Shown piece after piece: positions 1-64,000 of a DNA stretch of 64,000 nucleotides. A program made the translations under genes and the position numbers. The notes beneath the pieces are model-generated. The model was not told the DNA's origin. It ran no database searches and saw only the letters and a list, made by a program, of their open reading frames with translations. Numbering within the stretch: position 1 is the stretch's first letter; the number at the start of each line of letters is the position of its first letter. This DNA comes from Candidatus Bathyarchaeota archaeon (GTDB taxonomy: Archaea; Thermoproteota; Bathyarchaeia; Bathyarchaeales; Bathycorpusculaceae): positions 186,001-250,000 of the forward strand of contig JAOZHT010000002.1 of assembly GCA_026014735.1 (NCBI GenBank), written 5' to 3'.

Positions 1-2
1 AC

Positions 3-1814
3 CGATTGGGTGGGCAATCCGAGGGGGCAGTAATCACCGTTTATCCCGATGATACCTTGGAGGCGCTGGCGGCGATTAGAAACGCCAAGCGGGGCTGCAT
101 CGAAGCCGTAGCTATGCATGTGGGGGCGCTGGATGTTTTGGCGCATCAGACCGCGGGGTTGCTGATGGATTTGCAGGCGCCACTTGCTGTGGCGGATTTG
201 CTTAGGCTCATCCGCAGAAGCCACCTCTACGGCAGCCTCCAGAAAAGCGAGCTTTTGGACCTGCTACGCTTTTTAGACAGCCTCAACCAAATAAGACTCA
301 GCGAAGACGAAGCCACATTGACTAAAACCCGAAAAACCCGCCCCTACTACTACGAAAACCTATCCATGATACCTGACGAGCGCCGCTACCCCGTCATAAA
401 CGTAATATCTGACCGCAAAATCGGCAGCCTAGGAGACGAATTCATGGCGCTCCACGCCCGCGTCGGCTTAAGCTTCATCATGCGCGGGAAGGTTTGGAGG
501 ATAGTGCAGATTGAGGATGAAGCGGGAGTGGTGCATGTTGTGCCCTCGGAGGATCCGATGGCGTCGGTTCCCGGCTGGGACGGCGAGATTTTGCCTGTGC
601 CCTACGAGTTGGCGCAGCAGACGGGGCAGAATCGGCAGCGAATCGCACAGGCCCTCAAGGAAACAGGCGACGCCGCGGTTGCAGCGGAGGTTTTGGCGAA
701 AGAGTTGGGCTCGGATAAAGCCAGCATGGCGGCGGCGATTTCGGAGGTGGAGGAGCAAATTAAGCTGGGTGCGCCCTTGCCCACACAGGACCACATTGTG
801 CTTGAAGCCTACGACCGCTACCTCATCGTGCATGCATGCTTTGGGGAACTGGTAAATAAGGCGCTGGGCGGCATTTTTGACAGCGTCCTCTCGGAGCGTG
901 AACTCATCAGCGGATGGTGGACTGACGGCTACCGCATCCTCATCGAGGCGCCACGCAAACTCAACAAGTACGATTTGGCTGAGTTGCCCCAAACGCTTTT
1001 CGGCTTAACCGACCAAGCCGTCAACGACGCCTTCAACCGCTATTTAGAGGCAAAGTTCCCATTCGGCTACAAAATGAAGTTCGTGGCGGAACGCTTCGGG
1101 GTGCTGCCAAGGGGCAAGACAATGAGTTATCAGAGGCAAGCCGAACTTAAATCGCGCTTCGATAACACGCCCATTTACCGTGAAACCATCCGGGAAGCCC
1201 TTATGGAGAAGGTGGATTTAGAGACGGCAAAGCAAATAATGCGAGATGTGAAGGCGGGCCACATCAAAGTCACCACTTACGTCAGCTACGATAAGCCCAC
1301 GCCGCTTGCATACCATATCCTCTCAAAATTCGGCGATGTATCCGAGTTGATGGCGCCTGAGAAGGTGCTGGTCAGCAATATCGACAAACTTAAAATGGCT
1401 ATAGATGCCCGTGTGGTGATGCTGATGTGCATGAAATGCGGGCAGTGGACAGTGCAGCAGAAAATCAAAGATTTGCCCCCTGAGCCCGTTTGTGGCAAAT
1501 GTGGGTCGGGGCTTTTGGCGCCGCTGTACCGAAGCCAAGATGTTAATCAACTGCGGGATGCTTTGACACGGAGGCGGGAGGGAAAGGAGCTTTCGCCAGA
1601 GGAACTCAAGGAGCTCAGTGTAGCCCGCCGCAAAGCCGACCTTACACTCAGCTATGGCAAGCAGGCGGTGCGTGCTTTGCAGGTGAAGGGGGTGGGCGCG
1701 GAGACGGCGTCGCGGATTCTGGGTAAGATGCACCCTGAAGAGGACAAGTTCTATATGGACCTGCTTAAAGCGAAAATCCAGTTTCTGCGCACACGGGAAT
1801 TCTGGGATAAGTAG
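3..1814 (+). CDS. Lhr-type ATP-dependent helicase, C-terminal part (5' truncated by window edge)
   Basis: This is the C-terminal two thirds of a large superfamily 2 helicase of the Lhr family, which unwinds DNA or RNA-DNA hybrids in repair. The frame stays open to the left edge, so the RecA-like motor domains lie outside. What is visible matches the Lhr-associated region: a segment around residues 140-165 (GSLGDEFMALHARVG, then FIMRGKVWRIV), a PSEDPMASVPGW stretch, a wHTH-like middle and, near residues 475-499, a zinc-ribbon with CMKC and CGKC pairs. A helix-hairpin-helix-like KGVGAETASRIL follows near residue 560. The zinc ribbon is typical of archaeal long Lhr proteins. The family call is firm from these motifs; substrate preference is not visible. 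Confidence 0.85.
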   Translation, partial: RLGGQSEGAVITVYPDDTLEALAAIRNAKRGCIEAVAMHVGALDVLAHQTAGLLMDLQAPLAVADLLRLIRRSHLYGSLQKSELLDLLRFLDSLNQIRLSEDEATLTKTRKTRPYYYENLSMIPDERRYPVINVISDRKIGSLGDEFMALHARVGLSFIMRGKVWRIVQIEDEAGVVHVVPSEDPMASVPGWDGEILPVPYELAQQTGQNRQRIAQALKETGDAAVAAEVLAKELGSDKASMAAAISEVEEQIKLGAPLPTQDHIVLEAYDRYLIVHACFGELVNKALGGIFDSVLSERELISGWWTDGYRILIEAPRKLNKYDLAELPQTLFGLTDQAVNDAFNRYLEAKFPFGYKMKFVAERFGVLPRGKTMSYQRQAELKSRFDNTPIYRETIREALMEKVDLETAKQIMRDVKAGHIKVTTYVSYDKPTPLAYHILSKFGDVSELMAPEKVLVSNIDKLKMAIDARVVMLMCMKCGQWTVQQKIKDLPPEPVCGKCGSGLLAPLYRSQDVNQLRDALTRRREGKELSPEELKELSVARRKADLTLSYGKQAVRALQVKGVGAETASRILGKMHPEEDKFYMDLLKAKIQFLRTREFWDK

Positions 1815-1854
1815 CGGGGAGAGAACAGTTTTATTACTCCTTGGAGGTTTAGCT

Positions 1855-2583
1855 TTGAGAGCCATGACGATTAAAGCTGTTCTCTTCGACATGTTCGATA
1901 CGCTGATGCTTATACAGAAAAACCACGAATTCTACAAGCCCTCCCTTATGCGGATGTATCGGTTCCTCAGCGGATATGGCCTAGAAGTGGCCTTTGAGCG
2001 CTTTGAAGCCACCTACATAGAGGAACGTGACCGACTCTACGCTCAAGCAGACCTCAACTTGGAAGACCCCCACTTCAACGTCCGAGTCGCAGCGACCCTA
2101 AAAGCCCTCGGGTACAGCCACCTCGCCCAAGACCCCATCGTGTCGAAGGCAACCGAGGAGTTCTGCGTGGAATTCAGCAAATACGTGGTTTTAGACGAAG
2201 ACGCCCTGGCAACGCTTAAGGCGCTGAGCAGCAAATACCGGCTTGGCGTCATCTCCAACTTTGCCATACCTGAATGCGTCTACAGCCTCCTTAAGCGGGG
2301 CGGCATCGACGGTTTCTTTGAGGTTATAGTGGTTTCCGGCGCAGTTAACAAACGTAAGCCCAGCCCCGAAATCTTCAAGAGCACACTTGCGATGCTGAAT
2401 GTTTTGCCTTCGGAGACGGTTTTTGTAGGCGATACAATCGACGCTGACATCGAGGGCTCCAAAGCGGTGGGTATGCGCTCAGTTTACATTGAGCGGCGAT
2501 TGCAGAAGCAGTCGGAGAAGTTTTGCCCTGACCAAACCATCAGGAGCCTTGCGGAGTTGCCGCGGGCGATCGAACGCTGCTGA
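1855..2583 (+). CDS. HAD-superfamily hydrolase (haloacid dehalogenase-like)
   Basis: A 242-residue phosphatase-type HAD protein. Motif I is FDMFDT (nucleophile Asp12, with Phe two residues on, as in the dehalogenase-like branch), motif II is VISNF, motif III lies in KRKPSPEIF, and motif IV is VGDTIDADI with the acidic pair that binds Mg. A helical cap separates motifs I and II, so the substrate is likely a small phosphorylated metabolite, which cannot be named. The TTG start is preferred because GGAGGT sits six bases before it (1843-1848); an ATG at 1864 would be too far from it. The 3' end overlaps the convergent wHTH gene by 44 bases. Confidence 0.85.
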   Translation: MRAMTIKAVLFDMFDTLMLIQKNHEFYKPSLMRMYRFLSGYGLEVAFERFEATYIEERDRLYAQADLNLEDPHFNVRVAATLKALGYSHLAQDPIVSKATEEFCVEFSKYVVLDEDALATLKALSSKYRLGVISNFAIPECVYSLLKRGGIDGFFEVIVVSGAVNKRKPSPEIFKSTLAMLNVLPSETVFVGDTIDADIEGSKAVGMRSVYIERRLQKQSEKFCPDQTIRSLAELPRAIERC

Positions 2584-2893
2584 CTTTGCCGTAGCGTTTG
2601 GATTGTCCGGTTTGCCGTATGGTTGAATTGGGCTCTATGAGCCGCATGAGTTCATGGTACCGATTAAGAAATCCGGTGCCTTTTACGGTGATGATTAAGC
2701 CTTCTTTGCCGTTGATCTCGGCGGGGGTGATTAAGCCGTTGTTGAGCAGAAACACGATGTAGTCGTTGCGCTGCGAAAAGCTCAGGTTCGCCTGGTACAT
2801 GATTTGTGTTTTAAGAACACCGCCTTTAGCAATGTGCAGTATGCTTGCGATTATGTTAAGTTGGTCACGTCTCTTATGCTTCAGCGCCAGCAT
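2540..2893 (-). CDS. Small winged-helix DNA-binding protein
   Basis: 117 residues that fit a PF14947-like archaeal winged helix: helices around 10-40 (LNIIASILHIAKGG, then KTQIMYQANLSF), a recognition-helix region and a wing ending in GLIITVKGTGFL. Such proteins are abundant in TACK archaea and act as local regulators; the target is unknown. The tail (about residues 90-117) is basic and Ser/Pro rich and overlaps the end of the HAD gene on the other strand. An AT-rich stretch follows the start (2895-2960) and probably carries its promoter. Confidence 0.7.
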   Translation of the reverse strand: MLALKHKRRDQLNIIASILHIAKGGVLKTQIMYQANLSFSQRNDYIVFLLNNGLITPAEINGKEGLIITVKGTGFLNRYHELMRLIEPNSTIRQTGQSKRYGKVSSVRSPAATPQGS

Positions 2894-3023
2894 ATTTTAA
2901 CACTTGAGAATTACTTTATAATATTCTATATATAATACTTATCAACGAAAACAAAAATTTAGTCAATTAACCTGTCCCTTCTTAAACACAGAAAACCTTT
3001 ACTGCCCCTTTCACAGAACAATC

Positions 3024-3539
3024 ATGGTGAAGAACTTGTTTGTCGGTGCAGTTTCAGATTCTCATGACAACATACCCCTCATAGAGGCAGCAGTCCAAAC
3101 CCTAAACGCAAAAGCCGTGGGGCTGGTGCTGCATGCAGGCGACTACGTGGCGCCGTTTACCATAGCCAAATTCCGTCAGCTTAACTGCCCCCTCATCGGC
3201 GTCTTTGGAAACAACGACGGCGACCATGAGCTGCTTAAACTGCGTTTCAGTGAAACCAAGAATTGCACGGTGCATGACCGCTTCACCGAGGTGGTGGTGG
3301 AGGGCTTCCGCATCGCGTTGCTGCATGGACACGAAACCCAGCTTCTTGAAGCCATCCTAAACTGCGGTTACTTTGACTGCGTCGTGCATGGTCATTCTCA
3401 CAATGCTGCTGTAGAGCAGCGGGGCAAAACGTTGGCGGTGAATCCCGGTGAACTCTGCGGCTATTTAACTGGGAAACCAAGCATAGCCATCATAGATACA
3501 GAGAAAAAACAGGCAACCCACATACAACTAACACCCTAA
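3024..3539 (+). CDS. YfcE/MJ0936-type metallophosphoesterase
   Basis: 171 residues with all motifs of the small calcineurin-like phosphodiesterases: SDSHDN near residue 12 (Asp and His metal ligands), HAGDY, GNNDGD, LLHGHE and HGHSHN. MJ0936-like enzymes use two metal ions to split phosphodiesters such as bis-pNPP; the physiological substrate is not established. Length matches the family (about 165-180). It stands alone, with AT-rich sequence upstream and a non-coding repeat downstream. Confidence 0.9.
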   Translation: MVKNLFVGAVSDSHDNIPLIEAAVQTLNAKAVGLVLHAGDYVAPFTIAKFRQLNCPLIGVFGNNDGDHELLKLRFSETKNCTVHDRFTEVVVEGFRIALLHGHETQLLEAILNCGYFDCVVHGHSHNAAVEQRGKTLAVNPGELCGYLTGKPSIAIIDTEKKQATHIQLTP

Positions 3540-3589
3540 CCGCCGGGTTCTTCTGTGCTTTCTCAGAGAGCGTCCCGCCTAATTTTTGG

Positions 3590-3745
3590 TAAAACAACTG
3601 TTCTCTATAGTTGTTGTGGGGGACCCCTCTTTACACAACAACAACCCGTGGTTTGTGCAACACAACGCTTTTTGGCTTCAGGCGTTAATGCAGATTGCAG
3701 GTTGGTTGTGGAGCAAACCACAAGCAGAACAGACAAAATTTTGAT
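3590..3745 (+). ncRNA. Hairpin-rich intergenic element, copy A (possible small RNA)
   Basis: The region between 3540 and 3900 has no convincing gene. It contains a block closely similar to 21330-21475: an AACT/AGTT hairpin, then GTTGTTGTG (3610-3618) pairing with CACAACAAC (3634-3642) around a GGGGACCCCTCTTTA loop, then a third hairpin TTGTGG/CCACAA (3706-3711 with 3718-3723), ending with GCAGAACAGACAAAAT. Hairpin positions are kept in the second copy although the stem sequences differ, which suggests RNA structure. Strand is given as + only because the element reads in that sense in both copies; no promoter was identified. A degenerate mobile repeat is the alternative. Confidence 0.45.
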
Positions 3746-3900
3746 GTTCTGATAAGGGCGAAAGGGTAGTTTTCTGGGGTTTTACCTCTTTATGCGTAGG
3801 TAAGCGTTTGCTTGAGTTGCCTTGTTTCTTGTGTCTGTTTGGGTCCGCCAAAACGATTTTTCCGCAAGCTCGCCATAGCTCCCACCGGTTGGGCGGCTAT

Positions 3901-4863
3901 TTATTGGAATTGAGGAACAACTTTTTCGGCGAATAACTTTAACATGTCCTTCTCCGACGGTCCCCCTCTAAAGTTAACGATTAGGTACTGTATTCCCGCC
4001 TGCATCAACTGCTCTATTTTTGCTGCTACCTCATTTGGGGTTCCATAGAGGACAATTTCATCCAACTCCTCATCACTAACCCCTGGTTCCCGGATCCCCG
4101 CTAACGCCATATCTAAGCCTCCTTGGTTTTCAGCGATTACCACCGACGTAAGAGTACTCTTCAATATTTCACCGTAATCTCGCCCAACATTGTTGCAATG
4201 CCTCTTTAGCACGTCAAGTTTAGCCTTGATGGTTCTAGGTCCGCCGAAAAGGTTGCAGGCATCCGCATACTTAGCGACGACCCGCAGCGTTTGTTTTTCT
4301 CCTCCTCCGCCAATCATTATAGGTGGATGCGGCTTCTGGATTGGTTCGGGCAGGCAGAGGGCATTGTTTACTTCGTAATAGTTGCCTTGGAATGTGAAGC
4401 CTTTGGGGTTTGTCCACATTCCCTTTATGATTTGAACTGATTCCTCGAGTCGTTTACAACGTTCCGCAACGTTAAAGAAGGGAATACCGTTGGCTTTGGC
4501 TTCTTCTTCAAACCACCCTGCGCCTATGCCTAAAATTAATCTACCGTTACTCATCAAATCAACGTTCGCCGCCATTTTGGCTAGCAGGGCAGGATTGCGG
4601 TAGATATTCCCCGTTACCAACGTCCCAAGCTTTATTTTGCTTGTTAGCTGTGTTAACGCAGAAATCGTTGTCCAGGCTTCAAGCATCGGCTCATCCTTAG
4701 CGCCAACATACGGGATCTGAAAGAAGTGATCCATTACGAAGAAACCATCAAAACCGTGGTTCTCTACGTATTGCGCTCTTTCATTGACCGTTTCGAAAAT
4801 AGCGTTTCCCTGTCCATCGTAAGTGAAACAGGGATGCTGAAGACCGAATTTTAATTTTGACAT
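3901..4863 (-). CDS. LLM-class F420/FMN-dependent oxidoreductase
   Basis: A 320-residue luciferase-like TIM-barrel flavoenzyme. It shows the usual run: LGTLVTGNIYRNPALLAK, NGRLILGIGAGWFEEE and HPPIMIGGGGEKQTLR, all characteristic of F420-dependent LLM proteins such as F420-dependent dehydrogenases and Mer-like enzymes. The start is taken at ATG 4863 (SKLKFGLQHP), where the family begins; a longer reading into the scpB gene would add 80 basic residues unlike the family. The substrate is not inferable. It is encoded directly downstream of scpB on the same strand, 106 bases away, probably without functional linkage. Confidence 0.88.
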   Translation of the reverse strand: MSKLKFGLQHPCFTYDGQGNAIFETVNERAQYVENHGFDGFFVMDHFFQIPYVGAKDEPMLEAWTTISALTQLTSKIKLGTLVTGNIYRNPALLAKMAANVDLMSNGRLILGIGAGWFEEEAKANGIPFFNVAERCKRLEESVQIIKGMWTNPKGFTFQGNYYEVNNALCLPEPIQKPHPPIMIGGGGEKQTLRVVAKYADACNLFGGPRTIKAKLDVLKRHCNNVGRDYGEILKSTLTSVVIAENQGGLDMALAGIREPGVSDEELDEIVLYGTPNEVAAKIEQLMQAGIQYLIVNFRGGPSEKDMLKLFAEKVVPQFQ

Positions 4864-4969
4864 ACATGCCCTTTTCTTGTTAGGGTTAATTAATTTTTTG
4901 AACCCCAATAACGGCGATCGGCAGGTAACCCAAAACTTATCCTCTTCAAAAAAGCAAGCTAAAAGGGGT

Positions 4970-5698
4970 TTAGGGCTGGTTGGGACCTTCGAAGTTAAGC
5001 CGTGCACGCGGCTTACCCTCTGTATCCGGCTCATCGGATGCCTCTGTCTCCGCCATCGCCTGCTTCTCTTCCTCAACCTCTTTCCGTTCCCGCTCAGCCA
5101 CATCCTCCTTGATGGCTTCCCCGAAAATCTTACGCAAATCCCGCTTCAGCGTCGTCATATCCTGCGTTAACCCAAAATAGTCAGCGAAGTAATCAGTTGT
5201 TTTTAGCGCCAACGAACGCCCCATACGCTCCGACATAATCAACCCCATATCCTTAAGCATCTTCACGTGGCCATAGGCATGTTGCCCCCGGACCTGCACC
5301 ACCCTTTTTTGGCTGATGGGTTGGCGGTAGGCAATGTAGCTGAGTGTCTTTAGGGGACCCGATGAGAGCAGGGGGCGGTTGACGAGTTTTTTGATGAGGG
5401 GCGTGAATTCGGCTTTAACCTGCAACACGTAGCGTTCGTCTTTGAGCGCCAATATCTCTATGGCGCTGACGCGTGCGTTGTACTGTTGCATGAGGGTTTC
5501 AAGGTATGAGACAACGCGTTTTTTGCTGCGGCTACCCGCAACTTGGCAGAGCTCATTCATATCAAGTGGGCGCCCCGCAACGTAGAGGGCGGCTTCAAGC
5601 AGCATCAACACGTGCGCTTTTCGCTCGTTTGCCTGAGAATGCTCTGTATCGGCGGCTTCTAAGCTTGGTTTAGTTGACTCGTCCTTAGTGCTTTCCAA
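4970..5698 (-). CDS. scpB: Segregation and condensation protein B
   Basis: 242 residues with two tandem winged-helix domains (about 25-190), including RPLLSSGPLKTLSYIAYRQPI and QKRVVQVRG, typical of ScpB. ScpB dimerises and binds ScpA, which bridges the SMC heads. It is the third gene of smc-scpA-scpB and overlaps the end of scpA by 14 bases, so the three are co-transcribed. The C-terminal 60 residues (EERERKEVEEEK and onward) are charged, low-complexity and probably disordered. Confidence 0.9.
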   Translation of the reverse strand: MESTKDESTKPSLEAADTEHSQANERKAHVLMLLEAALYVAGRPLDMNELCQVAGSRSKKRVVSYLETLMQQYNARVSAIEILALKDERYVLQVKAEFTPLIKKLVNRPLLSSGPLKTLSYIAYRQPISQKRVVQVRGQHAYGHVKMLKDMGLIMSERMGRSLALKTTDYFADYFGLTQDMTTLKRDLRKIFGEAIKEDVAERERKEVEEEKQAMAETEASDEPDTEGKPRARLNFEGPNQP

Positions 5699-6392
5699 CG
5701 TTCAGTTTCCCCACAGCTATGTAGAGTTCCTCGGTTTCCTCATTCTGCCAGAGGCTGACTAAGCCATCCTGAGCAAGGAACAACAGGTAAATAAACATAC
5801 GCAAAGCCTCAATGCGTGTCGCCCCCTTCGAGAGGGTAGTGAAGTCAATGATGCCTTGCCCGCCAGTTTTCTCCAGTAAAATCGCATAGAGAGAATCCAC
5901 CTGCATCTCGAGTTCCGCGATGAAGCGGTCGAACTGCGGAAGCAAATCAGTAACCGCAGGCAAAACGGGATGCTGCTCCACTACTGGATGCAAACTAAGC
6001 AGCTTCTCACCCTTCAAAACGTCATCTAGGACTTCTAGCAGATGCTGAATCGTGGTGGATGTGAGTTCATGGCGCAGGGGCAGAAAGAGGGGCGGTGGAA
6101 CGAAGTCTGTTGGAATCTTGGGCGGTGGGACGGGGGGTTCCTGGAGCGTGAGCAGTAGCTTGGACTTCATGAGGTAAATCAGCGCTGATGAATCTAGGGC
6201 GACGCCTGAAGCGCGGAAATCCACTTTTTCAGGGTGGGTTTTTTCCATCTCTGAGAGGAAAGACCGTAGCAGATAGGCGATGTTTACGTTCCAAGGGGTG
6301 AGTTTTTCGAGTTTGCTGATTTCGAAGAGGATGTTCCATGGCGGCCGCAGATAGAAGGGGCGCCTCATCGGAGTCGTCGCTGACGTAGCCAT
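5685..6392 (-). CDS. scpA: Segregation and condensation protein A (kleisin)
   Basis: 235 residues. The N-terminal half has the kleisin helical region (LFEISKLEKLTPWNVNIAYL, ALIYLMKSKLLL), and the C-terminal winged helix (about 165-230) ends in LFLAQDGLVSLWQNEE, which binds the SMC head. Its start codon immediately follows the smc stop codon, and its 3' end overlaps scpB. The protein closes the SMC ring. A Pro-rich linker (PPVPPPKIPTDFVPPP) near residues 85-105 joins the two parts. Confidence 0.92.
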   Translation of the reverse strand: MATSATTPMRRPFYLRPPWNILFEISKLEKLTPWNVNIAYLLRSFLSEMEKTHPEKVDFRASGVALDSSALIYLMKSKLLLTLQEPPVPPPKIPTDFVPPPLFLPLRHELTSTTIQHLLEVLDDVLKGEKLLSLHPVVEQHPVLPAVTDLLPQFDRFIAELEMQVDSLYAILLEKTGGQGIIDFTTLSKGATRIEALRMFIYLLFLAQDGLVSLWQNEETEELYIAVGKLNVGKH

Positions 6393-9300
6393 CTATGCGG
6401 GCGCCTCCGCGGGGAATTTAGCGGTCACCACGTTTGAGATGCCGTTGCGTTCGTAGACGCCGTAGACTTTTTGGGCTTTATTAACCATTTCCGGGCGTAG
6501 GCTGATGACTATGAACTGGGTTTTGCTTGCCTCTTCAAGCAGCGTCTCCGCCAGTTTGGTGGTGTGGAAGGCATCCAAGTGCGCGTCGACCTCGTCGAGG
6601 ATGTAGAAGGATGCAGGCGAGAACTCTTTAAGCGAGAAAATAAATGCCACCGCAGAAATCGATCGTTCGCCGCCGCTGGCTCCGCTGACGACGATGCTGG
6701 GCTTGTTGGGGAACTGCACAATCATGTCGATGCCTCCCGTGAAGGGCTCCTCGGGGTTCTCCAGTTTAAGCGTGGCGCTGCCGCCGCCAGTCATCTTTTC
6801 AAAGTACACCGTTAAGCTGGCGTTGATTTTTTCAAACGCAGTCATGAACACCTTGCGTTTCTTAGCTTCGATTTCATCCATAAACGATACGATAGCCTGC
6901 TTTTCCCGTTCCAGCTCGTTTAGGCGCACTGAAAGCTCGCGGTAGCGGCTGATTTGGTCGGAGTAGTGCTGGGCGGCAAGCTGATTGATGGCGCCGATGC
7001 GTTCCATCTCAAACTGCATCATGCGTATGGTGGTTTCGGCTTCCTGCACCTGCCGCGGATCCGTCGGCAGCGGCTGCTCGTAGCCGTACTGGTGAAGCTG
7101 GCTTTGAAGCTGCGAGAGCCGAAGCTGTGTGTTCTCCAAGCCAAAATGCAGCTGGTTCTGGAGTTTATCTGCTTGCTCATACTCCGCGTCAAACAGGCGT
7201 AGCTCCGAGTCGATGACGTCGATTTGGGAAGTGAACTTTTTGGATTCCTCCCGCGCCGATAGCACAGCATTTGACAGTTCGATGCGTTTCTTTTCAAGTT
7301 CCTCAACTTCCACTTTGAGGGCGTCGCGTTCCACGGTTGCGTCGGCAACTTCCCTGGCAAGTTTTCCCTGCTGCTGATCCATCTTGGATAGCTGAATCTT
7401 TATGTTCTTGTAGCCCACACGCAACACGCGGTCAAACTGGGATTGATAGGTGTTGATTTCGGTTTGCAGGCTGCCGAGTTGCTGACGTAGCGTGTTGGCT
7501 TCTTCACCGAACTTTTCACGCTGCACCTCAAGCTCCTGGATGTGGGTTACATCGGTTTTAAGGCGCAGTTCCCCGATTTCGGTGTGGATTTTTTTGAGGG
7601 CGGCTCGGATGCTGTTGCGTTCGTTGCGGTACATGCCCATGCGGCCTTTGTAGGCTGCGGCTTCACGTTCAAGTTTGCTGCCGAGTTTATCGATTTGGTG
7701 AATGTTTAGCTGAGTGCGCTTGACGCTGCGTCTGATACGCACGAGTTCCCGGTCAAGAGTAGCGATGCCCTCGGATAGGCGGGTCATCTCGATTTTAGCT
7801 TGCTCGAGCTCAGATTCGATGGTTACTATGTCGCTGCCCCGCGCGGTCAAATGGGTCTGGAGGGCTTTTACGGCTTCGTCGAGGCTTTTGAGGGCGTTTT
7901 CGCTGGGGATTATGGTGGAGAAGTCCAGGGGCGCACGGTAGTAGCCGCTTTCGAAGGCGCCGGGTTCATAGAGGTCGCCGGCGACGGTGACGGCGCGGTA
8001 GCCTTCGTTGGAGAGGGCAAACGCGGTTTTATCGTTTGACGCCACGAATGTGTCGCCGAAAACGTAGTTAATGGCCAATTCGATGCCGCTGTCATACTTC
8101 ATGAAGCCCGCGAGGGCACCTACGACGCCTTCCCGTTTGGGCGATGGCTTATTCTTGGGGTTCACTACGCCCTGCAGCGGTATGATTTTAACTCTGCCCA
8201 ACTTCATGCGGCGCAGCGTCTCAGCGCAGGTAAATGCCACATCAATGTCCTTGACAACTAACGCATCAAGCCAGCCCTCGGCGGCGGCGTCGATGGCTTT
8301 CTTGAAGTTCTTATCAATTTTTATGAGACTACGCAGCCTGCCCTGGATGCCGTTTATAGCGCCTACATCGCCCATTTCTTCGATGCGTCTTAGCGCTTTC
8401 TCTTCAGCAGCGATGGTTGCTGCGAGGTCACGTTGAGTCGCAAACTCGATTACTGCATCTTTAGCGGAACTGGCGATTTTCTCGGCTTCCTCGATTTCCC
8501 TGTTAACGGTCTCTTTTTGAAGTTGCTTACGCTCGACGGATTGCTCGAGGTTTTTAAGCTGCAACTTTTGGTCCCGCTGAACCTGCTCAAGCTCCACAAG
8601 CGACTTCTCGATTTCTGCTTGGCTGGCGATAAATTTCTCCTTGCGTACAGTGAGACTTTTTATTCGCCCCATACAGAGCCGCAGAGCAGCCTTGTCCTGT
8701 TTGTACTCGGATCGCAGATACGCCAGCCGCCGCACATGCTCCCCAATCTGCTGGTTTAAAGCGTGAATTTGCTGGTTGTTACCCTCCAATCCCTCCCAAA
8801 GCGACGAGGTCTCCTTCGCGAGGGCTTCATGCTGGCTCTGCTTCTCGGCAAGCTGCACCCCAAGTTTCTCGTGTTCACTTCGGTACTGGCGGATTTTAAG
8901 GCGGTTTTCGCGGATTTCCTGCTGCAGGTTTTCATGCTGCGCCACGTTGTTTTCTTTCACGCGGCTAAAGCTGTCAAGGCTAGCTTGCCCCGAATTGATT
9001 TTGGTGCTGAGTTCGGTGAGTTTAGATTTAAGTTCGCCGATTTTAATCTGAACCTTAAGCACCTCGGAGCCGCCCTGCTCGAGTCCCTCGCCGCTGAGCT
9101 TACGCCAGTCCCCCTCAATCTCATGGCGTTTGCCCCGCCGCAGCTCCCGCTGCTCCTTAAGCTTATCCACACGCTCCTTAACCTTCCCCAGTTGCGTTGT
9201 GCTTTCCGCGATTTTGATGTTCTGCGCGGTGATGTCACTTGAGATTTTGATGGCTTGGAACTTGCGTGTTTCGCCCTGAATGAAGCTGTAGCGTAGAAGC

Positions 9301-9944
9301 TGGTTGCGTTCGCGTTCAAGGTCGTCGAGGCGTTTTTGGACTTCGTCGATTCTGCCCATGGCGGTACGGATGGATATGTCAGCGGCGCGCAGCTTTTCTT
9401 CTGCCTCGGTTTTCTCGGAGTCATACTGGGCGATGCCGATGAGGTCCTCGATGATTTTGCGGCGTTCCATCGCGGTTAAATCGGTGAGCCGCGTAATGGT
9501 GCCCTGCGGAATAATGTTTTGGCTCATGCTGCTAATTGCAGCCATAGATAGCGTCTCAGTGATGTGGGTGCGGCTCATGCGGCGGCCGTTGAGGCGATAG
9601 ACGCTTTGCCCGTTCCGGTAGACCTCCCGCGAGACGGTGACGGTCGTGGTGTCCACGGGCATTAAGCCGTCGGTATTATCGAATTGCACTACAACCTTAG
9701 CCATCTTGGCTTTGTCGATACCTGATTTCTCGGAGCCGTGGAAAATCAGCTTCGCAGAGTTCTCTGCCCTGAGCCTGCGTGTGCTGAGTTCACCCAGCGA
9801 GAAAAGCATGGCGTCCATGATGTTGGTTTTGCCGCTTCCGTTGGGTCCAGTGATGGCTGTGAACCCCTTGTCAAGGTTAACCTTGACTGTTTGGGGTCCA
9901 AAAGACTTAAAGCCTTTTAACTCGATTTTTTTGATGTAGGGCAT
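6393..9944 (-). CDS. smc: Chromosome segregation ATPase SMC
   Basis: 1183 residues, the standard SMC size. Walker A is GPNGSGKTN near residue 34; long coiled coils run about 170-510 and 680-1010; the hinge (about 520-670) contains GAINGIQGRLRSL and the conserved GDTFVA; the signature motif is SGASGGERS; and Walker B is FYILDEVDAHLD near residue 1120. The protein folds on itself to form the condensin ring with ScpA and ScpB. The signature Ser-Gly-Ala-Ser-Gly-Gly-Glu is a minor variant of the usual LSGGE. It is the first gene of the operon; a TATA-like box lies at 10000-10007. Confidence 0.97.
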   Translation of the reverse strand: MPYIKKIELKGFKSFGPQTVKVNLDKGFTAITGPNGSGKTNIMDAMLFSLGELSTRRLRAENSAKLIFHGSEKSGIDKAKMAKVVVQFDNTDGLMPVDTTTVTVSREVYRNGQSVYRLNGRRMSRTHITETLSMAAISSMSQNIIPQGTITRLTDLTAMERRKIIEDLIGIAQYDSEKTEAEEKLRAADISIRTAMGRIDEVQKRLDDLERERNQLLRYSFIQGETRKFQAIKISSDITAQNIKIAESTTQLGKVKERVDKLKEQRELRRGKRHEIEGDWRKLSGEGLEQGGSEVLKVQIKIGELKSKLTELSTKINSGQASLDSFSRVKENNVAQHENLQQEIRENRLKIRQYRSEHEKLGVQLAEKQSQHEALAKETSSLWEGLEGNNQQIHALNQQIGEHVRRLAYLRSEYKQDKAALRLCMGRIKSLTVRKEKFIASQAEIEKSLVELEQVQRDQKLQLKNLEQSVERKQLQKETVNREIEEAEKIASSAKDAVIEFATQRDLAATIAAEEKALRRIEEMGDVGAINGIQGRLRSLIKIDKNFKKAIDAAAEGWLDALVVKDIDVAFTCAETLRRMKLGRVKIIPLQGVVNPKNKPSPKREGVVGALAGFMKYDSGIELAINYVFGDTFVASNDKTAFALSNEGYRAVTVAGDLYEPGAFESGYYRAPLDFSTIIPSENALKSLDEAVKALQTHLTARGSDIVTIESELEQAKIEMTRLSEGIATLDRELVRIRRSVKRTQLNIHQIDKLGSKLEREAAAYKGRMGMYRNERNSIRAALKKIHTEIGELRLKTDVTHIQELEVQREKFGEEANTLRQQLGSLQTEINTYQSQFDRVLRVGYKNIKIQLSKMDQQQGKLAREVADATVERDALKVEVEELEKKRIELSNAVLSAREESKKFTSQIDVIDSELRLFDAEYEQADKLQNQLHFGLENTQLRLSQLQSQLHQYGYEQPLPTDPRQVQEAETTIRMMQFEMERIGAINQLAAQHYSDQISRYRELSVRLNELEREKQAIVSFMDEIEAKKRKVFMTAFEKINASLTVYFEKMTGGGSATLKLENPEEPFTGGIDMIVQFPNKPSIVVSGASGGERSISAVAFIFSLKEFSPASFYILDEVDAHLDAFHTTKLAETLLEEASKTQFIVISLRPEMVNKAQKVYGVYERNGISNVVTAKFPAEAPA

Positions 9945-10289
9945 TTACGTCTTGAACCTCGGAAGTAACATTATCAGTTTTAACATGTCATCAACAAACG
10001 TATAAAAGCTTATACTAAACTTAGCAGCGCTTATCCAGAGACTTTGCATACGCTGAAGCATGAACCGAGAACGCTTCCACTGTGAAGTTCTGCATCGCAA
10101 TTCTCCCAAACATTAGACAACAAGTCAAAATATCGGTTGGTTTGTTTTCAAGTTAAAAACCGAAGATGTCGCCCTTATTCTTGATCTTAAAGACGAAAAA
10201 GGCTTGTTTTTTAGCTTGACCTGTAGGCAGTTTTCTTGCAAATTTAGAAAGGTAACAAAAAAAGAAAAGGTGGATGAAAGTTTTGCTGC
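9945..10289. other. Intergenic region: smc promoter, otherwise featureless
   Basis: 345 bases with no supportable gene. A minus-strand TATA-like TTTTATAC (10000-10007) is embedded in a GTATAA-N4-TTATAC palindrome (10000-10015), about 55 bases before smc, and may be the smc promoter. The remainder (10020-10289) is the 3' flank of the propeller gene on the same strand, AT-rich, with a T-rich stretch on the minus strand just after that gene's stop codon (10258-10278) that could end its transcript. Confidence 0.5.
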
Positions 10290-12848
10290 CTAATGTTTTC
10301 TCATGATTAGCAGTGTAGCGATGGCTATGGCGATTATTATGGCGATAACGCCGGCTGCCAGATAGGTAAGTAGGTCGCTAGCTGTAACGTATCCTGAGAC
10401 AGGTTCCGCTGTTGGTGCTGGTGTAGGTGCCTGATCAACGCTGAACGCTGTAACTGCATGTGAGGGGTAGTATGCTGCGCTGCCGCCGAATGACGCGTAG
10501 ACCGTGTATGAGCCCTCTATATCGGGGGTCCAGTTATAGCTGAAGAAGCCGTCTGCATCGCTTGTAGTTGTGCCTATTTCTCGGTAGTTGCCGTTGCCGT
10601 CGACAACGCTGAGGTCGATTGTCAACCCTGTAGCGTTGGCGGGTTTCGCGAATTGCTTGTACACATACAGCATCCAATCACTCATGCTTTCGTCAGAAAC
10701 CGCTGGTACGCCGTTGGGGAACCGCATCGACAACGATTGGCTGTTAGTGCCTGGAGAAATATCAGTGATTGTCCCACGTAATGTAACAGAGTTGCCAAGT
10801 TGTACACCGCTCAGTGGTGCCTCTGCAGTCATTGCGCTCGGTCCTTTACCGATAGCGTATACTCTTTGGTCGTATGTATCCATGGTCGCGATTACGCTGT
10901 CGCCGATAATTGCGTTGCCTCCCCATCCAGTTTGTCTAAACATGCCGTTTATCCGCCAAATCAGGGTTCCATCCGTTGCATTCACGCATCCAAATGGTGC
11001 GCCCCGTGGCAGCGGCTGGTTGGGTGAGTGTTCACCTGAGCCAATGTAGACTTTTCCGTCGCTGATGAAGGGTATCGAGAGCCACCAGTTGTTGTTCCAA
11101 AGCATCTCTGTGTAGGGGTCTTGGGCTGCATATTGCCATAGGCTGTCACCTGTTTTTACGTCATAGCAGTATAGGATGCCGCTGACGCCGCTAGCGTAGA
11201 GTTTGTTGTATGCTATGAAATGCGAGGTAAGCTGGGTGCCCTCGTAGATGTCCATGTAGTATTGTGGTTCTGATGGTCCCCAAACCAGCTTTCCATCAGT
11301 GAAGCTGACACCATAATGTGTCCTTGTTTCTTTTGCCCAAATTACTCCCATTTCGTCTTCTTGGCTGGTTGCCGCCCAGTTAAGCGACTGGTTGCCTTTT
11401 GTCCAGTCCGATGGCGCCGTCCAATGAGTGTTAAATAGCACTGTTCCTTCCTGTCCTTGCTTTAAGCTGACTGCCCAAACCGCCACGTTAGATGGAGCTG
11501 CTGCTCCTCCGAAGCCTCCGCCGACATTGGATCCGACCATGCGGTCGCCGAAGAAGGTTGCTACAACGCTGCCTTCCAAAGTTTTAGGTATAGTTTTGTT
11601 CCATGAGTATGCAGCTAAAGATCTTGCGTCGTTGCCGACAGTGAATGTTTGGCCGTTTACTGAGTTGCCCCAGCTTGCAGAGTTAAAGCCGGAACTGCCC
11701 CATGTGCAGAATGCGCTCATGTTCCAAAGTGCCATCCAACCGTTGATCAAGTCAGATTGCAGTATGTAGAGTGCGCCTCTATCGTCACGCAGCAGTGTTC
11801 CAGCGGGAACGTTGTTGATGGTGAATCGCCAGTTGCCTGTGTAGGCGTCAAATGCCGTCCAAACTGCAGGGGCAGGTGGACCGAAGAATGATGCGCCGCC
11901 TGTTTGCTCATATAGGTAGCCGTAGGTTCCTTGGTAGTTCATTGATTGCCAGTATAACAGCTGCCCAAACGATATTGAAGCGTTGTTGGGGAATTCTTTC
12001 TGCCAGTACTCTTCACCAGTCCGCAAATCCACGCAGTGATATGTAACTGGAGGTGTAGGTGATGTCAATCCGCCAGCCGCACTTTCTGAATAGTAAAGCC
12101 GCCCATCCAGAATTATTCTGCTGCTCCATTTGCCTTCATATGCGTCGCCGATGCCCATGCCCACCGATGTTCCGCCGGAACCAATAAGGCCATAGTCGCC
12201 GCCGACAAGCCCGCCTAGCGTTAAAGGTTCAGTCCAGAGTACATGTGCGCTTTCAGGGGCAAAGTTGTAGGGGGCAAAGTTGTTGGCTGGGGTGTATAGC
12301 CAGCTTCCAGCAAGAGTGTACCATTCTCTGAGCTGCGAGTCGATTGGTCGTGTCCAGTATTCTCCTGGAAGCGCGTTGCCGGGATAGAGCTTGATGGGTT
12401 CTTCTTGCACTATCAATGTTAGCGGAGCACTGTCGCTTGCCTCGTAGTATTCACTGAAAGTAAATGGCCCAAAAAAGCCCACGCCAGTATAGTTTTCCCA
12501 TTGTCCTGGAAAATGCGACTGCAACGTATAGTTACCCACCATAGTGGGGATGAAGACTGTTCCTGTGGCGCCTGTCGAGTCTGTATCAAATGGTCCAAGA
12601 GTCTCGTTTGTGCCGTCTGGTCTAGTAACAGTTACCGTTAATCCTTTCCAGCCAAGCTCAGTTGCCTGAGTTGCTTCAGTGATGCCTACAGCAATAAGTG
12701 TTTCCTGATTCACTCCGATGGGGTTAGGCACTGCTCCCACTATTGCATAGCTTTTTTTCGCCGCGTTTGCTTGTGGAATATAAATCGCCAGTATCGAAAT
12801 AGCTAAAATAATAATCAAAGAGAGGGTTATCAATTTTTTATTTTGCAT
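10290..12848 (-). CDS. Exported PQQ-like beta-propeller protein with C-terminal membrane anchor
   Basis: 852 residues. A signal peptide or N-terminal anchor (LITLSLIIILAISILAIYI, residues 5-23) is followed by an Ig-like domain, then a propeller with blades such as YDVKTGDSLWQY and NATDGTLIWRI (about 180-680), a second Ig-like domain (ADGFFSYNWTPDIEGSY) and, after an APTPAPTAEP linker, a C-terminal transmembrane helix (about 825-848) with a basic end. The architecture is that of cell-surface proteins common in Bathyarchaeia and methanogens; the ligand is unknown. The propeller resembles PQQ dehydrogenases and BamB, but no PQQ ligands are evident. A TATA box lies at 12891-12900 and GAGGAC precedes the start. 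Confidence 0.8.
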   Translation of the reverse strand: MQNKKLITLSLIIILAISILAIYIPQANAAKKSYAIVGAVPNPIGVNQETLIAVGITEATQATELGWKGLTVTVTRPDGTNETLGPFDTDSTGATGTVFIPTMVGNYTLQSHFPGQWENYTGVGFFGPFTFSEYYEASDSAPLTLIVQEEPIKLYPGNALPGEYWTRPIDSQLREWYTLAGSWLYTPANNFAPYNFAPESAHVLWTEPLTLGGLVGGDYGLIGSGGTSVGMGIGDAYEGKWSSRIILDGRLYYSESAAGGLTSPTPPVTYHCVDLRTGEEYWQKEFPNNASISFGQLLYWQSMNYQGTYGYLYEQTGGASFFGPPAPAVWTAFDAYTGNWRFTINNVPAGTLLRDDRGALYILQSDLINGWMALWNMSAFCTWGSSGFNSASWGNSVNGQTFTVGNDARSLAAYSWNKTIPKTLEGSVVATFFGDRMVGSNVGGGFGGAAAPSNVAVWAVSLKQGQEGTVLFNTHWTAPSDWTKGNQSLNWAATSQEDEMGVIWAKETRTHYGVSFTDGKLVWGPSEPQYYMDIYEGTQLTSHFIAYNKLYASGVSGILYCYDVKTGDSLWQYAAQDPYTEMLWNNNWWLSIPFISDGKVYIGSGEHSPNQPLPRGAPFGCVNATDGTLIWRINGMFRQTGWGGNAIIGDSVIATMDTYDQRVYAIGKGPSAMTAEAPLSGVQLGNSVTLRGTITDISPGTNSQSLSMRFPNGVPAVSDESMSDWMLYVYKQFAKPANATGLTIDLSVVDGNGNYREIGTTTSDADGFFSYNWTPDIEGSYTVYASFGGSAAYYPSHAVTAFSVDQAPTPAPTAEPVSGYVTASDLLTYLAAGVIAIIIAIAIATLLIMRKH

Positions 12849-13160
12849 TTTTTTGTCCTCTTTTCGTAATTCCCTCTTTGTTCAGACTTAGTATATAAGA
12901 TTTTTCTGTTTTAAGCCAAAAAAATTTAAAAAATATATTAAAATGGGCATGCTTCCATTTAAAAAAGAGCCCCTTTCAAACAATTACCCCGACAAGAACC
13001 GATTTAGAACCTTTTTGTCGCCTGCAGAAAAGCCGCTAATTTTGATGGTTGCCCATCCGTGAAAGCGCCAAGCTGCCCTCGGAGCGTCACGTAGCCCCCA
13101 GCTTGCAAGGCCTCCCCGATTAGGGCGAAGAGGCTGGTTTTCGCTTTTGTGCCTGATGCT
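12849..13160. other. Intergenic region with promoter and a possible gene remnant
   Basis: A minus-strand TATA (TCTTATATAC, 12891-12900) serves the 852-residue propeller gene. Between 13004 and about 13175 the minus strand keeps an open frame of about 58 codons without a start codon, with protein-like composition (SLFALIGEALQAGGYVTL and so on), ending in TAA at 13004. It may be the 3' remnant of a decayed gene. Nothing else was found here. Confidence 0.3.
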
Positions 13161-15221
13161 CTACAGGGTATGAGTTAGCCAAATTGCATATAGCGAGAGG
13201 GTTAAGATGAACAGGGCAGCCCAGATAGGTTTACTGTACTTGTAGATGTCTGCTCCACTCATGGGTTGGATGGGAATGGTGTCAAGGAAAGCCGCTATAA
13301 GGCACATCGCTAAACCTGCTCCAGCGATCAAGGTAAATCCAGCTAAGAGTAGTAAAAAGAATACGCCTGCAAAGCCTAGAATAATTAGGATGCTTGCGCA
13401 GGATACCTTCCCAACAAAGTTCTCCGGCTTGTTTGATGTGCTCACCCTTCTTGTCGCCGAAGAGAAGGGCGCGCGGAAAGCTACGGTCGAAATTATGAAC
13501 ATCGCTATGCCCAAGTACCATAGCTTGTATTCTGTCCAGACGCCTCGTCGTCTTGCATAGATTGTTAGCAAGTAAGTTTTAACTAAACCAACGATAAGGC
13601 TCGTGAAGACAAACGTTGGAAAGATAACTAGAAATTCTGAGGAGGATTTTACTTGAACGTATGAAAAGGAGAAAGAAAGAGTCAGAACAGACACCAAATA
13701 TACCAAAAGTTCACCCTTTGACGGCCAATACAGCGACCCCTGTTTTTCATCGACCCTTAACTTATGTTTCGAGGCTACGTAGCTTTCAAACCAATTTTTA
13801 ACAAAGCTGGGAAACAACTTCTGAAGAGTGCTCCCTAACTTACCCAGAAGTTTGCTTGAAAGCGAAGACGCCGAGGAAACGGAGGCGCTTGACACCGCAG
13901 TGGCTACGATGGTAACTGCAGCTAATGCTCCAACGGTTACGGCGCTTGAGGCTACGCCGCTAGCGGAAGACGGCGCCCAAACCTTTCCTGGAGTGTAGCC
14001 TGAAGGGTTCTGTGTTGGAGTCTGCTCGGATGTGCTGCCGGGAGTGAATTCTGTACCGAAAGCGTAAACGTTGCTATCGTATGAACCTACAAACATCACG
14101 CCGCCCGCAACTGTTGGGGCAGAAAACACGCCGCTGTTAGTCTGGTAGTTCCACAGCAGATCACCCGAAGAAACATCAAAGGCGTAAACGGAGTCATCGG
14201 GGCTGTATGAACCAACATAGACCACTCCGTCTGCAACGGCGGGGGAAGAATAGATGGCGCCGTCTGTTGAATAAGTCCAGACCTGCTTGCCTGAAGCTGC
14301 ATTGATTGCGTAGAAGTCCCCTGATTCAGACCCGACATAAACGAGTCCATTGTAGACGGCTGGAGAAGAAGAAACTTTCGCGGGAGTTTTAAAAGTCCAC
14401 ACCGTTGCTCCATCTGAGGCTCTAAAGGCGTAAAGGTTAGTGTCGGTTGAGCCAATATAGACTACTCCATCAGCGACGGCGGGTGATGAGTTTGTGTAGG
14501 TGTCCTGATCGCCAGTGGGGGAACTCCAAATTTTTGTTCCCGTAGCAGCGTCCAAAGCATAGAAGGTGCTGTCCTGTGAACCAAAAAACACTACACCGTT
14601 CACTACCGCCGGTGAACTTCGTATGTCCCCTCCTGTGGGGTAACTCCAAATTTGAGCGCCGGTCCCTGCGTCTAAAGCATACATGTTGTCGTCTGTTGAA
14701 CCCACATAAACGATTCCGTTGGCGATTGCTGGAGAAGACCAAACACCGCCGCCTGTCTGAATACTCCAAATTAAAACGCCGGTTTCAGCGTTTATTGCGT
14801 AGAATTTAAAATCGTTTGAGCCAACATAGACAACGCCGTTAGTCACCAACGGCGTACACCATACATCGCCATCTGTAGTGTAGGTCCAAACGATGTTTCC
14901 GTTGCTTGCATCCAGCGCGTAGACGTTTCCGCCGAAACAGCCAGTGTAGGCTTTGTCGCCTGAAATAGTGACTGCTGAGCGCACTTGTCCGCCAAGACTG
15001 GTTTGCCAGAGGAGGTGACTGGTTTTGGGTGCAGAGGAAGTGGAGTATCTTGCGCCTGAAAGGTCATGGCCAAACATGTTCCAGCCGCTCTGGTTGCCAT
15101 CGGACCCTGATTTGGATGGAATGCTGGTTTGCCCTTTGATGGGCATAGCTAAAGCAGCCGCTATTAAAAGCGTCACTAAAACTAACAACAAAACAGCCAT
15201 GATTCTTTTTGAATTGTGCAC
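13161..15221 (-). CDS. Membrane protein with N-terminal PQQ-like beta-propeller and C-terminal multi-span domain
   Basis: 686 residues. A signal segment (residues 8-26) is followed by about eight tandem blades of roughly 38 residues, each containing YALDA..G..W.Y....SSPAV..GVVYVGS (about 60-390): an outward-facing propeller. An Ala/Ser-rich linker (about 410-460) leads to a domain with about five transmembrane helices (500-686) that resembles Yip1-type membrane domains. The combination suggests a surface sensor or scaffold; function is unknown. GTG is the start, preceded by GGAGAGAGAAGG. Confidence 0.8.
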   Translation of the reverse strand: MHNSKRIMAVLLLVLVTLLIAAALAMPIKGQTSIPSKSGSDGNQSGWNMFGHDLSGARYSTSSAPKTSHLLWQTSLGGQVRSAVTISGDKAYTGCFGGNVYALDASNGNIVWTYTTDGDVWCTPLVTNGVVYVGSNDFKFYAINAETGVLIWSIQTGGGVWSSPAIANGIVYVGSTDDNMYALDAGTGAQIWSYPTGGDIRSSPAVVNGVVFFGSQDSTFYALDAATGTKIWSSPTGDQDTYTNSSPAVADGVVYIGSTDTNLYAFRASDGATVWTFKTPAKVSSSPAVYNGLVYVGSESGDFYAINAASGKQVWTYSTDGAIYSSPAVADGVVYVGSYSPDDSVYAFDVSSGDLLWNYQTNSGVFSAPTVAGGVMFVGSYDSNVYAFGTEFTPGSTSEQTPTQNPSGYTPGKVWAPSSASGVASSAVTVGALAAVTIVATAVSSASVSSASSLSSKLLGKLGSTLQKLFPSFVKNWFESYVASKHKLRVDEKQGSLYWPSKGELLVYLVSVLTLSFSFSYVQVKSSSEFLVIFPTFVFTSLIVGLVKTYLLTIYARRRGVWTEYKLWYLGIAMFIISTVAFRAPFSSATRRVSTSNKPENFVGKVSCASILIILGFAGVFFLLLLAGFTLIAGAGLAMCLIAAFLDTIPIQPMSGADIYKYSKPIWAALFILTLSLYAIWLTHTL

Positions 15222-15641
15222 CCTTCTCTCTCCAAAAGCGGAGATACAATGGATGTCTTTTTAAAACTTTCCAACCGAAAAGATAGGCATACATGAAAAC
15301 CGAAAGGGATACCGTGCAAGTGCTTGCCCGCTGGATATTCGGTTCAGGGTGCACGCGGTAAGCTCTTAAGCCTGATCGTCTGGCATTTGGATAGCTGCTT
15401 CTAAAGCGGCTTTATAGGCCAAATATCAGCACTCAACGGCGAAGTCAGCGGCATCGACAATACCGCCTTACCCACAATGCAACAACAAAACCAAGCTCCG
15501 CTTTAAGGGGAGGATGGAGGCGGCAGAGCAACAGTAGCTTTGCCAAAGCGGTATCAACTAAAACAAACGAAAGCGCAGAAACGGATACGTTTATATGATA
15601 AACCAGTGTTTTAGTGACTACGCATTTAGGGAAATGAAGCT
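15222..15641. other. Intergenic region with two divergent promoters and a possible pseudoknot
   Basis: This 420-base gap separates divergent genes. A T/A-rich TATA-like stretch (about 15258-15268, minus) probably drives the 686-residue gene, and GTTTATATGA (15589-15598) drives rps8e. Between them, AACCGAA (15298-15304) can pair with TTCGGTT (15338-15344), and ACCGTGCA (15311-15318) with TGCACGCGGT (15350-15359, two-base bulge). The two helices interleave as in an H-type pseudoknot. No tRNA or protein gene was seen. Confidence 0.35.
15589..15598 (+). promoter_or_regulatory. TATA box for rps8e
   Basis: GTTTATATGA lies 43-52 bases before the rps8e ATG, consistent with an archaeal TATA box and a leader of about 20-25 bases. 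Assigned by position and sequence only. Confidence 0.55.
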
Positions 15642-16034
15642 ATGTCATCGCAAAGCCATTTACGCAAAAGAAAACTTACAGGCGGCAAAAAACGGGTTTA
15701 CCGCAGCAAAAAGAAGTATGAAGCAGGCGGATACCCAGCTGAAACCATACTGGGCGAACCCAAACGTAAAGTCACCCGCGGCTTAGGCGGCAACATGAAA
15801 GTCAAGGCTCTAACTGACAAGTACGCCTCAGTAACTGACCCCGCAACCGGCTCCACCCAGAAAAGCGAAATCGTCCGCGTCGTGCGCAACCAAGCAAACG
15901 TGGATTATAACCGCCGAGGAGTCATCACGAAGGGCGCAGAAATCGAAACTGCCTTGGGCTTAGCAAAAGTTACCAGTCGACCAGGCAACGACGGCATCAT
16001 AAACGCCGTGCTTATCAGCAAAGAAAAAGCCTAA
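15642..16034 (+). CDS. rps8e: Ribosomal protein S8e
   Basis: 130 residues, the archaeal length. S8e is a small-subunit protein absent from bacteria. Diagnostic features are the basic N-terminus (RKRKLTGGKKRVYRSKKK), RVVRNQANVDYNRRGVITKGA in the middle and a GNDGIINAVLI end. It is a single-gene unit with its own TATA box upstream and a T-rich stretch directly after the stop codon. SRP19 follows convergently after 14 bases. Confidence 0.97.
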   Translation: MSSQSHLRKRKLTGGKKRVYRSKKKYEAGGYPAETILGEPKRKVTRGLGGNMKVKALTDKYASVTDPATGSTQKSEIVRVVRNQANVDYNRRGVITKGAEIETALGLAKVTSRPGNDGIINAVLISKEKA

Positions 16035-16061
16035 TTTTCTTTTTCATTTTATCTTTTCTTA
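16035..16061 (+). terminator. T-rich terminator after rps8e
   Basis: Several T-runs (TTTTC TTTTTC, then TTTTATCTTTTC) start at the S8e stop codon. Archaeal RNA polymerase stops at oligo-T in the non-template strand without needing a hairpin. The element overlaps the last codons of the convergent SRP19 gene. Confidence 0.55.
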
Positions 16062-16375
16062 GGCAACTCAGATGCCTGCTGATTTTTGATTTTAACCAGT
16101 TTCTGAGCGAGCTTTCTAATTATGGCTTCTTTGGCTTCATGCTTCTCCACCAGCAGCATCCCGCTTTTAGCCCAGGGCATCTTGGGAAAATGCGCGTCCA
16201 AACGCACCTCATTCTCTAATCCCAGCCGATCCGCGGCTTCTTTAACCTCCAAGATTTTTGGGGCCACCACCGATTGGTTTTTGGGGACGCGGCGCCCTTC
16301 CTTTCGTGTTCTAGATGCATCGAAGTAGACTGGCCAGATGATGGCTTGATTTGAGAGTTTACGCATATCTTTCAC
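16049..16375 (-). CDS. srp19: Signal recognition particle protein SRP19
   Basis: 108 residues matching SRP19, which binds SRP RNA helices 6 and 8 and prepares the RNA for SRP54. The IIWPVYFDASRTRKEGRRVP segment is diagnostic. It is the last gene of the IPK-fni-GGPPS-gltX-srp19 run, its start codon directly adjoining the gltX stop. The C-terminus is Lys-rich. Confidence 0.92.
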   Translation of the reverse strand: MKDMRKLSNQAIIWPVYFDASRTRKEGRRVPKNQSVVAPKILEVKEAADRLGLENEVRLDAHFPKMPWAKSGMLLVEKHEAKEAIIRKLAQKLVKIKNQQASELPKKR

Positions 16376-18124
16376 CTATTTCTGGGCATAGTAAACGACT
16401 AGTTTACTGCCGACTTTGTCTACCCGCACAAAGCCGTACCGCTCAAACTGTATGATGTCGTCTGGCTTTAACTTTTTGCAGGCAACCTCCGCGTAGCCCC
16501 CTGTTACTGAGGCATCTTGCTGAACCACCTCTGCAGGGTACACCTCGCCCTGTGCAATCCACTGGATAAGCTGCGCTTTGCTTTTTCGGACATCATCGTA
16601 GGATTCGCTCAGGTAAACGGCGTTTACTGTATCGGCGGTTTTTGAGGTAACTTTAAGGTTGAAGAGCTCCATAAGCCGCAGGGTCTGATCAACCTGCATG
16701 GCTTGCGCATCGCTCTGGGCTATCCACAGGCTCACAGTGCCATCGCTGCTTGGCGTCACTGTGTATTCCCTGACGCCCCGCGTGGGCTGCTCAGGATGCA
16801 GCGGCAGCTTCACATCAAAGGATTTAGGTACACCCGTCACTTTGAGCTCAACGGGGGAAGCTACAAAGAAGTATCGGCTGCTTTTTGCATCGAGGATTTT
16901 GCGGTTGTAGCTGTTAAGCGTCTCCCAGCTTAACGTGACATCGTTAGGTTTCACGCCTACATCGACAATGACTTTCTTGATGGCTTCAGGGGTGATTCCA
17001 CGTTTGCGCAGCGCCTGAAAAGTACCCAGCCGGGGATCATCGAAATCCGCGTAATCGCCATCCTTGATGCCCGCCACAATCTTGGATTTAGAAAGAGCGG
17101 CGCCGGTGATTTTGAGTCTCCCGTAGTGGATGGCTTCGGGGTAGCTCCAGCCGAGGTGCTGGTACATGTATTTCTGGCGGACCATGTTAGTGTAGTGTTC
17201 TTTACCGCGGATAATATGGGTCATGCCCATCAGGTGATCGTCGATACCTGCGGCGAGGTTATAGAGTGGCCAAAGGAAGTATTTGCTGCCGACGCGGGGA
17301 TGCGGATACTTCTTGGTGTCGATGATACGCAATGCGGGCCAGTCGCGGATGGCAGGGTTCGGATGATCCAGCTCGGTTTTAACGCGGACCACCGCTTGAC
17401 CCTCCTGGTAGCCGCCGCCAAGCATCTTGCGCCAACGCTCCATCTGTTCAGCGGGTGATATGCCTCGGCAGGGGCAGGCTTGTTTAGCTATCGTTTTATT
17501 GCGGAACTCTTCAGGTGTGCATTCGCATACGTAGGCGTTACCATCCCCGATTAGTTTTCCAACAATCTCATAGTAGATTTCGAGGCGGTCACTCTGGATG
17601 TATTCTTCATCCCATTTGCAGCCTAGCCATTTGAGGTCCTGTCGGATGCTCTCGTAGAATTGAAGCTGCGGCTTTTTGGTTTTAGGGTCAGTGTCCTCGA
17701 AGCGTAGGATAAATTTGCCGTTGTACATGCGGGCGTACTCGTGGCTTAATACGATGGCGCGGGCTGAGCCCAGATGCAGCACACAATCCGGGTTAGGCGA
17801 GAAGCGCGTGGTGATCTGCTTGTATTTGTCGGCGTTGGGCAGCGGCGCCAGCTTTTTCTCTTCGGCTTCATGTTTCTTTTGGGTTTCCGGCCAATTCTGC
17901 TCCACAATCGCTTTCTGCTCAGAGAGAGATAAACTGTTAACTTCCGAAACTACCGCGTTTATGACTGCTGAGAGCTCCTTAACTTGGCTTCTCAAATCGG
18001 CTCTTTCGCCCAGAACCTTACCGACCATCGCGCCCGCTTGGGCTTTGCCGTCATGAGAAACCGCGTTAAGCAAGGCGGCTTTGCGGATAAGTTGCCTTAA
18101 TTCGTTATCTTCTTGTAGTGCCAA
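16376..18124 (-). CDS. gltX: Glutamyl-tRNA synthetase (archaeal type)
   Basis: 582 residues, the size of archaeal non-discriminating GluRS. After an N-terminal helical extension (about 100 residues) come the class I signature FSPNPDCVLHLGSARA (HLGS in place of HIGH), LRFEDTDP and the KMSKS equivalent LSKSK near residue 350, then an anticodon-binding beta-barrel C-terminus like that of GlnRS. It charges tRNA-Glu and, in archaea, normally also tRNA-Gln for later amidation. A tRNA-Glu gene lies elsewhere in the window (49133-49207). It starts with TTG, 15 bases after the GGPPS gene. Confidence 0.95.
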   Translation of the reverse strand: MALQEDNELRQLIRKAALLNAVSHDGKAQAGAMVGKVLGERADLRSQVKELSAVINAVVSEVNSLSLSEQKAIVEQNWPETQKKHEAEEKKLAPLPNADKYKQITTRFSPNPDCVLHLGSARAIVLSHEYARMYNGKFILRFEDTDPKTKKPQLQFYESIRQDLKWLGCKWDEEYIQSDRLEIYYEIVGKLIGDGNAYVCECTPEEFRNKTIAKQACPCRGISPAEQMERWRKMLGGGYQEGQAVVRVKTELDHPNPAIRDWPALRIIDTKKYPHPRVGSKYFLWPLYNLAAGIDDHLMGMTHIIRGKEHYTNMVRQKYMYQHLGWSYPEAIHYGRLKITGAALSKSKIVAGIKDGDYADFDDPRLGTFQALRKRGITPEAIKKVIVDVGVKPNDVTLSWETLNSYNRKILDAKSSRYFFVASPVELKVTGVPKSFDVKLPLHPEQPTRGVREYTVTPSSDGTVSLWIAQSDAQAMQVDQTLRLMELFNLKVTSKTADTVNAVYLSESYDDVRKSKAQLIQWIAQGEVYPAEVVQQDASVTGGYAEVACKKLKPDDIIQFERYGFVRVDKVGSKLVVYYAQK

Positions 18125-18139
18125 AGTAATACGCTCGCG

Positions 18140-19210
18140 TTACCTGTTGCGCTTTATCAAGAAATCAGCGAACGCTTTTAATTTTTCCTTAGCCTGCGGC
18201 GTAGGCAACAAGGAATCTGCTTCGCTCCAGCTTTCAAGAACCATCCGTTCCGCTAAGGCTTTAACGTATCCAAACGCGCCGTACTTAGCTATGATTGCGA
18301 TGGCTTCTTCGCGTAGCTTCTGCTCGCAGGTGTGCATTCCCAGGATCTCAAGCAGCCGCATCCTATCTTGGTCAGTGGCTTTCTGGAGGGTATAGATGAC
18401 TAGAAGCGAACGTTTGCCCTCGCTTATGTCGCCGCCGACGCAGCCTTTGCCCTTAGCGAACTCTTCGCCGGTTAAATCAAGAATGTCATCCTGCATCTGG
18501 AAAGCAACGCCTATGGATTCAGCGAATCGGCCCAGTTTCTCAACAAGCCGGGGTTCCCCACCCGCCAGCACAGCAGCAATCTTGGCTGACATCCTTGCCA
18601 GCGTGCCGGTTTTGTAGGCACACATCTGCAAGTAATCCTGCTCACTTAACGCGTCAGCGTTAGCTATGCCGCGGTGCCAGGCAATATCCATGGCTTGCCC
18701 CATGCTGAGGTTAATCATTTCCTGCACATAAATCTCGTAAACATCCCGCTGCACCTGCGCGGAGAGCACCTCGCGGTTAGTCATGAGGGGCAAAAGCGGC
18801 AGGTAATACATGGCGTTTCCCACGTTGATTGCTATGTCGCTGCCGTAGATTTTGTAGCTGCAGGGTTTGCCGCGGCGCACCTCCGAGGAATCCTCGATGT
18901 CGTCTATGACTAGCGTGCCGTTGTGGATGACTTCGGGGATTATGGCGAAGTCAAGGCAGTAGTCGGCTTTCTTGCCCAGTGCCTCGCAGATAAGCAAGAA
19001 AAGCGCGGGGCGCCACCGTTTGCCGCCTCGATTCAGCATGTCCCAGATGGGGTCAGCTATGGCTTTGTTGAGGGGTTCAAGGTTGTAGCTGTACATTGGA
19101 GGAGTAACTTGGAAGAGCACTGCGTCCTTGCTGAAGGCTCTTGGAAGGTACTTTTCGATGGCTGCGTCAATTTTGGGGGCGGTTTCTTCCAGAAAACGTT
19201 CGATATCCAT
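18140..19210 (-). CDS. Geranylgeranyl diphosphate synthase-type polyprenyl synthetase
   Basis: 356 residues. A trans-prenyltransferase that condenses IPP onto allylic diphosphates. The first Asp-rich motif is LVIDDIEDSSEVRRGKP and the second is QMQDDILDLTG; GGKRWRPAL near residue 62 binds IPP. The compact first motif and the length match archaeal GGPP synthases, which supply C20 chains for ether lipids, but the product length (C15, C20 or C25) cannot be fixed from sequence. It follows the IPP isomerase gene by one base, in the same operon. Confidence 0.88.
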   Translation of the reverse strand: MDIERFLEETAPKIDAAIEKYLPRAFSKDAVLFQVTPPMYSYNLEPLNKAIADPIWDMLNRGGKRWRPALFLLICEALGKKADYCLDFAIIPEVIHNGTLVIDDIEDSSEVRRGKPCSYKIYGSDIAINVGNAMYYLPLLPLMTNREVLSAQVQRDVYEIYVQEMINLSMGQAMDIAWHRGIANADALSEQDYLQMCAYKTGTLARMSAKIAAVLAGGEPRLVEKLGRFAESIGVAFQMQDDILDLTGEEFAKGKGCVGGDISEGKRSLLVIYTLQKATDQDRMRLLEILGMHTCEQKLREEAIAIIAKYGAFGYVKALAERMVLESWSEADSLLPTPQAKEKLKAFADFLIKRNR

Positions 19211-19211
19211 G

Positions 19212-20309
19212 TTAATGTGTGCCTCTTTTGGCGTATTTTTGGAGGCTGAAGCCGCGTGCAGTTAGCCACTGCGCGGTCTTGCCTGTAACCACTATGGGGC
19301 TAGCGGATAAATCCGAGATAGTTTCTGCGCCGGTGAGGAACATGACGTTGCGTAGCTCCTCAATCAGGCAGCTGAGTTTCTTTTCCGTTGCCTCTGTGCC
19401 CTTCACTGCGGCTTCAAGGATAGGCTGCACGATACCCGCTAAGTCTGCATCCAGCGCAAGGGCTTTGGCGATGTCTAGGCCGCTGCGTACGCCGCCTGAC
19501 GCAATCAAGGGCAGCTTGACGGTGTGAGCGGCTTCAATTAAGCTGGCTGCGGTGGGTATGCCCCAATCCCAAAGTGCCTCGCCTAGGCACTGCTGCACCT
19601 CATTTTGCGATGCACGGTAATATTCGACTGCGGCAAAGCTGGTTCCGCCGACTCCGCCGACATCGATGGCTTTCACGCCTGCAGCCTCCAATGCCTTGGC
19701 GTCTTCCGCGCAGATGCCTGCGCCGGTTTCTTTAACGATGACTGGTTGCTCGATGGCTGCGGCGACTTCGGCGATTTTTGACAGGACCCCTTTGAAGTTG
19801 GTTTGTCCCTCAGGCTGAATGGCTTCCTGAAGCGCGTTTAGGTGGATGGCGACTGCGTCGGCGTCAATCATTTCGACTATGCGTTTGACTTCTTTGACGC
19901 CGTAGCCGTGGACAAGCTGGACGCCTCCGACGTTAGCGACTAAGAATGCATGGGGCGCTTTTTCGCGTGCGATGCGGTAGGTTGCCTCAAGAGCGGGGTC
20001 TTCTATGGCGGCTCTTTGGCTGCCTAACCCCATGCCTAAGCCGAGTTTCTCGACGGCTTCCGCGATGGATTCGTTAATCGAGGTTGCCAGCGAGGTTCCG
20101 CCGGTCATGGCGCCCACGATGATGGGGGCAGAGAATTGTTTGCCTAAAAAGGTGGTTTGCAGGTTAATTTTGGCTTTATCGGTCTCTGGCAATGCGCGGT
20201 GAACCAGCTGGATATCCTCGAACCCTGCGGTGACGCTTCGGGCTTGCGCTTTCTCATCTAGACAGATGCGGATATGCTCGTTTTTGCGTTTGCCAGTTTC
20301 CTGTGCCAT
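19212..20309 (-). CDS. fni: Type 2 isopentenyl-diphosphate isomerase (FMN-dependent)
   Basis: 365 residues. It interconverts IPP and DMAPP using FMN and NADPH. Diagnostic segments are VGAMTGGTS, LGLGMGLGSQRAAIEDP, a conserved HLNALQEAIQPEGQ containing the catalytic Gln, and IASGGVRSGLDIAKALAL for phosphate binding. Archaea use this type rather than the bacterial/eukaryotic type 1 enzyme. It lies four bases after the IPK gene and one base before GGPPS. Confidence 0.95.
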   Translation of the reverse strand: MAQETGKRKNEHIRICLDEKAQARSVTAGFEDIQLVHRALPETDKAKINLQTTFLGKQFSAPIIVGAMTGGTSLATSINESIAEAVEKLGLGMGLGSQRAAIEDPALEATYRIAREKAPHAFLVANVGGVQLVHGYGVKEVKRIVEMIDADAVAIHLNALQEAIQPEGQTNFKGVLSKIAEVAAAIEQPVIVKETGAGICAEDAKALEAAGVKAIDVGGVGGTSFAAVEYYRASQNEVQQCLGEALWDWGIPTAASLIEAAHTVKLPLIASGGVRSGLDIAKALALDADLAGIVQPILEAAVKGTEATEKKLSCLIEELRNVMFLTGAETISDLSASPIVVTGKTAQWLTARGFSLQKYAKRGTH

Positions 20310-20313
20310 TTTG

Positions 20314-21114
20314 CTACTTCTCTATTTCAGTGCCCATAATACTCTGATCGGTTAAGGCTCTGTAGATAGATAACCCCTTGGTGGCGCCGGTGATGGTAAC
20401 GTGGATTCCTGCTTCAACCGCAGGGATAAGCTCAGCGATTTTGCCTGCCATGCCGCCGGTTACGTCGGTGCCTGCTGCTTTACCAAGTTTAGGCTGGATC
20501 TCTTTGAGTTCTTTGAGGTTCAGCTTCTTGAAGGGCTTGGCATCGGGGTTGGCTTTGGGGTCGCCGTCGAATAATCCGTCTGTGTCGACGCCGAGCACGA
20601 TTTTGCGTGCCTTATACTTGATTGCCAAATAGGCGACAAGTTGGTCGCCGCTGAGCACGGTGAAGCCCATTTTCTCGTCGAGCACCACGTCGCCGTAGAG
20701 CACGGGGGTGAAGCCCATTTTTGCCATGCCGTTGAGGACGGTTTGGTCGAAGAATTTGATTCTGCCGTTTTCTGTCATGAAGCAGCCGGAGGGCGCGACG
20801 CTGATGGCTGGGACCTCATGCAGGATAAGGGAGTCCATGACTAAGCCGTTGAGCACCGTCATCATATGGTGAGTTTCGGCGAAGCCGAGTTTCTGGGTTG
20901 GATCCTCTTTGTAGCCGTCTTTTAGGGCGTAGCGTTCGGCTGTGGGGTGCCCGAAGCTTCCGCCGCCGTGGACGACGATGAGGTTATCTAGGTCTGCTCG
21001 CTTGATTTCCTCGGCTAGGCGGTTGATGATGTCGGTTCGGGGTGTTGCCTCTACTGCTTTGTCAGTTATGGCTGAACCGCCGAGTTTAAGTATGATTGGG
21101 TTTGCATCGTTCAT
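20314..21114 (-). CDS. Isopentenyl phosphate kinase
   Basis: 266 residues of the amino-acid kinase fold. IPK phosphorylates isopentenyl phosphate to IPP, the last phosphorylation of the archaeal mevalonate route. LKLGGSAITDK opens the protein, VVHGGGSFGHPTAERY near residue 47 holds the catalytic His typical of IPK, and GVDTDGLFDGDP follows in the nucleotide site, with TDVTGGMAGKI later. First gene of the five-gene operon leading to fni, GGPPS, gltX and srp19. Confidence 0.93.
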   Translation of the reverse strand: MNDANPIILKLGGSAITDKAVEATPRTDIINRLAEEIKRADLDNLIVVHGGGSFGHPTAERYALKDGYKEDPTQKLGFAETHHMMTVLNGLVMDSLILHEVPAISVAPSGCFMTENGRIKFFDQTVLNGMAKMGFTPVLYGDVVLDEKMGFTVLSGDQLVAYLAIKYKARKIVLGVDTDGLFDGDPKANPDAKPFKKLNLKELKEIQPKLGKAAGTDVTGGMAGKIAELIPAVEAGIHVTITGATKGLSIYRALTDQSIMGTEIEK

Positions 21115-21734
21115 CGCAAATCTTACCTGACTAAGTCTATCTCTGTTCTGCTAATTTAACGTTGCAGTTGTTCTGCCTGCCCAAGGAGAGGGAAACGCCG
21201 CTGAGGGTTTTAACTGTGGAGGCGTAAGTTGCGTTATGCACAAAACCCGCCTTGCCCAGACAGAGGGTCTGTTGTGCTCTGCCAGCTCTACCCCCCCTCT
21301 ATATATAGCAGACTGAGAATCTGGCGCTAACTGTTTTTCTTTAGTTGTTGCTGTGGGGGACCCCTCTTGACACAACAACAACCCGCGGACTGTGCAAAGC
21401 AACCTAAATCAGAAAAGGGCGCTAAGGCGCATTCCAGGCAGGTTGTGCAACTTGCCACGGACAGAACAAAAAAATAGGGTCATAACGCAAAAACTTGGCT
21501 GCTCCACCTTTTCCTTCCATATAGGTAGAGAAAAACTGTTCTCTCTTTGCGAATATGGCTGTGTAATTTGGGATATTCAGAGAATTTGCCATTTAACCTT
21601 AACAACCTTCCTTGTGAGAATTTTAAAAAAGGCATGCCTCTACTATACAGCCATTTCAAATTTTGCTGGAAAGCAATTGGCTGTTTTTTGAAGCCAGCCC
21701 TTAATTAAATTCTGAGTTCTTGTCTTCAACCTTT
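21115..21734. other. 620-base intergenic region holding repeat copy B
   Basis: No gene could be supported; a 99-codon plus-strand frame here (21392-21691) has unlike-protein composition and crosses the repeat. The region includes the 5' flank of the IPK operon (21115-21200), a short C-run followed by a TATATATA stretch (21289-21308), the hairpin element described separately (21330-21475) and AT-rich sequence with a T-run after the convergent gene end (about 21610-21734). Confidence 0.5.
21330..21475 (+). ncRNA. Hairpin-rich intergenic element, copy B (possible small RNA)
   Basis: Second copy of the element at 3590-3745. GTTGTTGCTGTG (21344-21355) pairs with CACAACAACAAC (21371-21382) with one mismatch around a GGGGACCCCTCTTGA loop; compared with copy A, the stem is three bases longer on both sides. 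A third hairpin, GGCAGGTTG (21437-21445) with CAACTTGCC (21448-21456), replaces a different hairpin at the equivalent place in copy A. The tail GGACAGAACAAAA matches copy A's tail. Conserved hairpins with changed stem bases favour RNA over a plain DNA repeat. Confidence 0.45.
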
Positions 21735-22352
21735 TCAAATTATTCCATTTGGTCCTGAAGAAGCAATTTGACCAGTATCTGCCCAAATAGATACATCAAA
21801 ACCATAAATCCATGATTGAGCAGTGAGATCTTTGCTCCCAATGTTGGTGCTAGGGTTTTCCCATTGAAAAGACGCAACCACTGTCCATGCCGGAAAACTG
21901 CGCATGTCAGACGGCGAAGCTTCCCAGGAGATGATCTGATCAAAACTAGCGCCGCCCCGTAAACCGCTAAAATCAGTCAACATTTTTATGCTATCTGAAA
22001 TGGTGATATTGGTAATAATTCGGTTATTATCTTTGGCATACTGCTCTATGATAGGCACCGCTATGGCAAGTGCTTCTTCTTTTGTGAGGAGCGTATTGTT
22101 CTGCGGTTCTGTTGTAGCTTGAGGCGCAATAGTTGACTGAGATACTGTGTCATTGGCAACTGGCGCAATCGGCGGGGGGTTTACGCTTGTATATCCCGCG
22201 ATGAAATTGGTTGAAACCAGAAAAAGCGAAACCGTAAGAGCCGTAACTGCCAGCCCAATAACTATGGGGGTTGAATGCTGTCTTAGTCTTTGGAAATTGC
22301 TCGGCTGCTGAGGTAGCCAACCACGGAAAACATCTTTAATTTTCGTTTTCAT
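21735..22352 (-). CDS. Membrane-anchored extracellular protein, unknown function
   Basis: 205 residues, not recognised. A short cytoplasmic N-terminus precedes one transmembrane helix (about 30-52, IVIGLAVTALTVSLFLV), then a Pro/Thr-rich linker and an extracellular domain with LLTKEEALAIAVPIIEQYA, which resembles the helix of PepSY-like domains, followed by Trp-rich strands. It overlaps the upstream DNA-binding gene by an ATGA junction, so the pair is translationally coupled. It may be the target or partner of that regulator. Confidence 0.65.
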   Translation of the reverse strand: MKTKIKDVFRGWLPQQPSNFQRLRQHSTPIVIGLAVTALTVSLFLVSTNFIAGYTSVNPPPIAPVANDTVSQSTIAPQATTEPQNNTLLTKEEALAIAVPIIEQYAKDNNRIITNITISDSIKMLTDFSGLRGGASFDQIISWEASPSDMRSFPAWTVVASFQWENPSTNIGSKDLTAQSWIYGFDVSIWADTGQIASSGPNGII

Positions 22353-22828
22353 TTCTTTAGCTCCGGAACAAGTTTACAGAAGACTAAATCAGCCAGCTCT
22401 GCAGGATGGAGGGCCTGGCTGTTTTCTACCTCTATACCCCTTTCCGCTGCTAAATCCAAAAGGTACTTTTGGGTTTGTTTGAGGAATTCCTTGTTTTTTA
22501 CTTCTTCAGGATGGTCGTTCCAGTACCAGACTTTTATGCCGTAGTTGGTGCTGTAGGTGACGATGGCTTTTCGGTTGAGTGCGGGGTGGTAGCCTAGCAG
22601 TATGCCCTGGTTTGGGTGGAGGGCTGTTATTTGGAGGTCGTTGGCTTGTGCGATGCCTATGAGGGCGCTGGAGAGTTTGGCTTCGGTGGTTAGGCGGGTT
22701 TGGTTGACGTATTGCCGGGTGGTTTTTAGTTTGTTGGCTATGGTGGAGACGCTGAGGCCTTGGCTGAGGAGTTTCCAGATTGTTTTTTGTTGCTGGGTTA
22801 GGGGTGCTGTTAGGGCGTTTGGGGTCAT
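22349..22828 (-). CDS. HTH regulator with LuxR/sigma-like helix-turn-helix
   Basis: 159 residues. The N-terminal LTQQQKTIWKLLSQGLSVSTIANKLKTTRQYVNQTR (written here by its ends: LTQQQKTIWK to YVNQTR, residues 9-45) is a helix-turn-helix of the kind in LuxR-like and archaeal DUF-HTH proteins. The remainder (about 60-159) is an unassigned domain. First gene of a two-gene unit; a perfect palindrome lies 11 bases before the start, between it and the TATA box, suggesting autoregulation. Confidence 0.72.
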   Translation of the reverse strand: MTPNALTAPLTQQQKTIWKLLSQGLSVSTIANKLKTTRQYVNQTRLTTEAKLSSALIGIAQANDLQITALHPNQGILLGYHPALNRKAIVTYSTNYGIKVWYWNDHPEEVKNKEFLKQTQKYLLDLAAERGIEVENSQALHPAELADLVFCKLVPELKK

Positions 22829-22839
22829 CTGAGGATCAA

Positions 22840-22861
22840 TGTAAACATGTGTAAGTTTACA
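22840..22861 (-). promoter_or_regulatory. Operator-like palindrome TGTAAAC-N8-GTTTACA
   Basis: Perfect 7-base inverted repeat (22840-22846 and 22855-22861). A TATA-like TTAAATAT on the minus strand (about 22861-22868) touches its edge, placing the palindrome over the likely transcription start. Binding there would block polymerase or TFB, as for known archaeal repressors. The regulator encoded just downstream is the natural candidate. Confidence 0.6.
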
Positions 22862-22987
22862 TATTTAAGGTTAACGCAATCAACCGGCTAGCCAAGAAAT
22901 TTTAAAAAATCAAATCATTCCAAAAAAAATTCATAAAAAACGATAAAAATTTAAAGGCAAAAAAGCGGCAACGCAGCCCACAGCAAT

Positions 22988-23371
22988 TTAGTGGACTGTT
23001 ACAGTATCGCTCTCAACGCTGACTTTGCTGCCCGTCTTTATCTTGCCGATATCTAACTTGTCTACGAATGGGATTTCGCTGATGATGGCTCCGACTGCAA
23101 CGATGGTTTCTGTTTCTCGGTTAATCATGGCTGCGGGGGCGGCGCCGTTCTTTTTGAGTCGATACAGCGTGTAGCTGCCCACCGTGGAGCCTTTGCCCTG
23201 CGGGAACACCAGCACCTTGCCCTTGATGCTTTGTCCCTGCAGTTCATGGCCTTTCTCGATGACTTCGCCGCTGTTGGGATCCACGCCGCCGTAGAAGCTA
23301 ATCGGCATGGAGGTAACGAGGGCTTCTCCCTCGGCTTTGCCTTTGTAGATTATTCTGCCTTTCAATTCCAT
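22988..23371 (-). CDS. Phosphomevalonate dehydratase small subunit (AcnX swivel, DUF126)
   Basis: 127 residues. Swivelling domain of aconitase X, which with the large subunit dehydrates mevalonate 5-phosphate to trans-anhydromevalonate 5-phosphate. PQGKGSTVGSYTLYRL near residue 58 is diagnostic and carries the conserved Ser; PAAMINRETETIVAVGAI follows. Its start overlaps the large-subunit gene by ten bases, and the preceding decarboxylase gene completes the branch. AcnX proteins also act on hydroxyproline derivatives, but the linked UbiD-like gene favours mevalonate. Confidence 0.9.
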   Translation of the reverse strand: MELKGRIIYKGKAEGEALVTSMPISFYGGVDPNSGEVIEKGHELQGQSIKGKVLVFPQGKGSTVGSYTLYRLKKNGAAPAAMINRETETIVAVGAIISEIPFVDKLDIGKIKTGSKVSVESDTVTVH

Positions 23372-24567
23372 TTTCCACTCACCGCTGCATCAACGCATTG
23401 TTTCATGCTTCCCATCTTGGTTTTCATCAGGTTCTGGCGGCTATAGAAGCAGCCCTTCGCAGACGTCGTCGCCAACGCCTTAAACCTGCCCTTAAGCGGC
23501 GCCACCGCCATGCAAGTGTCACAGGCAAATTTGCCGCCCGCCGCCTCAATGACCGCCGTGTAGCCGCGTTTATCGGAAAGCTGCTTGGTGGTCCGCGCCG
23601 TTGCAACCCAAAGTTCCGTGCCAGACGCCACCTTTTTGCCCCGCAGCAACTCCGCGATTTCCTGGATTTCTTTTATGCTGCAATGCGGACAACCGACGCA
23701 GACAAAGTCTATGTCGGATACGTCGTCGTTGATGTGGTCGTAGGCGGCTTTGAGATCGCTTTCCGTGATTGTTACTGTATCTTTAGGTTGGGTTTGGGCT
23801 TGGTAGCCGGGGGTGATGCCTTTCATGTAGAAAAGCGGTTTAGCCCCATAAGTCACCAGCGAGGCGCCGAAGCTTTTAAGGTCATCTAGACCCGCGGTTT
23901 TTATGCCTGTGATGTAGGGGATTTTGTTCTCCGCCTTCTTGCCGATGGCGTAGCCGAGAGCGCCCCAATCCGAGAGCCTGGTGAGGGCTGCGTTGACTTC
24001 GACATGGACGTCGGGGACGCGGTTCTCGTCGAGGTGCAGGCCGTAGCAGGGGGTTTTCCCCACGAAGGCCGCTGCCAACGCGGAGGGGCCGCCTTCCCGG
24101 TTGGTGCGTGCGCCCAGAACGGAGTTGGCGAAGGTGACTGCGCTGCTCTCGGACCATGCGATGTGTTCGCCGTAGAGCGGTAGGTTGCCGATGAGGTAGG
24201 GTGTGCAGGTGCAGCTGACCAGGATGCCCATGCGTTCAAAGGCGTCGATGACTTGGTTTTGTTTGTCGGCGAAGTCGGGGCTGATGCCGAGTTGCTGCCA
24301 GTTCTCCAGGTCCATGCCTGCGGGGTTGAGGGTGGTCAGCACCTTGACTTTGCCGTCTGCTGCCAGTGAGTTGAGGAATTCGAGGCCTGCGTCGCCGAGG
24401 TTGTGGTAGCTTACTCCCGCGACCTGCACAGAGCCGACGTCGATTAGGGTTTTGGCGCTGAAGATTTCTCCGAGCGCAACAAGGATTTCCATGCTTTTGC
24501 GGACGGCGTAGCCTTCTTTGCCATCCAGCATCGCTTGCTCTTGTCTGGTTAATTCCATACTTATCAC
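23362..24567 (-). CDS. Phosphomevalonate dehydratase large subunit (aconitase X catalytic)
   Basis: 401 residues of the AcnX catalytic family with an iron-sulfur cluster. Likely Cys ligands occur in VSCTCTPYL, CVGCPHCS and ACDTCMA; the NREGGPSALAAAFVGKTP and YGLHLDENR segments are conserved. GTG 24567 overlaps the UbiD-like stop as GTGA; an ATG at 24558 is an alternative start. Second gene of the decarboxylase-AcnX-L-AcnX-S unit. Confidence 0.92.
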   Translation of the reverse strand: MISMELTRQEQAMLDGKEGYAVRKSMEILVALGEIFSAKTLIDVGSVQVAGVSYHNLGDAGLEFLNSLAADGKVKVLTTLNPAGMDLENWQQLGISPDFADKQNQVIDAFERMGILVSCTCTPYLIGNLPLYGEHIAWSESSAVTFANSVLGARTNREGGPSALAAAFVGKTPCYGLHLDENRVPDVHVEVNAALTRLSDWGALGYAIGKKAENKIPYITGIKTAGLDDLKSFGASLVTYGAKPLFYMKGITPGYQAQTQPKDTVTITESDLKAAYDHINDDVSDIDFVCVGCPHCSIKEIQEIAELLRGKKVASGTELWVATARTTKQLSDKRGYTAVIEAAGGKFACDTCMAVAPLKGRFKALATTSAKGCFYSRQNLMKTKMGSMKQCVDAAVSGKWN

Positions 24568-25883
24568 TTAAGGTACTTGTTTAAGTCAACTTTGATGTAG
24601 TCTGCTTTTGCAAAGCCCTTGCCCGTGGTGGACTGGGGAATCGTGGCGTCGAGGCCTGCTTTGGCGGTGGTGGCTTTTTTGCCCTCGGATAGGTCGCCTG
24701 AGGGGTCGAGGCTGCTGCCAGGCTGGTTGCTGAGGATAACGGCGTTTTTGTCGGCTTGGAAGCGGGTGGCAATTGCCCACTCCACGTCGTGGGGGTCATA
24801 GATGTTAATGTCCTCGTCAACGATTACGCAGTGCTTGAGTGAGCCATGTCCCTTGAAGGTGGCTTCAATAGCTTTTCGGCCATCGTCGGGGTTTTGCTTC
24901 TTGATTTGTACAACTGCGTGGAGCCAGCTGCAGCCGCCGGGTGTAATGTAGACGTCTTTGCATTGGCAGACCTTGCTGACTTCCTTGTAGATGGTGGGTT
25001 CCTTGGGCATGCCCATGAGGAACTTGTGCTCGTTTCTGCCGGCAAGGATGGTTTGGTAGATGGGGTTTTTGCGGTGGGTGACGCATTTGATTTCCAGGAT
25101 TGGCTGCTGGCGGGTGCGGTCCACGATGCCGGTTAAATCGAGGAATGGTCCCTCGGTGGCTTTCTCCCGGGTGATTTTGCCCTCAAAAACGAATTCGCTG
25201 TCCGCGGGCACCTCTAAGTTGATGGTTTTGCATTTCACCACATCGGTTTTCTCGAGTGCATTAGCCATCGCCAGCTCATCCACGCCCATCGGCAAAGTTG
25301 TAGCCGCCGCAAGCAGCACCGCCGTCGAGTTGCCGAGGCATATGGCGATTTCGAGTTCTCCGCCTGCCTTCTTAAGCGCCGTGTCAGTGCCGCGGTTCTC
25401 CACGATGCGGGCAACGAAGTGGTTTCTGTCTTTAAGCATAAGCCGATGGAAGCACATGTTGCGGGCGCCGGTCTGGGGGTCTTTGATGATGGATACGGCT
25501 GAGGCGATGTATTTGCCGCCGTCTGCCTCGGTGTACTGCATGATGGGTAGCTTGGTTAAGTCCACATCTGCATCTGACTCGACGATTTCCTGACAGGGCG
25601 CCTCTGATACAAGTTGGGGCGCAACGGGGTTCTCGATTGCCGAGAGCAGTTTGGGAAGCAGCTGCGCCTTGGGGATGCCCATGCTGCGGCAAATCAGCTC
25701 TTTAGAGGACACCAGCCCCGCCACGACGGGCACAGCGGATTCCTTAACGTTTTGGAACATGACTGGTTTTTCGCCGTTTGCGGCGATGATGCCCGCCATC
25801 TCATATTCAACTGAGACGGGCACTGTGATTGTGGTTAATTCCTTGGTTTTCCGGAGTTCTTCTATGGAGCCTCTTAGGGTCAA
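24564..25883 (-). CDS. Anhydromevalonate phosphate decarboxylase (UbiD family)
   Basis: 439 residues of the UbiD family, which uses prenylated FMN. In archaea the enzyme converts trans-anhydromevalonate 5-phosphate to isopentenyl phosphate, the IPK substrate. UbiD landmarks include CFHRLMLKDRNHFVARIVENR, the conserved Glu-rich EGPFLDLTG with the catalytic acid, and DEDINIYDPHDVEWA. Placement directly before both AcnX subunits makes the mevalonate role much more likely than aromatic-acid decarboxylation. No UbiX-type flavin prenyltransferase is in the window. Start is TTG; no strong ribosome site was seen. Confidence 0.9.
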   Translation of the reverse strand: MTLRGSIEELRKTKELTTITVPVSVEYEMAGIIAANGEKPVMFQNVKESAVPVVAGLVSSKELICRSMGIPKAQLLPKLLSAIENPVAPQLVSEAPCQEIVESDADVDLTKLPIMQYTEADGGKYIASAVSIIKDPQTGARNMCFHRLMLKDRNHFVARIVENRGTDTALKKAGGELEIAICLGNSTAVLLAAATTLPMGVDELAMANALEKTDVVKCKTINLEVPADSEFVFEGKITREKATEGPFLDLTGIVDRTRQQPILEIKCVTHRKNPIYQTILAGRNEHKFLMGMPKEPTIYKEVSKVCQCKDVYITPGGCSWLHAVVQIKKQNPDDGRKAIEATFKGHGSLKHCVIVDEDINIYDPHDVEWAIATRFQADKNAVILSNQPGSSLDPSGDLSEGKKATTAKAGLDATIPQSTTGKGFAKADYIKVDLNKYLK

Positions 25884-25952
25884 ATTGGTTCGCCTAAAAG
25901 GGAAGATGGCGGAGTCTGCGTTTATAGCTTTTGGAAGAAAACCCAGGGCAAA

Positions 25953-27350
25953 TCAGGGGCGCTTTCTGAAGTAAACAGCCACGCATAACACGGCAACGAC
26001 AACTGAAACCCCCGCGGCTCCAAGGCAAACCGGAAATAGACCCACAAGCGGCGAGGGCGCGGAAGGCTCCTCGGTTAAGCGGGGAGTTTGCGTGTCACCG
26101 TTAACTTTGACGCTGGAAACCTTAAGCAGCCACGCATCCCAGGCGCCATCTCCAAACGTGGTGGTGGAACCGGACATGACAAAGCTACCGTCCGAGGTCA
26201 AAACCGCCGACACCGCCTGGTCGTCGCCTACTCCGCCGTAGGTTTGCCGCCAAAGCACATTGCCTTCCGTATCCGTTTTGATTAGCCAGGCATCCCAGTA
26301 GCCCGCGCCGAAGGCATACGTTGAACCCGCCAACGCGTAGCCGCCATCCGGGGTCTGTATGGCGCAGTATGACTCATCGTTTAGGGCTCCTCCGTAGGTT
26401 CGATTCCACAGCAAATTTCCCGAATCATCCGTTTTTATCAGCCACACATCCTCGTAGCCGCAGCCCGACGAGTTGGTGATCCCCGCAAAGGCATAACCGC
26501 CCTCGCTGGTCTGAAGCACACAGTAGCCGAAGTCATCTTTAGCGCCGCCAAAGGTCCGGTTCCACAGCATGTTGCCTAGGGCGTCGGTTTTGAGCAGCCA
26601 AAAATCGGTGTTGTTGCCTCCGCTAAACGAGTAGGTGTTGCCTGCCAACACGTATCCGCCATCGTCTGCCGCAGCCAAGGAGAAGGCGCCGTCGTCGTTG
26701 GCACCGCCGTAGGTTCGGTTCCACTGCTGCTTACCCGACGCATCCGTCTTTACCAGCCAAACATCGGCGTTTCCAACGATGAAAACGTCCCTGAAACCCG
26801 CCAGCGAGTATCCTCCGTCGCCAAACGAGTTAGTTATGCCCGCTATGGCGTATCCGCCGTCGAGGGTTAGGACCACACAGGAGGCGTAATCATTATGGGT
26901 TCCCCCGAAGGTTCTGCTCCACAGCTGCTTGCCATCGGAATCGGTTTTTATCAGCCAGAAATCATAGCCTTTGTTGCCTGAAGCATTCGTGGAGCCAGCC
27001 ATCACGTATCCCCCATCGGAGGCCTCAACTATACATGAAGCCCAATCATCCCCCGCTCCACCATAAGTTTTAGCCCACAGTCGGTTACCCGACTCATCCG
27101 TTTTAATCAGCCAAGCATCAGCGTTGCCCTCGCCTGAAGAGTTAGTGTAGCCCGCCAAGGCGTAGCCGCCGTCGCTGGTTTCAATAACCGAGAAAGCCCA
27201 CTCGTCCCCAGCGCCCCCGAAGGTGTTGCTCCAGACTACGCTGCCCGGCGGCGAGGAAGTGGTGGCTGCGTCAACGGTGACGAATGCGTTTGCCGACGCC
27301 AATGCTAAAACCAGTAGCAGAAACGCTAAGCTTTTGCTTGTGAGATCCAT
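25953..27350 (-). CDS. Exported repeat protein (seven-to-eight-fold propeller-like repeats) with C-terminal anchor
   Basis: 465 residues. Signal peptide 1-28, then seven near-identical repeats of about 50 residues of the form W.RTYGGA.DD.A.....T.DGGYALAG.TNS.G.G..D.WLIKTD..GN (roughly 35-400), a short linker and a final transmembrane helix (about 436-460) ending in basic residues. The repeats likely fold as a beta-propeller displayed outside the cell. Function unknown. A TATA-like GATATTATATG (about 27368-27378, minus) lies 20-28 bases ahead of the start, so the mRNA may be nearly leaderless. Confidence 0.8.
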   Translation of the reverse strand: MDLTSKSLAFLLLVLALASANAFVTVDAATTSSPPGSVVWSNTFGGAGDEWAFSVIETSDGGYALAGYTNSSGEGNADAWLIKTDESGNRLWAKTYGGAGDDWASCIVEASDGGYVMAGSTNASGNKGYDFWLIKTDSDGKQLWSRTFGGTHNDYASCVVLTLDGGYAIAGITNSFGDGGYSLAGFRDVFIVGNADVWLVKTDASGKQQWNRTYGGANDDGAFSLAAADDGGYVLAGNTYSFSGGNNTDFWLLKTDALGNMLWNRTFGGAKDDFGYCVLQTSEGGYAFAGITNSSGCGYEDVWLIKTDDSGNLLWNRTYGGALNDESYCAIQTPDGGYALAGSTYAFGAGYWDAWLIKTDTEGNVLWRQTYGGVGDDQAVSAVLTSDGSFVMSGSTTTFGDGAWDAWLLKVSSVKVNGDTQTPRLTEEPSAPSPLVGLFPVCLGAAGVSVVVAVLCVAVYFRKRP

Positions 27351-27412
27351 CGTTTGCTCTTAAGGGGCGGCATATAATATCCTTTTTTGTCCAGCTTTCT
27401 TGGCGTAGCTTA

Positions 27413-27428
27413 GTCAAGGTTTCTTGAC
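27413..27428. promoter_or_regulatory. Palindrome GTCAAG-N4-CTTGAC between divergent surface-protein genes
   Basis: A perfect 6-4-6 inverted repeat in the 130-base gap between the two divergent propeller genes, just upstream of the TATA-like CTTTTATTTG (about 27435-27445) of the rightward gene. It could bind a regulator of one or both genes. No regulator gene is adjacent. Confidence 0.4.
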
Positions 27429-27480
27429 GAAAAAGCTTTTATTTGCAAATTTTCCGCTCATATCCTGGAGCAGTGGTAAC

Positions 27481-30400
27481 TTGAAAAAAGCCCTTGTTTT
27501 CTTACTTGCGGCATCGCTTCTCCTTTCATCGGCCGCCGCAGCAATAATCCTGCCTAATTTTGCCAGAGCAAACTTTTCTGCAGAGCCTGCAAGCCCCGAC
27601 ACGTCAAGCAGCGATTGGCCAATGTTCCTCTACAACGCCGCTCACACAGCCTCACCTGACGACATAGCACCTATTACGCATGACTTGTTATGGCAATTCA
27701 ACACCATGCCCGATGGAGCCGACGCCTGGATAATCGATTCGTCCCCCGCAGTTGTAGGCGGCGTGCTCTACATAGGCTCCGACGATGGACACTTCTACGC
27801 GCTGAACAGCACAAGCGGAGACCTTCTCTGGAGCCAAACACTGGGCAGCTTCACCGTTTCTTCCCCCGCCGTAGTCAAGGGCGTGGTCTATGTGGGTGTT
27901 TGGGAAGGACGCGACTATGCGTTGAATGCATCCACCGGCGAAGTCATCTGGAACACCACCAGAGTGTATAGCAGCGCATCCCCCGCCGTCGTCAACGGCT
28001 TGTATTACATATGCTCGGGAAACAGCTCAGTTATAGCCAAAAACGCAACGAACGGCATCACAGTCTGGCAAAGTGTTATCCCCAGCGGCGGAGACGGTTC
28101 ACCTATCGTGGTAGACGGCACTGTTTACATCAGCGACACAGGATATGCCTGCGCCTTAGATGCCCGAAACGGAACGCTTAAGTGGACACACGAAATATAC
28201 CTGAGCTCTACTAACAATTCACCTGCAATCGCAGGCGGCATCGTATATGTCGGATGCGGCGGCAGCACCTTTTTTGCCCTAAACGCAACAACCGGCGCAA
28301 CCATCTGGACCTACGAAACGGGTTCAAGTCCTGGTTCCGCACCAACAGTGGCGGGGGGCATTGTCTACGTGGGCTCTTCACCCAAGGGAGTTTTAGCCCT
28401 CAACGCTACTACCGGAGCTAAAATATGGAATTATCCTAGCTCGATATGGGATTCATCCTTTGCCCTAGCAGGCGGGGTACTCTACGCATGCAACAGCGCA
28501 GGAATCCATGCGTTAAACGCAAAAACTGGCGCACTCATCTGGACATATGCACCCAGTAACACCAACATAAACTCGGCGCCAGCCGTGGCTGATGGCGTGC
28601 TCTATGTGAGGGGCGGCGACTGCTACCTCTACGCCTTCGGAAAAGCAAACCAATCCTCCATAGCCTTATCTCCAAAAGTCAACTTGGCAAACACAGCGGT
28701 CTCTATCTCTGGCGCCGGTTTTACCTCTAATTCGATGGTTACAGCGACTTTCGGCGGTCAACCCATAACGCTTACAAATTCAACAGTGGATGCACTGGGG
28801 CACTTCTCAGGCAAATTCCAAATTGACCCCTCTACTGAACCGGGAACCTTCCAGATTTCAGTAACTGACAACGCACACCTTACTGCGTACGCTAACTTTA
28901 CAGTGGTCGGTTCCCCAACGACTTCGTGGCCGATGTTTATGCATGACCCCCAGCACACAGGCACCCCAGACAATTTTGTTCCAACAAGCAACAGTACCTT
29001 GTGGACTTACAAAGTTGACAGGGGCGAAATAGCTAATCAGGTGGCTTCCTCCGCTGCAGTCGTCGAAGGCATAGTCTACACCGCATCCGAAAACGGGTAT
29101 GTCTATGCATTTGACGCTTACACGGGACAATGCTACTGGAAATATAGTTTGCCCGGTTTGGGAACGCTTTCTTCTCCTTCAGTTGTGGATGGCGTCGTTT
29201 ACATTGGCAGCGAGCATGGGCTCTTTGCGCTTGATGCTTACACAGGAGAAAAAATCTGGCAGACTGAAGATAGGGTGCTTTTTGATTCCTCACCTGCAGT
29301 GTACGGAGGGCTTGTTTTCATAGGTTCTTTTGTTGAACAGGGGACCTCAGAAAGCGCTATGTTTGCGTTTAGAACTTCTGATGGCATGCGAATGTGGAAG
29401 TTTACCACCGGTGACTATGTCTATTCTTCACCTGTGGTTTTAGACGGTATCGTATATGTGGGAAGCGAGGACAACTATTTTTATGCCTTAAACACTAAGG
29501 ATGGCTCGCTCGTCTGGAAATTTAATGTTAGCGACCTCTACCCGTATGACGGTTGCGCTGCTTCACCAGTGGTTATTAACGGAGTGGTTTATACTTCCAG
29601 TTACTATGGGAACGTTTTTGCAATTGATTGTGCAAGTGGCAGTAAAATTTGGAATCATTCTATTGGAACTTTGGGTTCTGGTTTCTCATCCCCAATTATC
29701 TCTAACGGTATCCTCTTCATTGCAGCAAAAGATTTCATCTATGCGCTCAATGCAACCACTGGCGACGAAATATGGCGCTGTGATGTTTCTTCAAATGGCT
29801 CTCCCGCCATTGTAGGCAACATTATTTATGCTAGCTCAGGCGACAGCAAGATCTGGGCGATAGATGCCCTCACTGGAAAAAAGAGTTTACATTATGCAAC
29901 CGAAGGCGGCATCCGAGTTCCGGTTGCCATAGCCAGAGGAGTAATTTATGTGGGAACAAGAAGCGGAACAATCTACGCAATTGGAACACCCGATCTCTTA
30001 TCGCCGCAGCCAACCCCCACACCCACGCCGACTCCAACCGCAACTCCCACCCCAGCACCAACCGCTAACCCAGCAGCCGCAACTTCAAGTAACCCAACTC
30101 CCCAGCCCACAGCCGCCATCACCCCCAAGCCAACCCATACACCCAACGCCTCAAGCACCATCACAGCCACAACCAATCAAGGCACACAAATCGAATTGTC
30201 AATCACAGGAAACATAACAGGCAACCAAATATCAAACGTCACCATCACAACCGATCAAGCCACATCCACAGTGGCATTTACCATAACGGGGCAAACCGGA
30301 AGCACGGGATTTGTTAACCTTACAATCCCAAAAAACGCATTATCCACCGATGGGGCGCCAACATTATATATCGATGGCGTGCCAGCCCAAAACCAAGGCT

Positions 30401-30630
30401 TCGTTATGGATGACTTGAACTTTTACGTTTGGGCCCAAACACATTTCAGCACGCACCAAATCGAAATCGTGTTTGGGGCAGTTACGCCCACAGCTACGCC
30501 TTTGCATGGTTCTCAAGACGCGTTTTTTGAGGGTTTAGGTTTACTCGAGATAGCCATTTTGGCGGTGATATGCATCCTCGTTGCCGGCGTGGTCACTGCG
30601 GTGGCCTTGAAATGGAAAACAAAAAAGTAA
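27481..30630 (+). CDS. Large exported double beta-propeller protein with PT-rich stalk and membrane anchor
   Basis: 1049 residues from TTG 27481. Signal peptide (ALVFLLAASLLLSSAAAAIIL), first propeller of PQQ-like blades (YALNSTSGDLLWS and similar, about 50-385), an Ig-like domain (about 390-470), a second propeller starting TSWPMFMHDPQHTGTPD (about 480-830), a long Pro/Thr stalk, a small beta domain and a C-terminal transmembrane helix (about 1015-1040). An upstream TTG at 27424 would add 19 residues, but the TATA-like box at about 27435 and GGAG at 27467-27470 favour 27481. The two propellers suggest internal duplication. Role unknown; likely a surface-layer-associated protein. Confidence 0.82.
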   Translation: MKKALVFLLAASLLLSSAAAAIILPNFARANFSAEPASPDTSSSDWPMFLYNAAHTASPDDIAPITHDLLWQFNTMPDGADAWIIDSSPAVVGGVLYIGSDDGHFYALNSTSGDLLWSQTLGSFTVSSPAVVKGVVYVGVWEGRDYALNASTGEVIWNTTRVYSSASPAVVNGLYYICSGNSSVIAKNATNGITVWQSVIPSGGDGSPIVVDGTVYISDTGYACALDARNGTLKWTHEIYLSSTNNSPAIAGGIVYVGCGGSTFFALNATTGATIWTYETGSSPGSAPTVAGGIVYVGSSPKGVLALNATTGAKIWNYPSSIWDSSFALAGGVLYACNSAGIHALNAKTGALIWTYAPSNTNINSAPAVADGVLYVRGGDCYLYAFGKANQSSIALSPKVNLANTAVSISGAGFTSNSMVTATFGGQPITLTNSTVDALGHFSGKFQIDPSTEPGTFQISVTDNAHLTAYANFTVVGSPTTSWPMFMHDPQHTGTPDNFVPTSNSTLWTYKVDRGEIANQVASSAAVVEGIVYTASENGYVYAFDAYTGQCYWKYSLPGLGTLSSPSVVDGVVYIGSEHGLFALDAYTGEKIWQTEDRVLFDSSPAVYGGLVFIGSFVEQGTSESAMFAFRTSDGMRMWKFTTGDYVYSSPVVLDGIVYVGSEDNYFYALNTKDGSLVWKFNVSDLYPYDGCAASPVVINGVVYTSSYYGNVFAIDCASGSKIWNHSIGTLGSGFSSPIISNGILFIAAKDFIYALNATTGDEIWRCDVSSNGSPAIVGNIIYASSGDSKIWAIDALTGKKSLHYATEGGIRVPVAIARGVIYVGTRSGTIYAIGTPDLLSPQPTPTPTPTPTATPTPAPTANPAAATSSNPTPQPTAAITPKPTHTPNASSTITATTNQGTQIELSITGNITGNQISNVTITTDQATSTVAFTITGQTGSTGFVNLTIPKNALSTDGAPTLYIDGVPAQNQGFVMDDLNFYVWAQTHFSTHQIEIVFGAVTPTATPLHGSQDAFFEGLGLLEIAILAVICILVAGVVTAVALKWKTKK

Positions 30631-30632
30631 GC

Positions 30633-30652
30633 GTGGGCTAAAAAGGCCCTTT
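30633..30652 (+). terminator. Hairpin with T-tract between convergent genes
   Basis: GGGC-TAAAAAG-GCCC followed by TTTAGTTTG, directly after the double-propeller stop codon and overlapping the end of the convergent perR gene. It could end the rightward transcript. Confidence 0.45.
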
Positions 30653-31088
30653 AGTTTGTGTTATTGCATTTTTGGCAGATCCCATACACATCCATGCGTT
30701 GCCCAGTTGGCTTGAATTTTGTGGCTGCAGTTACCTTCTTTGTTATCTCCTCGACTGTGGTATCGTTTAGGTCGGTGATGCCGCCGCATCTGAGGCATAC
30801 CAAGTTTATGTGGGGGGTCATGTAGGAATCAAATCTTGCCTGTCCAGAGGGAAAATTGATTTCCTGAAGCAAATCAAGGTCCCTGAGCACCTCCAGGGTT
30901 TTGTATACGGTTGCCAGGCTTACGGTCGGATGGATTTTCTTTACTTCACCGTATATTTGCTGGGCGGATGGGTGGGCTCTGCTGTTTAGTGCAATTCGGC
31001 AGATTGCTATTCGTTGTGGGGTGGCTTTGTATCCTTTGTTTCGTAGTGCTTCGATGGCGGAGGCTTCTGTTTTAAGGTGCTTAGTCAT
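30651..31088 (-). CDS. perR: Fur-family regulator, PerR-like
   Basis: 145 residues with a winged-helix N-terminus (GYKATPQRIAICRI, then HPTVSLATVYKTLEVL) and a metal-binding C-terminus with HINLVCLRCGG and YGICQKCNN, the two CxxC pairs that hold structural zinc. It lacks the His-rich loops of many Fur proteins. Its divergent placement with catalase-peroxidase and a palindrome between them point to peroxide sensing. PerR rather than Fur is inferred from context. Confidence 0.85.
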   Translation of the reverse strand: MTKHLKTEASAIEALRNKGYKATPQRIAICRIALNSRAHPSAQQIYGEVKKIHPTVSLATVYKTLEVLRDLDLLQEINFPSGQARFDSYMTPHINLVCLRCGGITDLNDTTVEEITKKVTAATKFKPTGQRMDVYGICQKCNNTN

Positions 31089-31094
31089 AACTAA

Positions 31095-31108
31095 TTATTA
31101 GATAATAA
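31095..31108. promoter_or_regulatory. PerR-box-like palindrome TTATTA-GA-TAATAA
   Basis: A perfect 6-2-6 inverted repeat in the 73-base gap between perR and katG, very like the known PerR box consensus. It starts seven bases from the perR start and lies just upstream of a TTAAATA box (31115-31121) of katG, so one bound dimer could control both genes. Confidence 0.65.
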
Positions 31109-31122
31109 CAATTCTTAAATAG

Positions 31123-33333
<2,211 letters not shown>

Positions 33334-33413
33334 TCTGGCGGCTGCGGTAATGCACAAACTGACCACGACTAAACGCTAAGTCAACATTAGCGCGAAAACA
33401 AAAAGCAGGTTTG

Positions 33414-33433
33414 GGCTAAAAACCCATTTTTTA
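33414..33433 (+). terminator. Hairpin-T6 terminator downstream of katG
   Basis: TGGG-CTAAAAA-CCCA followed by a run of six T (33426-33431 region), about 85 bases after the katG stop. It has the form of an intrinsic-type terminator. Confidence 0.4.
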
Positions 33434-33603
33434 CTCGGGAGATAACTACGCCGATTTTTGTGGCTATGAACTCCTAGCCTGCGGTTTGAATGCCGACGCA
33501 ACTTTGCCCTGCAAGTCCCGCTTTCTTGGCACGGCTTGCACAGGTTTCTTGTCTTCACTGATGCCAAAGCTCAGTTTATCGGCTCTTAAAATCGGCACTA
33601 ACC

Positions 33604-33640
33604 CTAAAAAACAAAAAAGAAACGATTGGGGATAAAAACC
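33604..33640 (-). terminator. T-rich terminator downstream of mevalonate kinase
   Basis: On the minus strand, just beyond the stop codon, GGG-TTTTTAT-CCCC is followed by CGTTTC TTTTTTG TTTTTT. Strong oligo-T stretches fit archaeal termination. Confidence 0.5.
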
Positions 33641-33649
33641 CTGTGCTTC

Positions 33650-34588
33650 TTAGTAGGTTCCGACGCCTATCCGCGTCATCAGGTACTCGTAGCCTGCACC
33701 CTTAAACGCGCCCACGATTTTGCCTGCCACTTCTTTGCCGCCGGTCAAAGCTACCATGCAGCCGCCGCCTCCGCCGCCCGTCAGCTTTGCGCCGAATGCA
33801 CCCTGCTTGCGCGCCATATCAACGAGGAGGTCGAGTTCTTTGCTGGAAACGCCGATTTCCTGAAGGATACGGTGGTTTTCGTTCATGAGGTCACCGACTT
33901 TTTTTAGGTCGCCCAATTCAAGGGCTTTGCGTCCCGCGACTGCTAAGCTTTCTGCCTGCTTAAAGAGCGGATCATATTTTTTAGGGTCTTTCTTTCTGCG
34001 CTCAGCAACGCCTTCAACCATGGCTTTGGTATTGGCGACTTTGCCGGTGCTGCCAATGACGATTTCGATTGGGCGCTTTATGTGGATTTTGTCGACTAGG
34101 TCTTGTCCGCCGGCGGGGTTTTTCTTGAACCACATTAAGCCGCCGTAGGTGGCTGCGGTGTTGTCGATGCCGCTGGGGTTGCCCGCGTAGGCTTTTTCGC
34201 CTTCGTAGGCGACGGCGTTGATTTTTTCGTTGGAGAGGTTAAGGTTGAGTTCTTGGCTGATGGCGCGTGCGATGGCGACGCTGGATGCTGCAGAAGCGCC
34301 CAGGCCGCTGAAGCCCGGCAGTGACCCCCCTATCCAGATGTCAAAGGGCATCTTGGGGTCTAAATTCATGGCTGCCAGCATGCGTTCGATGGATTCGATT
34401 TGCTGGAGCCGCTTCTCTTCGCTGTAGCCCTTAGCGGTTTTCCGCTCGTCTTTAATGACCAGTTTAGCTGCTTTTTTGACTTCGGCATCTGTTGAGGAGT
34501 CGATAGCTGAGACTACGCCGGGGATGCCGTGCACGACGAAGTGTTCGCCAAAGAGGATGACTTTTCCGTAACCGGAACCTGTACCCAT
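33650..34588 (-). CDS. mvk: Mevalonate kinase
   Basis: 312 residues of the GHMP kinase family. It makes mevalonate 5-phosphate, the substrate of the AcnX dehydratase encoded at 22988-24567. KVILFGEHFVVHG opens the protein, the P-loop-like GGSLPGFSGLGASAASSVA lies near residue 108, NPSGIDN holds the conserved Asp region and KLTGGGGGGCMVAL near residue 272 is the third GHMP motif. It is not linked to the other pathway genes, standing alone with its own terminator. Confidence 0.95.
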   Translation of the reverse strand: MGTGSGYGKVILFGEHFVVHGIPGVVSAIDSSTDAEVKKAAKLVIKDERKTAKGYSEEKRLQQIESIERMLAAMNLDPKMPFDIWIGGSLPGFSGLGASAASSVAIARAISQELNLNLSNEKINAVAYEGEKAYAGNPSGIDNTAATYGGLMWFKKNPAGGQDLVDKIHIKRPIEIVIGSTGKVANTKAMVEGVAERRKKDPKKYDPLFKQAESLAVAGRKALELGDLKKVGDLMNENHRILQEIGVSSKELDLLVDMARKQGAFGAKLTGGGGGGCMVALTGGKEVAGKIVGAFKGAGYEYLMTRIGVGTY

Positions 34589-34759
34589 ACATGTAACACC
34601 TAACTGGAAGCTAACGCTAGCCTAAATAAAAAACATTCTTCGGCTTCCCCAAGCCTATGCCTGCACTGACGCGGAAAAAATGCTGCCTTGATAGAGGAAT
34701 TTTCGGTTTTGACAAGGCAGATTTATAATCCGAAACCCCGCAGTTAGGGGGGATGCACC

Positions 34760-37477
34760 TTGGCGGTTACTGAAGAGTCCTGGCATGCGCTCGAAGCAAA
34801 AGACGCGTTAACTAAACTTGAATCAAGCAAAACAGGGTTAACTTCCACTGAAGCAGCAAAGCGGCTACAGAAGTATGGTCCCAACCAGCTGATTACAGCC
34901 AAAAAAACCTCGCCCATCAAAATCTTCCTTGCCCAATTCAAAAGCGTCCTCATCTTAATCCTCATCGCGGCGGCGCTGGTCTCTTTCGCTACCGGTCACC
35001 AATTCGACGCCGCAATAATCCTTATCATCGTGGTTATTTCTTCGGCGCTGGGTTTTGTTCAGGAGTACCGTGCGGAGAGAGCTCTTGAAGCGTTAACCAG
35101 AATGCTGGTGCCGATCGCATCCGTCATACGGGATGGGCATGAACTACAGGTGCCCGCCAAGGACATTGTACCCGGCGACATCTTAGCCCTCAAAGAAGGC
35201 GAAAAAGTCGCAGCAGACGCCCGCCTAATAGAAATCAACAACCTCCACGTCAACGAGGCGCCACTGACAGGCGAATCCATCCCCGTTGGGAAAGAACTGC
35301 AAGCCGTCGCCGAGAACGCCGCTATACTGGATAAGAAAAACATGGTGTTCTCCGGAACAGAAGTGACCTGCGGCAAAGGCAAAGCCCTAGTTGTTGCCTC
35401 CGGGATGAATACGGAATTCGGCAAAATAGCCGGGCAAGTTGCCTCTGTTGAGAAGAAGGAGACGCCGCTGGAGAAACGCACCAAAGAAATCGGCAAATGG
35501 CTAGGCGCCGCTGCCCTAATCGTCAGCATCAGCGTTATAATCCTTGGGGTTCTACGGGGTCTTGACCTGCTTGAGATGTTCCTCTTCGGCATAGCCCTTG
35601 CAGTCGCCGCGGTGCCTGAGGCGTTGCCCGCGATTGTCACAGGCAGCTTAGCTGTGGGCATGTACAAGATGGCTAAAAAGAACGCGTTGGTCCGCAAGAT
35701 GCCTGCGGTGGAAACTTTGGGGTCAACAACAGTTATCTGCACAGACAAAACAGGCACCTTAACCAAGGGAGAAATGACCGTACGCAAAATCTACGCGGAT
35801 GGCCAGACGTTTGATGTGTCAGGGGTTGGCTATTCACCGCAGGGCAAAATAGAAGCTGACCAAAAAGCGCTTGAAAGCAAATGCTTCTCGCTATTAATGA
35901 AGGGCGCCGCGTTATGTAACGATGCGGAAGTAGTTTTAGAAGACAACAAATGGGTGGTTAAAGGCGACCCCACTGAAGGCGCGCTTGTCGTAGCCACCCT
36001 TAAAGCAGGCATCAAACATCAGGAACTCCGCAGCGCCTACCAGCGAATCAACGAATTTCCCTTCTCCTCCGACAGAAAACGCATGACCACCATCCATGCC
36101 CAAGAGAGCGAAGACCAAAAAACAATCTTCATGAAGGGCGCCCCAGAAATCATTCTACGCTACTGCACAGCCATCTGCAGAGGCAACAAAACCGAGTCGC
36201 TTACAGAGAACCAACTTAAAGAAATTCTTAAACAAAACGAGAAAATGGCATCCGACGGACTCCGCGTCCTGGGTATAGCCTACAAAGAAAAAGCCGCAGA
36301 CCCATCACACTTCAAAGAGGAAACATCTGAAAGCGAATTGGTATTCTTGGGCTTGGTGGGCATGATGGATCCGCCACGCAAAGAAGTCATGGATGCAGTG
36401 AAGCTTTGCCGCAAAATCAAGATTAAACCCGTCATGATTACAGGCGACCACAAACTCACCGCCTTAGCAGTCGCCAAGGAACTCGGCATCTACCGGGAAG
36501 GCGACGAAGTCCTCACAGGCGAGGAACTGGAGCGGATGTCTCAGGAGGAATTAGAGGCAAAAGTCCGCAAAGTATCCGTCTATGCCAGAGTGTCCCCGCT
36601 CCATAAACTGAAAATCGTTGAGGCATGGAAAAAGCTGGGCGAAATAGTGGCGATGACCGGCGACGGCGTCAACGATGCCCCCGCACTCAAGAAAGCCGAC
36701 ATAGGCGTAGCTATGGGTATAACAGGAACCGAAGTGACCAAGGAATCCGCGGACCTTGTGTTGGCAGATGATAACTTTGCAACTATAGTTAACGCGGTTG
36801 AGATGGGACGCTGGACATACGATAACATAAAGAAATACCTCACATACCTGCTTCAGGCAAACCTAGTTGAGATAATCATCCTATCCTTTGCGGTTCTAGC
36901 CGGGTTCCCGCTGCCGCTTATCCCGGTGCAAATCCTCTACATCAACCTCGCCACCGACGGGTTACCCGCGATTGCGCTGGGTCTAAGTCCCCCTGAACCA
37001 GACATCATGAAGCGTCCGCCACGCAGCCCCAAAGAAACCATCTTCACCAAAGACGTCAAAGTGTTCCTGCTACGGGCAATACTCATAGAGGTGCCGCTGC
37101 TAATCTGGGTCTTTACCAGCGCGCTGCCTCTGGGCGAAGAAATAGCCCGAACCAGACTGTTCTTGGTTCTGGTTTTCTTTGAACTGGTCTTGGCTCTAAG
37201 CTGCCGCTCGCTTAAATACAACATAACTAAGGCTCCGCCTCATAAGCTACTGGTGGGCACGGTCATCTGGGAAATCGGTTTGATAGCCTTAATCCTTAAT
37301 GTACCGTTCCTGCGGGAAAGCTTCGGCTTAGCGCCAATCGGCATATATGAGGTGGCGCTGATAGCTGGTTTATCCGGGTTGGTGCTGTTCACCATAGAGT
37401 TAACAAAGTGGATTATGCACCGCAGAGACGAAAAGTTCGAGGATAATACGGCCCCGTTAAGCACCCTTGCAAGCTGA
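34760..37477 (+). CDS. P-type cation-transporting ATPase (P2, calcium-pump-like)
   Basis: 905 residues. Cytoplasmic N-terminus, actuator with EAPLTGESIPVGKE, ten predicted membrane helices, phosphorylation site Asp329 in DKTGTLTKGEM, nucleotide domain with KGAPE, and hinge GDGVNDAPALKKADIG near residue 634. M4 carries PEALPAIV, a variant of the SERCA PEGLPA motif, and M6 carries NLATDGLPAIALG, so Ca2+ or Mn2+ is the likely ion, though H+ or Na+ types share these features. Start is TTG after a GGGGGG-rich site at 34746-34752; an ATG at 34753 is out of frame. TATA-like ATTTATAATC lies at about 34721-34732. Confidence 0.92.
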   Translation: MAVTEESWHALEAKDALTKLESSKTGLTSTEAAKRLQKYGPNQLITAKKTSPIKIFLAQFKSVLILILIAAALVSFATGHQFDAAIILIIVVISSALGFVQEYRAERALEALTRMLVPIASVIRDGHELQVPAKDIVPGDILALKEGEKVAADARLIEINNLHVNEAPLTGESIPVGKELQAVAENAAILDKKNMVFSGTEVTCGKGKALVVASGMNTEFGKIAGQVASVEKKETPLEKRTKEIGKWLGAAALIVSISVIILGVLRGLDLLEMFLFGIALAVAAVPEALPAIVTGSLAVGMYKMAKKNALVRKMPAVETLGSTTVICTDKTGTLTKGEMTVRKIYADGQTFDVSGVGYSPQGKIEADQKALESKCFSLLMKGAALCNDAEVVLEDNKWVVKGDPTEGALVVATLKAGIKHQELRSAYQRINEFPFSSDRKRMTTIHAQESEDQKTIFMKGAPEIILRYCTAICRGNKTESLTENQLKEILKQNEKMASDGLRVLGIAYKEKAADPSHFKEETSESELVFLGLVGMMDPPRKEVMDAVKLCRKIKIKPVMITGDHKLTALAVAKELGIYREGDEVLTGEELERMSQEELEAKVRKVSVYARVSPLHKLKIVEAWKKLGEIVAMTGDGVNDAPALKKADIGVAMGITGTEVTKESADLVLADDNFATIVNAVEMGRWTYDNIKKYLTYLLQANLVEIIILSFAVLAGFPLPLIPVQILYINLATDGLPAIALGLSPPEPDIMKRPPRSPKETIFTKDVKVFLLRAILIEVPLLIWVFTSALPLGEEIARTRLFLVLVFFELVLALSCRSLKYNITKAPPHKLLVGTVIWEIGLIALILNVPFLRESFGLAPIGIYEVALIAGLSGLVLFTIELTKWIMHRRDEKFEDNTAPLSTLAS

Positions 37478-37489
37478 TAAAGGACAAAT

Positions 37490-37622
37490 CCACAAGGGCA
37501 GGTCTAGGCGGGGTTCCATCGGGCGCCTGAAGGGTTAGCGTTCAGTGAGAGTGTGTGCCAGTTGGAGCCAAGGACGATAACCTGCCCTTGGAATTCACCC
37601 CTTCTTTATTCTATGGAACCAA
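37490..37622 (+). ncRNA. Structured RNA candidate upstream of glyA
   Basis: An 11-bp perfect helix CAAGGGCAGGT (37493-37503) with ACCTGCCCTTG (37580-37590) closes a domain of about 100 bases. Inside, AGGCG (37506-37510) pairs with CGCCT (37524-37528), and the hairpin loop contains GGTTCCAT (37512-37519), perfectly complementary to ATGGAACC at 37613-37620 outside the helix, as in a pseudoknot. It does not match 5S rRNA, tRNA or the riboswitch classes I can recall. A TATA-like TAAATA at 37643-37648, after the structure, suggests the RNA may be a separate transcript rather than a glyA leader; a leader is the alternative. The + strand is assumed. Confidence 0.45.
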
Positions 37623-37690
37623 ACTTCGGCTTTAGTAACGGCTAAATACAACAAAGCCTAATTCCGTTGATACTTAACGTGGCGAAATCA

Positions 37691-39025
37691 ATGAAAGACG
37701 TGCCTGAAATAGTCACCGAGTTAATCAAAGCCTCCAAGAAGCATGAGCAGTACCGCGACAAAGAATGCATAAACATGATTGCAAGCGAGGGCATCAAGTC
37801 CCCTGCGGTCTGCCAGATGCTGGATATGAGCCACGACCTCGCAACCCGCTACGCGGAAGGCGAAAACGACGCCGAGGGCCATGTCAAGAAGCGGTACTAT
37901 CAGGGCCAAAAGTACATGAGCCAAATCGAGGACCTCGCATGCGACGCCGTTAAAAGCCTCTTTGGCGCTTCATGGGCAGATGTCCGATTAATATCTGGCA
38001 CCCACGCCAACACAGCCACCTTCAAAGGCTTATCACTTGCATCCAAAAACAACAAGATGGTCGTTACGCCTCTGAGCTGTGGCGCACACATAAGCCACGA
38101 CTACACTGGTTTGGCGGGCAGCATCCTTGGCATAGACAACATCAACCACGTCTATGACATAAACGAGTTTAACATTGACCCAGACAAATCCGCATATGTC
38201 ATACGGGCTGCTAAACCCGGCATCGTCACCTTCGGCGGCAGTCTCTTCCTCTTCCCTCACCCCATCAAGGAACTCCGGGCGGTCTGCGACGAAGTCGGCG
38301 CATACGTTGCCTACGACGCAGCCCACGTTTTGGGCTTGATTGCAGGCGGCCAATTCCAAGACCCGCTGCGGGAAGGCGCAGACTTCATCACCAGTTCAAC
38401 CCATAAAACCTTCCCCGGCCCCCAGGGTGGCGTCATAATGGGCAACCCCGACACCCCCTCCAAGGAGAAGGCGGTTAGGAAAATCCAGCATGCAGTCTTT
38501 CCGCTAACGGCATCCAGCACCCACCTCGGCAGATTACCCGCCTTAGGCATCGCGTGTCTTGAAATGCGGCTTTTCGGCAAAGAACTCGCCTCACAAATCG
38601 TTCGCAACGCCCAGACCGCGGGGCAGTACCTCTACGAGAACGGCGTCAAAGTCATAGCTGAACATAAAGGCTTCACCCGCAGCCACCAAATCGCGCTGGA
38701 CGTGCGGAGCTTTGGCGGCGGTAACAAAATCGCTCAGGACCTCGAAGACGCCAACATAATCATCAACAAGAACCTGCTGCCCTACGATAACCAAGCCAGC
38801 AAAGAGGACCCCTCGGGCTTGCGTGTGGGTTTCCAAGACATCACCCGACGTGGCTTCGGGGAAGGCGACGTTAAGCACCTCTGCGACTTGATGCTCGACA
38901 TCGTCAAGGGCAAACGGACCCCCGCCCAGGTAAAAGTTGATGTGCTGGCGCTCAAATCGGAGTTCTGCGGCGTCAAATATGGCTTCCAAACCGTCGAGGA
39001 AGCCCTCCGATACGTCAAAGCATAG
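37691..39025 (+). CDS. glyA: Serine hydroxymethyltransferase
   Basis: 444 residues from ATG 37691. PLP enzyme that interconverts serine and glycine using a folate or tetrahydromethanopterin-type C1 carrier. Landmarks: NMIASEG near the start, RYAEGENDAEGH, LISGTHANTATF, AYDAAHVLGLIAGG, and the PLP-lysine motif SSTHKTFPGPQGG. The upstream TAAATA (37643-37648) would place transcription start near 37672, so TTG 37667 is probably too early; GTG 37679 is also possible. It follows the structured RNA candidate. Confidence 0.92.
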   Translation: MKDVPEIVTELIKASKKHEQYRDKECINMIASEGIKSPAVCQMLDMSHDLATRYAEGENDAEGHVKKRYYQGQKYMSQIEDLACDAVKSLFGASWADVRLISGTHANTATFKGLSLASKNNKMVVTPLSCGAHISHDYTGLAGSILGIDNINHVYDINEFNIDPDKSAYVIRAAKPGIVTFGGSLFLFPHPIKELRAVCDEVGAYVAYDAAHVLGLIAGGQFQDPLREGADFITSSTHKTFPGPQGGVIMGNPDTPSKEKAVRKIQHAVFPLTASSTHLGRLPALGIACLEMRLFGKELASQIVRNAQTAGQYLYENGVKVIAEHKGFTRSHQIALDVRSFGGGNKIAQDLEDANIIINKNLLPYDNQASKEDPSGLRVGFQDITRRGFGEGDVKHLCDLMLDIVKGKRTPAQVKVDVLALKSEFCGVKYGFQTVEEALRYVKA

Positions 39026-39110
39026 TTTTCCTTGCCTATTTTGGGTTGATTGCCCAAGTTTTCCCTATAACCTCAGGGTACCTGCTGAATCAGCCTATCC
39101 GAACCCGCCG

Positions 39111-39899
39111 CTAACCGAAAAACGACTCTAACTTTGAGGTCTCCGCCTTCTTAAGCGCCAAAGCGCAGTCCTTGGGATCCAGCGCCTTAAACTCCAACCC
39201 CATCGAAACCAAAAGCCGCTGCACGTCCTTGCCTAGGCTAGGCGCAACCAGCACTGCGCGGACGGGGCGATTCACCTTGGATTTTATGGGTTCAATGTAT
39301 TTTGCCAGCTGCAGCACGGCGTCTTTGGAGGCTACGCGCCGCTTGACTTCGATGACGACGAGGTTGCCGTCTTTGTCCTCGCCGAATATGTCAACGAAGC
39401 CGGGCTGCACCTTTTTTTCCCAGCTTATGGGCTTGAAACCTTCCTCGAAAAGCTGCGGTTTAACCAGTATGGCTCGGTGCATGTCATCTTCGCTGGCATG
39501 GAGCAGAAACGCCCCGGAATCCGCCAGCGCCAACGAGGAAACCATCAGAACAGAAGAGAAGATTACCCGCAGGTTCTCCCGGGGCTTTGTGCGTACACCA
39601 TGGACCTCGAGTTTGTCGTCTTTAACTTCAACGTGGAAGACGCTGCCTGCAGGCTGCCAATTCACAGGTTCATAGCCGACTGGGCGATGCACCAGAACCG
39701 CACCATCAGACTTGACGAAAAGCAGGCGTTCACCATACTCCAGCGTCGAGCTTGCCCGGCCATTGTAGTGCACATGGCAGTTGCCTGCGACGAGGAGTGT
39801 TCGGCGCTGCGCAAAGGCTTTCTCGATGAGGATTGCGGCTTCCGCTAAAGTGGGTTCTTTGAGCACAGAGATTTTGCTGTTGCTGTTTGGCGCCTGCAT
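39111..39899 (-). CDS. nucS: Endonuclease NucS (EndoMS), mismatch-specific
   Basis: 262 residues. N-terminal dimerisation/DNA-binding domain and C-terminal RecB-like nuclease with GFVDIFGEDKDGNLVVIEVKRR, containing the Asp...Glu-x-Lys catalytic triad. The extreme C-terminus, KLESFFG, looks like a PCNA-interaction (PIP) motif, as in the archaeal NucS of Thermococcales. NucS cuts both strands at mismatches in organisms lacking MutS/MutL. It lies alone on the minus strand between two plus-strand genes, with an upstream region shared with the methyltransferase gene. Confidence 0.92.
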   Translation of the reverse strand: MQAPNSNSKISVLKEPTLAEAAILIEKAFAQRRTLLVAGNCHVHYNGRASSTLEYGERLLFVKSDGAVLVHRPVGYEPVNWQPAGSVFHVEVKDDKLEVHGVRTKPRENLRVIFSSVLMVSSLALADSGAFLLHASEDDMHRAILVKPQLFEEGFKPISWEKKVQPGFVDIFGEDKDGNLVVIEVKRRVASKDAVLQLAKYIEPIKSKVNRPVRAVLVAPSLGKDVQRLLVSMGLEFKALDPKDCALALKKAETSKLESFFG

Positions 39900-39964
39900 A
39901 CTTTTTCAGCTAACGTATTTTAGGTGGCATCAGGGTACATAAGATTTCTTGAGGCACAAAGCAG

Positions 39965-40513
39965 ATGGCTTGGAAACAGAAGCGGCAGATAAAACAGCGC
40001 TATGACATCACCGCAACAATGTATGACGAACGCTACCGAGAAGAGCAACGCCGCAAATACCGCAGAGCCCTCCAAACCGTAAACGTAGCCGACGCTGTAG
40101 TCGCGGATGTTGGCTGCGGCTCAGGCATGTTTTTCCCAGAAGCCGCCCAGAAGACACAGTGGCTAATCGGCGTTGATATTTCAAGAAAACTTTTAGATTT
40201 AGCCAAAGCGCAGTCGAAGGGGTACGGTAACGTTTCGGTGGTGCAGGCAGACGCTGATCACCTGCCATTCCGCAGCGGCGCCTTTGAGGCGGCCTTTGCC
40301 TTCACGGTGCTGCAGAACATGCCTAGCCCCGCGTTAACCCTTCAGGAGATAAAACGCGTCGTCGGGGTCGGCGGCAAAGCAGTGGTGACTGGGCTTAAGA
40401 AGGCTTTTCCGCTGCATCAATTCATGGATGCCTTGGAAGCCTCAGGGATGGCCCTGGAGGGGTTTTTGGATGAAGAGGCAATTAACTGCTACATCGCGGT
40501 GCTATCCGCTTAG
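39965..40513 (+). CDS. Class I SAM-dependent methyltransferase
   Basis: 182 residues. Rossmann-type methyltransferase with motif I VADVGCGSGMFFPE (about residues 44-57), ISRKLLDLAK, QADADHLPFRSGAFEAAF (motif II-III region) and ITPNMPSP-like QNMPSPALTLQEIKRV. The N-terminal YDITATMYDERY is common in small archaeal methyltransferases resembling UbiE. Substrate unknown. Its last 12 bases overlap the convergent wHTH gene. Confidence 0.85.
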   Translation: MAWKQKRQIKQRYDITATMYDERYREEQRRKYRRALQTVNVADAVVADVGCGSGMFFPEAAQKTQWLIGVDISRKLLDLAKAQSKGYGNVSVVQADADHLPFRSGAFEAAFAFTVLQNMPSPALTLQEIKRVVGVGGKAVVTGLKKAFPLHQFMDALEASGMALEGFLDEEAINCYIAVLSA

Positions 40514-41779
40514 CATCTGCACATCCGCCACTTCCCCCGTGTCGGCATAGATGCCCACTGCCGCCTCGTTTATGCCGCCGGAGTAGGTTTTATCCAGCTG
40601 AAGCACCACATACCAGTAGGGGACAAGCGCCACGGAGTCACCTCTGGGATGCGGCAGAAGCTCCACCGAAACGGGCGTTTCCAAAGTGCTGAAGCCGCTG
40701 GTTTGTGCGCCGTCGATGTTCCAGGTTAAGGAGGCTATGTGGTTGCGGGCGATGGTGACTGCTTCTGACTGTGAAACATCAAGGTTGGTGTTGCCGATGG
40801 TGAAGAGGAAGTAGCCATCCGTCAACGCCGTTAACACGCGGTTTTCAAAGGTCATCCGCAGGCTTTTGGCGCTGAAGTCAACGCCGTTTTGGGTGTACAT
40901 CCAGAGAAACTCTGTGCTGTCGCCGAAGCTGGAGATTTGCAGCTTCATGTTCCCCTGCGTCACCGACAGGTCCTGAGTTTGGTTGATTGCAGAGAGCAAG
41001 TTGCTCATTTCGTCTAGGTAGCTGTCGCCAGAGTAAGCTTTGTAGCGGTTAAGCGCTGCTTTAGCGGCTTCCAATGTGCTGGCGGGGGCAGCCTGGGTTA
41101 GCAGCGGGGTGCTTTCGATGGCGGTGAGTTGGTAGCGGGAAAGGTGGTTGCCTCGGAAGCGGAAGCTTGCGTCAAGGTTGCTGCCGGGGCTGGTTAGCGA
41201 GTACTTGATGACTTCCTCGGCTACGTCGAAGTCGGTTCGGTACTCCAAGGTGTTGCTGAGCAGCGTAATTTTGTATTTGGCAGTGTCGATTTGCGCCACG
41301 TCATGCAGGACATCGGCGACTTTGCTGGTTCCCACACCCCAGGAAAGCAACTGCTGGTTTTCCGCCGCTAAACTCTGCTGTGTAGCAGCCAACTGATTCA
41401 GGGTCGAAACCTGCAGCGCCGCAAAAACGCTCAGCAACAGAACAGCCGCCGCCAACACGGCGAAGACGGTTTTCCATTTAGGCGCAAGCTTCACGCGGCG
41501 TTTAGCTTCAACTTCGGGGGCTTCCTCAACGCCCTTCATGGCGCTGACGGTGGCTTTGCCAAACGCGGAGAGCCGGTATTTGCCGTTTTCCATCTTGTAA
41601 ATGAGTTCACCGAGGCTTTCCAGGTGGTAGGTGAGATGCGAACTGGAGACGCCGATGATGTCGCCGAGTTCCCCAAACGTAAGGGGTTTATCGCTGAGTA
41701 TGCGTAGGATTTTGCGGCGCACAGGATGCTTAAGAGAAGTAAACATGATGCTGTAGATTTCTTCCTCGTTAGCTGCCAT
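40502..41779 (-). CDS. Membrane-anchored winged-helix protein with extracellular domain
   Basis: 425 residues from ATG 41779. ArsR-like winged helix (about 10-65, EEEIYSIMFTSLKHPVRRKI, then SSHLTYHLESLGELI), a linker, one transmembrane helix (about 105-125, VFAVLAAAVLLLSVFAAL) and a large outside domain of about 300 residues of unknown fold. Family: transcriptional regulators with a sensor outside, common in TACK archaea. ATGs at 41797 and 41800 are closer than 20 bases to the TATA-like TTTTATACC (about 41814-41822), so 41779 is preferred. Ligand unknown. Confidence 0.75.
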   Translation of the reverse strand: MAANEEEIYSIMFTSLKHPVRRKILRILSDKPLTFGELGDIIGVSSSHLTYHLESLGELIYKMENGKYRLSAFGKATVSAMKGVEEAPEVEAKRRVKLAPKWKTVFAVLAAAVLLLSVFAALQVSTLNQLAATQQSLAAENQQLLSWGVGTSKVADVLHDVAQIDTAKYKITLLSNTLEYRTDFDVAEEVIKYSLTSPGSNLDASFRFRGNHLSRYQLTAIESTPLLTQAAPASTLEAAKAALNRYKAYSGDSYLDEMSNLLSAINQTQDLSVTQGNMKLQISSFGDSTEFLWMYTQNGVDFSAKSLRMTFENRVLTALTDGYFLFTIGNTNLDVSQSEAVTIARNHIASLTWNIDGAQTSGFSTLETPVSVELLPHPRGDSVALVPYWYVVLQLDKTYSGGINEAAVGIYADTGEVADVQMLSG

Positions 41780-41953
41780 GCCTAACCCATAGGGCATCAT
41801 ATGTGGGGTTTAAGGTATAAAACTTGTCGAAGCAGCCGCAGAAAAGCCATCCAGGGGGCATCGAGCAGAATCAGGGTGGAAAAGGGGTTTTCTACGGCAG
41901 ATCAGGAGATTTGGGAGCAGAAAAGAAATGGGATTACCCCGTTAAAGGGGGTT

Positions 41954-42763
41954 TTAGTGGCTGAAGAGTTTAGCGTAGGGCCTTGAGGACAGCGGCAGTA
42001 TCTTTTTGAAGTTGCCCGATAGGATGACTTTGGGGTCGCCGCCAAAATAGCTGCAGTACTGCTCCACCAGCCGGGCTATAACGGCCATGTCGCGTTTGCC
42101 CACCGGCTGGGTTTTGGTGCCCTCGACGGGCTCCAGGATGTCGCCGCGTTCATAGATGACGCCGCCATGCATGCCTGTGCCCACGAAGCGTGCCCGGCAT
42201 TTCTCGCAGCCCGCAAGGTTGAGGCCTAAGATAACGATGACGCCGCCTGCCATGTACTCAGCCAGGAAGTCCCCTGCGGTTTCGCCGACGACGATGGTTG
42301 GCACCTTCTTTTGGTACTGCTTCATGTGGATGCCGACGCGGTAGCCCACGTAGTCCTTAACAAATATTCTGCCGCCGCGCATACTGTGCCCGGTGACGTC
42401 GCCTGCGTGTCCATGGATGACGATTTCGCCTTCGTTCATGGTGTTGCCGCAACCGTCCTGGGCGTTTCCATGCACTGTGACTTTGGGTCCATTCATGAAT
42501 GCGCCCATATCGTTGCCGGGGGTGCCGTAGACGTGGATGGGGAGGGTGGTGTTTAGGTCGGTGCCGATGTAGCGTTGGCCGCAGACGTTGTGGACTTCGA
42601 GGCGCTGGATGCCGGGGGTTTGGATGACTGCGCGGAGGATGCAGTTGAGGTCTCTGTAGTAGAGGTCGCATGCGTCCACTTTGACTGTGCTGCCTTCGCT
42701 TGTGACGCGGTTGAGGTATTTTTGGTCGATTACTTTGCTGTTTTCTCGAGGGGGGATCTGCAT
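41954..42763 (-). CDS. Glutamate synthase GXGXG domain protein
   Basis: 269 residues. This is the C-terminal beta-helix domain of GltB as a separate protein; repeats such as GTPGNDMGAFMNGPKVTVHGNAQDGCGN and HGHAGDVTGHSMRGG show the GXGXG pattern. Structural role in holding the amidotransferase and FMN domains together. The start is taken at ATG 42763, five bases past the previous gene's stop codon; a longer reading would cut into that gene. Last gene of the ferredoxin-flavoprotein-GATase-FMN-GXGXG operon. Confidence 0.9.
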   Translation of the reverse strand: MQIPPRENSKVIDQKYLNRVTSEGSTVKVDACDLYYRDLNCILRAVIQTPGIQRLEVHNVCGQRYIGTDLNTTLPIHVYGTPGNDMGAFMNGPKVTVHGNAQDGCGNTMNEGEIVIHGHAGDVTGHSMRGGRIFVKDYVGYRVGIHMKQYQKKVPTIVVGETAGDFLAEYMAGGVIVILGLNLAGCEKCRARFVGTGMHGGVIYERGDILEPVEGTKTQPVGKRDMAVIARLVEQYCSYFGGDPKVILSGNFKKILPLSSRPYAKLFSH

Positions 42764-42767
42764 TTTC

Positions 42768-44279
42768 TTACTCTCCTGCCAGTTTAATGCCCAGTATCTT
42801 CTGCTCCGCCGCATTCAATCCGACGCCACGCAGCGCCAAGCGGTTGCCGCGGAGGGATTCGATGGCGTTGATGCCCATGCCGCCCATCATGTCCTTGATT
42901 TCGTGACTCCAGCTGTGCAGCAGGTTGATGAGGCGCTGGGAAGCGATTTCGGGGTTGACGCGTTTGCCTATCCATGGGTCGCTTGTGGTGATGCCCCATG
43001 GGCATTTGCCTGTGTAGCAGCGTTGGCATACGGTGCAGCCGATGGCAACAAGCGCCGCGGTGCCGATGTACACTGCATCTGCGCCCAATGCGATGGCTTT
43101 GAAGACGTCAGCTGCGTTTCGAAAGCCGCCTGCCGCCACGATGGAGGCGTGGTTGCGGATGCCTTCGTCTCGGAGGCGCTGGTCAACTTGTGCAAGCGCC
43201 ATCTCGATGGGTATGCCGACGTTGTCTCGGATAACCTTGGGAGCTGCGCCTGTTGCGCCGCGGACGCCGTCGATTGCAACGATGTCTGCGCCTGCTCGGA
43301 CGATGCCGCTTGCGATGGCTGCGATGTTATGGACCGCTGAGACTTTGACGCTGACGGGTTTGGTGTAGTTGGTGGCTTCTTTTAGTGCATAGATGAGTTG
43401 GCGTAGGTCCTCGATGGAGTAGATGTCATGCTGGGGGTAAGGTGAAAGCGCGTCGGTGCCTGTGGGAATCATGCGGGTCTTCGCAACGGGCTCGGTGACT
43501 TTCTCGCCTGGGAGATGCCCGCCGATGCCGGGTTTTGCGCCCTGCCCAATTTTGATTTCCACCGCCGCGCCCGAGTTAAGGTACTGGGGGTGAACGCCGA
43601 ATCTGCCCGACGCAACCTGCACGATGGTGTGGTCGCCGTACCGATACAGGCTCTGGTCCAAGCCGCCCTCGCCGGTGTTATAGTATGTGCCGCATTCCGA
43701 TGCTGCCCGCGCTAAGGCTGCATGTACGTTGAGGCTGATTGCGCCATAGGACATAGCGGAGAACATGATGGGTGTATCGAGGCAGAGCTGGGGAGTAAGC
43801 TGGGTTTTAAGTTCCGCTGCGCCGTCTTGGTAGGCCACTTCGAGATGGTCGGGTTTGCTGCCTAGGTAAGTGCGGATTTCCATGGGTTCCCGCAGCGGGT
43901 CAATGCTGGGGTTGGTGACTTGGCTGGCGTTAAGCAGGATGCGATCCCAAAATGTGAAGGCGGGTTTATCGCAGCCCATGCCTGTGATGGTGACGGCGCC
44001 GCTTTCCGCTTGCCGCTTGGCGTCGCGGACTGCTTCGTAGGTCCAGTTGGCGTTGTCGCGGGTGGCATTGGGGTTTTTGCGGATGGTTATAGCATGGGTT
44101 GGGCAGAAGGTGACGCAGCGCATGCAGTTAACGCAGTTCTCGTCTTTGCTGCATATCGAGTCGGTTTCTTCATCATAGAAGTGGGTGTCGTAGGTGCATT
44201 GGTTCACGCAGACCTTGCATTTTATGCAGCGTTTCTCGTCGCGTTCCACCAGGTACTCGGGTATAACGTAAGTTTTCAT
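42768..44279 (-). CDS. Glutamate synthase FMN-binding domain protein with N-terminal ferredoxin domain
   Basis: 503 residues. N-terminal 2[4Fe-4S]-type motifs CIKCKVCVNQC and CVNCMRCVTFC (about 18-62) are fused to the FMN-binding central domain of GltB, a TIM barrel with YNTGEGGLDQSLYR, GAKPGIGGHLPGEKV and a KVSAVHNI segment. Three further Cys near residue 412-424 (CTVCQRCYTGKC) match the 3Fe-4S site. It catalyses the synthase half-reaction, adding ammonia to 2-oxoglutarate. This archaeal form relies on partner proteins for glutamine hydrolysis and electrons. Confidence 0.92.
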   Translation of the reverse strand: MKTYVIPEYLVERDEKRCIKCKVCVNQCTYDTHFYDEETDSICSKDENCVNCMRCVTFCPTHAITIRKNPNATRDNANWTYEAVRDAKRQAESGAVTITGMGCDKPAFTFWDRILLNASQVTNPSIDPLREPMEIRTYLGSKPDHLEVAYQDGAAELKTQLTPQLCLDTPIMFSAMSYGAISLNVHAALARAASECGTYYNTGEGGLDQSLYRYGDHTIVQVASGRFGVHPQYLNSGAAVEIKIGQGAKPGIGGHLPGEKVTEPVAKTRMIPTGTDALSPYPQHDIYSIEDLRQLIYALKEATNYTKPVSVKVSAVHNIAAIASGIVRAGADIVAIDGVRGATGAAPKVIRDNVGIPIEMALAQVDQRLRDEGIRNHASIVAAGGFRNAADVFKAIALGADAVYIGTAALVAIGCTVCQRCYTGKCPWGITTSDPWIGKRVNPEIASQRLINLLHSWSHEIKDMMGGMGINAIESLRGNRLALRGVGLNAAEQKILGIKLAGE

Positions 44280-45401
44280 TTATGGTCTCTCCGATTTCAT
44301 GCTTTTAAGTCTGCAAACCACGGGTTCACCGCCGCGGGGCGCCCAAAACTTGTCCAGTTGAGGCGAAACCAGCCGCATCGCAGCCTCCTCGGAGGAGATA
44401 AACTGCAAGTCGCCCCTGACGCCGGCAACCATCGGCCGCAGCTTTATGCGGTCGCCCAGCCCAATCATTTCGCCATGGTGAGCGATAACTATGCCGAAGG
44501 GCCCGTTCATAAGCAGGCTACCGTAGGTTTGGCGTAGCGCACTGAGTAGACCGGCTTGCTTTGGCTCCATCTGGTCTATTTCTTCCCAGAGCGGAGAAGC
44601 AAAAACCTGTGCTACAAGCTCCACTGGGAGACGCTGACGTCGCATTAGCAGGTCCACGGCGTAGGCGAGGACTTCGGTGTCGGTTTGCATGGTGCATTTG
44701 TATCCGTGCATTTCGAGGTAGCGGCGGTTGATGCCGTAAGAGGAAAGTTCGCCGTTATGCACGACGGTCCAGTCCAGTATGTTGAATGGATGTGCTCCAC
44801 CCCACCAGCCAGGCGTGTTAGTTGGGAAACGGCTGTGGCAGCTCCAAAGGTAACCCTCGTAGTCTTCTAGGCAGAAGAAATCCGCGACGTCCTCGGGGAA
44901 ACCAACGCCTTTAAAGACGCCCATGTCTTTGCCGCTGGAGAACACAAAGGCTTTGCCGGTTTCGGTGTTTATGCGCATAACCGCCTCTATCACGTAGTCC
45001 TCTTCAGTTTGGTTTTCGGCGGGTTGCCCCTTCTTAGGCTGGACAAAGTAGCGCCAGACTACCGGTGGGTCGCGTACGTCGGCGGAGGGTCTTGTCTGCA
45101 TTTCCTCGTCGTAGATTATGTCGAATTTGGAGGCTAAGACACGGTCTGTTTTCTCCTTAGCCTCTTTGCCCAGGTACATGATGTGGAATGCGTAGTAATC
45201 CTTGAACTGGGGGTAAATACCGTACACAGCAAAGCCGCCGCCTAAGCCGTTGCCGCGGTCATGCATGTTTGCCATGGCCCGCACGGGGTCTTTGCTGCCG
45301 AAGCGGCTTCCGCTGGTGTTCATCATGGCGAATATGCCGCAGGCTGAGAAGTCCTTGTCGTCGCCGTAGGGGTTGATTATTTTTCTATCGTACTTATCCA
45401 T
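44280..45401 (-). CDS. Glutamate synthase class II glutamine amidotransferase domain protein
   Basis: 373 residues of an N-terminal-nucleophile amidotransferase. The catalytic Cys is expected in SACGIFAMMNTSG near residue 22, so a propeptide of about 21 residues must be removed or the N-terminus is atypical. HDRGNGLGGGFAVYG, CHSRFPTNTPGWWGGAHPF and VHNGELSS are the usual glutamine-binding motifs. It delivers ammonia to the FMN domain protein encoded next. Stop and start codons of neighbours adjoin it directly on both sides. Confidence 0.92.
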   Translation of the reverse strand: MDKYDRKIINPYGDDKDFSACGIFAMMNTSGSRFGSKDPVRAMANMHDRGNGLGGGFAVYGIYPQFKDYYAFHIMYLGKEAKEKTDRVLASKFDIIYDEEMQTRPSADVRDPPVVWRYFVQPKKGQPAENQTEEDYVIEAVMRINTETGKAFVFSSGKDMGVFKGVGFPEDVADFFCLEDYEGYLWSCHSRFPTNTPGWWGGAHPFNILDWTVVHNGELSSYGINRRYLEMHGYKCTMQTDTEVLAYAVDLLMRRQRLPVELVAQVFASPLWEEIDQMEPKQAGLLSALRQTYGSLLMNGPFGIVIAHHGEMIGLGDRIKLRPMVAGVRGDLQFISSEEAAMRLVSPQLDKFWAPRGGEPVVCRLKSMKSERP

Positions 45402-45403
45402 CT

Positions 45404-46684
45404 TTACTGCACCACACGCATTTGTTTCTGGAGGCTCTTAGGTAGATGAGCTAAGCCAAAGTCGTCAGCAAGCAGCTGAGCCTTGAACTTCTTTACGTTT
45501 ACCGCATGCTTCATGAGGTAGAATAGGGTGCCTGCACGCTCGATACAGTTCACCATGGTCATGCCGACGATAACGTTGTTTTTTAGCACCAGTTTCTTGT
45601 AAACCTTGCTTGATGCGTCGGCTTTCACGAGAACCTCCAGTGAGGGGTCGTCTTTGGGGTTAGCTAACCCTATGGAAACGATGGGTATGCCGAAGTATTT
45701 TAGGCTACTCATGTTGGTTCCGCCATTATAGAGGGTTTTCTGCCCCGCCATGTTATAGCCTGCCACGCGGCCCTCCTCAATTGCCAAGGGCCACAGAGGC
45801 AACAGACGATTCTGCCCCAAAACGAAATCGTAGGCTTCCGCCACATCGCCGCTGGCGTAGACGCCAGGTACATTGGTCTGCATGGTGTTATCCACAACTA
45901 TGCCACGGTTGGTTTTAACCTCGGTTCCCGCAACCAACTCGGTTCGGGGGATTACGCCGATGGCAACGATGACGAGGTCACAGGGCACGGTTTCGCCTTT
46001 GGTGAGGACTACTCCGCCGACTGCGCCGTCGTTGTCGGGTTTGCCGATGATTTTTTGGACAGATTGCCCAGTTACGATGTTGACGCCTGCCGCCCGAACC
46101 ACGGCTTCAACCATGTCGGAGGCTTTGGGGTCAAGCAGTAAACTCAGGATTTTCTCCTGCAACTCAACCATCGTCACCTTAAGGCCGCGTTTGCTAAGCG
46201 CGTCGGTTACGCTAAGGCCGATTAAGCCAGCGCCTATAACCACCGCGGACTTGGCGTTTATAGCCGCGATTTTTTCGGAGACACGCTGGGCATCTTTGAT
46301 GGTGGTGAAGGTGAATACGCCGTCCTTTTCTTGCCCCTCCATCTTAGGCACAAACGGCTTGCCGCCCGTCGCCAACAAGAGCTTCTCGTAGAAGATTTTT
46401 TCGCCGTCCTCAAGGGTGACGGCTTTAGCTGCCAGGTCAAGCGCGGTGGCTTTTTTGCCAAAGATCGCTTGGACGTTTTTCTGTTTCCAGAACTCGTCGT
46501 TCCGGCATTTCATCTTGTTTAAGTCGGCTTTGCCGCTGACAAAGTCGCTTATCATGGGGCGGCTGTAGTGCGGGCAGGGCTCATCAGAGATGGCGACTAA
46601 GGTGCCGATGGGGTCGTCTTCGCGTATGGCTTCGATTGCGCCCAGGCACGCTGCGGAGGCACCGATTACAACGTACTTTGCCAT
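45404..46684 (-). CDS. FAD/NAD(P)-dependent pyridine nucleotide-disulfide-type oxidoreductase
   Basis: 426 residues. Two dinucleotide-binding folds: VVIGASAACLGAIEAIRE at the N-terminus (FAD) and VVIGAGLIGLSVTDALSKRG near residue 145 (NAD(P)H). PHYSRPMI and VYASGDVAEAYDF are typical of nitrite-reductase/rubredoxin-reductase-like flavoproteins. In this operon it most likely passes electrons from NAD(P)H through the ferredoxin to the glutamate synthase. Start taken at ATG 46684, one base past the ferredoxin gene's stop; an earlier start would intrude into it. Confidence 0.88.
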   Translation of the reverse strand: MAKYVVIGASAACLGAIEAIREDDPIGTLVAISDEPCPHYSRPMISDFVSGKADLNKMKCRNDEFWKQKNVQAIFGKKATALDLAAKAVTLEDGEKIFYEKLLLATGGKPFVPKMEGQEKDGVFTFTTIKDAQRVSEKIAAINAKSAVVIGAGLIGLSVTDALSKRGLKVTMVELQEKILSLLLDPKASDMVEAVVRAAGVNIVTGQSVQKIIGKPDNDGAVGGVVLTKGETVPCDLVIVAIGVIPRTELVAGTEVKTNRGIVVDNTMQTNVPGVYASGDVAEAYDFVLGQNRLLPLWPLAIEEGRVAGYNMAGQKTLYNGGTNMSSLKYFGIPIVSIGLANPKDDPSLEVLVKADASSKVYKKLVLKNNVIVGMTMVNCIERAGTLFYLMKHAVNVKKFKAQLLADDFGLAHLPKSLQKQMRVVQ

Positions 46685-46685
46685 T

Positions 46686-47129
46686 TTAGCTCCGGACCTC
46701 CACAAAGATTAAGGCTCCGTTGGGGCAGTTGGCGACGCATGCGGGTTCTTTGAGGTCCTGGCAGAGGTCACATTTGGCGACAACCTTGTTTTCTTTGTCT
46801 ATTTTGATGGCGCCGTAGGGGCAAACCATGATGCAGGTCCAGCAGCCGATGCATTTGTCTTTGTTGTGGCTGACTTTGCCTGTCTGGGGGTCTTTGGTCA
46901 TGGCGCCGGTTAGGCATGCGGTGACGCAGGGGGCGTCTTCGCAGTTGCGGCATTGGATGGCAAAGGAGATGGGTTTGCTGACTTCGCGTCGGATGCGGCT
47001 TATGGGTTTGGGGTGTTCGCTGTTGTAGGCTTTGATGGGGTCTTTTGATTTGGAGTGGGCTACTGTGCAGTAGACTTCGCATAGTCCGCAGCCGATGCAG
47101 GCTTCTTGTTTAGCGATTATTTTTTTCAT
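46686..47129 (-). CDS. Multi-cluster 4Fe-4S ferredoxin-type protein
   Basis: 147 residues. Cys-rich electron carrier with CIGCGLCEVYC, CRNCEDAPCVTAC, CIGCWTCIMVC and a distal CDLCQDLKEPACVANCPNGA, about four [4Fe-4S] clusters, similar to HycB/DmsB-like proteins. It heads the operon of the split glutamate synthase and is probably its electron mediator. TATA-like CATATTTTAATG lies at about 47178-47190, minus, and a GGAAGAAGG ribosome site precedes the ATG. Confidence 0.9.
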   Translation of the reverse strand: MKKIIAKQEACIGCGLCEVYCTVAHSKSKDPIKAYNSEHPKPISRIRREVSKPISFAIQCRNCEDAPCVTACLTGAMTKDPQTGKVSHNKDKCIGCWTCIMVCPYGAIKIDKENKVVAKCDLCQDLKEPACVANCPNGALIFVEVRS

Positions 47130-47396
47130 AAATCCTTCTTCCTGTTTCTGTTGTTTAGCGTGGGCACGTGAGCATTAAAATATGCAATTCTTCATCACTC
47201 GTGCATAAAGTGCCCTCGCTGGTGGTCTGTTGATCATTTTTCTTGATTATTACTTTACATGTGTTCAAAGGCATCAAATGCACCCTCCCATGGGGAGATA
47301 GCCCACCAAAATATCATGTAATCTATATAACCTTGTTGATAATCATTTATATGACAGTTAATGAACTATGTAATCTAAACGAATCATATATCAAAG

Positions 47397-48509
47397 GTGG
47401 AAGCGGTGGCAGAAAAAGACCTCGGATACCGACGAGTCCAATGCACAGGCAGAGGCTCCTTCATCATATCCCTCCCCAAAGAATGGGTCGAAGACCTAGG
47501 CCTAAAACGCGGCAGCGAAATCGCCTTCAATATCCAACCCGACAGCACCCTCACACTGGTGCCTCGGAAAATCATGGAGAAAGAAGGCAAAAACGACGCC
47601 GCCAAACCCAAAGAATATTTCATCAACGTTGACTCCAAAGAGCCCACCGAATCCGCCCTACGAATGGTAAGAGCGCTCTACGCCATCGGCGCCGACATCA
47701 TCCGCATCCACTTCAAAAACCTCAAAGACGCCCCAAAATATAAAATCGAAACAAAAAACTTCGTCCGAGACACCTTTCTGGGGGCGGAAATCATCGATGA
47801 AACACCCGACGAAATCACCCTGCAGATCTTAATCAAACACAGCGAGTTCGGCATCGAAAAAGCTGTCCGCCGCATGGCAATCGTGGCGCTTGCAGCCAAC
47901 CGCGACGCCATAGCCTACCTTGATGACCACAGCAGCGCACTCTACGATAGCGTTATGCATGCACGCAACGATGTGAATCGTTTGGGGCTCTATATTGTGC
48001 GGCAACTCAAGTATGGCATCGAACGTAACCTTTACCGGGAACTGGGTTTCCGCACGCCTAAGGAGTTTCTGCTCTACCGCATAGCCGTCAACGACATCGA
48101 AAACATCGGAGAAAACGCCCTAAACATAGTTAACAATATTGGAGCCTTCCAGAAGCTCATACAGGACGAAACCCTCTTCATCAAAGACCCCCTCGACGAG
48201 GAAGTCTACATGCAACTCACCGACTTCTACAGTCAGGCTCAGCAGCTCTACGAAGACGCCATCAAAGCAGTCTTTAAACGGGACTACAAAGACGCGGAGA
48301 AGCTGATTTCGAAGCGGGACGCCATGGTGCCGCTGGAAAGCTCGATAATCATGTTGATTTCCAGCAAGAAAATGGATCCTAATGTAACCGCGATTTTGCG
48401 GTTGATCTTTGACAGTGCACGGCGAATTCTCGATTATGGCCGCAACATGGCGGAACTTACGTTGAACCGCACCGTGGAGGAACTCTGCTCAACACTAACC
48501 TACAAATAA
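47397..48509 (+). CDS. AbrB-PhoU domain regulator
   Basis: 370 residues. The N-terminal SpoVT/AbrB-like swapped-hairpin domain (VQCTGRGSFIISLPKEWVEDLG, residues 14-35, then KRGSEIAFN) is followed by PhoU-like three-helix bundles (about 150-360). Such archaeal proteins are annotated as phosphate uptake regulators and are thought to respond to phosphate, possibly at the membrane. GTG start is preceded by AAAGGTGG. TATA-like elements lie at about 47321-47331 and 47345-47352. No Pst transporter genes are nearby. Confidence 0.88.
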   Translation: MEAVAEKDLGYRRVQCTGRGSFIISLPKEWVEDLGLKRGSEIAFNIQPDSTLTLVPRKIMEKEGKNDAAKPKEYFINVDSKEPTESALRMVRALYAIGADIIRIHFKNLKDAPKYKIETKNFVRDTFLGAEIIDETPDEITLQILIKHSEFGIEKAVRRMAIVALAANRDAIAYLDDHSSALYDSVMHARNDVNRLGLYIVRQLKYGIERNLYRELGFRTPKEFLLYRIAVNDIENIGENALNIVNNIGAFQKLIQDETLFIKDPLDEEVYMQLTDFYSQAQQLYEDAIKAVFKRDYKDAEKLISKRDAMVPLESSIIMLISSKKMDPNVTAILRLIFDSARRILDYGRNMAELTLNRTVEELCSTLTYK

Positions 48510-48522
48510 GCGTGGAAAATGT

Positions 48523-48576
48523 TGGTTGTCCGGCCGGGATTCGGACCTGGGTCCGCGACTCGAGAAACCGCTATAC
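48523..48576 (-). repeat. 3' part of tRNA-Glu (54-bp direct repeat, left copy)
   Basis: Bases 48523-48576 match 49130-49183 at 49 of 54 positions and in the same direction. They comprise the encoded CCA, the acceptor 3' strand, T arm, variable region and anticodon arm of tRNA-Glu(CTC), stopping in the D arm. The T stem has a mismatch and the acceptor differs at two bases; the sequence beyond 48576 gives no proper D arm or 5' acceptor. This is a tRNA remnant or att-like site. Confidence 0.8.
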
Positions 48577-48681
48577 ATAGCCAGCCTATCGGGTTCAACG
48601 ATAGTATCTAAAAAGTGTTTGGTGACTCAGTATGCAAGAAATATTAGGCACTAAAATGAGATATCTTATGAGGCTTATATA

Positions 48682-48927
48682 ATGACTGAAACCTGTACGT
48701 TTTCAGCGATACTGTGGAAAGAGGGAAAAGTCCAAATCGCATGGTCTCCGGAATTTGACATCGCAAGCCAAGGGAAAAATGTGGAAGAAGCTTTAGCGAA
48801 TCTGCGGGAAGCCGTCGAGCTTTATTTAGAAGATGAAGATGCCAAGATTCCAAATAAAAAATCGCCTATCCTGACAACCCTGAGTGTTGAGGCACATGCC
48901 AAAGCTGAAACCTGTATCAGGTCTTAA
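48682..48927 (+). CDS. hicB: HicB-like antitoxin
   Basis: 81 residues with the HicB partial RNase H fold: FSAILWKEGKVQIAWSPEF and ASQGKNVEEALANLREAVELYLEDE. HicB neutralises the HicA toxin by binding it. The usual C-terminal DNA-binding domain is absent or reduced, so it may not repress alone. The gene overlaps hicA by 32 bases. It is within the segment bounded by the tRNA-Glu repeats. Confidence 0.88.
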   Translation: MTETCTFSAILWKEGKVQIAWSPEFDIASQGKNVEEALANLREAVELYLEDEDAKIPNKKSPILTTLSVEAHAKAETCIRS

Positions 48928-49129
48928 GCTAATCAAAGCATTGGGTAAAGCTGGTTTTCAAGTTGTTGGAAAGAAAGGCAGCCATGTTCGGCTCAAAAGA
49001 AAAACAGCTACAAGCTTTAACATAGTAATCGTTCCAATGCACCCTGAAATAAAGAAAGGAACCCTCAAATCTATTCTCCGACAAGCAGACCTAACAGAAA
49101 AGGACCTCATAGTTCTATTAGAGGATTAG
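48896..49129 (+). CDS. hicA: HicA-like toxin (mRNA interferase)
   Basis: 77 residues of the double-stranded RNA-binding-like fold. KPVSGLKLIKALGKAGF, then VGKKGSHVRLKRKT contains the catalytic His-equivalent, and IVPMHPEIKKGTLKSILRQADLT closes it. HicA cleaves mRNA. Start ATG 48896 is preferred over 48884 since the family begins near MPKLKPVSG. Its stop codon (49127-49129) touches the encoded CCA (49130-49132) of the tRNA-Glu gene on the other strand, an exact junction. Confidence 0.9.
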   Translation: MPKLKPVSGLKLIKALGKAGFQVVGKKGSHVRLKRKTATSFNIVIVPMHPEIKKGTLKSILRQADLTEKDLIVLLED

Positions 49130-49132
49130 TGG

Positions 49133-49207
49133 TGCTCCGGCCGGGATTCGGACCCGGGTCCGCGACTCGAGAGGCCGCTATACTTGACCGGACTATACTA
49201 CCGGAGC
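49133..49207 (-). tRNA. tRNA-Glu (CTC), CCA encoded at 49130-49132
   Basis: 75 bases with acceptor GCTCCGG/CCGGAGC, D arm, anticodon stem GCGGC/GTCGC with loop CTCTCGA (anticodon CTC at 34-36), variable region GGAC and T stem CCGGG/CCCGG with loop TCCGAAT. The discriminator A is followed by genomic CCA, which many archaeal tRNA genes lack. It lies directly next to hicA, with a 3' partial copy 600 bases beyond. Confidence 0.93.
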
Positions 49208-49307
49208 GCACCGTTTAGCGTACATACACATTCCACATCTGTTAATTTACCTTACTCTCAAATCAGCGGGTTTAGCGGCAAAAAACTGGGGCAGTGGGGC
49301 TTTTGGG

Positions 49308-50237
49308 TTAGCTTTGGGGAGCTGTTTTGTTTAATGCTCGGCGTGAAAGGTAGAAGGCAACGCCGACTAATGCGAAGGTAACGATTATCGGCACCACCGA
49401 GGGTAATTCTATGTTGAAGGCTTCCACTACCATAAAGAAGCCTAGGAACCCGATGGAGGTTAAGGCGCCGTTTTTAAGGTACTTGTATTTGGCTATGGAG
49501 TCGATGCCCTTGATGGTTAGTTCCCGCACAACTATGGCACCGATGCCTATGCCGATGAGGATCAAAATCAAGTTTATGGTGAAGGCAAAGGCGCCGATGA
49601 CACCGTCGAAGCTAAAGGTCATGTCGAGTACTTCAAGGTAAACGAATTTTGAGAAGTCACTCATGCCCCTTGTGCCCTCGACGAGGTTGCGTTCGCTTTC
49701 CTCAGCGGTCTGCTTTAAACCGTAGAGGATAAAGAAGGTGGCGCTGCCGATGGCGGCGGCAAGCATCACCATCGAATCTGCCCTCGCTAGATACATCACT
49801 ACAACTAGGATTATGGCGGCGAATGCGAAGAACCATACCCCTTGTTTCTGTTTGAGGTAGCGTTCGATGAATAGGGGTTCTTTGGGTTCAAGAAACAGCC
49901 AGTGGAAGTAGAGGTAGAGGAGGAATACTCCGCCGAACATGAGGATGAGGGGTTTTTGCATTTCTATGGCGTTTGCTGCAACTTCGCTTTGCCCGATGAA
50001 TGCTAGGAACAGGTCGGAGCCGCTTATCGTGGGAACGGATATCCACACGATAATTAGAGGCAGGATGAACCGGACCAGAAACACCGATGTCAGGATGCCG
50101 ATGAAGAGGAAGCGTTTGCGCCACAGCACACTCATGGTTTTTAGTACGCTAGCGTTTACGATGGCGTTATCTACGCTGTTGACAACTTCGAAGACAATTA
50201 GCCCAAGCACGATGGCTACTGACTCGACTAGCGACAC
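49308..50237 (-). CDS. TerC-like integral membrane protein (DUF475)
   Basis: 309 residues with about eight to nine transmembrane helices. VFEVVNSVDNAIVNASV near the N-terminus and EVLDMTFSFDGVIGAFA at the mid-region hold the acidic residues conserved in TerC/DUF475, tied to metal (manganese) homeostasis or tellurite resistance in bacteria. GTG start. Function in archaea is not established. Confidence 0.85.
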   Translation of the reverse strand: MSLVESVAIVLGLIVFEVVNSVDNAIVNASVLKTMSVLWRKRFLFIGILTSVFLVRFILPLIIVWISVPTISGSDLFLAFIGQSEVAANAIEMQKPLILMFGGVFLLYLYFHWLFLEPKEPLFIERYLKQKQGVWFFAFAAIILVVVMYLARADSMVMLAAAIGSATFFILYGLKQTAEESERNLVEGTRGMSDFSKFVYLEVLDMTFSFDGVIGAFAFTINLILILIGIGIGAIVVRELTIKGIDSIAKYKYLKNGALTSIGFLGFFMVVEAFNIELPSVVPIIVTFALVGVAFYLSRRALNKTAPQS

Positions 50238-50367
50238 AGATAGTACGCCTTAACTTAGAGCGCAACAAAGCTTACCTATAATCCTTTTCAGGCATAGAAG
50301 CGATTTGATTTATGATTATGACTTGGTTTTTAAGGTAGACCAAACTATGATGTAGCGGTGCCGCCGC

Positions 50368-50796
50368 TTGGAAACAGAGCAGGAACTTAACGCATCAACC
50401 TTCCAAACCTACGTTTACCTCGTTAAAGCTGGCAAACCCGTAGGTCCAAGAGATGTGATGCGCGGCGCCAACCTAAGCAGTCCCAGCGTAGCGTACCGTA
50501 ACCTCCAAAAACTCCTTGATTTAGGCTTAGTCATCAAAGACACCTACGGAAACTATGTAGCTAAAGAGAAAGTAGGCATGAAGGGTTACGTGTGGGTGGG
50601 CAGAAGCCTGATTCCAAGCTTTGCCATCCTTGGATTTATTTTTCTCGGAGTTTTAATCGGGGAGGTAGCGGTTTTGCTGCCGCATCTGATTGCTGGGGCG
50701 CCGATTCAGGAGGCGTTTTGGCTACTGCTGCTGGTTACAGGGGTTGTGGCAGCGATTTTTCTGGTTTTAACCTTCAAAAACAGGTCTCGATTTTAA
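50368..50796 (+). CDS. Membrane-bound winged-helix regulator
   Basis: 142 residues. Winged helix (about 8-70: TFQTYVYLVKAGKPVGPRDV, then SPSVAYRNLQKLLDLGLV) followed by two transmembrane helices (about 80-101 and 110-135). Paralogous in layout to the protein encoded at 62819-63250. TTG start; TATA-like ATTTATGATT at about 50308-50318. Such proteins place a DNA-binding domain at the membrane; target unknown. Confidence 0.78.
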   Translation: METEQELNASTFQTYVYLVKAGKPVGPRDVMRGANLSSPSVAYRNLQKLLDLGLVIKDTYGNYVAKEKVGMKGYVWVGRSLIPSFAILGFIFLGVLIGEVAVLLPHLIAGAPIQEAFWLLLLVTGVVAAIFLVLTFKNRSRF

Positions 50797-50850
50797 GTAG
50801 GTTACAGCTGCAAAAAAGAATTAAAATAAGAAAAGGTTTTTTGGGGAAGC

Positions 50851-52500
50851 TTACTCTTCGCCCATTCCGCCCGGCATGCCGCCGGGTCCGCCTGGACCGC
50901 CCTTGGGGGATTTAGCGGTGATGACGTCGTCGATGCGTAGAATCATAGCTGCGGATTCAGAAGCGGATTTGATGGCTTGCTCTTTAACCATGATTGGTTC
51001 GATTACGCCGTTTGCGATGCTGTCTTGGAGTTTGCCTTTGAAGATGTTGATGCCTTGGTATTTGCCTTCGGCTTTGTCGTGTACGCTGCGGAGTTCAACG
51101 AGGATGTCGATGGGTTCAAGACCAGCGTTTTCGGCGAGGGTGCGGGGGATGACTTCTACGGCGTCTGCGAATGCTTCCACTGCGAGTTGTTCTCTGCCGC
51201 CGACTTTGGTTGCGTACCTGCGGAGTTCCTTTGCTATTTCGATTTCGATGGCGCCGCCGCCGGGGACGATTTTGTTGTTTTCGATGACGTCGCTGACCAC
51301 TGACAGTGAGTCGGTCATGGCGCGTTCTGCTTCGTCAACCATGCGTTCTAGGCCTGCGCGGATAAGGATTGCTACGCTGTGGGGGTCTTTGCATTTCTCG
51401 ACGAAGATCATTTTGTCGTCGCCGATTTTGCGTTCCTCCACCAGACCCGCTGATCCGAGGTCGGCTTTCTTGAGGTCATCTAGGTCGCTGATGATTCTGC
51501 CGCCTGTTGCGCGGGCGAGTTTCTCCATGTCGGATTCTTTGACTCTGCGCGCTGCGATGATGCCTTCTTTAGCAAGGAAATGCTGGACCATGTCGTCGAC
51601 GCCTTTTTGGCAGAAAATCACGTCTGCGCCGCTGGCTTTGACTTTGCTGACCATGTCCTGCAGCATGTCGGTTTCTTGGTCGAGGAAGGCTTTCATCTGG
51701 GTTGGGTCTTTGATTCTGATTTCAGCGGTTATCTCTGTTTTCTCGATTTCCAGGGCTGAGTCGAGGAGCGCGATTTTCGCGTTTTCCTTGAGTTTAGGCA
51801 TGCCTGGATTCACGACTTCTTTGTCTATGATTACGCCACGGATAAGTTCGGTTTCAAGCAGGCTTTTACCTGTTTTCTTGATAAGCTGGATGTTATCGAT
51901 GTCAGCGATTGTTTTGTCTCCCCGCTGCTCAGCAATCTGCTTAACTGCATCGATGCTGATTTGGGCAAGGTGATCTTTTGCTGCGCCGACGGCTTTGCTG
52001 CTCATGCTGGTTAAGGCAACTTTAAGGAGCAGGTTTTTGTCGTTGGTGTCAAGGGGTACAGCGGTTTGGTTGATGACTTCGATGGCTTTCTGAGAAGCTT
52101 TCCTAAAGCCGCTGACAAGGATGGTTGGGTGTATGTTTTGTTCGAGGAGTTCCTCGGCTTTTTTGAGAAGTTCGCTGGCGATGACTACTGCGCTGGTGGT
52201 TCCGTCGCCGACCATGTCGTCTTGGGTTTTGGCGATTTCAACCATCATTTTCGCTGCGGGGTGCTCGACGTCGATTTCTTTGAGGATAGCTGCGCCATCG
52301 TTGGTTATGGTGATGTCGCCTAGGCTGTCGATGAGCATTTTATCCATGCCGCGTGGTCCAAGGGTGGTTTTGAGGACTTCACCGATTACTCGGGCTGCCA
52401 TAATGTTGTTTCTTTGGGCTTCTTTGCCTCTGCTTCGGGTTGTTCCTTCTTTAAGGATGAGGACGGGTTGTCCTGAACCTGTTGTTGTTAAATATGCCAT
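50851..52500 (-). CDS. thsA: Thermosome subunit (group II chaperonin)
   Basis: 549 residues. LGPRGMDKMLIDSLGDITITNDGA near residue 37 and GDGTTSAVV near residue 90 bind ATP; VPGGGAIEIEIA near residue 400 is the other nucleotide motif. The Gly/Met-rich C-terminus (GGPGGMPGGMGEE) is typical of thermosome beta or alpha subunits. Forms a double-ring folding chamber in the cytosol. A TATA-like TTTATATTTG lies on the minus strand at about 52563-52572, roughly 65 bases ahead of the start. Confidence 0.97.
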   Translation of the reverse strand: MAYLTTTGSGQPVLILKEGTTRSRGKEAQRNNIMAARVIGEVLKTTLGPRGMDKMLIDSLGDITITNDGAAILKEIDVEHPAAKMMVEIAKTQDDMVGDGTTSAVVIASELLKKAEELLEQNIHPTILVSGFRKASQKAIEVINQTAVPLDTNDKNLLLKVALTSMSSKAVGAAKDHLAQISIDAVKQIAEQRGDKTIADIDNIQLIKKTGKSLLETELIRGVIIDKEVVNPGMPKLKENAKIALLDSALEIEKTEITAEIRIKDPTQMKAFLDQETDMLQDMVSKVKASGADVIFCQKGVDDMVQHFLAKEGIIAARRVKESDMEKLARATGGRIISDLDDLKKADLGSAGLVEERKIGDDKMIFVEKCKDPHSVAILIRAGLERMVDEAERAMTDSLSVVSDVIENNKIVPGGGAIEIEIAKELRRYATKVGGREQLAVEAFADAVEVIPRTLAENAGLEPIDILVELRSVHDKAEGKYQGINIFKGKLQDSIANGVIEPIMVKEQAIKSASESAAMILRIDDVITAKSPKGGPGGPGGMPGGMGEE

Positions 52501-52834
52501 TTCGTTATCCCTACTTTAGTAGAACCTATTTTAATTCGGAAATACCCAAAAATCAAACGCAAATATAAACTTTAAGGCGACTTCGAGGGGTGTTTAGTTT
52601 GTTTGCTATGGAAAAACAGGTTCAGGCTCGTATAAGATGGCTTGGGTCGGCTCTGACGTGTGATTTTTTCTCTATCCCCCTTATTTATAGTCTAGGCGTC
52701 TGCTGAGGGATTGTTGGAATTGGTCTGCTTTTGCATTTTCATGGCAGTTTTGCTTGGTTGTTTGTTGGATTACTATAGAAGTTTCTATTCAGTTGCGGCA
52801 GACAGATTTGCCAGTTTGTAGAAGATACGTTTGT
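52501..52834. other. Intergenic region with thermosome promoter
   Basis: 334 bases without a gene. It contains the thermosome TATA-like box (about 52563-52572, minus) and the 3' flank of the toroid-protein gene. The middle (52600-52800) is T-rich on the plus strand and shows no feature I can name. Confidence 0.5.
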
Positions 52835-53836
52835 CTATGGATAAAACCGTTTGAATATTCTTCCTATCCTAAGAGCCAGCCATAGCTGCTCACTGGATAC
52901 CCCCATCTTCGCTCTTGCTGCTTTGCCGTACTCAAGCTTCCACAAGCCGCTGGGCAACTGGTTATCTGCAAGCCAATCTAGGCCCCGCTGCACGTCGGCG
53001 TCGTCTACGGGGTAGCCCGTCAACGCAAGCGACTCCAGCGCCGTGACGAGGTTAGGCCACCAGAACAGGAACCGTACCCAGTAACGCTTGTCCTGATATG
53101 AGGTGTAGTAGTCGGGTTGGAAGAAGGATGTTTTGAGCAGGTCCGCGGCTGCATGCGCCTCTTTGCAGCGGCGATACGCGGGGTGGGCGGCGAAGGCGCG
53201 CAGAGCCATGTCGGTCCAGTTATGCGAGAAGGGCTTTGTGCGGTCGGGTTCTATGGGTTCGGCGTAGGTGCTTGTGAGTTTGTTTATGGTTGCCTGTGTG
53301 AGGGCATATTGGTGGGTTAAGATGGGAATTGACCATCCGCCGTCGTTTTGGCGCATGGAGAGCAACCAAGTCAGTCCCTTTTCCACTCGCGGGTCATCTG
53401 TGTATCCTGCTTTTATAAGGACCGCCAGCATTGCACCCGTATAGTAGGTGGCATACTGGTTTGCCATCATGCCGCGGATGTCGCCCTGGCTAGTTTGAAA
53501 AGAAAGCAGGAATTCAGCCGCTTTAGGCACGCTTTCATGCTGTTTGGTGAGTTGGTAATGTTCGACAAGGATGCGGAGGTTTTTCCAAGTTTCGACTAAT
53601 GCATAGTGGTTTTTTGGGTAGGTTACGGTTTCTTTGCCGGTGTGGGGCCATGAACCGTCAGGTTTCTGCTTCCGGAGGATTCGCTGGACTTCTGGCAGTT
53701 GCCAGACAAAAGTTATGGGTTGGACGGTTTCGTTGAGGAGGTCTCGGCGGGTAAAGTATTCGATGGCTCCGTTGCCGCATAAAAGCAGACTTGTGATGGG
53801 GTTGATTTTTAGGTGAGTTAACCAATTCTTGGACAC
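52835..53836 (-). CDS. Prenyltransferase/squalene cyclase-like alpha/alpha-toroid protein
   Basis: 333 residues. Repeated QW-like helices such as KQKPDGSWPHTGK, LSMRQNDGGWSIP and LADNQLPSGLWKLEY fit the terpenoid-cyclase/protein-prenyltransferase toroid. The catalytic DxDD and QW arrangement of true cyclases is not evident, so it may not be a cyclase. Archaeal proteins of this type have unclear roles. Cytosolic; no signal peptide is apparent. Confidence 0.75.
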   Translation of the reverse strand: MSKNWLTHLKINPITSLLLCGNGAIEYFTRRDLLNETVQPITFVWQLPEVQRILRKQKPDGSWPHTGKETVTYPKNHYALVETWKNLRILVEHYQLTKQHESVPKAAEFLLSFQTSQGDIRGMMANQYATYYTGAMLAVLIKAGYTDDPRVEKGLTWLLSMRQNDGGWSIPILTHQYALTQATINKLTSTYAEPIEPDRTKPFSHNWTDMALRAFAAHPAYRRCKEAHAAADLLKTSFFQPDYYTSYQDKRYWVRFLFWWPNLVTALESLALTGYPVDDADVQRGLDWLADNQLPSGLWKLEYGKAARAKMGVSSEQLWLALRIGRIFKRFYP

Positions 53837-53857
53837 TTACGTTCCCCGATAAGTCAG

Positions 53858-54223
53858 TTAGAGGTTATCTAGAATCTTTTTGAATTGAGGCCGCAACTTG
53901 GGCAATTCGGTTATTGCTGTAGTCCATATTGTAGGCCAGTCTGCGCTGAAGTATTCATGGGTAAGGTCGTGTCTCATACCACAGAGCTTCTCGTATGGAA
54001 TATGGTGGTAGTAGAATTGCTCTCTTACCCGTTTGCTTTTTGAGACAGCCCAAACAGCTTCAGCAATATCTCTTAGAATATCTTTTAGGGCATGCTGGTT
54101 AATCTTTTGTTTGATAAACTGGTCATAGGTTAAACCATCAACGATCTCTCCTAAGTCGTCAATGTAATCAATGATTTCTTTAAGGTAAAGTTTAGGATCT
54201 CTTGGCTGACGATTTTCTGTCAG
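53858..54223 (-). CDS. hepT: HepT-like toxin, apparent CTG start
   Basis: 121 residues, a HEPN (DUF86) RNase toxin. The RX4HXY motif is present as RHDLTHEY near residue 84, and the N-terminus reads LTENRQPRDPKLYLKEII. No ATG, GTG or TTG occurs in frame in the first half; the natural start corresponds to CTG at 54223-54221, which overlaps the stop codon of the preceding nucleotidyltransferase as CTGA. GAGG at 54234-54237 is ten bases before it. This gene is missed by standard start-codon rules. Partner of MntA. Confidence 0.85.
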   Translation of the reverse strand: MTENRQPRDPKLYLKEIIDYIDDLGEIVDGLTYDQFIKQKINQHALKDILRDIAEAVWAVSKSKRVREQFYYHHIPYEKLCGMRHDLTHEYFSADWPTIWTTAITELPKLRPQFKKILDNL

Positions 54224-54534
54224 ACTGAAACAGCCTCTTTTAGCACTTGGTCTCTTATGTGCCTATTCAAATAATCCTTCGAAACCACATCCACTTTCAA
54301 CTGTAACCTTTGCCTCAAGAACTGCTTCAAGTCATAAACAGTAAAAAGACTGACTGGGTCGCAATATGTCACTAAAAGATCAAGATCGCTTTTTTCATTC
54401 TGTTCTCCTCTTGCATATGATCCAAACACGTCTAAGGTCTCTACTTTAAAACGTACCTTCAACGCAGGTTTCAACAATCGCAGTTGCTCAACAATTTCTT
54501 CAAGCGACCGCACAGAGGAGAAAGATTGAACCAA
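54220..54534 (-). CDS. mntA: MntA-like nucleotidyltransferase antitoxin
   Basis: 104 residues. Minimal nucleotidyltransferase with GSYARGEQNEKSDLDLLV (about 40-58), the Gly-Ser and Asp-x-Asp metal-binding signature. In the MntA-HepT system it AMPylates the Tyr of HepT RX4HXY and blocks the toxin. TTG start. An AATAAATACTTATT box at about 54575-54590, minus, suggests a separate promoter from the RNAP/ribosomal operon. It overlaps hepT by four bases. Confidence 0.88.
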   Translation of the reverse strand: MVQSFSSVRSLEEIVEQLRLLKPALKVRFKVETLDVFGSYARGEQNEKSDLDLLVTYCDPVSLFTVYDLKQFLRQRLQLKVDVVSKDYLNRHIRDQVLKEAVSV

Positions 54535-54618
54535 GACGAATTTTCCTCAAACAGGAAATAGCCTTTATCCACTAATAAGTATTTATTGAATAAGAAGTAG
54601 AACCCCTAAAAAGAGGGT

Positions 54619-54849
54619 TTAGTAGAAGTTGCGGGCTTCTTTGCGTTTCTCTGCTTCTTCGTAGAACCGCAGCACTTCATCGATGATTTCAACGTTTGAA
54701 AGCAGCATACGTCGGCAGCAGTACCGTTTAAGGCCCAAGCTGTCAAGGACGTCGCTGGCGTTTTCGCCTGTCTTTATGCGTCGTGTGAATTCGTCCCATC
54801 GGTCTCCAACCAACTTGCCGCAGGTGAAGCATCTTACGGGAATAATCAC
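54619..54849 (-). CDS. rpoN: RNA polymerase subunit N (Rpo10)
   Basis: 76 residues. A small zinc-binding RNAP subunit with [15 protein letters not shown] and [11 protein letters not shown], the four-Cys site of Rpo10/Rpb10. It packs against RpoD and RpoL in the assembly platform. Ends the S13-S4-S11-RpoD-L18e-L13-S9 operon as in most archaea. Confidence 0.95.
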
Positions 54850-54862
54850 TTTTTATGTCTCC

Positions 54863-55273
54863 TTACCGGTATGATTTCTGTTCCTTGGAACGTGCGCCTG
54901 CACCGCCGAATTTCTTGGTTTCTTTAGCGCGGCTGTCGCCTGCAATCATGGTGCGGTCGTATTCGCTAAAGACGGTGCGTAGATGAGTGCTTTTGGTCCA
55001 CTTCAATAGGCCGTTGGCGATTGCCATGCGGGCTGCCTCTGCCTGACCCATGTAGCCTCCGCCGCTGGTTTTCACGTCCATGTCTAGTGCCTGCCAGATG
55101 TCTGGGCCTGCCTGCAGAAGCGGCTCCATGATTTTGGCTTTAGCGATGTCGGGTTCGTAGATTTCGACTGGGGTGAGGTTTATGCGGACTTTGCCGATGC
55201 CCTGCTTGAGTATGGCGCGGGCAACTGCGGTTTTTCGTTTTCCGCTAACTACGAGTACTTTTTTTGCTGGCAT
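54863..55273 (-). CDS. rps9: Ribosomal protein S9
   Basis: 136 residues from ATG 55273. VSGKRKTAVARAILKQGIGKVRIN opens the protein (first residues 7-30), KTSGGGYMGQAEAARMAIA is the conserved centre and the end KKFGGAGARSKEQKSYR reaches the tRNA sites. A start nine codons upstream would run into rpl13. Small-subunit head protein. Confidence 0.95.
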   Translation of the reverse strand: MPAKKVLVVSGKRKTAVARAILKQGIGKVRINLTPVEIYEPDIAKAKIMEPLLQAGPDIWQALDMDVKTSGGGYMGQAEAARMAIANGLLKWTKSTHLRTVFSEYDRTMIAGDSRAKETKKFGGAGARSKEQKSYR

Positions 55274-55275
55274 GA

Positions 55276-55743
55276 TTATTCTTCCATCCTGTTTTTCCAT
55301 CCGATTTCGGTGGCTAATTCGCCAAGGGTGATGCGTGGACCTTTAAGGTTCGCCGCGGAAGCCTCGGGGAAAGTCACCATTTCTTTATCCTTGAATTCCA
55401 ATGGCACGCCCAAGTAGGTTTTTAGGCGCTTATACGCGTTTTTGCCTTTCGGCTGCTTTATGGGAAGCATGCCGCGTAGGGTCTTGCGTAGATACCGGTC
55501 GGGTCTGCGGTAGTGGAAGGGTCCACGTTCGGGTGCGCCGACTTCAAGGAAAAGGTGAGCTTCGGCGATTTTGCTTTTGCGTTTCCCTGAGAAAACTGCT
55601 TTCTCAGAGTTAAGAATGATGACTTCTTGCCCGTTAAGCAGCATCTTGGCGACTTTGCTGCCCATTCGACCAACGATTAAGCCTTCAGCGTTAACCAAGG
55701 TTGCTTGGGGTGCTTTTGCGGGTTTAACTGTTGTTTGTGCCAT
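55276..55743 (-). CDS. rpl13: Ribosomal protein L13
   Basis: 155 residues. NAEGLIVGRMGSKVAKMLLNGQ near the start, HYRRPDRYLRKTLRGMLP and KGKNAYKRLKTYLGVP are L13 hallmarks. Large-subunit protein; part of the S13-to-RpoN operon. Confidence 0.95.
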   Translation of the reverse strand: MAQTTVKPAKAPQATLVNAEGLIVGRMGSKVAKMLLNGQEVIILNSEKAVFSGKRKSKIAEAHLFLEVGAPERGPFHYRRPDRYLRKTLRGMLPIKQPKGKNAYKRLKTYLGVPLEFKDKEMVTFPEASAANLKGPRITLGELATEIGWKNRMEE

Positions 55744-55750
55744 TTTGTTT

Positions 55751-56113
55751 TCACCGGATGATTTTTACGTTTGAGCCCTTGGGGTTTTTCTCGATGAGCT
55801 CTTGGATTGGGATACATTTTGATTTAGCTGCTGCAAGCTTGGCTTTTGCTGCATCCGACACCTCAAAGGCGGCGACGGTTACAGCGTGATCCAATGCGCC
55901 TGAAGCTAAAACTTTGCCTGGAACAACCACAACGTCGGCTTTCTCGGTGTTGCGGTTTATGCTGCTTAGGTTCACGGAGATGCGTTGGCGGCGGGCTTTA
56001 GCCAGGTGGTCTGCTACGTCTAGCCAGATGGGGGCTTCTTGTTCTCTGCTTGTTTTGCGTAGAAGACTGATGAGTTCGATTAGTTGGGGGTTGGTGGTTT
56101 TGGTTTCTCTCAT
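55751..56113 (-). CDS. rpl18e: Ribosomal protein L18e
   Basis: 120 residues of the archaeal/eukaryotic L18e family, with SREQEAPIWLDVADHLAKARRQR, VNLSSINRNTEKADVVVVPGKVLASGAL. Its ATG overlaps the rpoD stop as ATGA, a translational-coupling junction. Confidence 0.95.
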   Translation of the reverse strand: MRETKTTNPQLIELISLLRKTSREQEAPIWLDVADHLAKARRQRISVNLSSINRNTEKADVVVVPGKVLASGALDHAVTVAAFEVSDAAKAKLAAAKSKCIPIQELIEKNPKGSNVKIIR

Positions 56114-56937
56114 GGTAGTTCAGCCTTGATTAAGGTTTCAAATTCGTCTAGTTGTTTGCCTAACAGTTTGGTGGCTTCTTTAAGTACCCGCTCGGGTGGA
56201 AGCGCACCTGTAGATTCAATGTTTAGGATGAACGCGTTCTTTTCCCACTCGATTTTAAGCGGGGAAGGCTTCTGGGTGCAGGCCTCGACGCAGTCCATGC
56301 ATAAGGTGCAGGCTAAGAGGTCGCGGACAGCCATTTTCTCATCCTTGAAAGCTAAAACCTTCTTGGAGCAGATGTCAACGCATTTAGAGCAGCCCTCACA
56401 CTTCTCCGCGGGAACAGTGATTTTGGGGTAATACTTGTAAGCGCACATCGAGACAGGCTGCCACTTAGCGTGGGTTTTGCCTTTGCCAAGCCGCGCGTAC
56501 GCTTCAAGCTTCAGCTTCTGGTTCTTTGCCAACTTAATAATTGGGATTTTGTCGGAAACCGGGAGAATCTCGGGGTTCTCGGAGACGATTTCGCCTGAGT
56601 AGACAGTTCGGGTGCCATCCTTGGCTTCTGCATCAAGCGTTAGGGTGACGCGGCATTGGGGGCAGCCGAATTCGCTTTGGCACTCGCAGCTTTCAGGCAA
56701 ATTATAGGAGTCAAGGTCAGTGCGCAGGGGGGTAAGGCCGAGGCGATGCGCGATGATTTCGTCCTGCAGAATCGAGCTGTTCTCGATCATGACGACTTCT
56801 TCAATTGCCATACAGGGAACCTCAGCAAGCGCTAAGCGACGCAGAGCGTTCATTAAAGGAACATCCGCGTCTCGAACTACAACGCGTAAGGCAATATCGT
56901 TCTTTTCTAAGATTTCCATTTTCACTTGCTGAGACAC
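56110..56937 (-). CDS. rpoD: RNA polymerase subunit D (Rpo3) with two Fe-S motifs
   Basis: 275 residues. Equivalent of bacterial alpha/eukaryotic Rpb3. N-terminal assembly domain (DVPLMNALRRLALAEVP, AIEEVVMIENSS), insert, and in the C-terminal half a ferredoxin-like domain with CEGCSKCVDIC and CTLCMDCVEAC, binding two [4Fe-4S] clusters as in several archaeal RpoD proteins. The Cys residues are all retained, unlike in many other archaea. Confidence 0.95.
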   Translation of the reverse strand: MSQQVKMEILEKNDIALRVVVRDADVPLMNALRRLALAEVPCMAIEEVVMIENSSILQDEIIAHRLGLTPLRTDLDSYNLPESCECQSEFGCPQCRVTLTLDAEAKDGTRTVYSGEIVSENPEILPVSDKIPIIKLAKNQKLKLEAYARLGKGKTHAKWQPVSMCAYKYYPKITVPAEKCEGCSKCVDICSKKVLAFKDEKMAVRDLLACTLCMDCVEACTQKPSPLKIEWEKNAFILNIESTGALPPERVLKEATKLLGKQLDEFETLIKAELP

Positions 56938-57027
56938 TCCAATAAGTTACATCAACTGATGCGCGGTCAATAGGATATTTCGGTGCATTATTTGTATTTT
57001 TCCCCTTAAATAGTGGGGGTGGAGAGA

Positions 57028-57432
57028 TTAGACTCTTCTGCCTCTTCTTCCGCCGGGTCGTCTTGTGCCGTCGTGGGGAATCGGGGTGACTTCTTCGATG
57101 CGTTCAATGCGGAAGCCAAATCTTGCTAAGGCTCTGATTGCTGCCTGTGCGCCTGGCCCAGGGGTTCTGGGTCCACTGCCGCCGGGTGCGCGGACTTTGA
57201 TGTGTATGGCGGTTATGCCTTTGTCACGTGCAACTTCAGCTGCGCCTGTGGCTGCTCGCATAGCTGCGTAGGGTGAGGATTCCATGCGGTCTGCTTTAAC
57301 GTACATGCCGCCGGTGGTGCGTGAGATGGTTTCTGCGCCAGATATGTCAGTGATGTGGATTAGGGTGTTGTTGTAGGAACTGAAGATATGGACAATTGCC
57401 CATTTCTCGTTGCGTTTGCTATTGGCGCTCAG
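57028..57432 (-). CDS. rps11: Ribosomal protein S11, apparent CTG start
   Basis: 134 residues when begun at CTG 57432-57430. The frame upstream has a stop (TAG) 12 codons earlier and no ATG, GTG or TTG; the first downstream ATG would drop 42 conserved residues. Read from CTG, the protein starts [20 protein letters not shown], matching family N-termini; ATT is one codon upstream. CTG overlaps the rps4 stop as CTGA, and GGAGG lies at 57442-57446, nine bases before CTG. The C-terminus ([15 protein letters not shown]) is standard. Confidence 0.93.
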
Positions 57433-58019
57433 AATCTGCCGCCTCCGCGTCCGCCTCTGCGTCCTCTACGGGGTTCCCGTACCTCAGGGGGTTTAGCTAC
57501 AACGCTAAGGCCCAAGCGTAGGGGATGCTCCTGTTTTGCAACGGCGCTTTCAGGTGAATAGACGATTTTTGGCTCTTCCTCTTTGGGCACGATGTAGCCG
57601 GGGATGGTTACTCTGCGGTTATCGATGGTTACGTGGCCGTGAGTGATAAGTTGACGTGCCTGGAAGCTGGTGCGTGCCAATCCCTTGCGGAAAACGATTG
57701 TTTGCAGTCTCCGCTCCAAGATGTCCTCGATGGTTAAGTCGAGCACGTTGTCGAGAACCGCGGTTTCCGCCAAGATACCCTTCTTTTTAAGGGTTGCCAG
57801 CAGCTCATTCTCCATTTTCGCGCGTTCCTCTTCGCTTTTGCTGATGAGGGAGCGGGCGATGCCTCTGGCCTTGGACAGGGTGGTTTTGTGGCGCCAAAGC
57901 TCATGTTTGTTACGTAAACCGTATAGCCCCAGAAGCTTTAGTTCTTCTTGGAGGATGTCTTTTCGCCAAGGGAAACGTGGCGTTTCGAATTTCTTACGTT
58001 GCTTCTTTGGATCTCCCAT
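57429..58019 (-). CDS. rps4: Ribosomal protein S4
   Basis: 196 residues. [33 protein letters not shown] is the S4 RNA-binding domain (about 110-142, quoted by ends in the family). RPGRG-type basic tail ([13 protein letters not shown]) at the end, which also encodes the GGAGG site used by rps11. Two bases separate it from rps13. Confidence 0.95.
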
Positions 58020-58021
58020 GC

Positions 58022-58507
58022 TTATTTGCCTCCGGCGGCAGGTGCACCCGGCTTAGCCATCAGAGTCTTCTTCTTAACTCCTAAAGATTTACCTTGGCGC
58101 CCAGTGGTTTTGGTTCTTTGGCCTCTTACTTTCAGGCTGTAAGCATGGCGGTATCCACGCCAGGACCTGATTTCTTTGGCTCCGTCAATGTCAGTTTTTA
58201 TTTTATATGCGAGTTCTGCACTTAGAAGATGCATGTCTTTTCCGGTGTCGCTGTCTTTGCGGCGGTTAAACATCCATGCGGGGATGCTATATTTTGCTGG
58301 GTCCCGGATTACATCTTCGATTTTTGATACGTCTGATTCAGTAATCAAACCAACGCGTAGGTCAGGGTTTACGCCTGCCTTCTTGATGATGGCGTTGGCG
58401 AGGCTTGAACTTAAGCCTTTAACCTGTGCAACTGCATAAGAAGTCTTCATGGTGCCCTGAACGTCGGTGCCCATGATACGAACAATATAGCGGTATTCCT
58501 GTGACAT
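58022..58507 (-). CDS. rps13: Ribosomal protein S13
   Basis: 161 residues, archaeal length. [42 protein letters not shown] and a Lys/Pro-rich tail are typical. It opens the S13-S4-S11-RpoD-L18e-L13-S9-RpoN operon. A TATA-like GTTTAAATAA lies at 58561-58570 on the minus strand, about 54-63 bases from the start. Confidence 0.95.
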
Positions 58508-58560
58508 GCTGAATTTTCATCCGTTTTTTAGCTTGAAGCATATACGAAATGACTTGGTGT

Positions 58561-58570
58561 TTATTTAAAC
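58561..58570 (-). promoter_or_regulatory. TATA box of the ribosomal/RNAP operon
   Basis: GTTTAAATAA on the minus strand, upstream of rps13. Good match to the archaeal TATA consensus; assigned by position only. Confidence 0.5.
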
Positions 58571-58689
58571 CTTCCCTAGCAGAAACATCCATCATGGGTC
58601 GAGGAAAAAACAAGATTTACCCAAGCAAAGCGGATTTCCGCCTCATAATCGAAAGGTAAAATACCATGCTGTGTCCACTTAGAGAAGCT

Positions 58690-58944
58690 ATGGATGCTAT
58701 TACAGTCCTTGGATTGGCAGCTGCCGCGTTAACCACCGTCGCGTTGTTTCCTCAGCTGTTCAAGGTGATTAAAACCAAATCCACCAAAGATATCTCAACG
58801 GGGATGTTTAGCCTATTCTGCAGCGGAGTCCTGCTGTGGTTCATCTATGGATTGCTCACCAACCATCTGCCCATAATCATCGCGAACTCCGTGGCGTTTG
58901 TCCAGGCTGTTATCATTCTTATTTTCAAAGTAAAATACAAGTAA
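58690..58944 (+). CDS. SemiSWEET-type (PQ-loop) small transporter
   Basis: 84 residues from ATG 58690. Three transmembrane helices with the PQ motif FPQLFKVIKTKSTKDIS following helix 1, as in SemiSWEET sugar transporters, which dimerise. An earlier TTG at 58666 would add eight residues. A 21-codon open frame (58594-58659) sits just upstream with an ATG, possibly a leader peptide or chance. Confidence 0.88.
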   Translation: MDAITVLGLAAAALTTVALFPQLFKVIKTKSTKDISTGMFSLFCSGVLLWFIYGLLTNHLPIIIANSVAFVQAVIILIFKVKYK

Positions 58945-59015
58945 ACAGCGGCATCAGCGGATTTTAACTAAAGCTTTTCAACCCACACCGCCATATCCAT
59001 AACGGAGGAACCGCC

Positions 59016-60164
59016 ATGCCAAAACCCAACAGAAAAGCACTCATCGCCGCATCCGCCATCCTAGCAGTCATCGTTGTCTCCGCCGCCATCTTAAGCATCA
59101 GCTACCACACCGACAAGCCGCCCAAAACGTTCTATGTGGGCGTAGAAGTCGCATACGGCGACATTGAAGATTTAACCTCGCTGGTAGACGAAGTTAAAAA
59201 CTACACGAATCTGGTGGTTCTGGGGCTGCCCGGTGTCTCCATAAACCGGACCCTGCTGGATATGAGCTGCAACTACATCGCAGCGGCTGATCTGCATTTT
59301 GTGGTCTTATTCACCAACCTCACCCAGTACAGCAGCTGGCAAAACACCACGCCCGCAGAATGGGTAGCCGATGCCAAACAGCGCTACGGCGACAAGTTTC
59401 TGGCGGTTTACCGCTGGGACGAAGCAGGCGGCGACCAAATCGACCGCAGCAGATACATGGAAGTCAGGTCTGCAGAAAGCCACGCGGAGGCAGCCCAAAA
59501 ATACGTGGATGTTTTGGCGCCTGAGATCCAGTATTATCAGGCGGAGGGGCAGAAGGTTTTGACGGCGGATTATGGGCTGTACTGGTTTGATTACCGCGCA
59601 GGCTACGATGTGGTGTTGGCGGAGCTGGGCTGGAACAGTAGCCGCGAGCAGCAAATCGCCTTGGTGAGGGGAGCCGCCCGAGCCCACGATAAGGACTGGG
59701 GCGCCATGATAACTTGGACCTACAGCCAGGAACCCTATATTGCCTCGGGAGCGGAGGTGTATGAGGATTTGGTTTTAGCCTATGACAGCGGCGCCAGATA
59801 TGCGGTGGTGTTTAGTTATCCGCAGACAGACAAACACGGCATATTAGGTCAAGAGCACCTCGATACGCTAAAAGACTTCTGGAGCTACATCGCCAGCCAC
59901 CCTCAAGCGGATTATGCAGCGGTGAAGACGGCGTATGTACTGCCCGCGGATTATGGCTTTGGCTTCCGAAGCTCAAACGACACGGTTTGGGGGCTCTGGA
60001 GCGGCGATAGCCAAAGCCGGCAGATCTACGGCGAGGTAGAAGCACTCATCATGCAGTTCGGGGCAGACTTTGACATCCTCTGCGATTACCCATCGCTGAT
60101 GGCTGATGCCCATGGCCGCTATGGCACAGTGATTTATTGGAACGGCACCCACCTCGCCCCCTAA
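59016..60164 (+). CDS. Exported protein of unknown function, possible TIM-barrel
   Basis: 382 residues. Anchor or signal segment at 8-29 (ALIAASAILAVIVVSAAILS), then a domain with YRWDEAGGDQIDRSR, LAELGWNSSREQQIALVRGAARAHDKDWGAMITW and YAVVFSYPQTDKHG, which has the feel of an extracellular glycosidase-like barrel; acidic residues at barrel-strand ends are possible catalytic ones. I do not recognise a named family. Ends before the convergent membrane gene. Confidence 0.6.
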   Translation: MPKPNRKALIAASAILAVIVVSAAILSISYHTDKPPKTFYVGVEVAYGDIEDLTSLVDEVKNYTNLVVLGLPGVSINRTLLDMSCNYIAAADLHFVVLFTNLTQYSSWQNTTPAEWVADAKQRYGDKFLAVYRWDEAGGDQIDRSRYMEVRSAESHAEAAQKYVDVLAPEIQYYQAEGQKVLTADYGLYWFDYRAGYDVVLAELGWNSSREQQIALVRGAARAHDKDWGAMITWTYSQEPYIASGAEVYEDLVLAYDSGARYAVVFSYPQTDKHGILGQEHLDTLKDFWSYIASHPQADYAAVKTAYVLPADYGFGFRSSNDTVWGLWSGDSQSRQIYGEVEALIMQFGADFDILCDYPSLMADAHGRYGTVIYWNGTHLAP

Positions 60165-60220
60165 GCTGCAGGTGCGATAGAAAACAGGGAGGCGTTTGAG
60201 GTTTTTGCAGATCCAAGTTT

Positions 60221-60919
60221 TCAGCGGAAGCTTTGCCGTCTGGTGCCGGCAGCCACCAAAACAAGCCCAGCCGCAACAAGCGCCAAACCAAACAGAAAAC
60301 CCGGCACTGCAGAAAACTGTAGCCCACGGGGATAATGCGGGAACAGGTAGTTGCTGGCCAGCTGCCACGCCGACGGAGCAAAAATGACAGCGGAGAAAAA
60401 CAGGACGGCGCTGCCTAACCAGAAAGCAGATGTTTTCTTTCTATGAAACCGCGCAGAGAGCTGCCTACGGTTGATGAAGCAACCCAGCAGAAGCGGCACA
60501 AACACCACGACAAGAACCAGGAGAAACACCAGCCACTGCGTCGAGTACCCCACGCTAAAATACACGATGCCAAGGAGCATGTTGACTTTTGGTTCGGAGC
60601 TCCAATCTGAGGTGCCGTTGCCGTAGATTTCTATGGTGTGAGAACCGCAGGCTAAATCTGATAGAAGCGTGTGTCCATCGGTGGGTTTTGGCGGTTGCCC
60701 ATCGAGGCTGTAGCTAAACGAAGTGAAGTTGTAGCCGCTGTGGGAAGTGGGGGCAAAGCTGAGCATGACGCTGCTTGGGTAGATTTGGTTGTCTTGGGGC
60801 GAATCCACGGTGAGCATCGGGGGCGCAATGGGGTTTGCGGTGGCGGATAGAAATGTCTGGGCGGAAAACGACAGCAGAAGCGCCAAACCGAGAAGAACTA
60901 AACCTTTTTTTCCGAACAT
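60221..60919 (-). CDS. Exported protein with Ig-like domain and three C-terminal helices
   Basis: 232 residues from ATG 60919. Signal peptide (LVLLGLALLLSFSAQTFL), an Ig-like region (MLTVDSPQDNQIYPSSVMLSF, GSHTIEIYGNG) and three to four transmembrane helices (about 125-230). Similar surface proteins are frequent in this lineage; role unknown. Part of the set of membrane genes at 60-63 kb. Confidence 0.65.
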   Translation of the reverse strand: MFGKKGLVLLGLALLLSFSAQTFLSATANPIAPPMLTVDSPQDNQIYPSSVMLSFAPTSHSGYNFTSFSYSLDGQPPKPTDGHTLLSDLACGSHTIEIYGNGTSDWSSEPKVNMLLGIVYFSVGYSTQWLVFLLVLVVVFVPLLLGCFINRRQLSARFHRKKTSAFWLGSAVLFFSAVIFAPSAWQLASNYLFPHYPRGLQFSAVPGFLFGLALVAAGLVLVAAGTRRQSFR

Positions 60920-60929
60920 ACACTCCACC

Positions 60930-61523
60930 TCATAACACACAGGGGGTACTTGTGGTGCTCACCAGATAGCAGCCCAAGGTGCTGTTCCATACGCAGTAGA
61001 CTTTATCTGTAGAAGCGGTAACGATGGGACCCCTGTTTTCGGATTCCACAGTGAGGGTGAAATCGCAGCCCGCCACGCTTTCATCTATTCTAAACAGCAC
61101 CGAAACGCTTTGTTCCCTGTGGACCCCCTGGAAGCTAAGGGGCAGTTTAATTGCGGTGTCGTTTAGCTGCGTATAATCTGGGTTAGCTTCGAAGGTAGCG
61201 TTGTTTGTGGTTATTAGCAAATTAAAGCTTGTTGCCCTTCTGCAAAGGCTTGTGCAAACGAAAGTGAACTGGCTTGCTCGGTCAGCGTAGAAGCGGTCGC
61301 CTTGGGCTTCAACGTGGTATGTGACGGCGGCAACCCCTAAAGATGCATCGTAGGCTTGATACATGGGTAAGCTTAGCGCCAACGCTACAGCCAAATAGAT
61401 TAGCAGGTTCCTTTTTGTTGGGCGCCTCAGAGAGGGAATTTTTGCTGCGGCAGCAATGAAGACCACAAAGATAACGATGAATACAACGATGTAGAGAAAG
61501 GGATCGGTGTGTGCTATTGACAT
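60930..61523 (-). CDS. Membrane protein with extracellular domain, paralog of the next gene
   Basis: 197 residues. Two N-terminal transmembrane helices (about 9-30 and 39-58) and an outside domain with YTQLNDTAIKLPLSFQG, matched by YIQVNDTAIKIPFSFHG in the neighbouring protein at 61646-62275. The two genes are a tandem duplication. Conserved 44-base elements precede both. Function unknown. Confidence 0.7.
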   Translation of the reverse strand: MSIAHTDPFLYIVVFIVIFVVFIAAAAKIPSLRRPTKRNLLIYLAVALALSLPMYQAYDASLGVAAVTYHVEAQGDRFYADRASQFTFVCTSLCRRATSFNLLITTNNATFEANPDYTQLNDTAIKLPLSFQGVHREQSVSVLFRIDESVAGCDFTLTVESENRGPIVTASTDKVYCVWNSTLGCYLVSTTSTPCVL

Positions 61524-61559
61524 CGGCTATGCTCCTTGCATAGTAGGGTAACTGCGGTA

Positions 61560-61603
61560 CTTAATGCGATGTATTAGCACGTTCTGTTCTGGTTTTAGTA
61601 CAC
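61560..61603 (-). promoter_or_regulatory. Duplicated upstream element, copy 1
   Basis: 44 bases matching 62316-62359 at 39 positions and lying about 37 bases before the start of the downstream paralog, as copy 2 does for its gene. It contains GTACTAAAAC and GTGCTAATAC on the minus strand, 21 bases apart (two helical turns). Likely regulatory site or shared ancestry of the duplicated genes. Confidence 0.45.
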
Positions 61604-61645
61604 CCAGCCAAGCCCCAGTCTTTTTCTTTGCCAGACCAAGCGGGC

Positions 61646-62275
61646 CTAAAAGGAGCCTCCAATCGCGGGCATTGGAACCGCAAGCGGCGGCGAATCAGCC
61701 ATGGCAAAACTTTGGGTAGCTTCATCCCAGTTACATTGAATATTAGTTAAATATGCGGTGACAATCATTGGGCTATCTGTTTGGCGCTCAACAGAGGGAT
61801 AAAACGAGAGGCTAGTTGCGTTGGCTGCCGTGAAGTAAACGGGCTTGGTTTCTTGGCCCTCGCCATGGAAGCTAAAGGGGATTTTTATGGCTGTATCATT
61901 GACTTGGATGTAGCCCTGCTGACCCCCCGTTTGGAGCGTGGCATTTGCAGATTTGAAAACCACGTAAAATTGCACATTTTTAGCGCCTTGGCTGTAGCAG
62001 GTTACGGTGAACTGGTTTTGCTGCCCCACAAAAATGGGGCTTTGGGTTTTTTGTATCCCAAACGAAACCAGGTTTGGACCCGCAGTCACATCGTAGGCTC
62101 GATAGCTGATTAAACAGAAAATGGCAATCAAGGCTGCGTAGGCCATAAGGTTGCGTTTTCTGCGGTAAGCCCTCATCGGAGGATACTTCCAAAACACCAC
62201 TAAAACAACTAGTACACAGATTGCAAGAAGTATCAGGTATGGATAGGCGTTGACTACAGGGTCAATAATCATCAT
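61646..62275 (-). CDS. Membrane protein with extracellular domain, paralog of the previous gene
   Basis: 209 residues. Two N-terminal helices (about 11-31 and 41-58) and an outside domain including YIQVNDTAIKIPFSFHGEG. Orthology to any named family is not apparent. Arose by duplication with the gene at 60930-61523; the upstream elements duplicated too. Confidence 0.7.
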   Translation of the reverse strand: MMIIDPVVNAYPYLILLAICVLVVLVVFWKYPPMRAYRRKRNLMAYAALIAIFCLISYRAYDVTAGPNLVSFGIQKTQSPIFVGQQNQFTVTCYSQGAKNVQFYVVFKSANATLQTGGQQGYIQVNDTAIKIPFSFHGEGQETKPVYFTAANATSLSFYPSVERQTDSPMIVTAYLTNIQCNWDEATQSFAMADSPPLAVPMPAIGGSF

Positions 62276-62315
62276 GGTAGTGTCTTCCTTGTGCTAAAAA
62301 GAGGGACAGGTCGTT

Positions 62316-62359
62316 CTTAATGCGATGCTTTAGCACGTGTTGTTCTGGTTTTAGCACAC
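62316..62359 (-). promoter_or_regulatory. Duplicated upstream element, copy 2
   Basis: Counterpart of 61560-61603. On the minus strand GTGCTAAA occurs at 62357-62350 and 62336-62329, 21 bases apart; another GTGCTAAA on the plus strand lies at 62291-62298. This three-copy arrangement near the gene start looks like a protein-binding site. The wHTH protein at 62819-63250 is a candidate binder. Confidence 0.45.
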
Positions 62360-62369
62360 AGAGAGCGTT

Positions 62370-62681
62370 TTAATTCTTGTCGAGGTTTTTTTCTCTGAAG
62401 AACAGCAGAACCACGGCTACACCGACGATTACCGCCGCAGCCGCGAACATGAGGAAGGCTGGGAGGGAGTAGAGGTCGGCCGCTGAAGCCATAGGCTGCG
62501 GGGCCGCTGTCGGCACCGATGCACCCACTCGAGGCGTCGGGATTGGGTTAGCGCCATAATTTTCTGACCCCGTCGTGAACACATCGGCTTGTTCTTGGGG
62601 TACAATCATGCTGATAGCGCCCGCTAACAGTAACGCAAGCGTTATTGCCAGAACCGGAGCCATCAGCATTTTAGTATTCAT
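62370..62681 (-). CDS. Small exported protein with C-terminal transmembrane helix
   Basis: 103 residues: N-terminal signal helix (LMAPVLAITLALLLAGAIS), a Pro/Thr-rich middle and a second helix near the end (LPAFLMFAAAAVIVGVAVVLLFF), ending in basic residues. Function unknown. Divergent from the wHTH gene at 62819 with a palindrome between. Confidence 0.65.
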   Translation of the reverse strand: MNTKMLMAPVLAITLALLLAGAISMIVPQEQADVFTTGSENYGANPIPTPRVGASVPTAAPQPMASAADLYSLPAFLMFAAAAVIVGVAVVLLFFREKNLDKN

Positions 62682-62692
62682 TTTCTGAACCT

Positions 62693-62712
62693 TTCAGTAA
62701 TCAGTTACTGAA
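62693..62712 (-). promoter_or_regulatory. Operator-like palindrome TTCAGTAA-N4-TTACTGAA
   Basis: Perfect 8-4-8 inverted repeat, 12 bases before the minus-strand gene start and directly next to its TATA-like TGTATATTC (about 62711-62718). The same geometry (palindrome between TATA and start) is seen at 22840-22861. The divergent wHTH gene may encode the regulator. Confidence 0.55.
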
Positions 62713-62818
62713 TATACAGACCTTTATTTAATGCTATTTTAGCGTAAAGATGTTCTAAAGTTTCGAACAGTCGCTGTCCATAGCTCTTAAATGCTTAAAC
62801 AGAATATTCTCTGGGTAA

Positions 62819-63250
62819 GTGTCCTCTGTGTCAACTGGCGAATCCAAAGAAGTGCTTAAGGGAACAACCCTTGAAGTCTACCGTTTCCTACTGAAAAGCA
62901 AAAAGCCAGTGGGCACGCGGGAACTCCAAAGGGCGCTTGACCTCAGCAGTTCATCGGTTGCCACCTACCATCTGGGCAAACTCGAAGAAGCGGGGCTGCT
63001 GCGCCGCGAACTGGGCGGATACAGCGTTGCCAAGTACCTGCTGGAGAACAGCATCAAAATCAGCCGGTTCCTCGTCCCACGGTACCTCTTCTACGCCATC
63101 TTCGCGGTGGCGGCGCTGGTTCTGGAGCTGACAGTTCTGCAGCCCTCGGTGATGTATCGGGAATACGTGTTTTCGTTGGCGGTAACGGCGGTTTTTGTGG
63201 TTTTTCTATGCTATGAAACCGCTAAGACATGGAAAAGCGGCACTCTATAG
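62819..63250 (+). CDS. Membrane-bound winged-helix regulator
   Basis: 143 residues. Winged helix (about 16-70, LEVYRFLLKSKKPVGTRELQ, then SSVATYHLGKLEEAGLLRR) followed by two transmembrane helices (about 88-107 and 112-134). Same layout as the protein at 50368-50796. GTG start. Divergent from the small exported protein gene, with a palindrome in between. Confidence 0.78.
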   Translation: MSSVSTGESKEVLKGTTLEVYRFLLKSKKPVGTRELQRALDLSSSSVATYHLGKLEEAGLLRRELGGYSVAKYLLENSIKISRFLVPRYLFYAIFAVAALVLELTVLQPSVMYREYVFSLAVTAVFVVFLCYETAKTWKSGTL

Positions 63251-63350
63251 CCCAGTTTGGCCGGCACTTGCAGTTTGCAAAGCAGCCCTCTTGTATGCAT
63301 CCGATTGCCTTGGTCGAGAATAAGTCATTCCTGTCTAAGAGGTTGATCAA

Positions 63351-63455
63351 TTGGATTCTATGCTTTCAAGCCTTGTAGATGTCTTAGAAGAAAAAGGAAT
63401 AATGACGCATTCTGAATGGGAAAGGAAAATAAAAGAAACCGTTAGAATCAGTTAA
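63351..63455 (+). CDS. Small protein, hypothetical
   Basis: 34 residues from TTG 63351. GAGGTTGATC at 63339-63348 is an unusually good ribosome-binding site, and the sequence (LSSLVDVLEEKGIMTHSEWERKI) is helical and amphipathic. It is short and could be spurious. Its stop codon overlaps that of the convergent partial gene. Confidence 0.35.
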   Translation: MDSMLSSLVDVLEEKGIMTHSEWERKIKETVRIS

Positions 63456-64000
63456 CCAACTTTGTGAGCAATCGTCTCTAGCCGCTTTATCGATTCCCTT
63501 TTTACTACCGCCGATTTAGTGGCTAAGTAAGGCTTTATTTTATGTTCTCCAATCAATGGTCTAACGTTTGATGTTTCTTTCGCTTGTTCAGACCTATTAA
63601 CATTCTTAATTGTTAGTGAGTTAACGCTATTGCCGAACTTTAATTTTAAGTCTGGTTCCAGCATTGTGTCGTAAGAATATTTTTCGCTCGAAAATATTCT
63701 GCCTTTTAGTGGACCGTTGCCACCGCCATGTCTTACCTTAAACGTTGAACCCAAAACATCTACATAAGCGAAGATGCTCAAGAAATCGTCTGAAACAACT
63801 TCTTTTGGATCGTAATAGCCAATTCCAGTATTAAAGGCAAAAACAACTGTTTTTTCGAGACCATCAACCCCTTTCTTGATTTTTGAAAGTGTATAGCAGA
63901 GGTCTTCCGCATTATTCATTAAATCACTAAAGTTAGCGTCGATTGCAAATGTGCGTACACCTTCAGCAAAATAATAGTCGATTATTTCTCTTTGATATTT
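63452..64000 (-). CDS. Partial gene, unknown function (open at right edge)
   Basis: 182 codons visible and in frame to the edge of the window, so the gene is truncated at its 5' end. The segment YFAEGVRTFAIDANFSDLM, then GLEKTVVFAFNTGIGYYDP, has a TIM-barrel-like feel, but I do not recognise the family. The C-terminus is basic (KSAVVKRESIKRLETIAHK). Lower GC than its neighbours. Confidence 0.5.
   Translation of the reverse strand, partial: KYQREIIDYYFAEGVRTFAIDANFSDLMNNAEDLCYTLSKIKKGVDGLEKTVVFAFNTGIGYYDPKEVVSDDFLSIFAYVDVLGSTFKVRHGGGNGPLKGRIFSSEKYSYDTMLEPDLKLKFGNSVNSLTIKNVNRSEQAKETSNVRPLIGEHKIKPYLATKSAVVKRESIKRLETIAHKVG

Follow-up and report, generated by a model that had tools for sequence, protein, structure and literature searches.

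Intergenic hairpin-bearing repeats of a Bathyarchaeia genus as probable ISH3-associated MITE-like elements

Two related intergenic segments

Two intergenic regions of one archaeal contig resemble each other over about 150 bases, and the question is what kind of element they represent. They lie in the window, i.e., the whole analyzed stretch of 64,000 nucleotides on contig C2 of a 2.9-Mb archaeal genome (G000). An earlier note described them as a pair of hairpin-rich elements, possibly a small RNA family and not a plain repeat. The resemblance is real: copies A and B, both on the + strand, align without gaps over 135 bases with 92 identical positions, and the BLAST E-value of 4e-15 in a search of their own genome is far beyond chance. 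Of the individual parts, the 5′ hairpin is identical at 38/42 positions, the middle at 25/46, and the 3′ part at 26/37. Both copies indeed lie outside genes, copy A having a phosphoesterase gene on one side and a luciferase-like gene on the other, and copy B being upstream of a gene of the amino-acid-kinase family. Covariance model R1 scores them at 140.6 bits (A) and 126.3 bits (B). The following parts are recognized.

3597–3731, + strand: copy A, 135-nt core (covariance model R1)
3610–3642, + strand: copy A, 5′ hairpin GTTGTTGTG ... CACAACAAC, inner GGGG/CCCC (compensatory changes, 145 copies)
3706–3723, + strand: copy A, 3′ hairpin TTGTGG AGCAAA CCACAA (pairing retained in about 90% of cells, mostly wobble changes)
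3737–3751, + strand: copy A, remnant of the right terminal inverted repeat AATTTTGATGTTCTG, then ATAA (13 of 15 bases, expected place)
21334–21468, + strand: copy B, 135-nt core (covariance model R1)
21344–21382, + strand: copy B, 5′ hairpin GTTGTTGCTGTG ... CACAACAACAAC (predicted fold and family covariation)
21437–21456, + strand: copy B, 3′ hairpin, alternative form GGCAGGTTGTGCAACTTGCC (sequence and predicted fold)

Judging from sequence comparison, we consider it probable, at roughly 0.6, that A and B are members of an ISH3-associated family of short, non-autonomous MITE-like elements restricted to one genus of Bathyarchaeia. The basis of this reading, i.e., the family, its copy numbers, shared ends, target duplications, and conserved core structure, is directly observed.

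Family size and distribution

The two elements do not form a pair, being only two of about 53 copies in G000: BLAST with copy A found 41 places in this genome, and the covariance model search, the first model being built from 31 own-genome copies, yielded 53 (E ≤ 0.001). A search of related genomes with a covariance model, as the earlier note had proposed, found the family in several congeners, namely, 92 copies in G018, 47 in G043, 27 in G014, 24 in G024, 14 in G013, 10 in G011, and 9 in G009, with one or two copies in each of four further genomes of the genus. The same search gave zero copies in about 20 further congeners; across 151 genomes of the class, a single weak hit fell outside the genus. 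The host genus appears to include Candidatus Bathycorpusculum, represented by B. acetigenerans (WQVG01000033.1, G004) and B. hydrogenotrophicum (WRCX01000023.1, G015). The listed matches span the whole model (1–135), and the density in the richest genomes is about one copy per 20–55 kb. Viral or plasmid origin was rejected, as no match to the element was found in phages, plasmids, and viral contigs.

Mean identity among copies is 64–70% within the two richest genomes and 56–67% between genomes; the closest own-genome relative of copy A is 91% identical. The nearest relative of a copy resides in the same genome for 49 out of 51 copies in G000 and 44 out of 52 in G018. We found no published description of this repeat family in the literature searched, and it appears to be undescribed so far in this uncultured archaeal genus; for annotators, it accounts for many intergenic stretches of the genus.

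Terminal inverted repeats and the ISH3-type insertion sequence

About 39–46 of the 145 examined copies, including copy A (right end only), have inverted repeats at a fixed distance from the core. In the aligned flanks, the imperfect terminal inverted repeat comprises CAGTAGATCAAAATT, located some 28 bases upstream of the core, and AATTTTGATCTACTG, which terminates roughly 20 bases downstream of it. An intact unit measures ~163–194 bp; the unit ends begin with CAGT (CAGTAGATC ends). The right repeat of copy A matches at 13 of 15 bases, a level reached by none of 2000 random 55-base stretches (0/2000 scored above 11), and its left repeat is not recognizable. In copy B, no terminal inverted repeat is left (scores 8 and 7 of 15).

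The 15-mer end, with at most two mismatches, occurs 75 times in G018 vs. once for the reversed control, and is rare, near the control level, in G000, G043, and G014. Two of these end sites in G018, 1.1 kb apart, bound one complete insertion sequence (L243, 2001–3113). It encodes an intact 347-aa DDE transposase (PF01609, E 1e-11) whose best NCBIfam model is ISH3 (E 4e-51), at 173.8 bits, below the curated cut-off of 225. No ISH3-type transposase is recognizable in G000 itself, and remnants of such transposases across the genus do not track the distribution of the element.

Exact 4-bp target duplications flank 11 of the 27 two-ended units, compared to 3.8 expected (p = 0.0002), with no excess at lengths 2, 3, 5, or 6, and the target DNA is A/T-rich. 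Known ISH3 elements have CRGT ends, 4–5 bp direct repeats, and a length of 1225–1500 bp (PMC2266710); the CAGT ends and 4-bp repeats of the family are those expected of mobilization by ISH3. Since the inverted-repeat ends match the insertion sequence and are accompanied by 4-bp duplications, the family likely moves, at least partly, as a MITE mobilized in trans. It is short and multi-copy, with neither a transposase gene nor a coding signal, and, at the family level, has terminal inverted repeats, ends common to an autonomous element, and a target-site duplication. Many copies with target duplications, here accompanied by insertion-sequence ends, are part of what the earlier note had named as signs of a mobile repeat, although the copies are not near-identical, as it had supposed for that case (mean 64–70% within the two richest genomes).

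Within the MITE reading, the unit would consist of the terminal inverted repeats (CAGTAGATCAAAATT...AATTTTGATCTACTG), the 135-nt hairpin-bearing core, and a 4-bp A/T-rich target duplication, and would probably be moved in trans by an ISH3-like DDE transposase. The inverted repeats would decay after insertion, leaving the right end in copy A and none in copy B, and the end-less copies would descend from copies that once had inverted repeats. The core probably persists because it is useful for transposition or as a structured transcript.

Units of G018 (L244–L250, L252–L254), ~262–277 bp long, have the same ISH3-type ends and, by eye, a core-like interior with a second related module; the covariance model produced weak hits in two of these loci, L250 and L254 (E ~0.02).

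Comparison with known repeats

REP/BIME-type palindromic repeats of bacteria are dispersed and intergenic, and feature conserved stem-loops and close pairs. The family described here has all these traits, but differs in its longer unit with two unequal hairpins, a variable middle, and ISH3-type ends; also, no RAYT-type transposase gene is linked to it.

Prokaryotic MITEs, including SM1–SM4 of Sulfolobus, have been reviewed (PMC10969869). Like them, the family is short and non-coding, with many intergenic copies at A/T-rich sites, insertion-sequence inverted-repeat ends, target duplications, and a hairpin-forming interior (PMC10969869). Unlike them, it shows stronger conservation of the interior than of the ends, which cannot be recognized in most copies; the copies are strongly diverged, and some units contain two tandem cores. 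With the ISH3 family (PMC2266710) it shares CAGT ends and 4-bp target duplications, the G018 transposase being best matched by the ISH3 model; however, the G018 element, at 1.1 kb, is a little below the 1225–1500 bp range, the model score is below the cut-off, and the repeats themselves have no transposase.

Structure of the core

The core consists of a T-rich start, the 5′ hairpin GTTGTTGTTG..CAACAACAAC with a variable loop, a freely varying middle of about 46 bases, nearly constant in length and fixed at a few spots (nTTGCnTTTTGG, G85), and a 3′ part, TTGCAGGCTGGTTGTGGnnnnnnCCACAAGCAGAACA, with a short hairpin. Three retained hairpins had been proposed for copies A and B; two are conserved in the family, the 5′ hairpin, with compensatory changes, and the short 3′ hairpin. 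The third, middle one is not supported: the middle stretch shows no pairing signal and no pairing covariation.

In alignments that were fitted to the covariance model and hence lean towards it, changes on both sides of a pair numbered 60 for the 5′ hairpin (96 copies), vs. 33 ± 6 after shuffling and no more than 28 in slid controls, and 59 for the hairpins (49 copies), vs. 34 ± 4 and no more than 27, respectively. Inspection by eye nevertheless shows that the whole 5′ stem has been replaced in L172, L164, and L140. In the 3′ hairpin, pairs are kept in ~90% of cells and the variation is mainly wobble; read on the + strand, there are 49 G.T wobbles vs. 12 A.C mismatches, which hints at folding of the + strand. 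The first pair count, in MAFFT alignment A1 of 31 own-genome copies, gave no covariation because these copies are too alike and partly misaligned; unlike A1, the wider model-based alignments contain the signal. Pairing is conserved in the family, so that the loss of pairing in other copies, which would have spoken against the earlier note, was not observed.

These data bear on the rather unlikely alternative that the core is a structured RNA (a small RNA or an RNA domain) with a cellular role, spread by MITEs and subsequently retained by selection at its landing sites. An RNA of this kind would be expected to show the compensatory changes of the 5′ hairpin, including the replaced stems, and the wobble excess of the 3′ hairpin. 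However, the wobble asymmetry is absent from the 5′ hairpin; the overall folding energy is weak, the whole element folding slightly better than shuffled sequences (mean z −0.96 on the + strand and −0.56 on the − strand, 25 copies); Rfam contains no credible match to the element; and no conserved promoter or terminator adjoins the core outside its borders.

Nor do the neighboring genes follow an orientation rule that such a role might impose. By simple ORF-based gene calls, on which all these counts rest, the G018 sites comprise 16 convergent, 16 divergent, and 17 tandem ones, which is close to random, as is the orientation in other genomes; by contrast, 34 out of 51 right-hand genes in G000 point their 3′ end at the element, a mild 3′-end bias restricted to this genome. 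Given the near-random orientation to genes, the role of a riboswitch, leader, or terminator was rejected. Thus, what holds of the suggestion that this is a small RNA family and not a plain repeat is the second half: the compensatory changes seen between species in the 5′ hairpin and the conservation of the core above its surroundings make the element more than a plain repeat, while a small-RNA family as such is not borne out.

Copies without ends and long-term retention

The majority of copies (~100 of 145) have no recognizable inverted repeat, and their cores are still conserved at ~95% over the 30 most conserved columns, with a mismatch of 3.6% vs. 4.0% in copies with repeats. In these end-less copies, conservation stops abruptly, reaching the background level only a few bases beyond the core edge. 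The 32 variable core columns are saturated, at random identity. In G000, 16–20% of copies keep their ends vs. 54% predicted under equal decay. The abundance of end-less copies with intact cores, their sharp edges, and this shortfall of ends weigh against the MITE reading. Identity to the nearest neighbor is slightly higher for copies with repeats than for those without (0.855 vs. 0.830 in G000, 0.805 vs. 0.769 in G018), as if the former were younger.

A core conserved without its ends, with other columns saturated, would be compatible with a structured RNA under selection or with an additional mode of spreading: either selection acts on the inserted core, or the core propagates by some other route. 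Since the interior of this mobile element outlasts the ends, one can test whether archaeal MITEs carry selected RNA structures or spread by a second route.

In 14 other species, the covariance model detects no element upstream of the ortholog of the copy B gene. A clean empty site that could be aligned was not found; when one was sought for the G018 copy near the 16S rRNA gene, its flank was absent from the other species. Elements beside orthologous genes of different species do not resemble each other more than random pairs do, which argues against the structured-RNA reading, and neighboring genes are shared between copies of different species about as often as in a rough chance estimate. On these grounds, long-lived orthologous copies were rejected, and long retention at one place is not demonstrated. 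Likeness does not exceed the random level even between L177 and L213, although their flanks match at 90% right up to the element. In three species, L177 (G011), L213 (G018), and L163 (G043) occupy the same place next to an orthologous gene and are oriented alike, the elements being unrelated beyond the family level and the other flank differing.

It is quite unlikely, on the sequence data, that the core represents a novel structured RNA module of this genus that mobile units carry and selection maintains after landing, with ~50–90 diversified copies per genome. If it did, a fixed two-hairpin frame with a variable middle of nearly constant length would be maintained in all those copies.

Close pairs and neighboring repeats

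Among close core pairs (spacer of at most 313 bases), nine out of 10 are head-to-tail, with cores 52–73% identical. This arrangement, together with the sharp conservation edges of copies without inverted repeats and the different upstream extension TTGGAAATGGAATTTAGGTC of some copies, could suggest that the 135-nt core is itself mobile by another mechanism (e.g., via hairpin ends and single-stranded DNA), copies with inverted repeats being cores captured in ISH3-type units. We regard this as improbable. In at least one pair, L149, both cores lie within a single inverted-repeat unit; the second core of L211 and of L212 is accompanied by a left or right repeat of its own, as though it had inserted behind the first core. 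Both arrangements fit ISH3-type movement. Bare cores have no known target duplication or target motif, and no HUH-type transposase is linked to them; an IS200/REP-type transposase was rejected, since the only Y1 hit in G000 is a split gene remote from all copies. For the head-to-tail pairs, integron attC-like sites were also discarded, as no core sites could be recognized by eye.

A decayed protein-coding segment or small gene is very improbable: one frame is protein-like (NNNQR..IAFW....IAGWLW..PQAE), but it has in-frame stops in 24 out of 42 own-genome copies, avoids stops no more than other frames, shows a synonymous share of codon changes of 0.272 vs. 0.254 ± 0.048 under the null, and is broken by one-base length changes in the hairpin loop, so that the coding reading was rejected.

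A second dispersed repeat, TTGCTCTGCC..CTACCTCCCTCCCCTTATAWA, often occurs just upstream or 20–60 bases downstream of cores; it is located at 21288–21308 of the window and in the flanks of L003, L004, L025, L124, L136, L141, L148, and L217. Its TATA-rich end may be a promoter or a preferred target of insertion. L025, L124, and L136 have in common a repeat of 240–290 bp, ~90% identical, that is bounded by it on both sides. Separately, L141, L147, L172, L176, and L189 have in common an upstream extension, TTGGAAATGGAATTTAGGTCTTTT, with no visible inverted partner.

Other genes in the window

At 31162–33333 (+ strand), the window encodes a 723-aa protein that strongly matches the PF00141 peroxidase family (catalase-peroxidase type; E 2e-72, two stretches), which is of interest as the host is a presumed anaerobic archaeon. 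The product of the gene at 52835–53836 (− strand) partly matches the squalene-hopene cyclase C-terminal domain PF13243 (E 1e-7).

Follow-up and report, generated by a model that had tools for sequence, protein, structure and literature searches.

Integron cassettes are small, carry one or a few genes, depend on a recombinase encoded elsewhere and stand in tandem arrays, and the toxin-antitoxin (TA) cassettes of superintegrons are thought to stabilise those arrays. Among elements that use tRNA genes, SSV-type and pNOB8-type elements of archaea are documented to integrate in tandem and to lose their integrase (PMC8371274). Integrated elements of Thaumarchaeota (PMC6563490) target tRNAs and are bounded by tRNA fragments, as is a 1.8 kb insertion at tRNA-Thr(GGU) in Caldiarchaeum (PMC3293823); the accessible portions of those two papers describe no units that consist of a TA pair only. 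Additive flexible genomic islands at tRNAs, with direct repeats of the tRNA, have been described in Candidatus Actinomarinales (PMC7771536) and in Methylophilaceae (PMC10872708).

The window analysed here is a stretch of 64,000 nucleotides (G000:C2:186001-250000) from the 2.9 Mb genome of a Candidatus Bathyarchaeota archaeon (G000); its relatives are given by number. In it a hicBA pair lies between a tRNA-Glu gene and a copy of that gene's 3' part (Table 1). As in SSV-type and pNOB8-type elements, the target is a tRNA 3' end, the intact tRNA appears to have been rebuilt, and a 3' fragment stands at the far end. Those elements are usually many kilobases long and bring their own integrase, whereas this one is about 600 bases and has none. 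We believe that it probably belongs to a class of minimal TA cassettes that are non-autonomous and depend on tyrosine recombinases, acting in trans and directed at tRNA genes, for their movement; we hold this view with some reserve.

The hicBA cassette at tRNA-Glu

Table 1. Features of the cassette and its flanks, numbered from the first base of the window.
Feature	Position	Strand	Evidence or role
PhoU/AbrB-domain gene, outside the cassette	47397..48509	+	PF01895, PF04014; synteny; conserved flank on the fragment side
tRNA-Glu 3' fragment (nt 12-78)	48523..48589	-	distal cassette edge; almost certainly the tRNA's original end, displaced by the insertion
hicB antitoxin gene, 81 aa	48682..48927	+	weak Pfam matches; profile matches to HicB-like PDB chains
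hicA toxin gene, 77 aa from ATG	48896..49129	+	PF07927, E 1.7e-19
Entire cassette at present, 607 bases	48523..49129	.	tRNA end to fragment end; empty sites of relatives
tRNA-Glu(CTC) with encoded CCA	49130..49207	-	ARAGORN; intact tRNA, proximal cassette edge
TerC-family gene, outside the cassette	49308..50237	-	PF03741; synteny; flank on the tRNA side, conserved in several species

A preliminary description, made from the sequence of the window alone, had read a minus-strand tRNA-Glu gene here, and both ARAGORN and Rfam (RF00005, 49133-49207, 54.7 bits) call it. The description also had the hicA stop touching the encoded CCA, and the TAG (49127-49129) indeed lies flush against its complement (49130-49132). 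The two TA genes overlap by 32 bases and span 48682-49129 on the plus strand. They are the only genes between the tRNA and the fragment and there is no integrase between them, again as first described. A longer hicA reading from a GTG at 48884 is possible.

The identification as hicBA holds, securely for HicA and less so for HicB. The HicA family profile matches solved HicA chains, and the GSH motif, with the conserved HicA histidine, is invariant across the HicA alignment. HicB has weaker Pfam support (DUF7387, 3.8e-4; HicB_lk_antitox, 0.0095), and it is backed by solved HicB-like chains found with its profile (2yzt, 8.5e-5; 9svk_B, 0.01) and by homologues that have a hicA partner every time. 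The structure prediction for HicB was of low confidence (pLDDT 48) and was left unused, and searches of both proteins with PADLOC and NCBIfam gave no match. By its domain, its GSH motif and its overlapping HicB-like partner the pair is a predicted type II toxin-antitoxin system. Both genes are under purifying selection, with dN about a tenth of dS where dS is measurable, so both have been functional over evolutionary time. The nearest named relatives by HicA are metagenome-assembled genomes of Candidatus Bathyarchaeota.

The tRNA fragment was first given as 54 bases with 49 identical to the tRNA. That count stands for the last 54 bases, but the fragment is longer, with 57 of 67 bases identical (85%, E 6.9e-16 in a search space of 13 kb). 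Since it has diverged by 15%, the insertion is not recent. The idea that it is a functional tRNA half was rejected, as no 5' half is present and it drew no tRNA call.

Comparison with relatives tells us what the site looked like before. Their conserved order is thermosome, in some TerC, tRNA-Glu(CTC), a variable interval and a phoU-like gene. In two members of the same genus the tRNA lies only 23 bases (G018) and 37 bases (G014) from the phoU-like stop, so these sites are empty. In the focal genome the 23-base spacing of G018 belongs to the fragment and not to the tRNA, which identifies the fragment as the original tRNA end. On this evidence it is close to certain that the cassette is a site-specific insertion that displaced the original end of tRNA-Glu.

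Other relatives have other things at the same site. G011 has an esterase and an acyltransferase gene abutting the tRNA. In G007 a tRNA-Glu fragment closes off 3.9 kb with three genes, and past that fragment come the esterase and acyltransferase genes that adjoin the tRNA in G011; its fragment ends at a point similar to that of the focal one, and the two bound different cargo. G012 has 5.5 kb with a tyrosine recombinase that begins 80 bases from the tRNA, and no distal repeat was found for this insertion. Short insertions are present in G013 and G022, with VapBC-like debris by inspection, and in G009, with no recognised content. The focal genome has a single cassette here. In a separate observation, about 30 bases split tRNA-Glu(CTC) after about nt 24 in G016, G017 and G005 (L071, L072, L073, L074); they are intron-like and in an unusual place.

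The preliminary description had pointed to empty sites, to other cargo and integrase genes at this tRNA in relatives, and to recurrence of the repeat as the evidence to look for. All of it exists, the last as the same architecture at other tRNAs and in another genus. It had also named two findings that would speak against insertion, namely conservation of the arrangement across distant relatives with no empty sites and a fragment that works as a tRNA half; the empty sites and the lack of a 5' half or a tRNA call for the fragment go the other way.

Cassettes at other tRNA genes

The focal cassette is not alone in its genome. A survey of about 11 kb of 3' flank beside the tRNAs of G000 found the 3' part of the neighbouring tRNA copied 13 times on the same strand at E<=0.001 and never on the opposite strand, which excludes chance. 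Three of the 13 come from one doubtful call, a predicted intron-bearing tRNA-Ser of 274 bases, and these repeats were ignored. Where other tRNAs matched in the flanks, most were similar tRNAs that hit these fragments over again. Besides that of Glu(CTC), 10 further same-strand 3' fragments bound integrase-free cassettes at six other tRNAs: three in tandem at Arg(CCT), two each at Gly(TCC) and Pro(CGG), and one each at Ala(CGC), Ala(TGC) and Cys. The mark of an additive island, repeated addition of cassettes at one tRNA with a tRNA repeat closing each, is found genome-wide, with tandem arrays at Arg-CCT, Gly-TCC and Pro-CGG. Many of the cassette fragments begin at nt 26-37 of the tRNA.

A second hicBA cassette, of 548 bases, lies at tRNA-Arg(CCT). 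A perfect repeat of about 40 bases is common to it and its tRNA, and its hicA stop lies directly against the fragment; so close a repeat makes it look young. A cassette of 820 bases at tRNA-Pro carries a VapBC-like pair. The remaining cargo includes a 478-aa protein with no Pfam match, a histidine kinase, a membrane protein, a protein of the metallo-beta-lactamase fold, a PQQ-propeller protein, an AAA ATPase related to AriA/AbiLi and, by inspection, an ABC-transporter operon and amylase-type genes. No recombinase was recognised inside these cassettes. In the Pro and Gly arrays decay has gone further in the second fragment than in the first; the Arg array has its most decayed fragment in third place, although its short second match is no lower than the first. 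Fragment similarity tends to drop with distance from the tRNA, so the layered arrays could be used to rank gene gains in uncultured archaea by relative age.

Most of the smallest cassettes carry TA genes. In a tally that started from tRNAs rather than from hicA, and that is a small sample covering few tRNAs, 8 of 9 intervals shorter than 1 kb have a TA component. Three are hicBA (Glu and Arg of G000, Thr of G022), three are VapBC or VapBC-like (Pro of G000, Thr of G024, and an array in G003), and the others are MNT-HEPN in the same G003 array, a PIN protein in an Arg array of G003 and one metallo-beta-lactamase protein. Cassettes longer than 1 kb hold many types of cargo, so TA content is not general. 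Two side observations belong here. In L385 (G003:C65, 1552-3172) VapBC and MNT-HEPN stand in tandem, each bounded by a 3' fragment of tRNA-Thr(GGT), and adjoin an SSV-type integrase gene. Fragments of the 5' part of tRNA-Arg lie upstream of the tRNA in the same orientation (G000:C5:37033-37074; L382, G009:C74, 1254-1285 and 1876-1910), so insertions may also happen 5' of tRNA-Arg.

HicA relatives were collected and their neighbourhoods checked for tRNAs and tRNA fragments. Three tRNA-Thr genes have the same convergent arrangement of tRNA, hicA-hicB and fragment: the GGT gene in G022 and in G048, a member of another genus, the CGT gene in G005 and the TGT gene in G003. From tRNA end to fragment end these four units measure 583-662 bases, and the recurring units fall in two diverged hicBA lineages. 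A 1.8 kb version of the Thr unit is found in G013, and G018 has hicBA at tRNA-Thr(GGT) with no recognisable fragment. More distant archaea give two cases. On a Staphylothermus contig, tRNA-Leu(GAG) and a 95% fragment enclose 1.4 kb with hicA, a HicB-like frame and one other gene; on a contig from Thermoprotei, hicBA separates tRNA-Ala from a weak repeat of 19 bases. Among 45 distinct hicA loci, 6 have hicA ending within 20 bases of a tRNA 3' end, where chance would give about 0.02 (about 46 tRNAs in about 2.4 Mb); the loci are related to one another but involve four different tRNA genes.

The fragments in G005 and G003 bear the anticodon arm of tRNA-Thr(GGT), although their hosts are the CGT and TGT genes, so the hicBA unit has switched its target tRNA. 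In G003 the fragment mixes GGT and TGT sequence, and its final bases match the TGT host. Such GGT-type fragments are the expected trace if a cassette from a GGT site integrated into a sister Thr gene. The tRNA-Thr(GGT) locus of G005 has no hicA, and in G000 neither the CGT nor the TGT tRNA-Thr gene is followed by a fragment within 11 kb.

The genus also has hicBA copies at a distance from any tRNA. In the flanks of the closest of these homologues (G015, G042, G006, G024) matches to tRNA fragments are at chance level, with the exception of a short tRNA-Cys-like match near an integrase in G015. As a side note, in three of these genomes (L082, L084, L085: G015, G042, G006) hicA is broken and hicB largely intact. 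In the tRNA-Thr cassettes (L086, L088, L091, L108) no ATG, GTG or TTG is found near the start of the hicA frame, and a conserved CTG after a Shine-Dalgarno-like GGTGGAG is a possible start codon.

Recombinases and the origin of the unit

Two tyrosine recombinase families of the genus target tRNA 3' ends. The PF00589 family lies on the tRNA strand, 47-170 bases past the tRNA 3' end, at Glu(CTC) in four species (G012, G020, G023, G002), at Thr(GGT), twice at Thr(CGT), at Thr(TGT), and at Asn, Asp, Gly, Ser and Leu tRNAs. In relatives its sites include all four tRNA types that host hicBA units of the focal kind. G000 itself has no good match to this family. In genes of the SSV-type PF16795 family the 5' end contains or adjoins a tRNA fragment, often translated as the N-terminus; the fragment usually runs from about nt 30 to the 3' end and comes from Gly, Thr, Arg, Val, Ala and Pro tRNAs. 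The starts of many cassette fragments are consistent with this geometry. Two SSV-type genes are present in G000, and their elements, which fall outside the surveyed flanks, were located through the integrases. One (C1:891152, minus strand) has a Val(GAC) fragment and lies about 27 kb from tRNA-Val(GAC), giving a putative element at C1:891089-918198. The other (C2:145243, minus strand) has a Pro(TGG) fragment about 16 kb from tRNA-Pro(TGG), giving a putative element at C2:144432-160979, after which comes a further fragment-bounded interval of 0.8 kb. No recombinase specific for tRNA-Glu was found in G000. It was also seen that in G023, G012, G001, G020 and others a single tRNA-adjacent integrase family is present in as many as 13 copies or pieces per genome; many are N-terminal only and some adjoin tRNAs, a graveyard of integrations.

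We propose the following. The islet would consist of one attachment site, the 3' part of tRNA-Glu, and the hicBA pair. It would have entered, we infer as a circular intermediate, by site-specific recombination between the 3' end of tRNA-Glu(CTC) and a matching sequence on the incoming DNA. This would rebuild an intact tRNA gene and leave the displaced tRNA end as a decaying fragment. The catalyst was most likely a tyrosine recombinase acting in trans from another integrated element, either SSV-type (PF16795) or tRNA-adjacent (PF00589). HicA would be an active toxin and, judging from TA pairs elsewhere, HicA-HicB probably favours retention of the cassette by putting a cost on its loss; the abundance of TA pairs in the smallest cassettes would follow from this.

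The most serious alternative is that a larger provirus or plasmid with an integrase once lay at the tRNA and lost its interior by deletion, so that each hicBA islet is a remnant in which the TA pair survived since its loss is toxic. Integrase-bearing insertions do occupy the same tRNA-Glu site in G012, G020, G023 and G002, degraded integrase fragments lie beside several tRNAs in relatives, and loss of the integrase after integration is documented in archaea (PMC8371274). The 1.8 kb Thr unit of G013 fits this too. Yet a unit of 583-662 bases, flush with the tRNA and with a fragment near hicB, recurs at four tRNA genes in two hicBA lineages, and the deletions would have had to happen independently and halt at nearly the same points. 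The GGT-type fragments at CGT and TGT genes also argue that the unit travelled with its own site. We consider a remnant possible but rather unlikely. The preliminary description had left the choice between a minimal islet and a remnant undecided; the recurrence of the unit of about 600 bases favours the islet. The best reading is that this unit itself moves, because its size is constant at different tRNAs and its target has changed.

A second alternative dispenses with site-specific recombinases and invokes homologous recombination between similar tRNA 3' halves, or gene conversion of the flanks. The Thr isoacceptor genes have long similar stretches in common and the G003 mosaic is of the kind one would expect, but the common repeats are only some 26-67 bases, the insertions are always at the 3' end and in one orientation, and many unrelated cargos obey the same rule. 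The fragments mostly start near the anticodon loop, like the sites of SSV-type integrases. This makes the explanation improbable. That the fragment is an old degenerate second tRNA-Glu gene with hicBA merely lying between the copies, as its weak similarity into the D arm might suggest, is hardly credible given the single tRNA and empty-site spacing in relatives, the G007 fragment with its similar end point and different cargo, and the recurrence of the architecture.

Comparison with known systems

The islet and its counterparts suggest that the tRNA genes of this genus are docking stations for very small mobile gene cassettes. A bolder view, which we put forward only tentatively, is that tRNA 3' ends act as a genome-wide integron-like system. 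Sub-kilobase TA-only units (hicBA, vapBC, MNT-HEPN) would be truly mobile, borrow recombinases from other elements, move from isoacceptor to isoacceptor and accumulate in tandem with the newest beside the tRNA, while the TA pair punishes excision. In the open-access literature searched we found no description of TA-only tRNA cassettes in archaea, so the archaeal sub-kilobase TA-only class and its spread over isoacceptor tRNA genes may be new. Should these small units prove mobile, then with a single attachment site and a single TA pair they rank with the smallest integrative elements known. There would then be an archaeal cassette economy that resembles integrons and uses tRNA genes as its sites, and a clean case for asking whether TA pairs persist by protecting their own DNA.

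The Caldiarchaeum element (PMC3293823) encodes a recombinase, leaves a 5' fragment and involves introns, unlike the unit described here. Tycheposons are also cargo elements at tRNA genes in which tyrosine recombinases are involved, but they are 4-200 kb long and carry a recombinase (PMC10872708); the focal unit is far smaller and carries none. Additive islands are closer, with accumulation at the same site and reported sizes down to 330 bases. They are bacterial and their cargo is mostly metabolic, surface-related or of unknown function, whereas here the host is an archaeon and the smallest units are TA pairs. Here, too, one family of units is found at several isoacceptor tRNA genes and has carried the anticodon arm with it. 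Integron cassettes use attC; in the cassettes described here the boundary repeats are the 3' parts of tRNAs.
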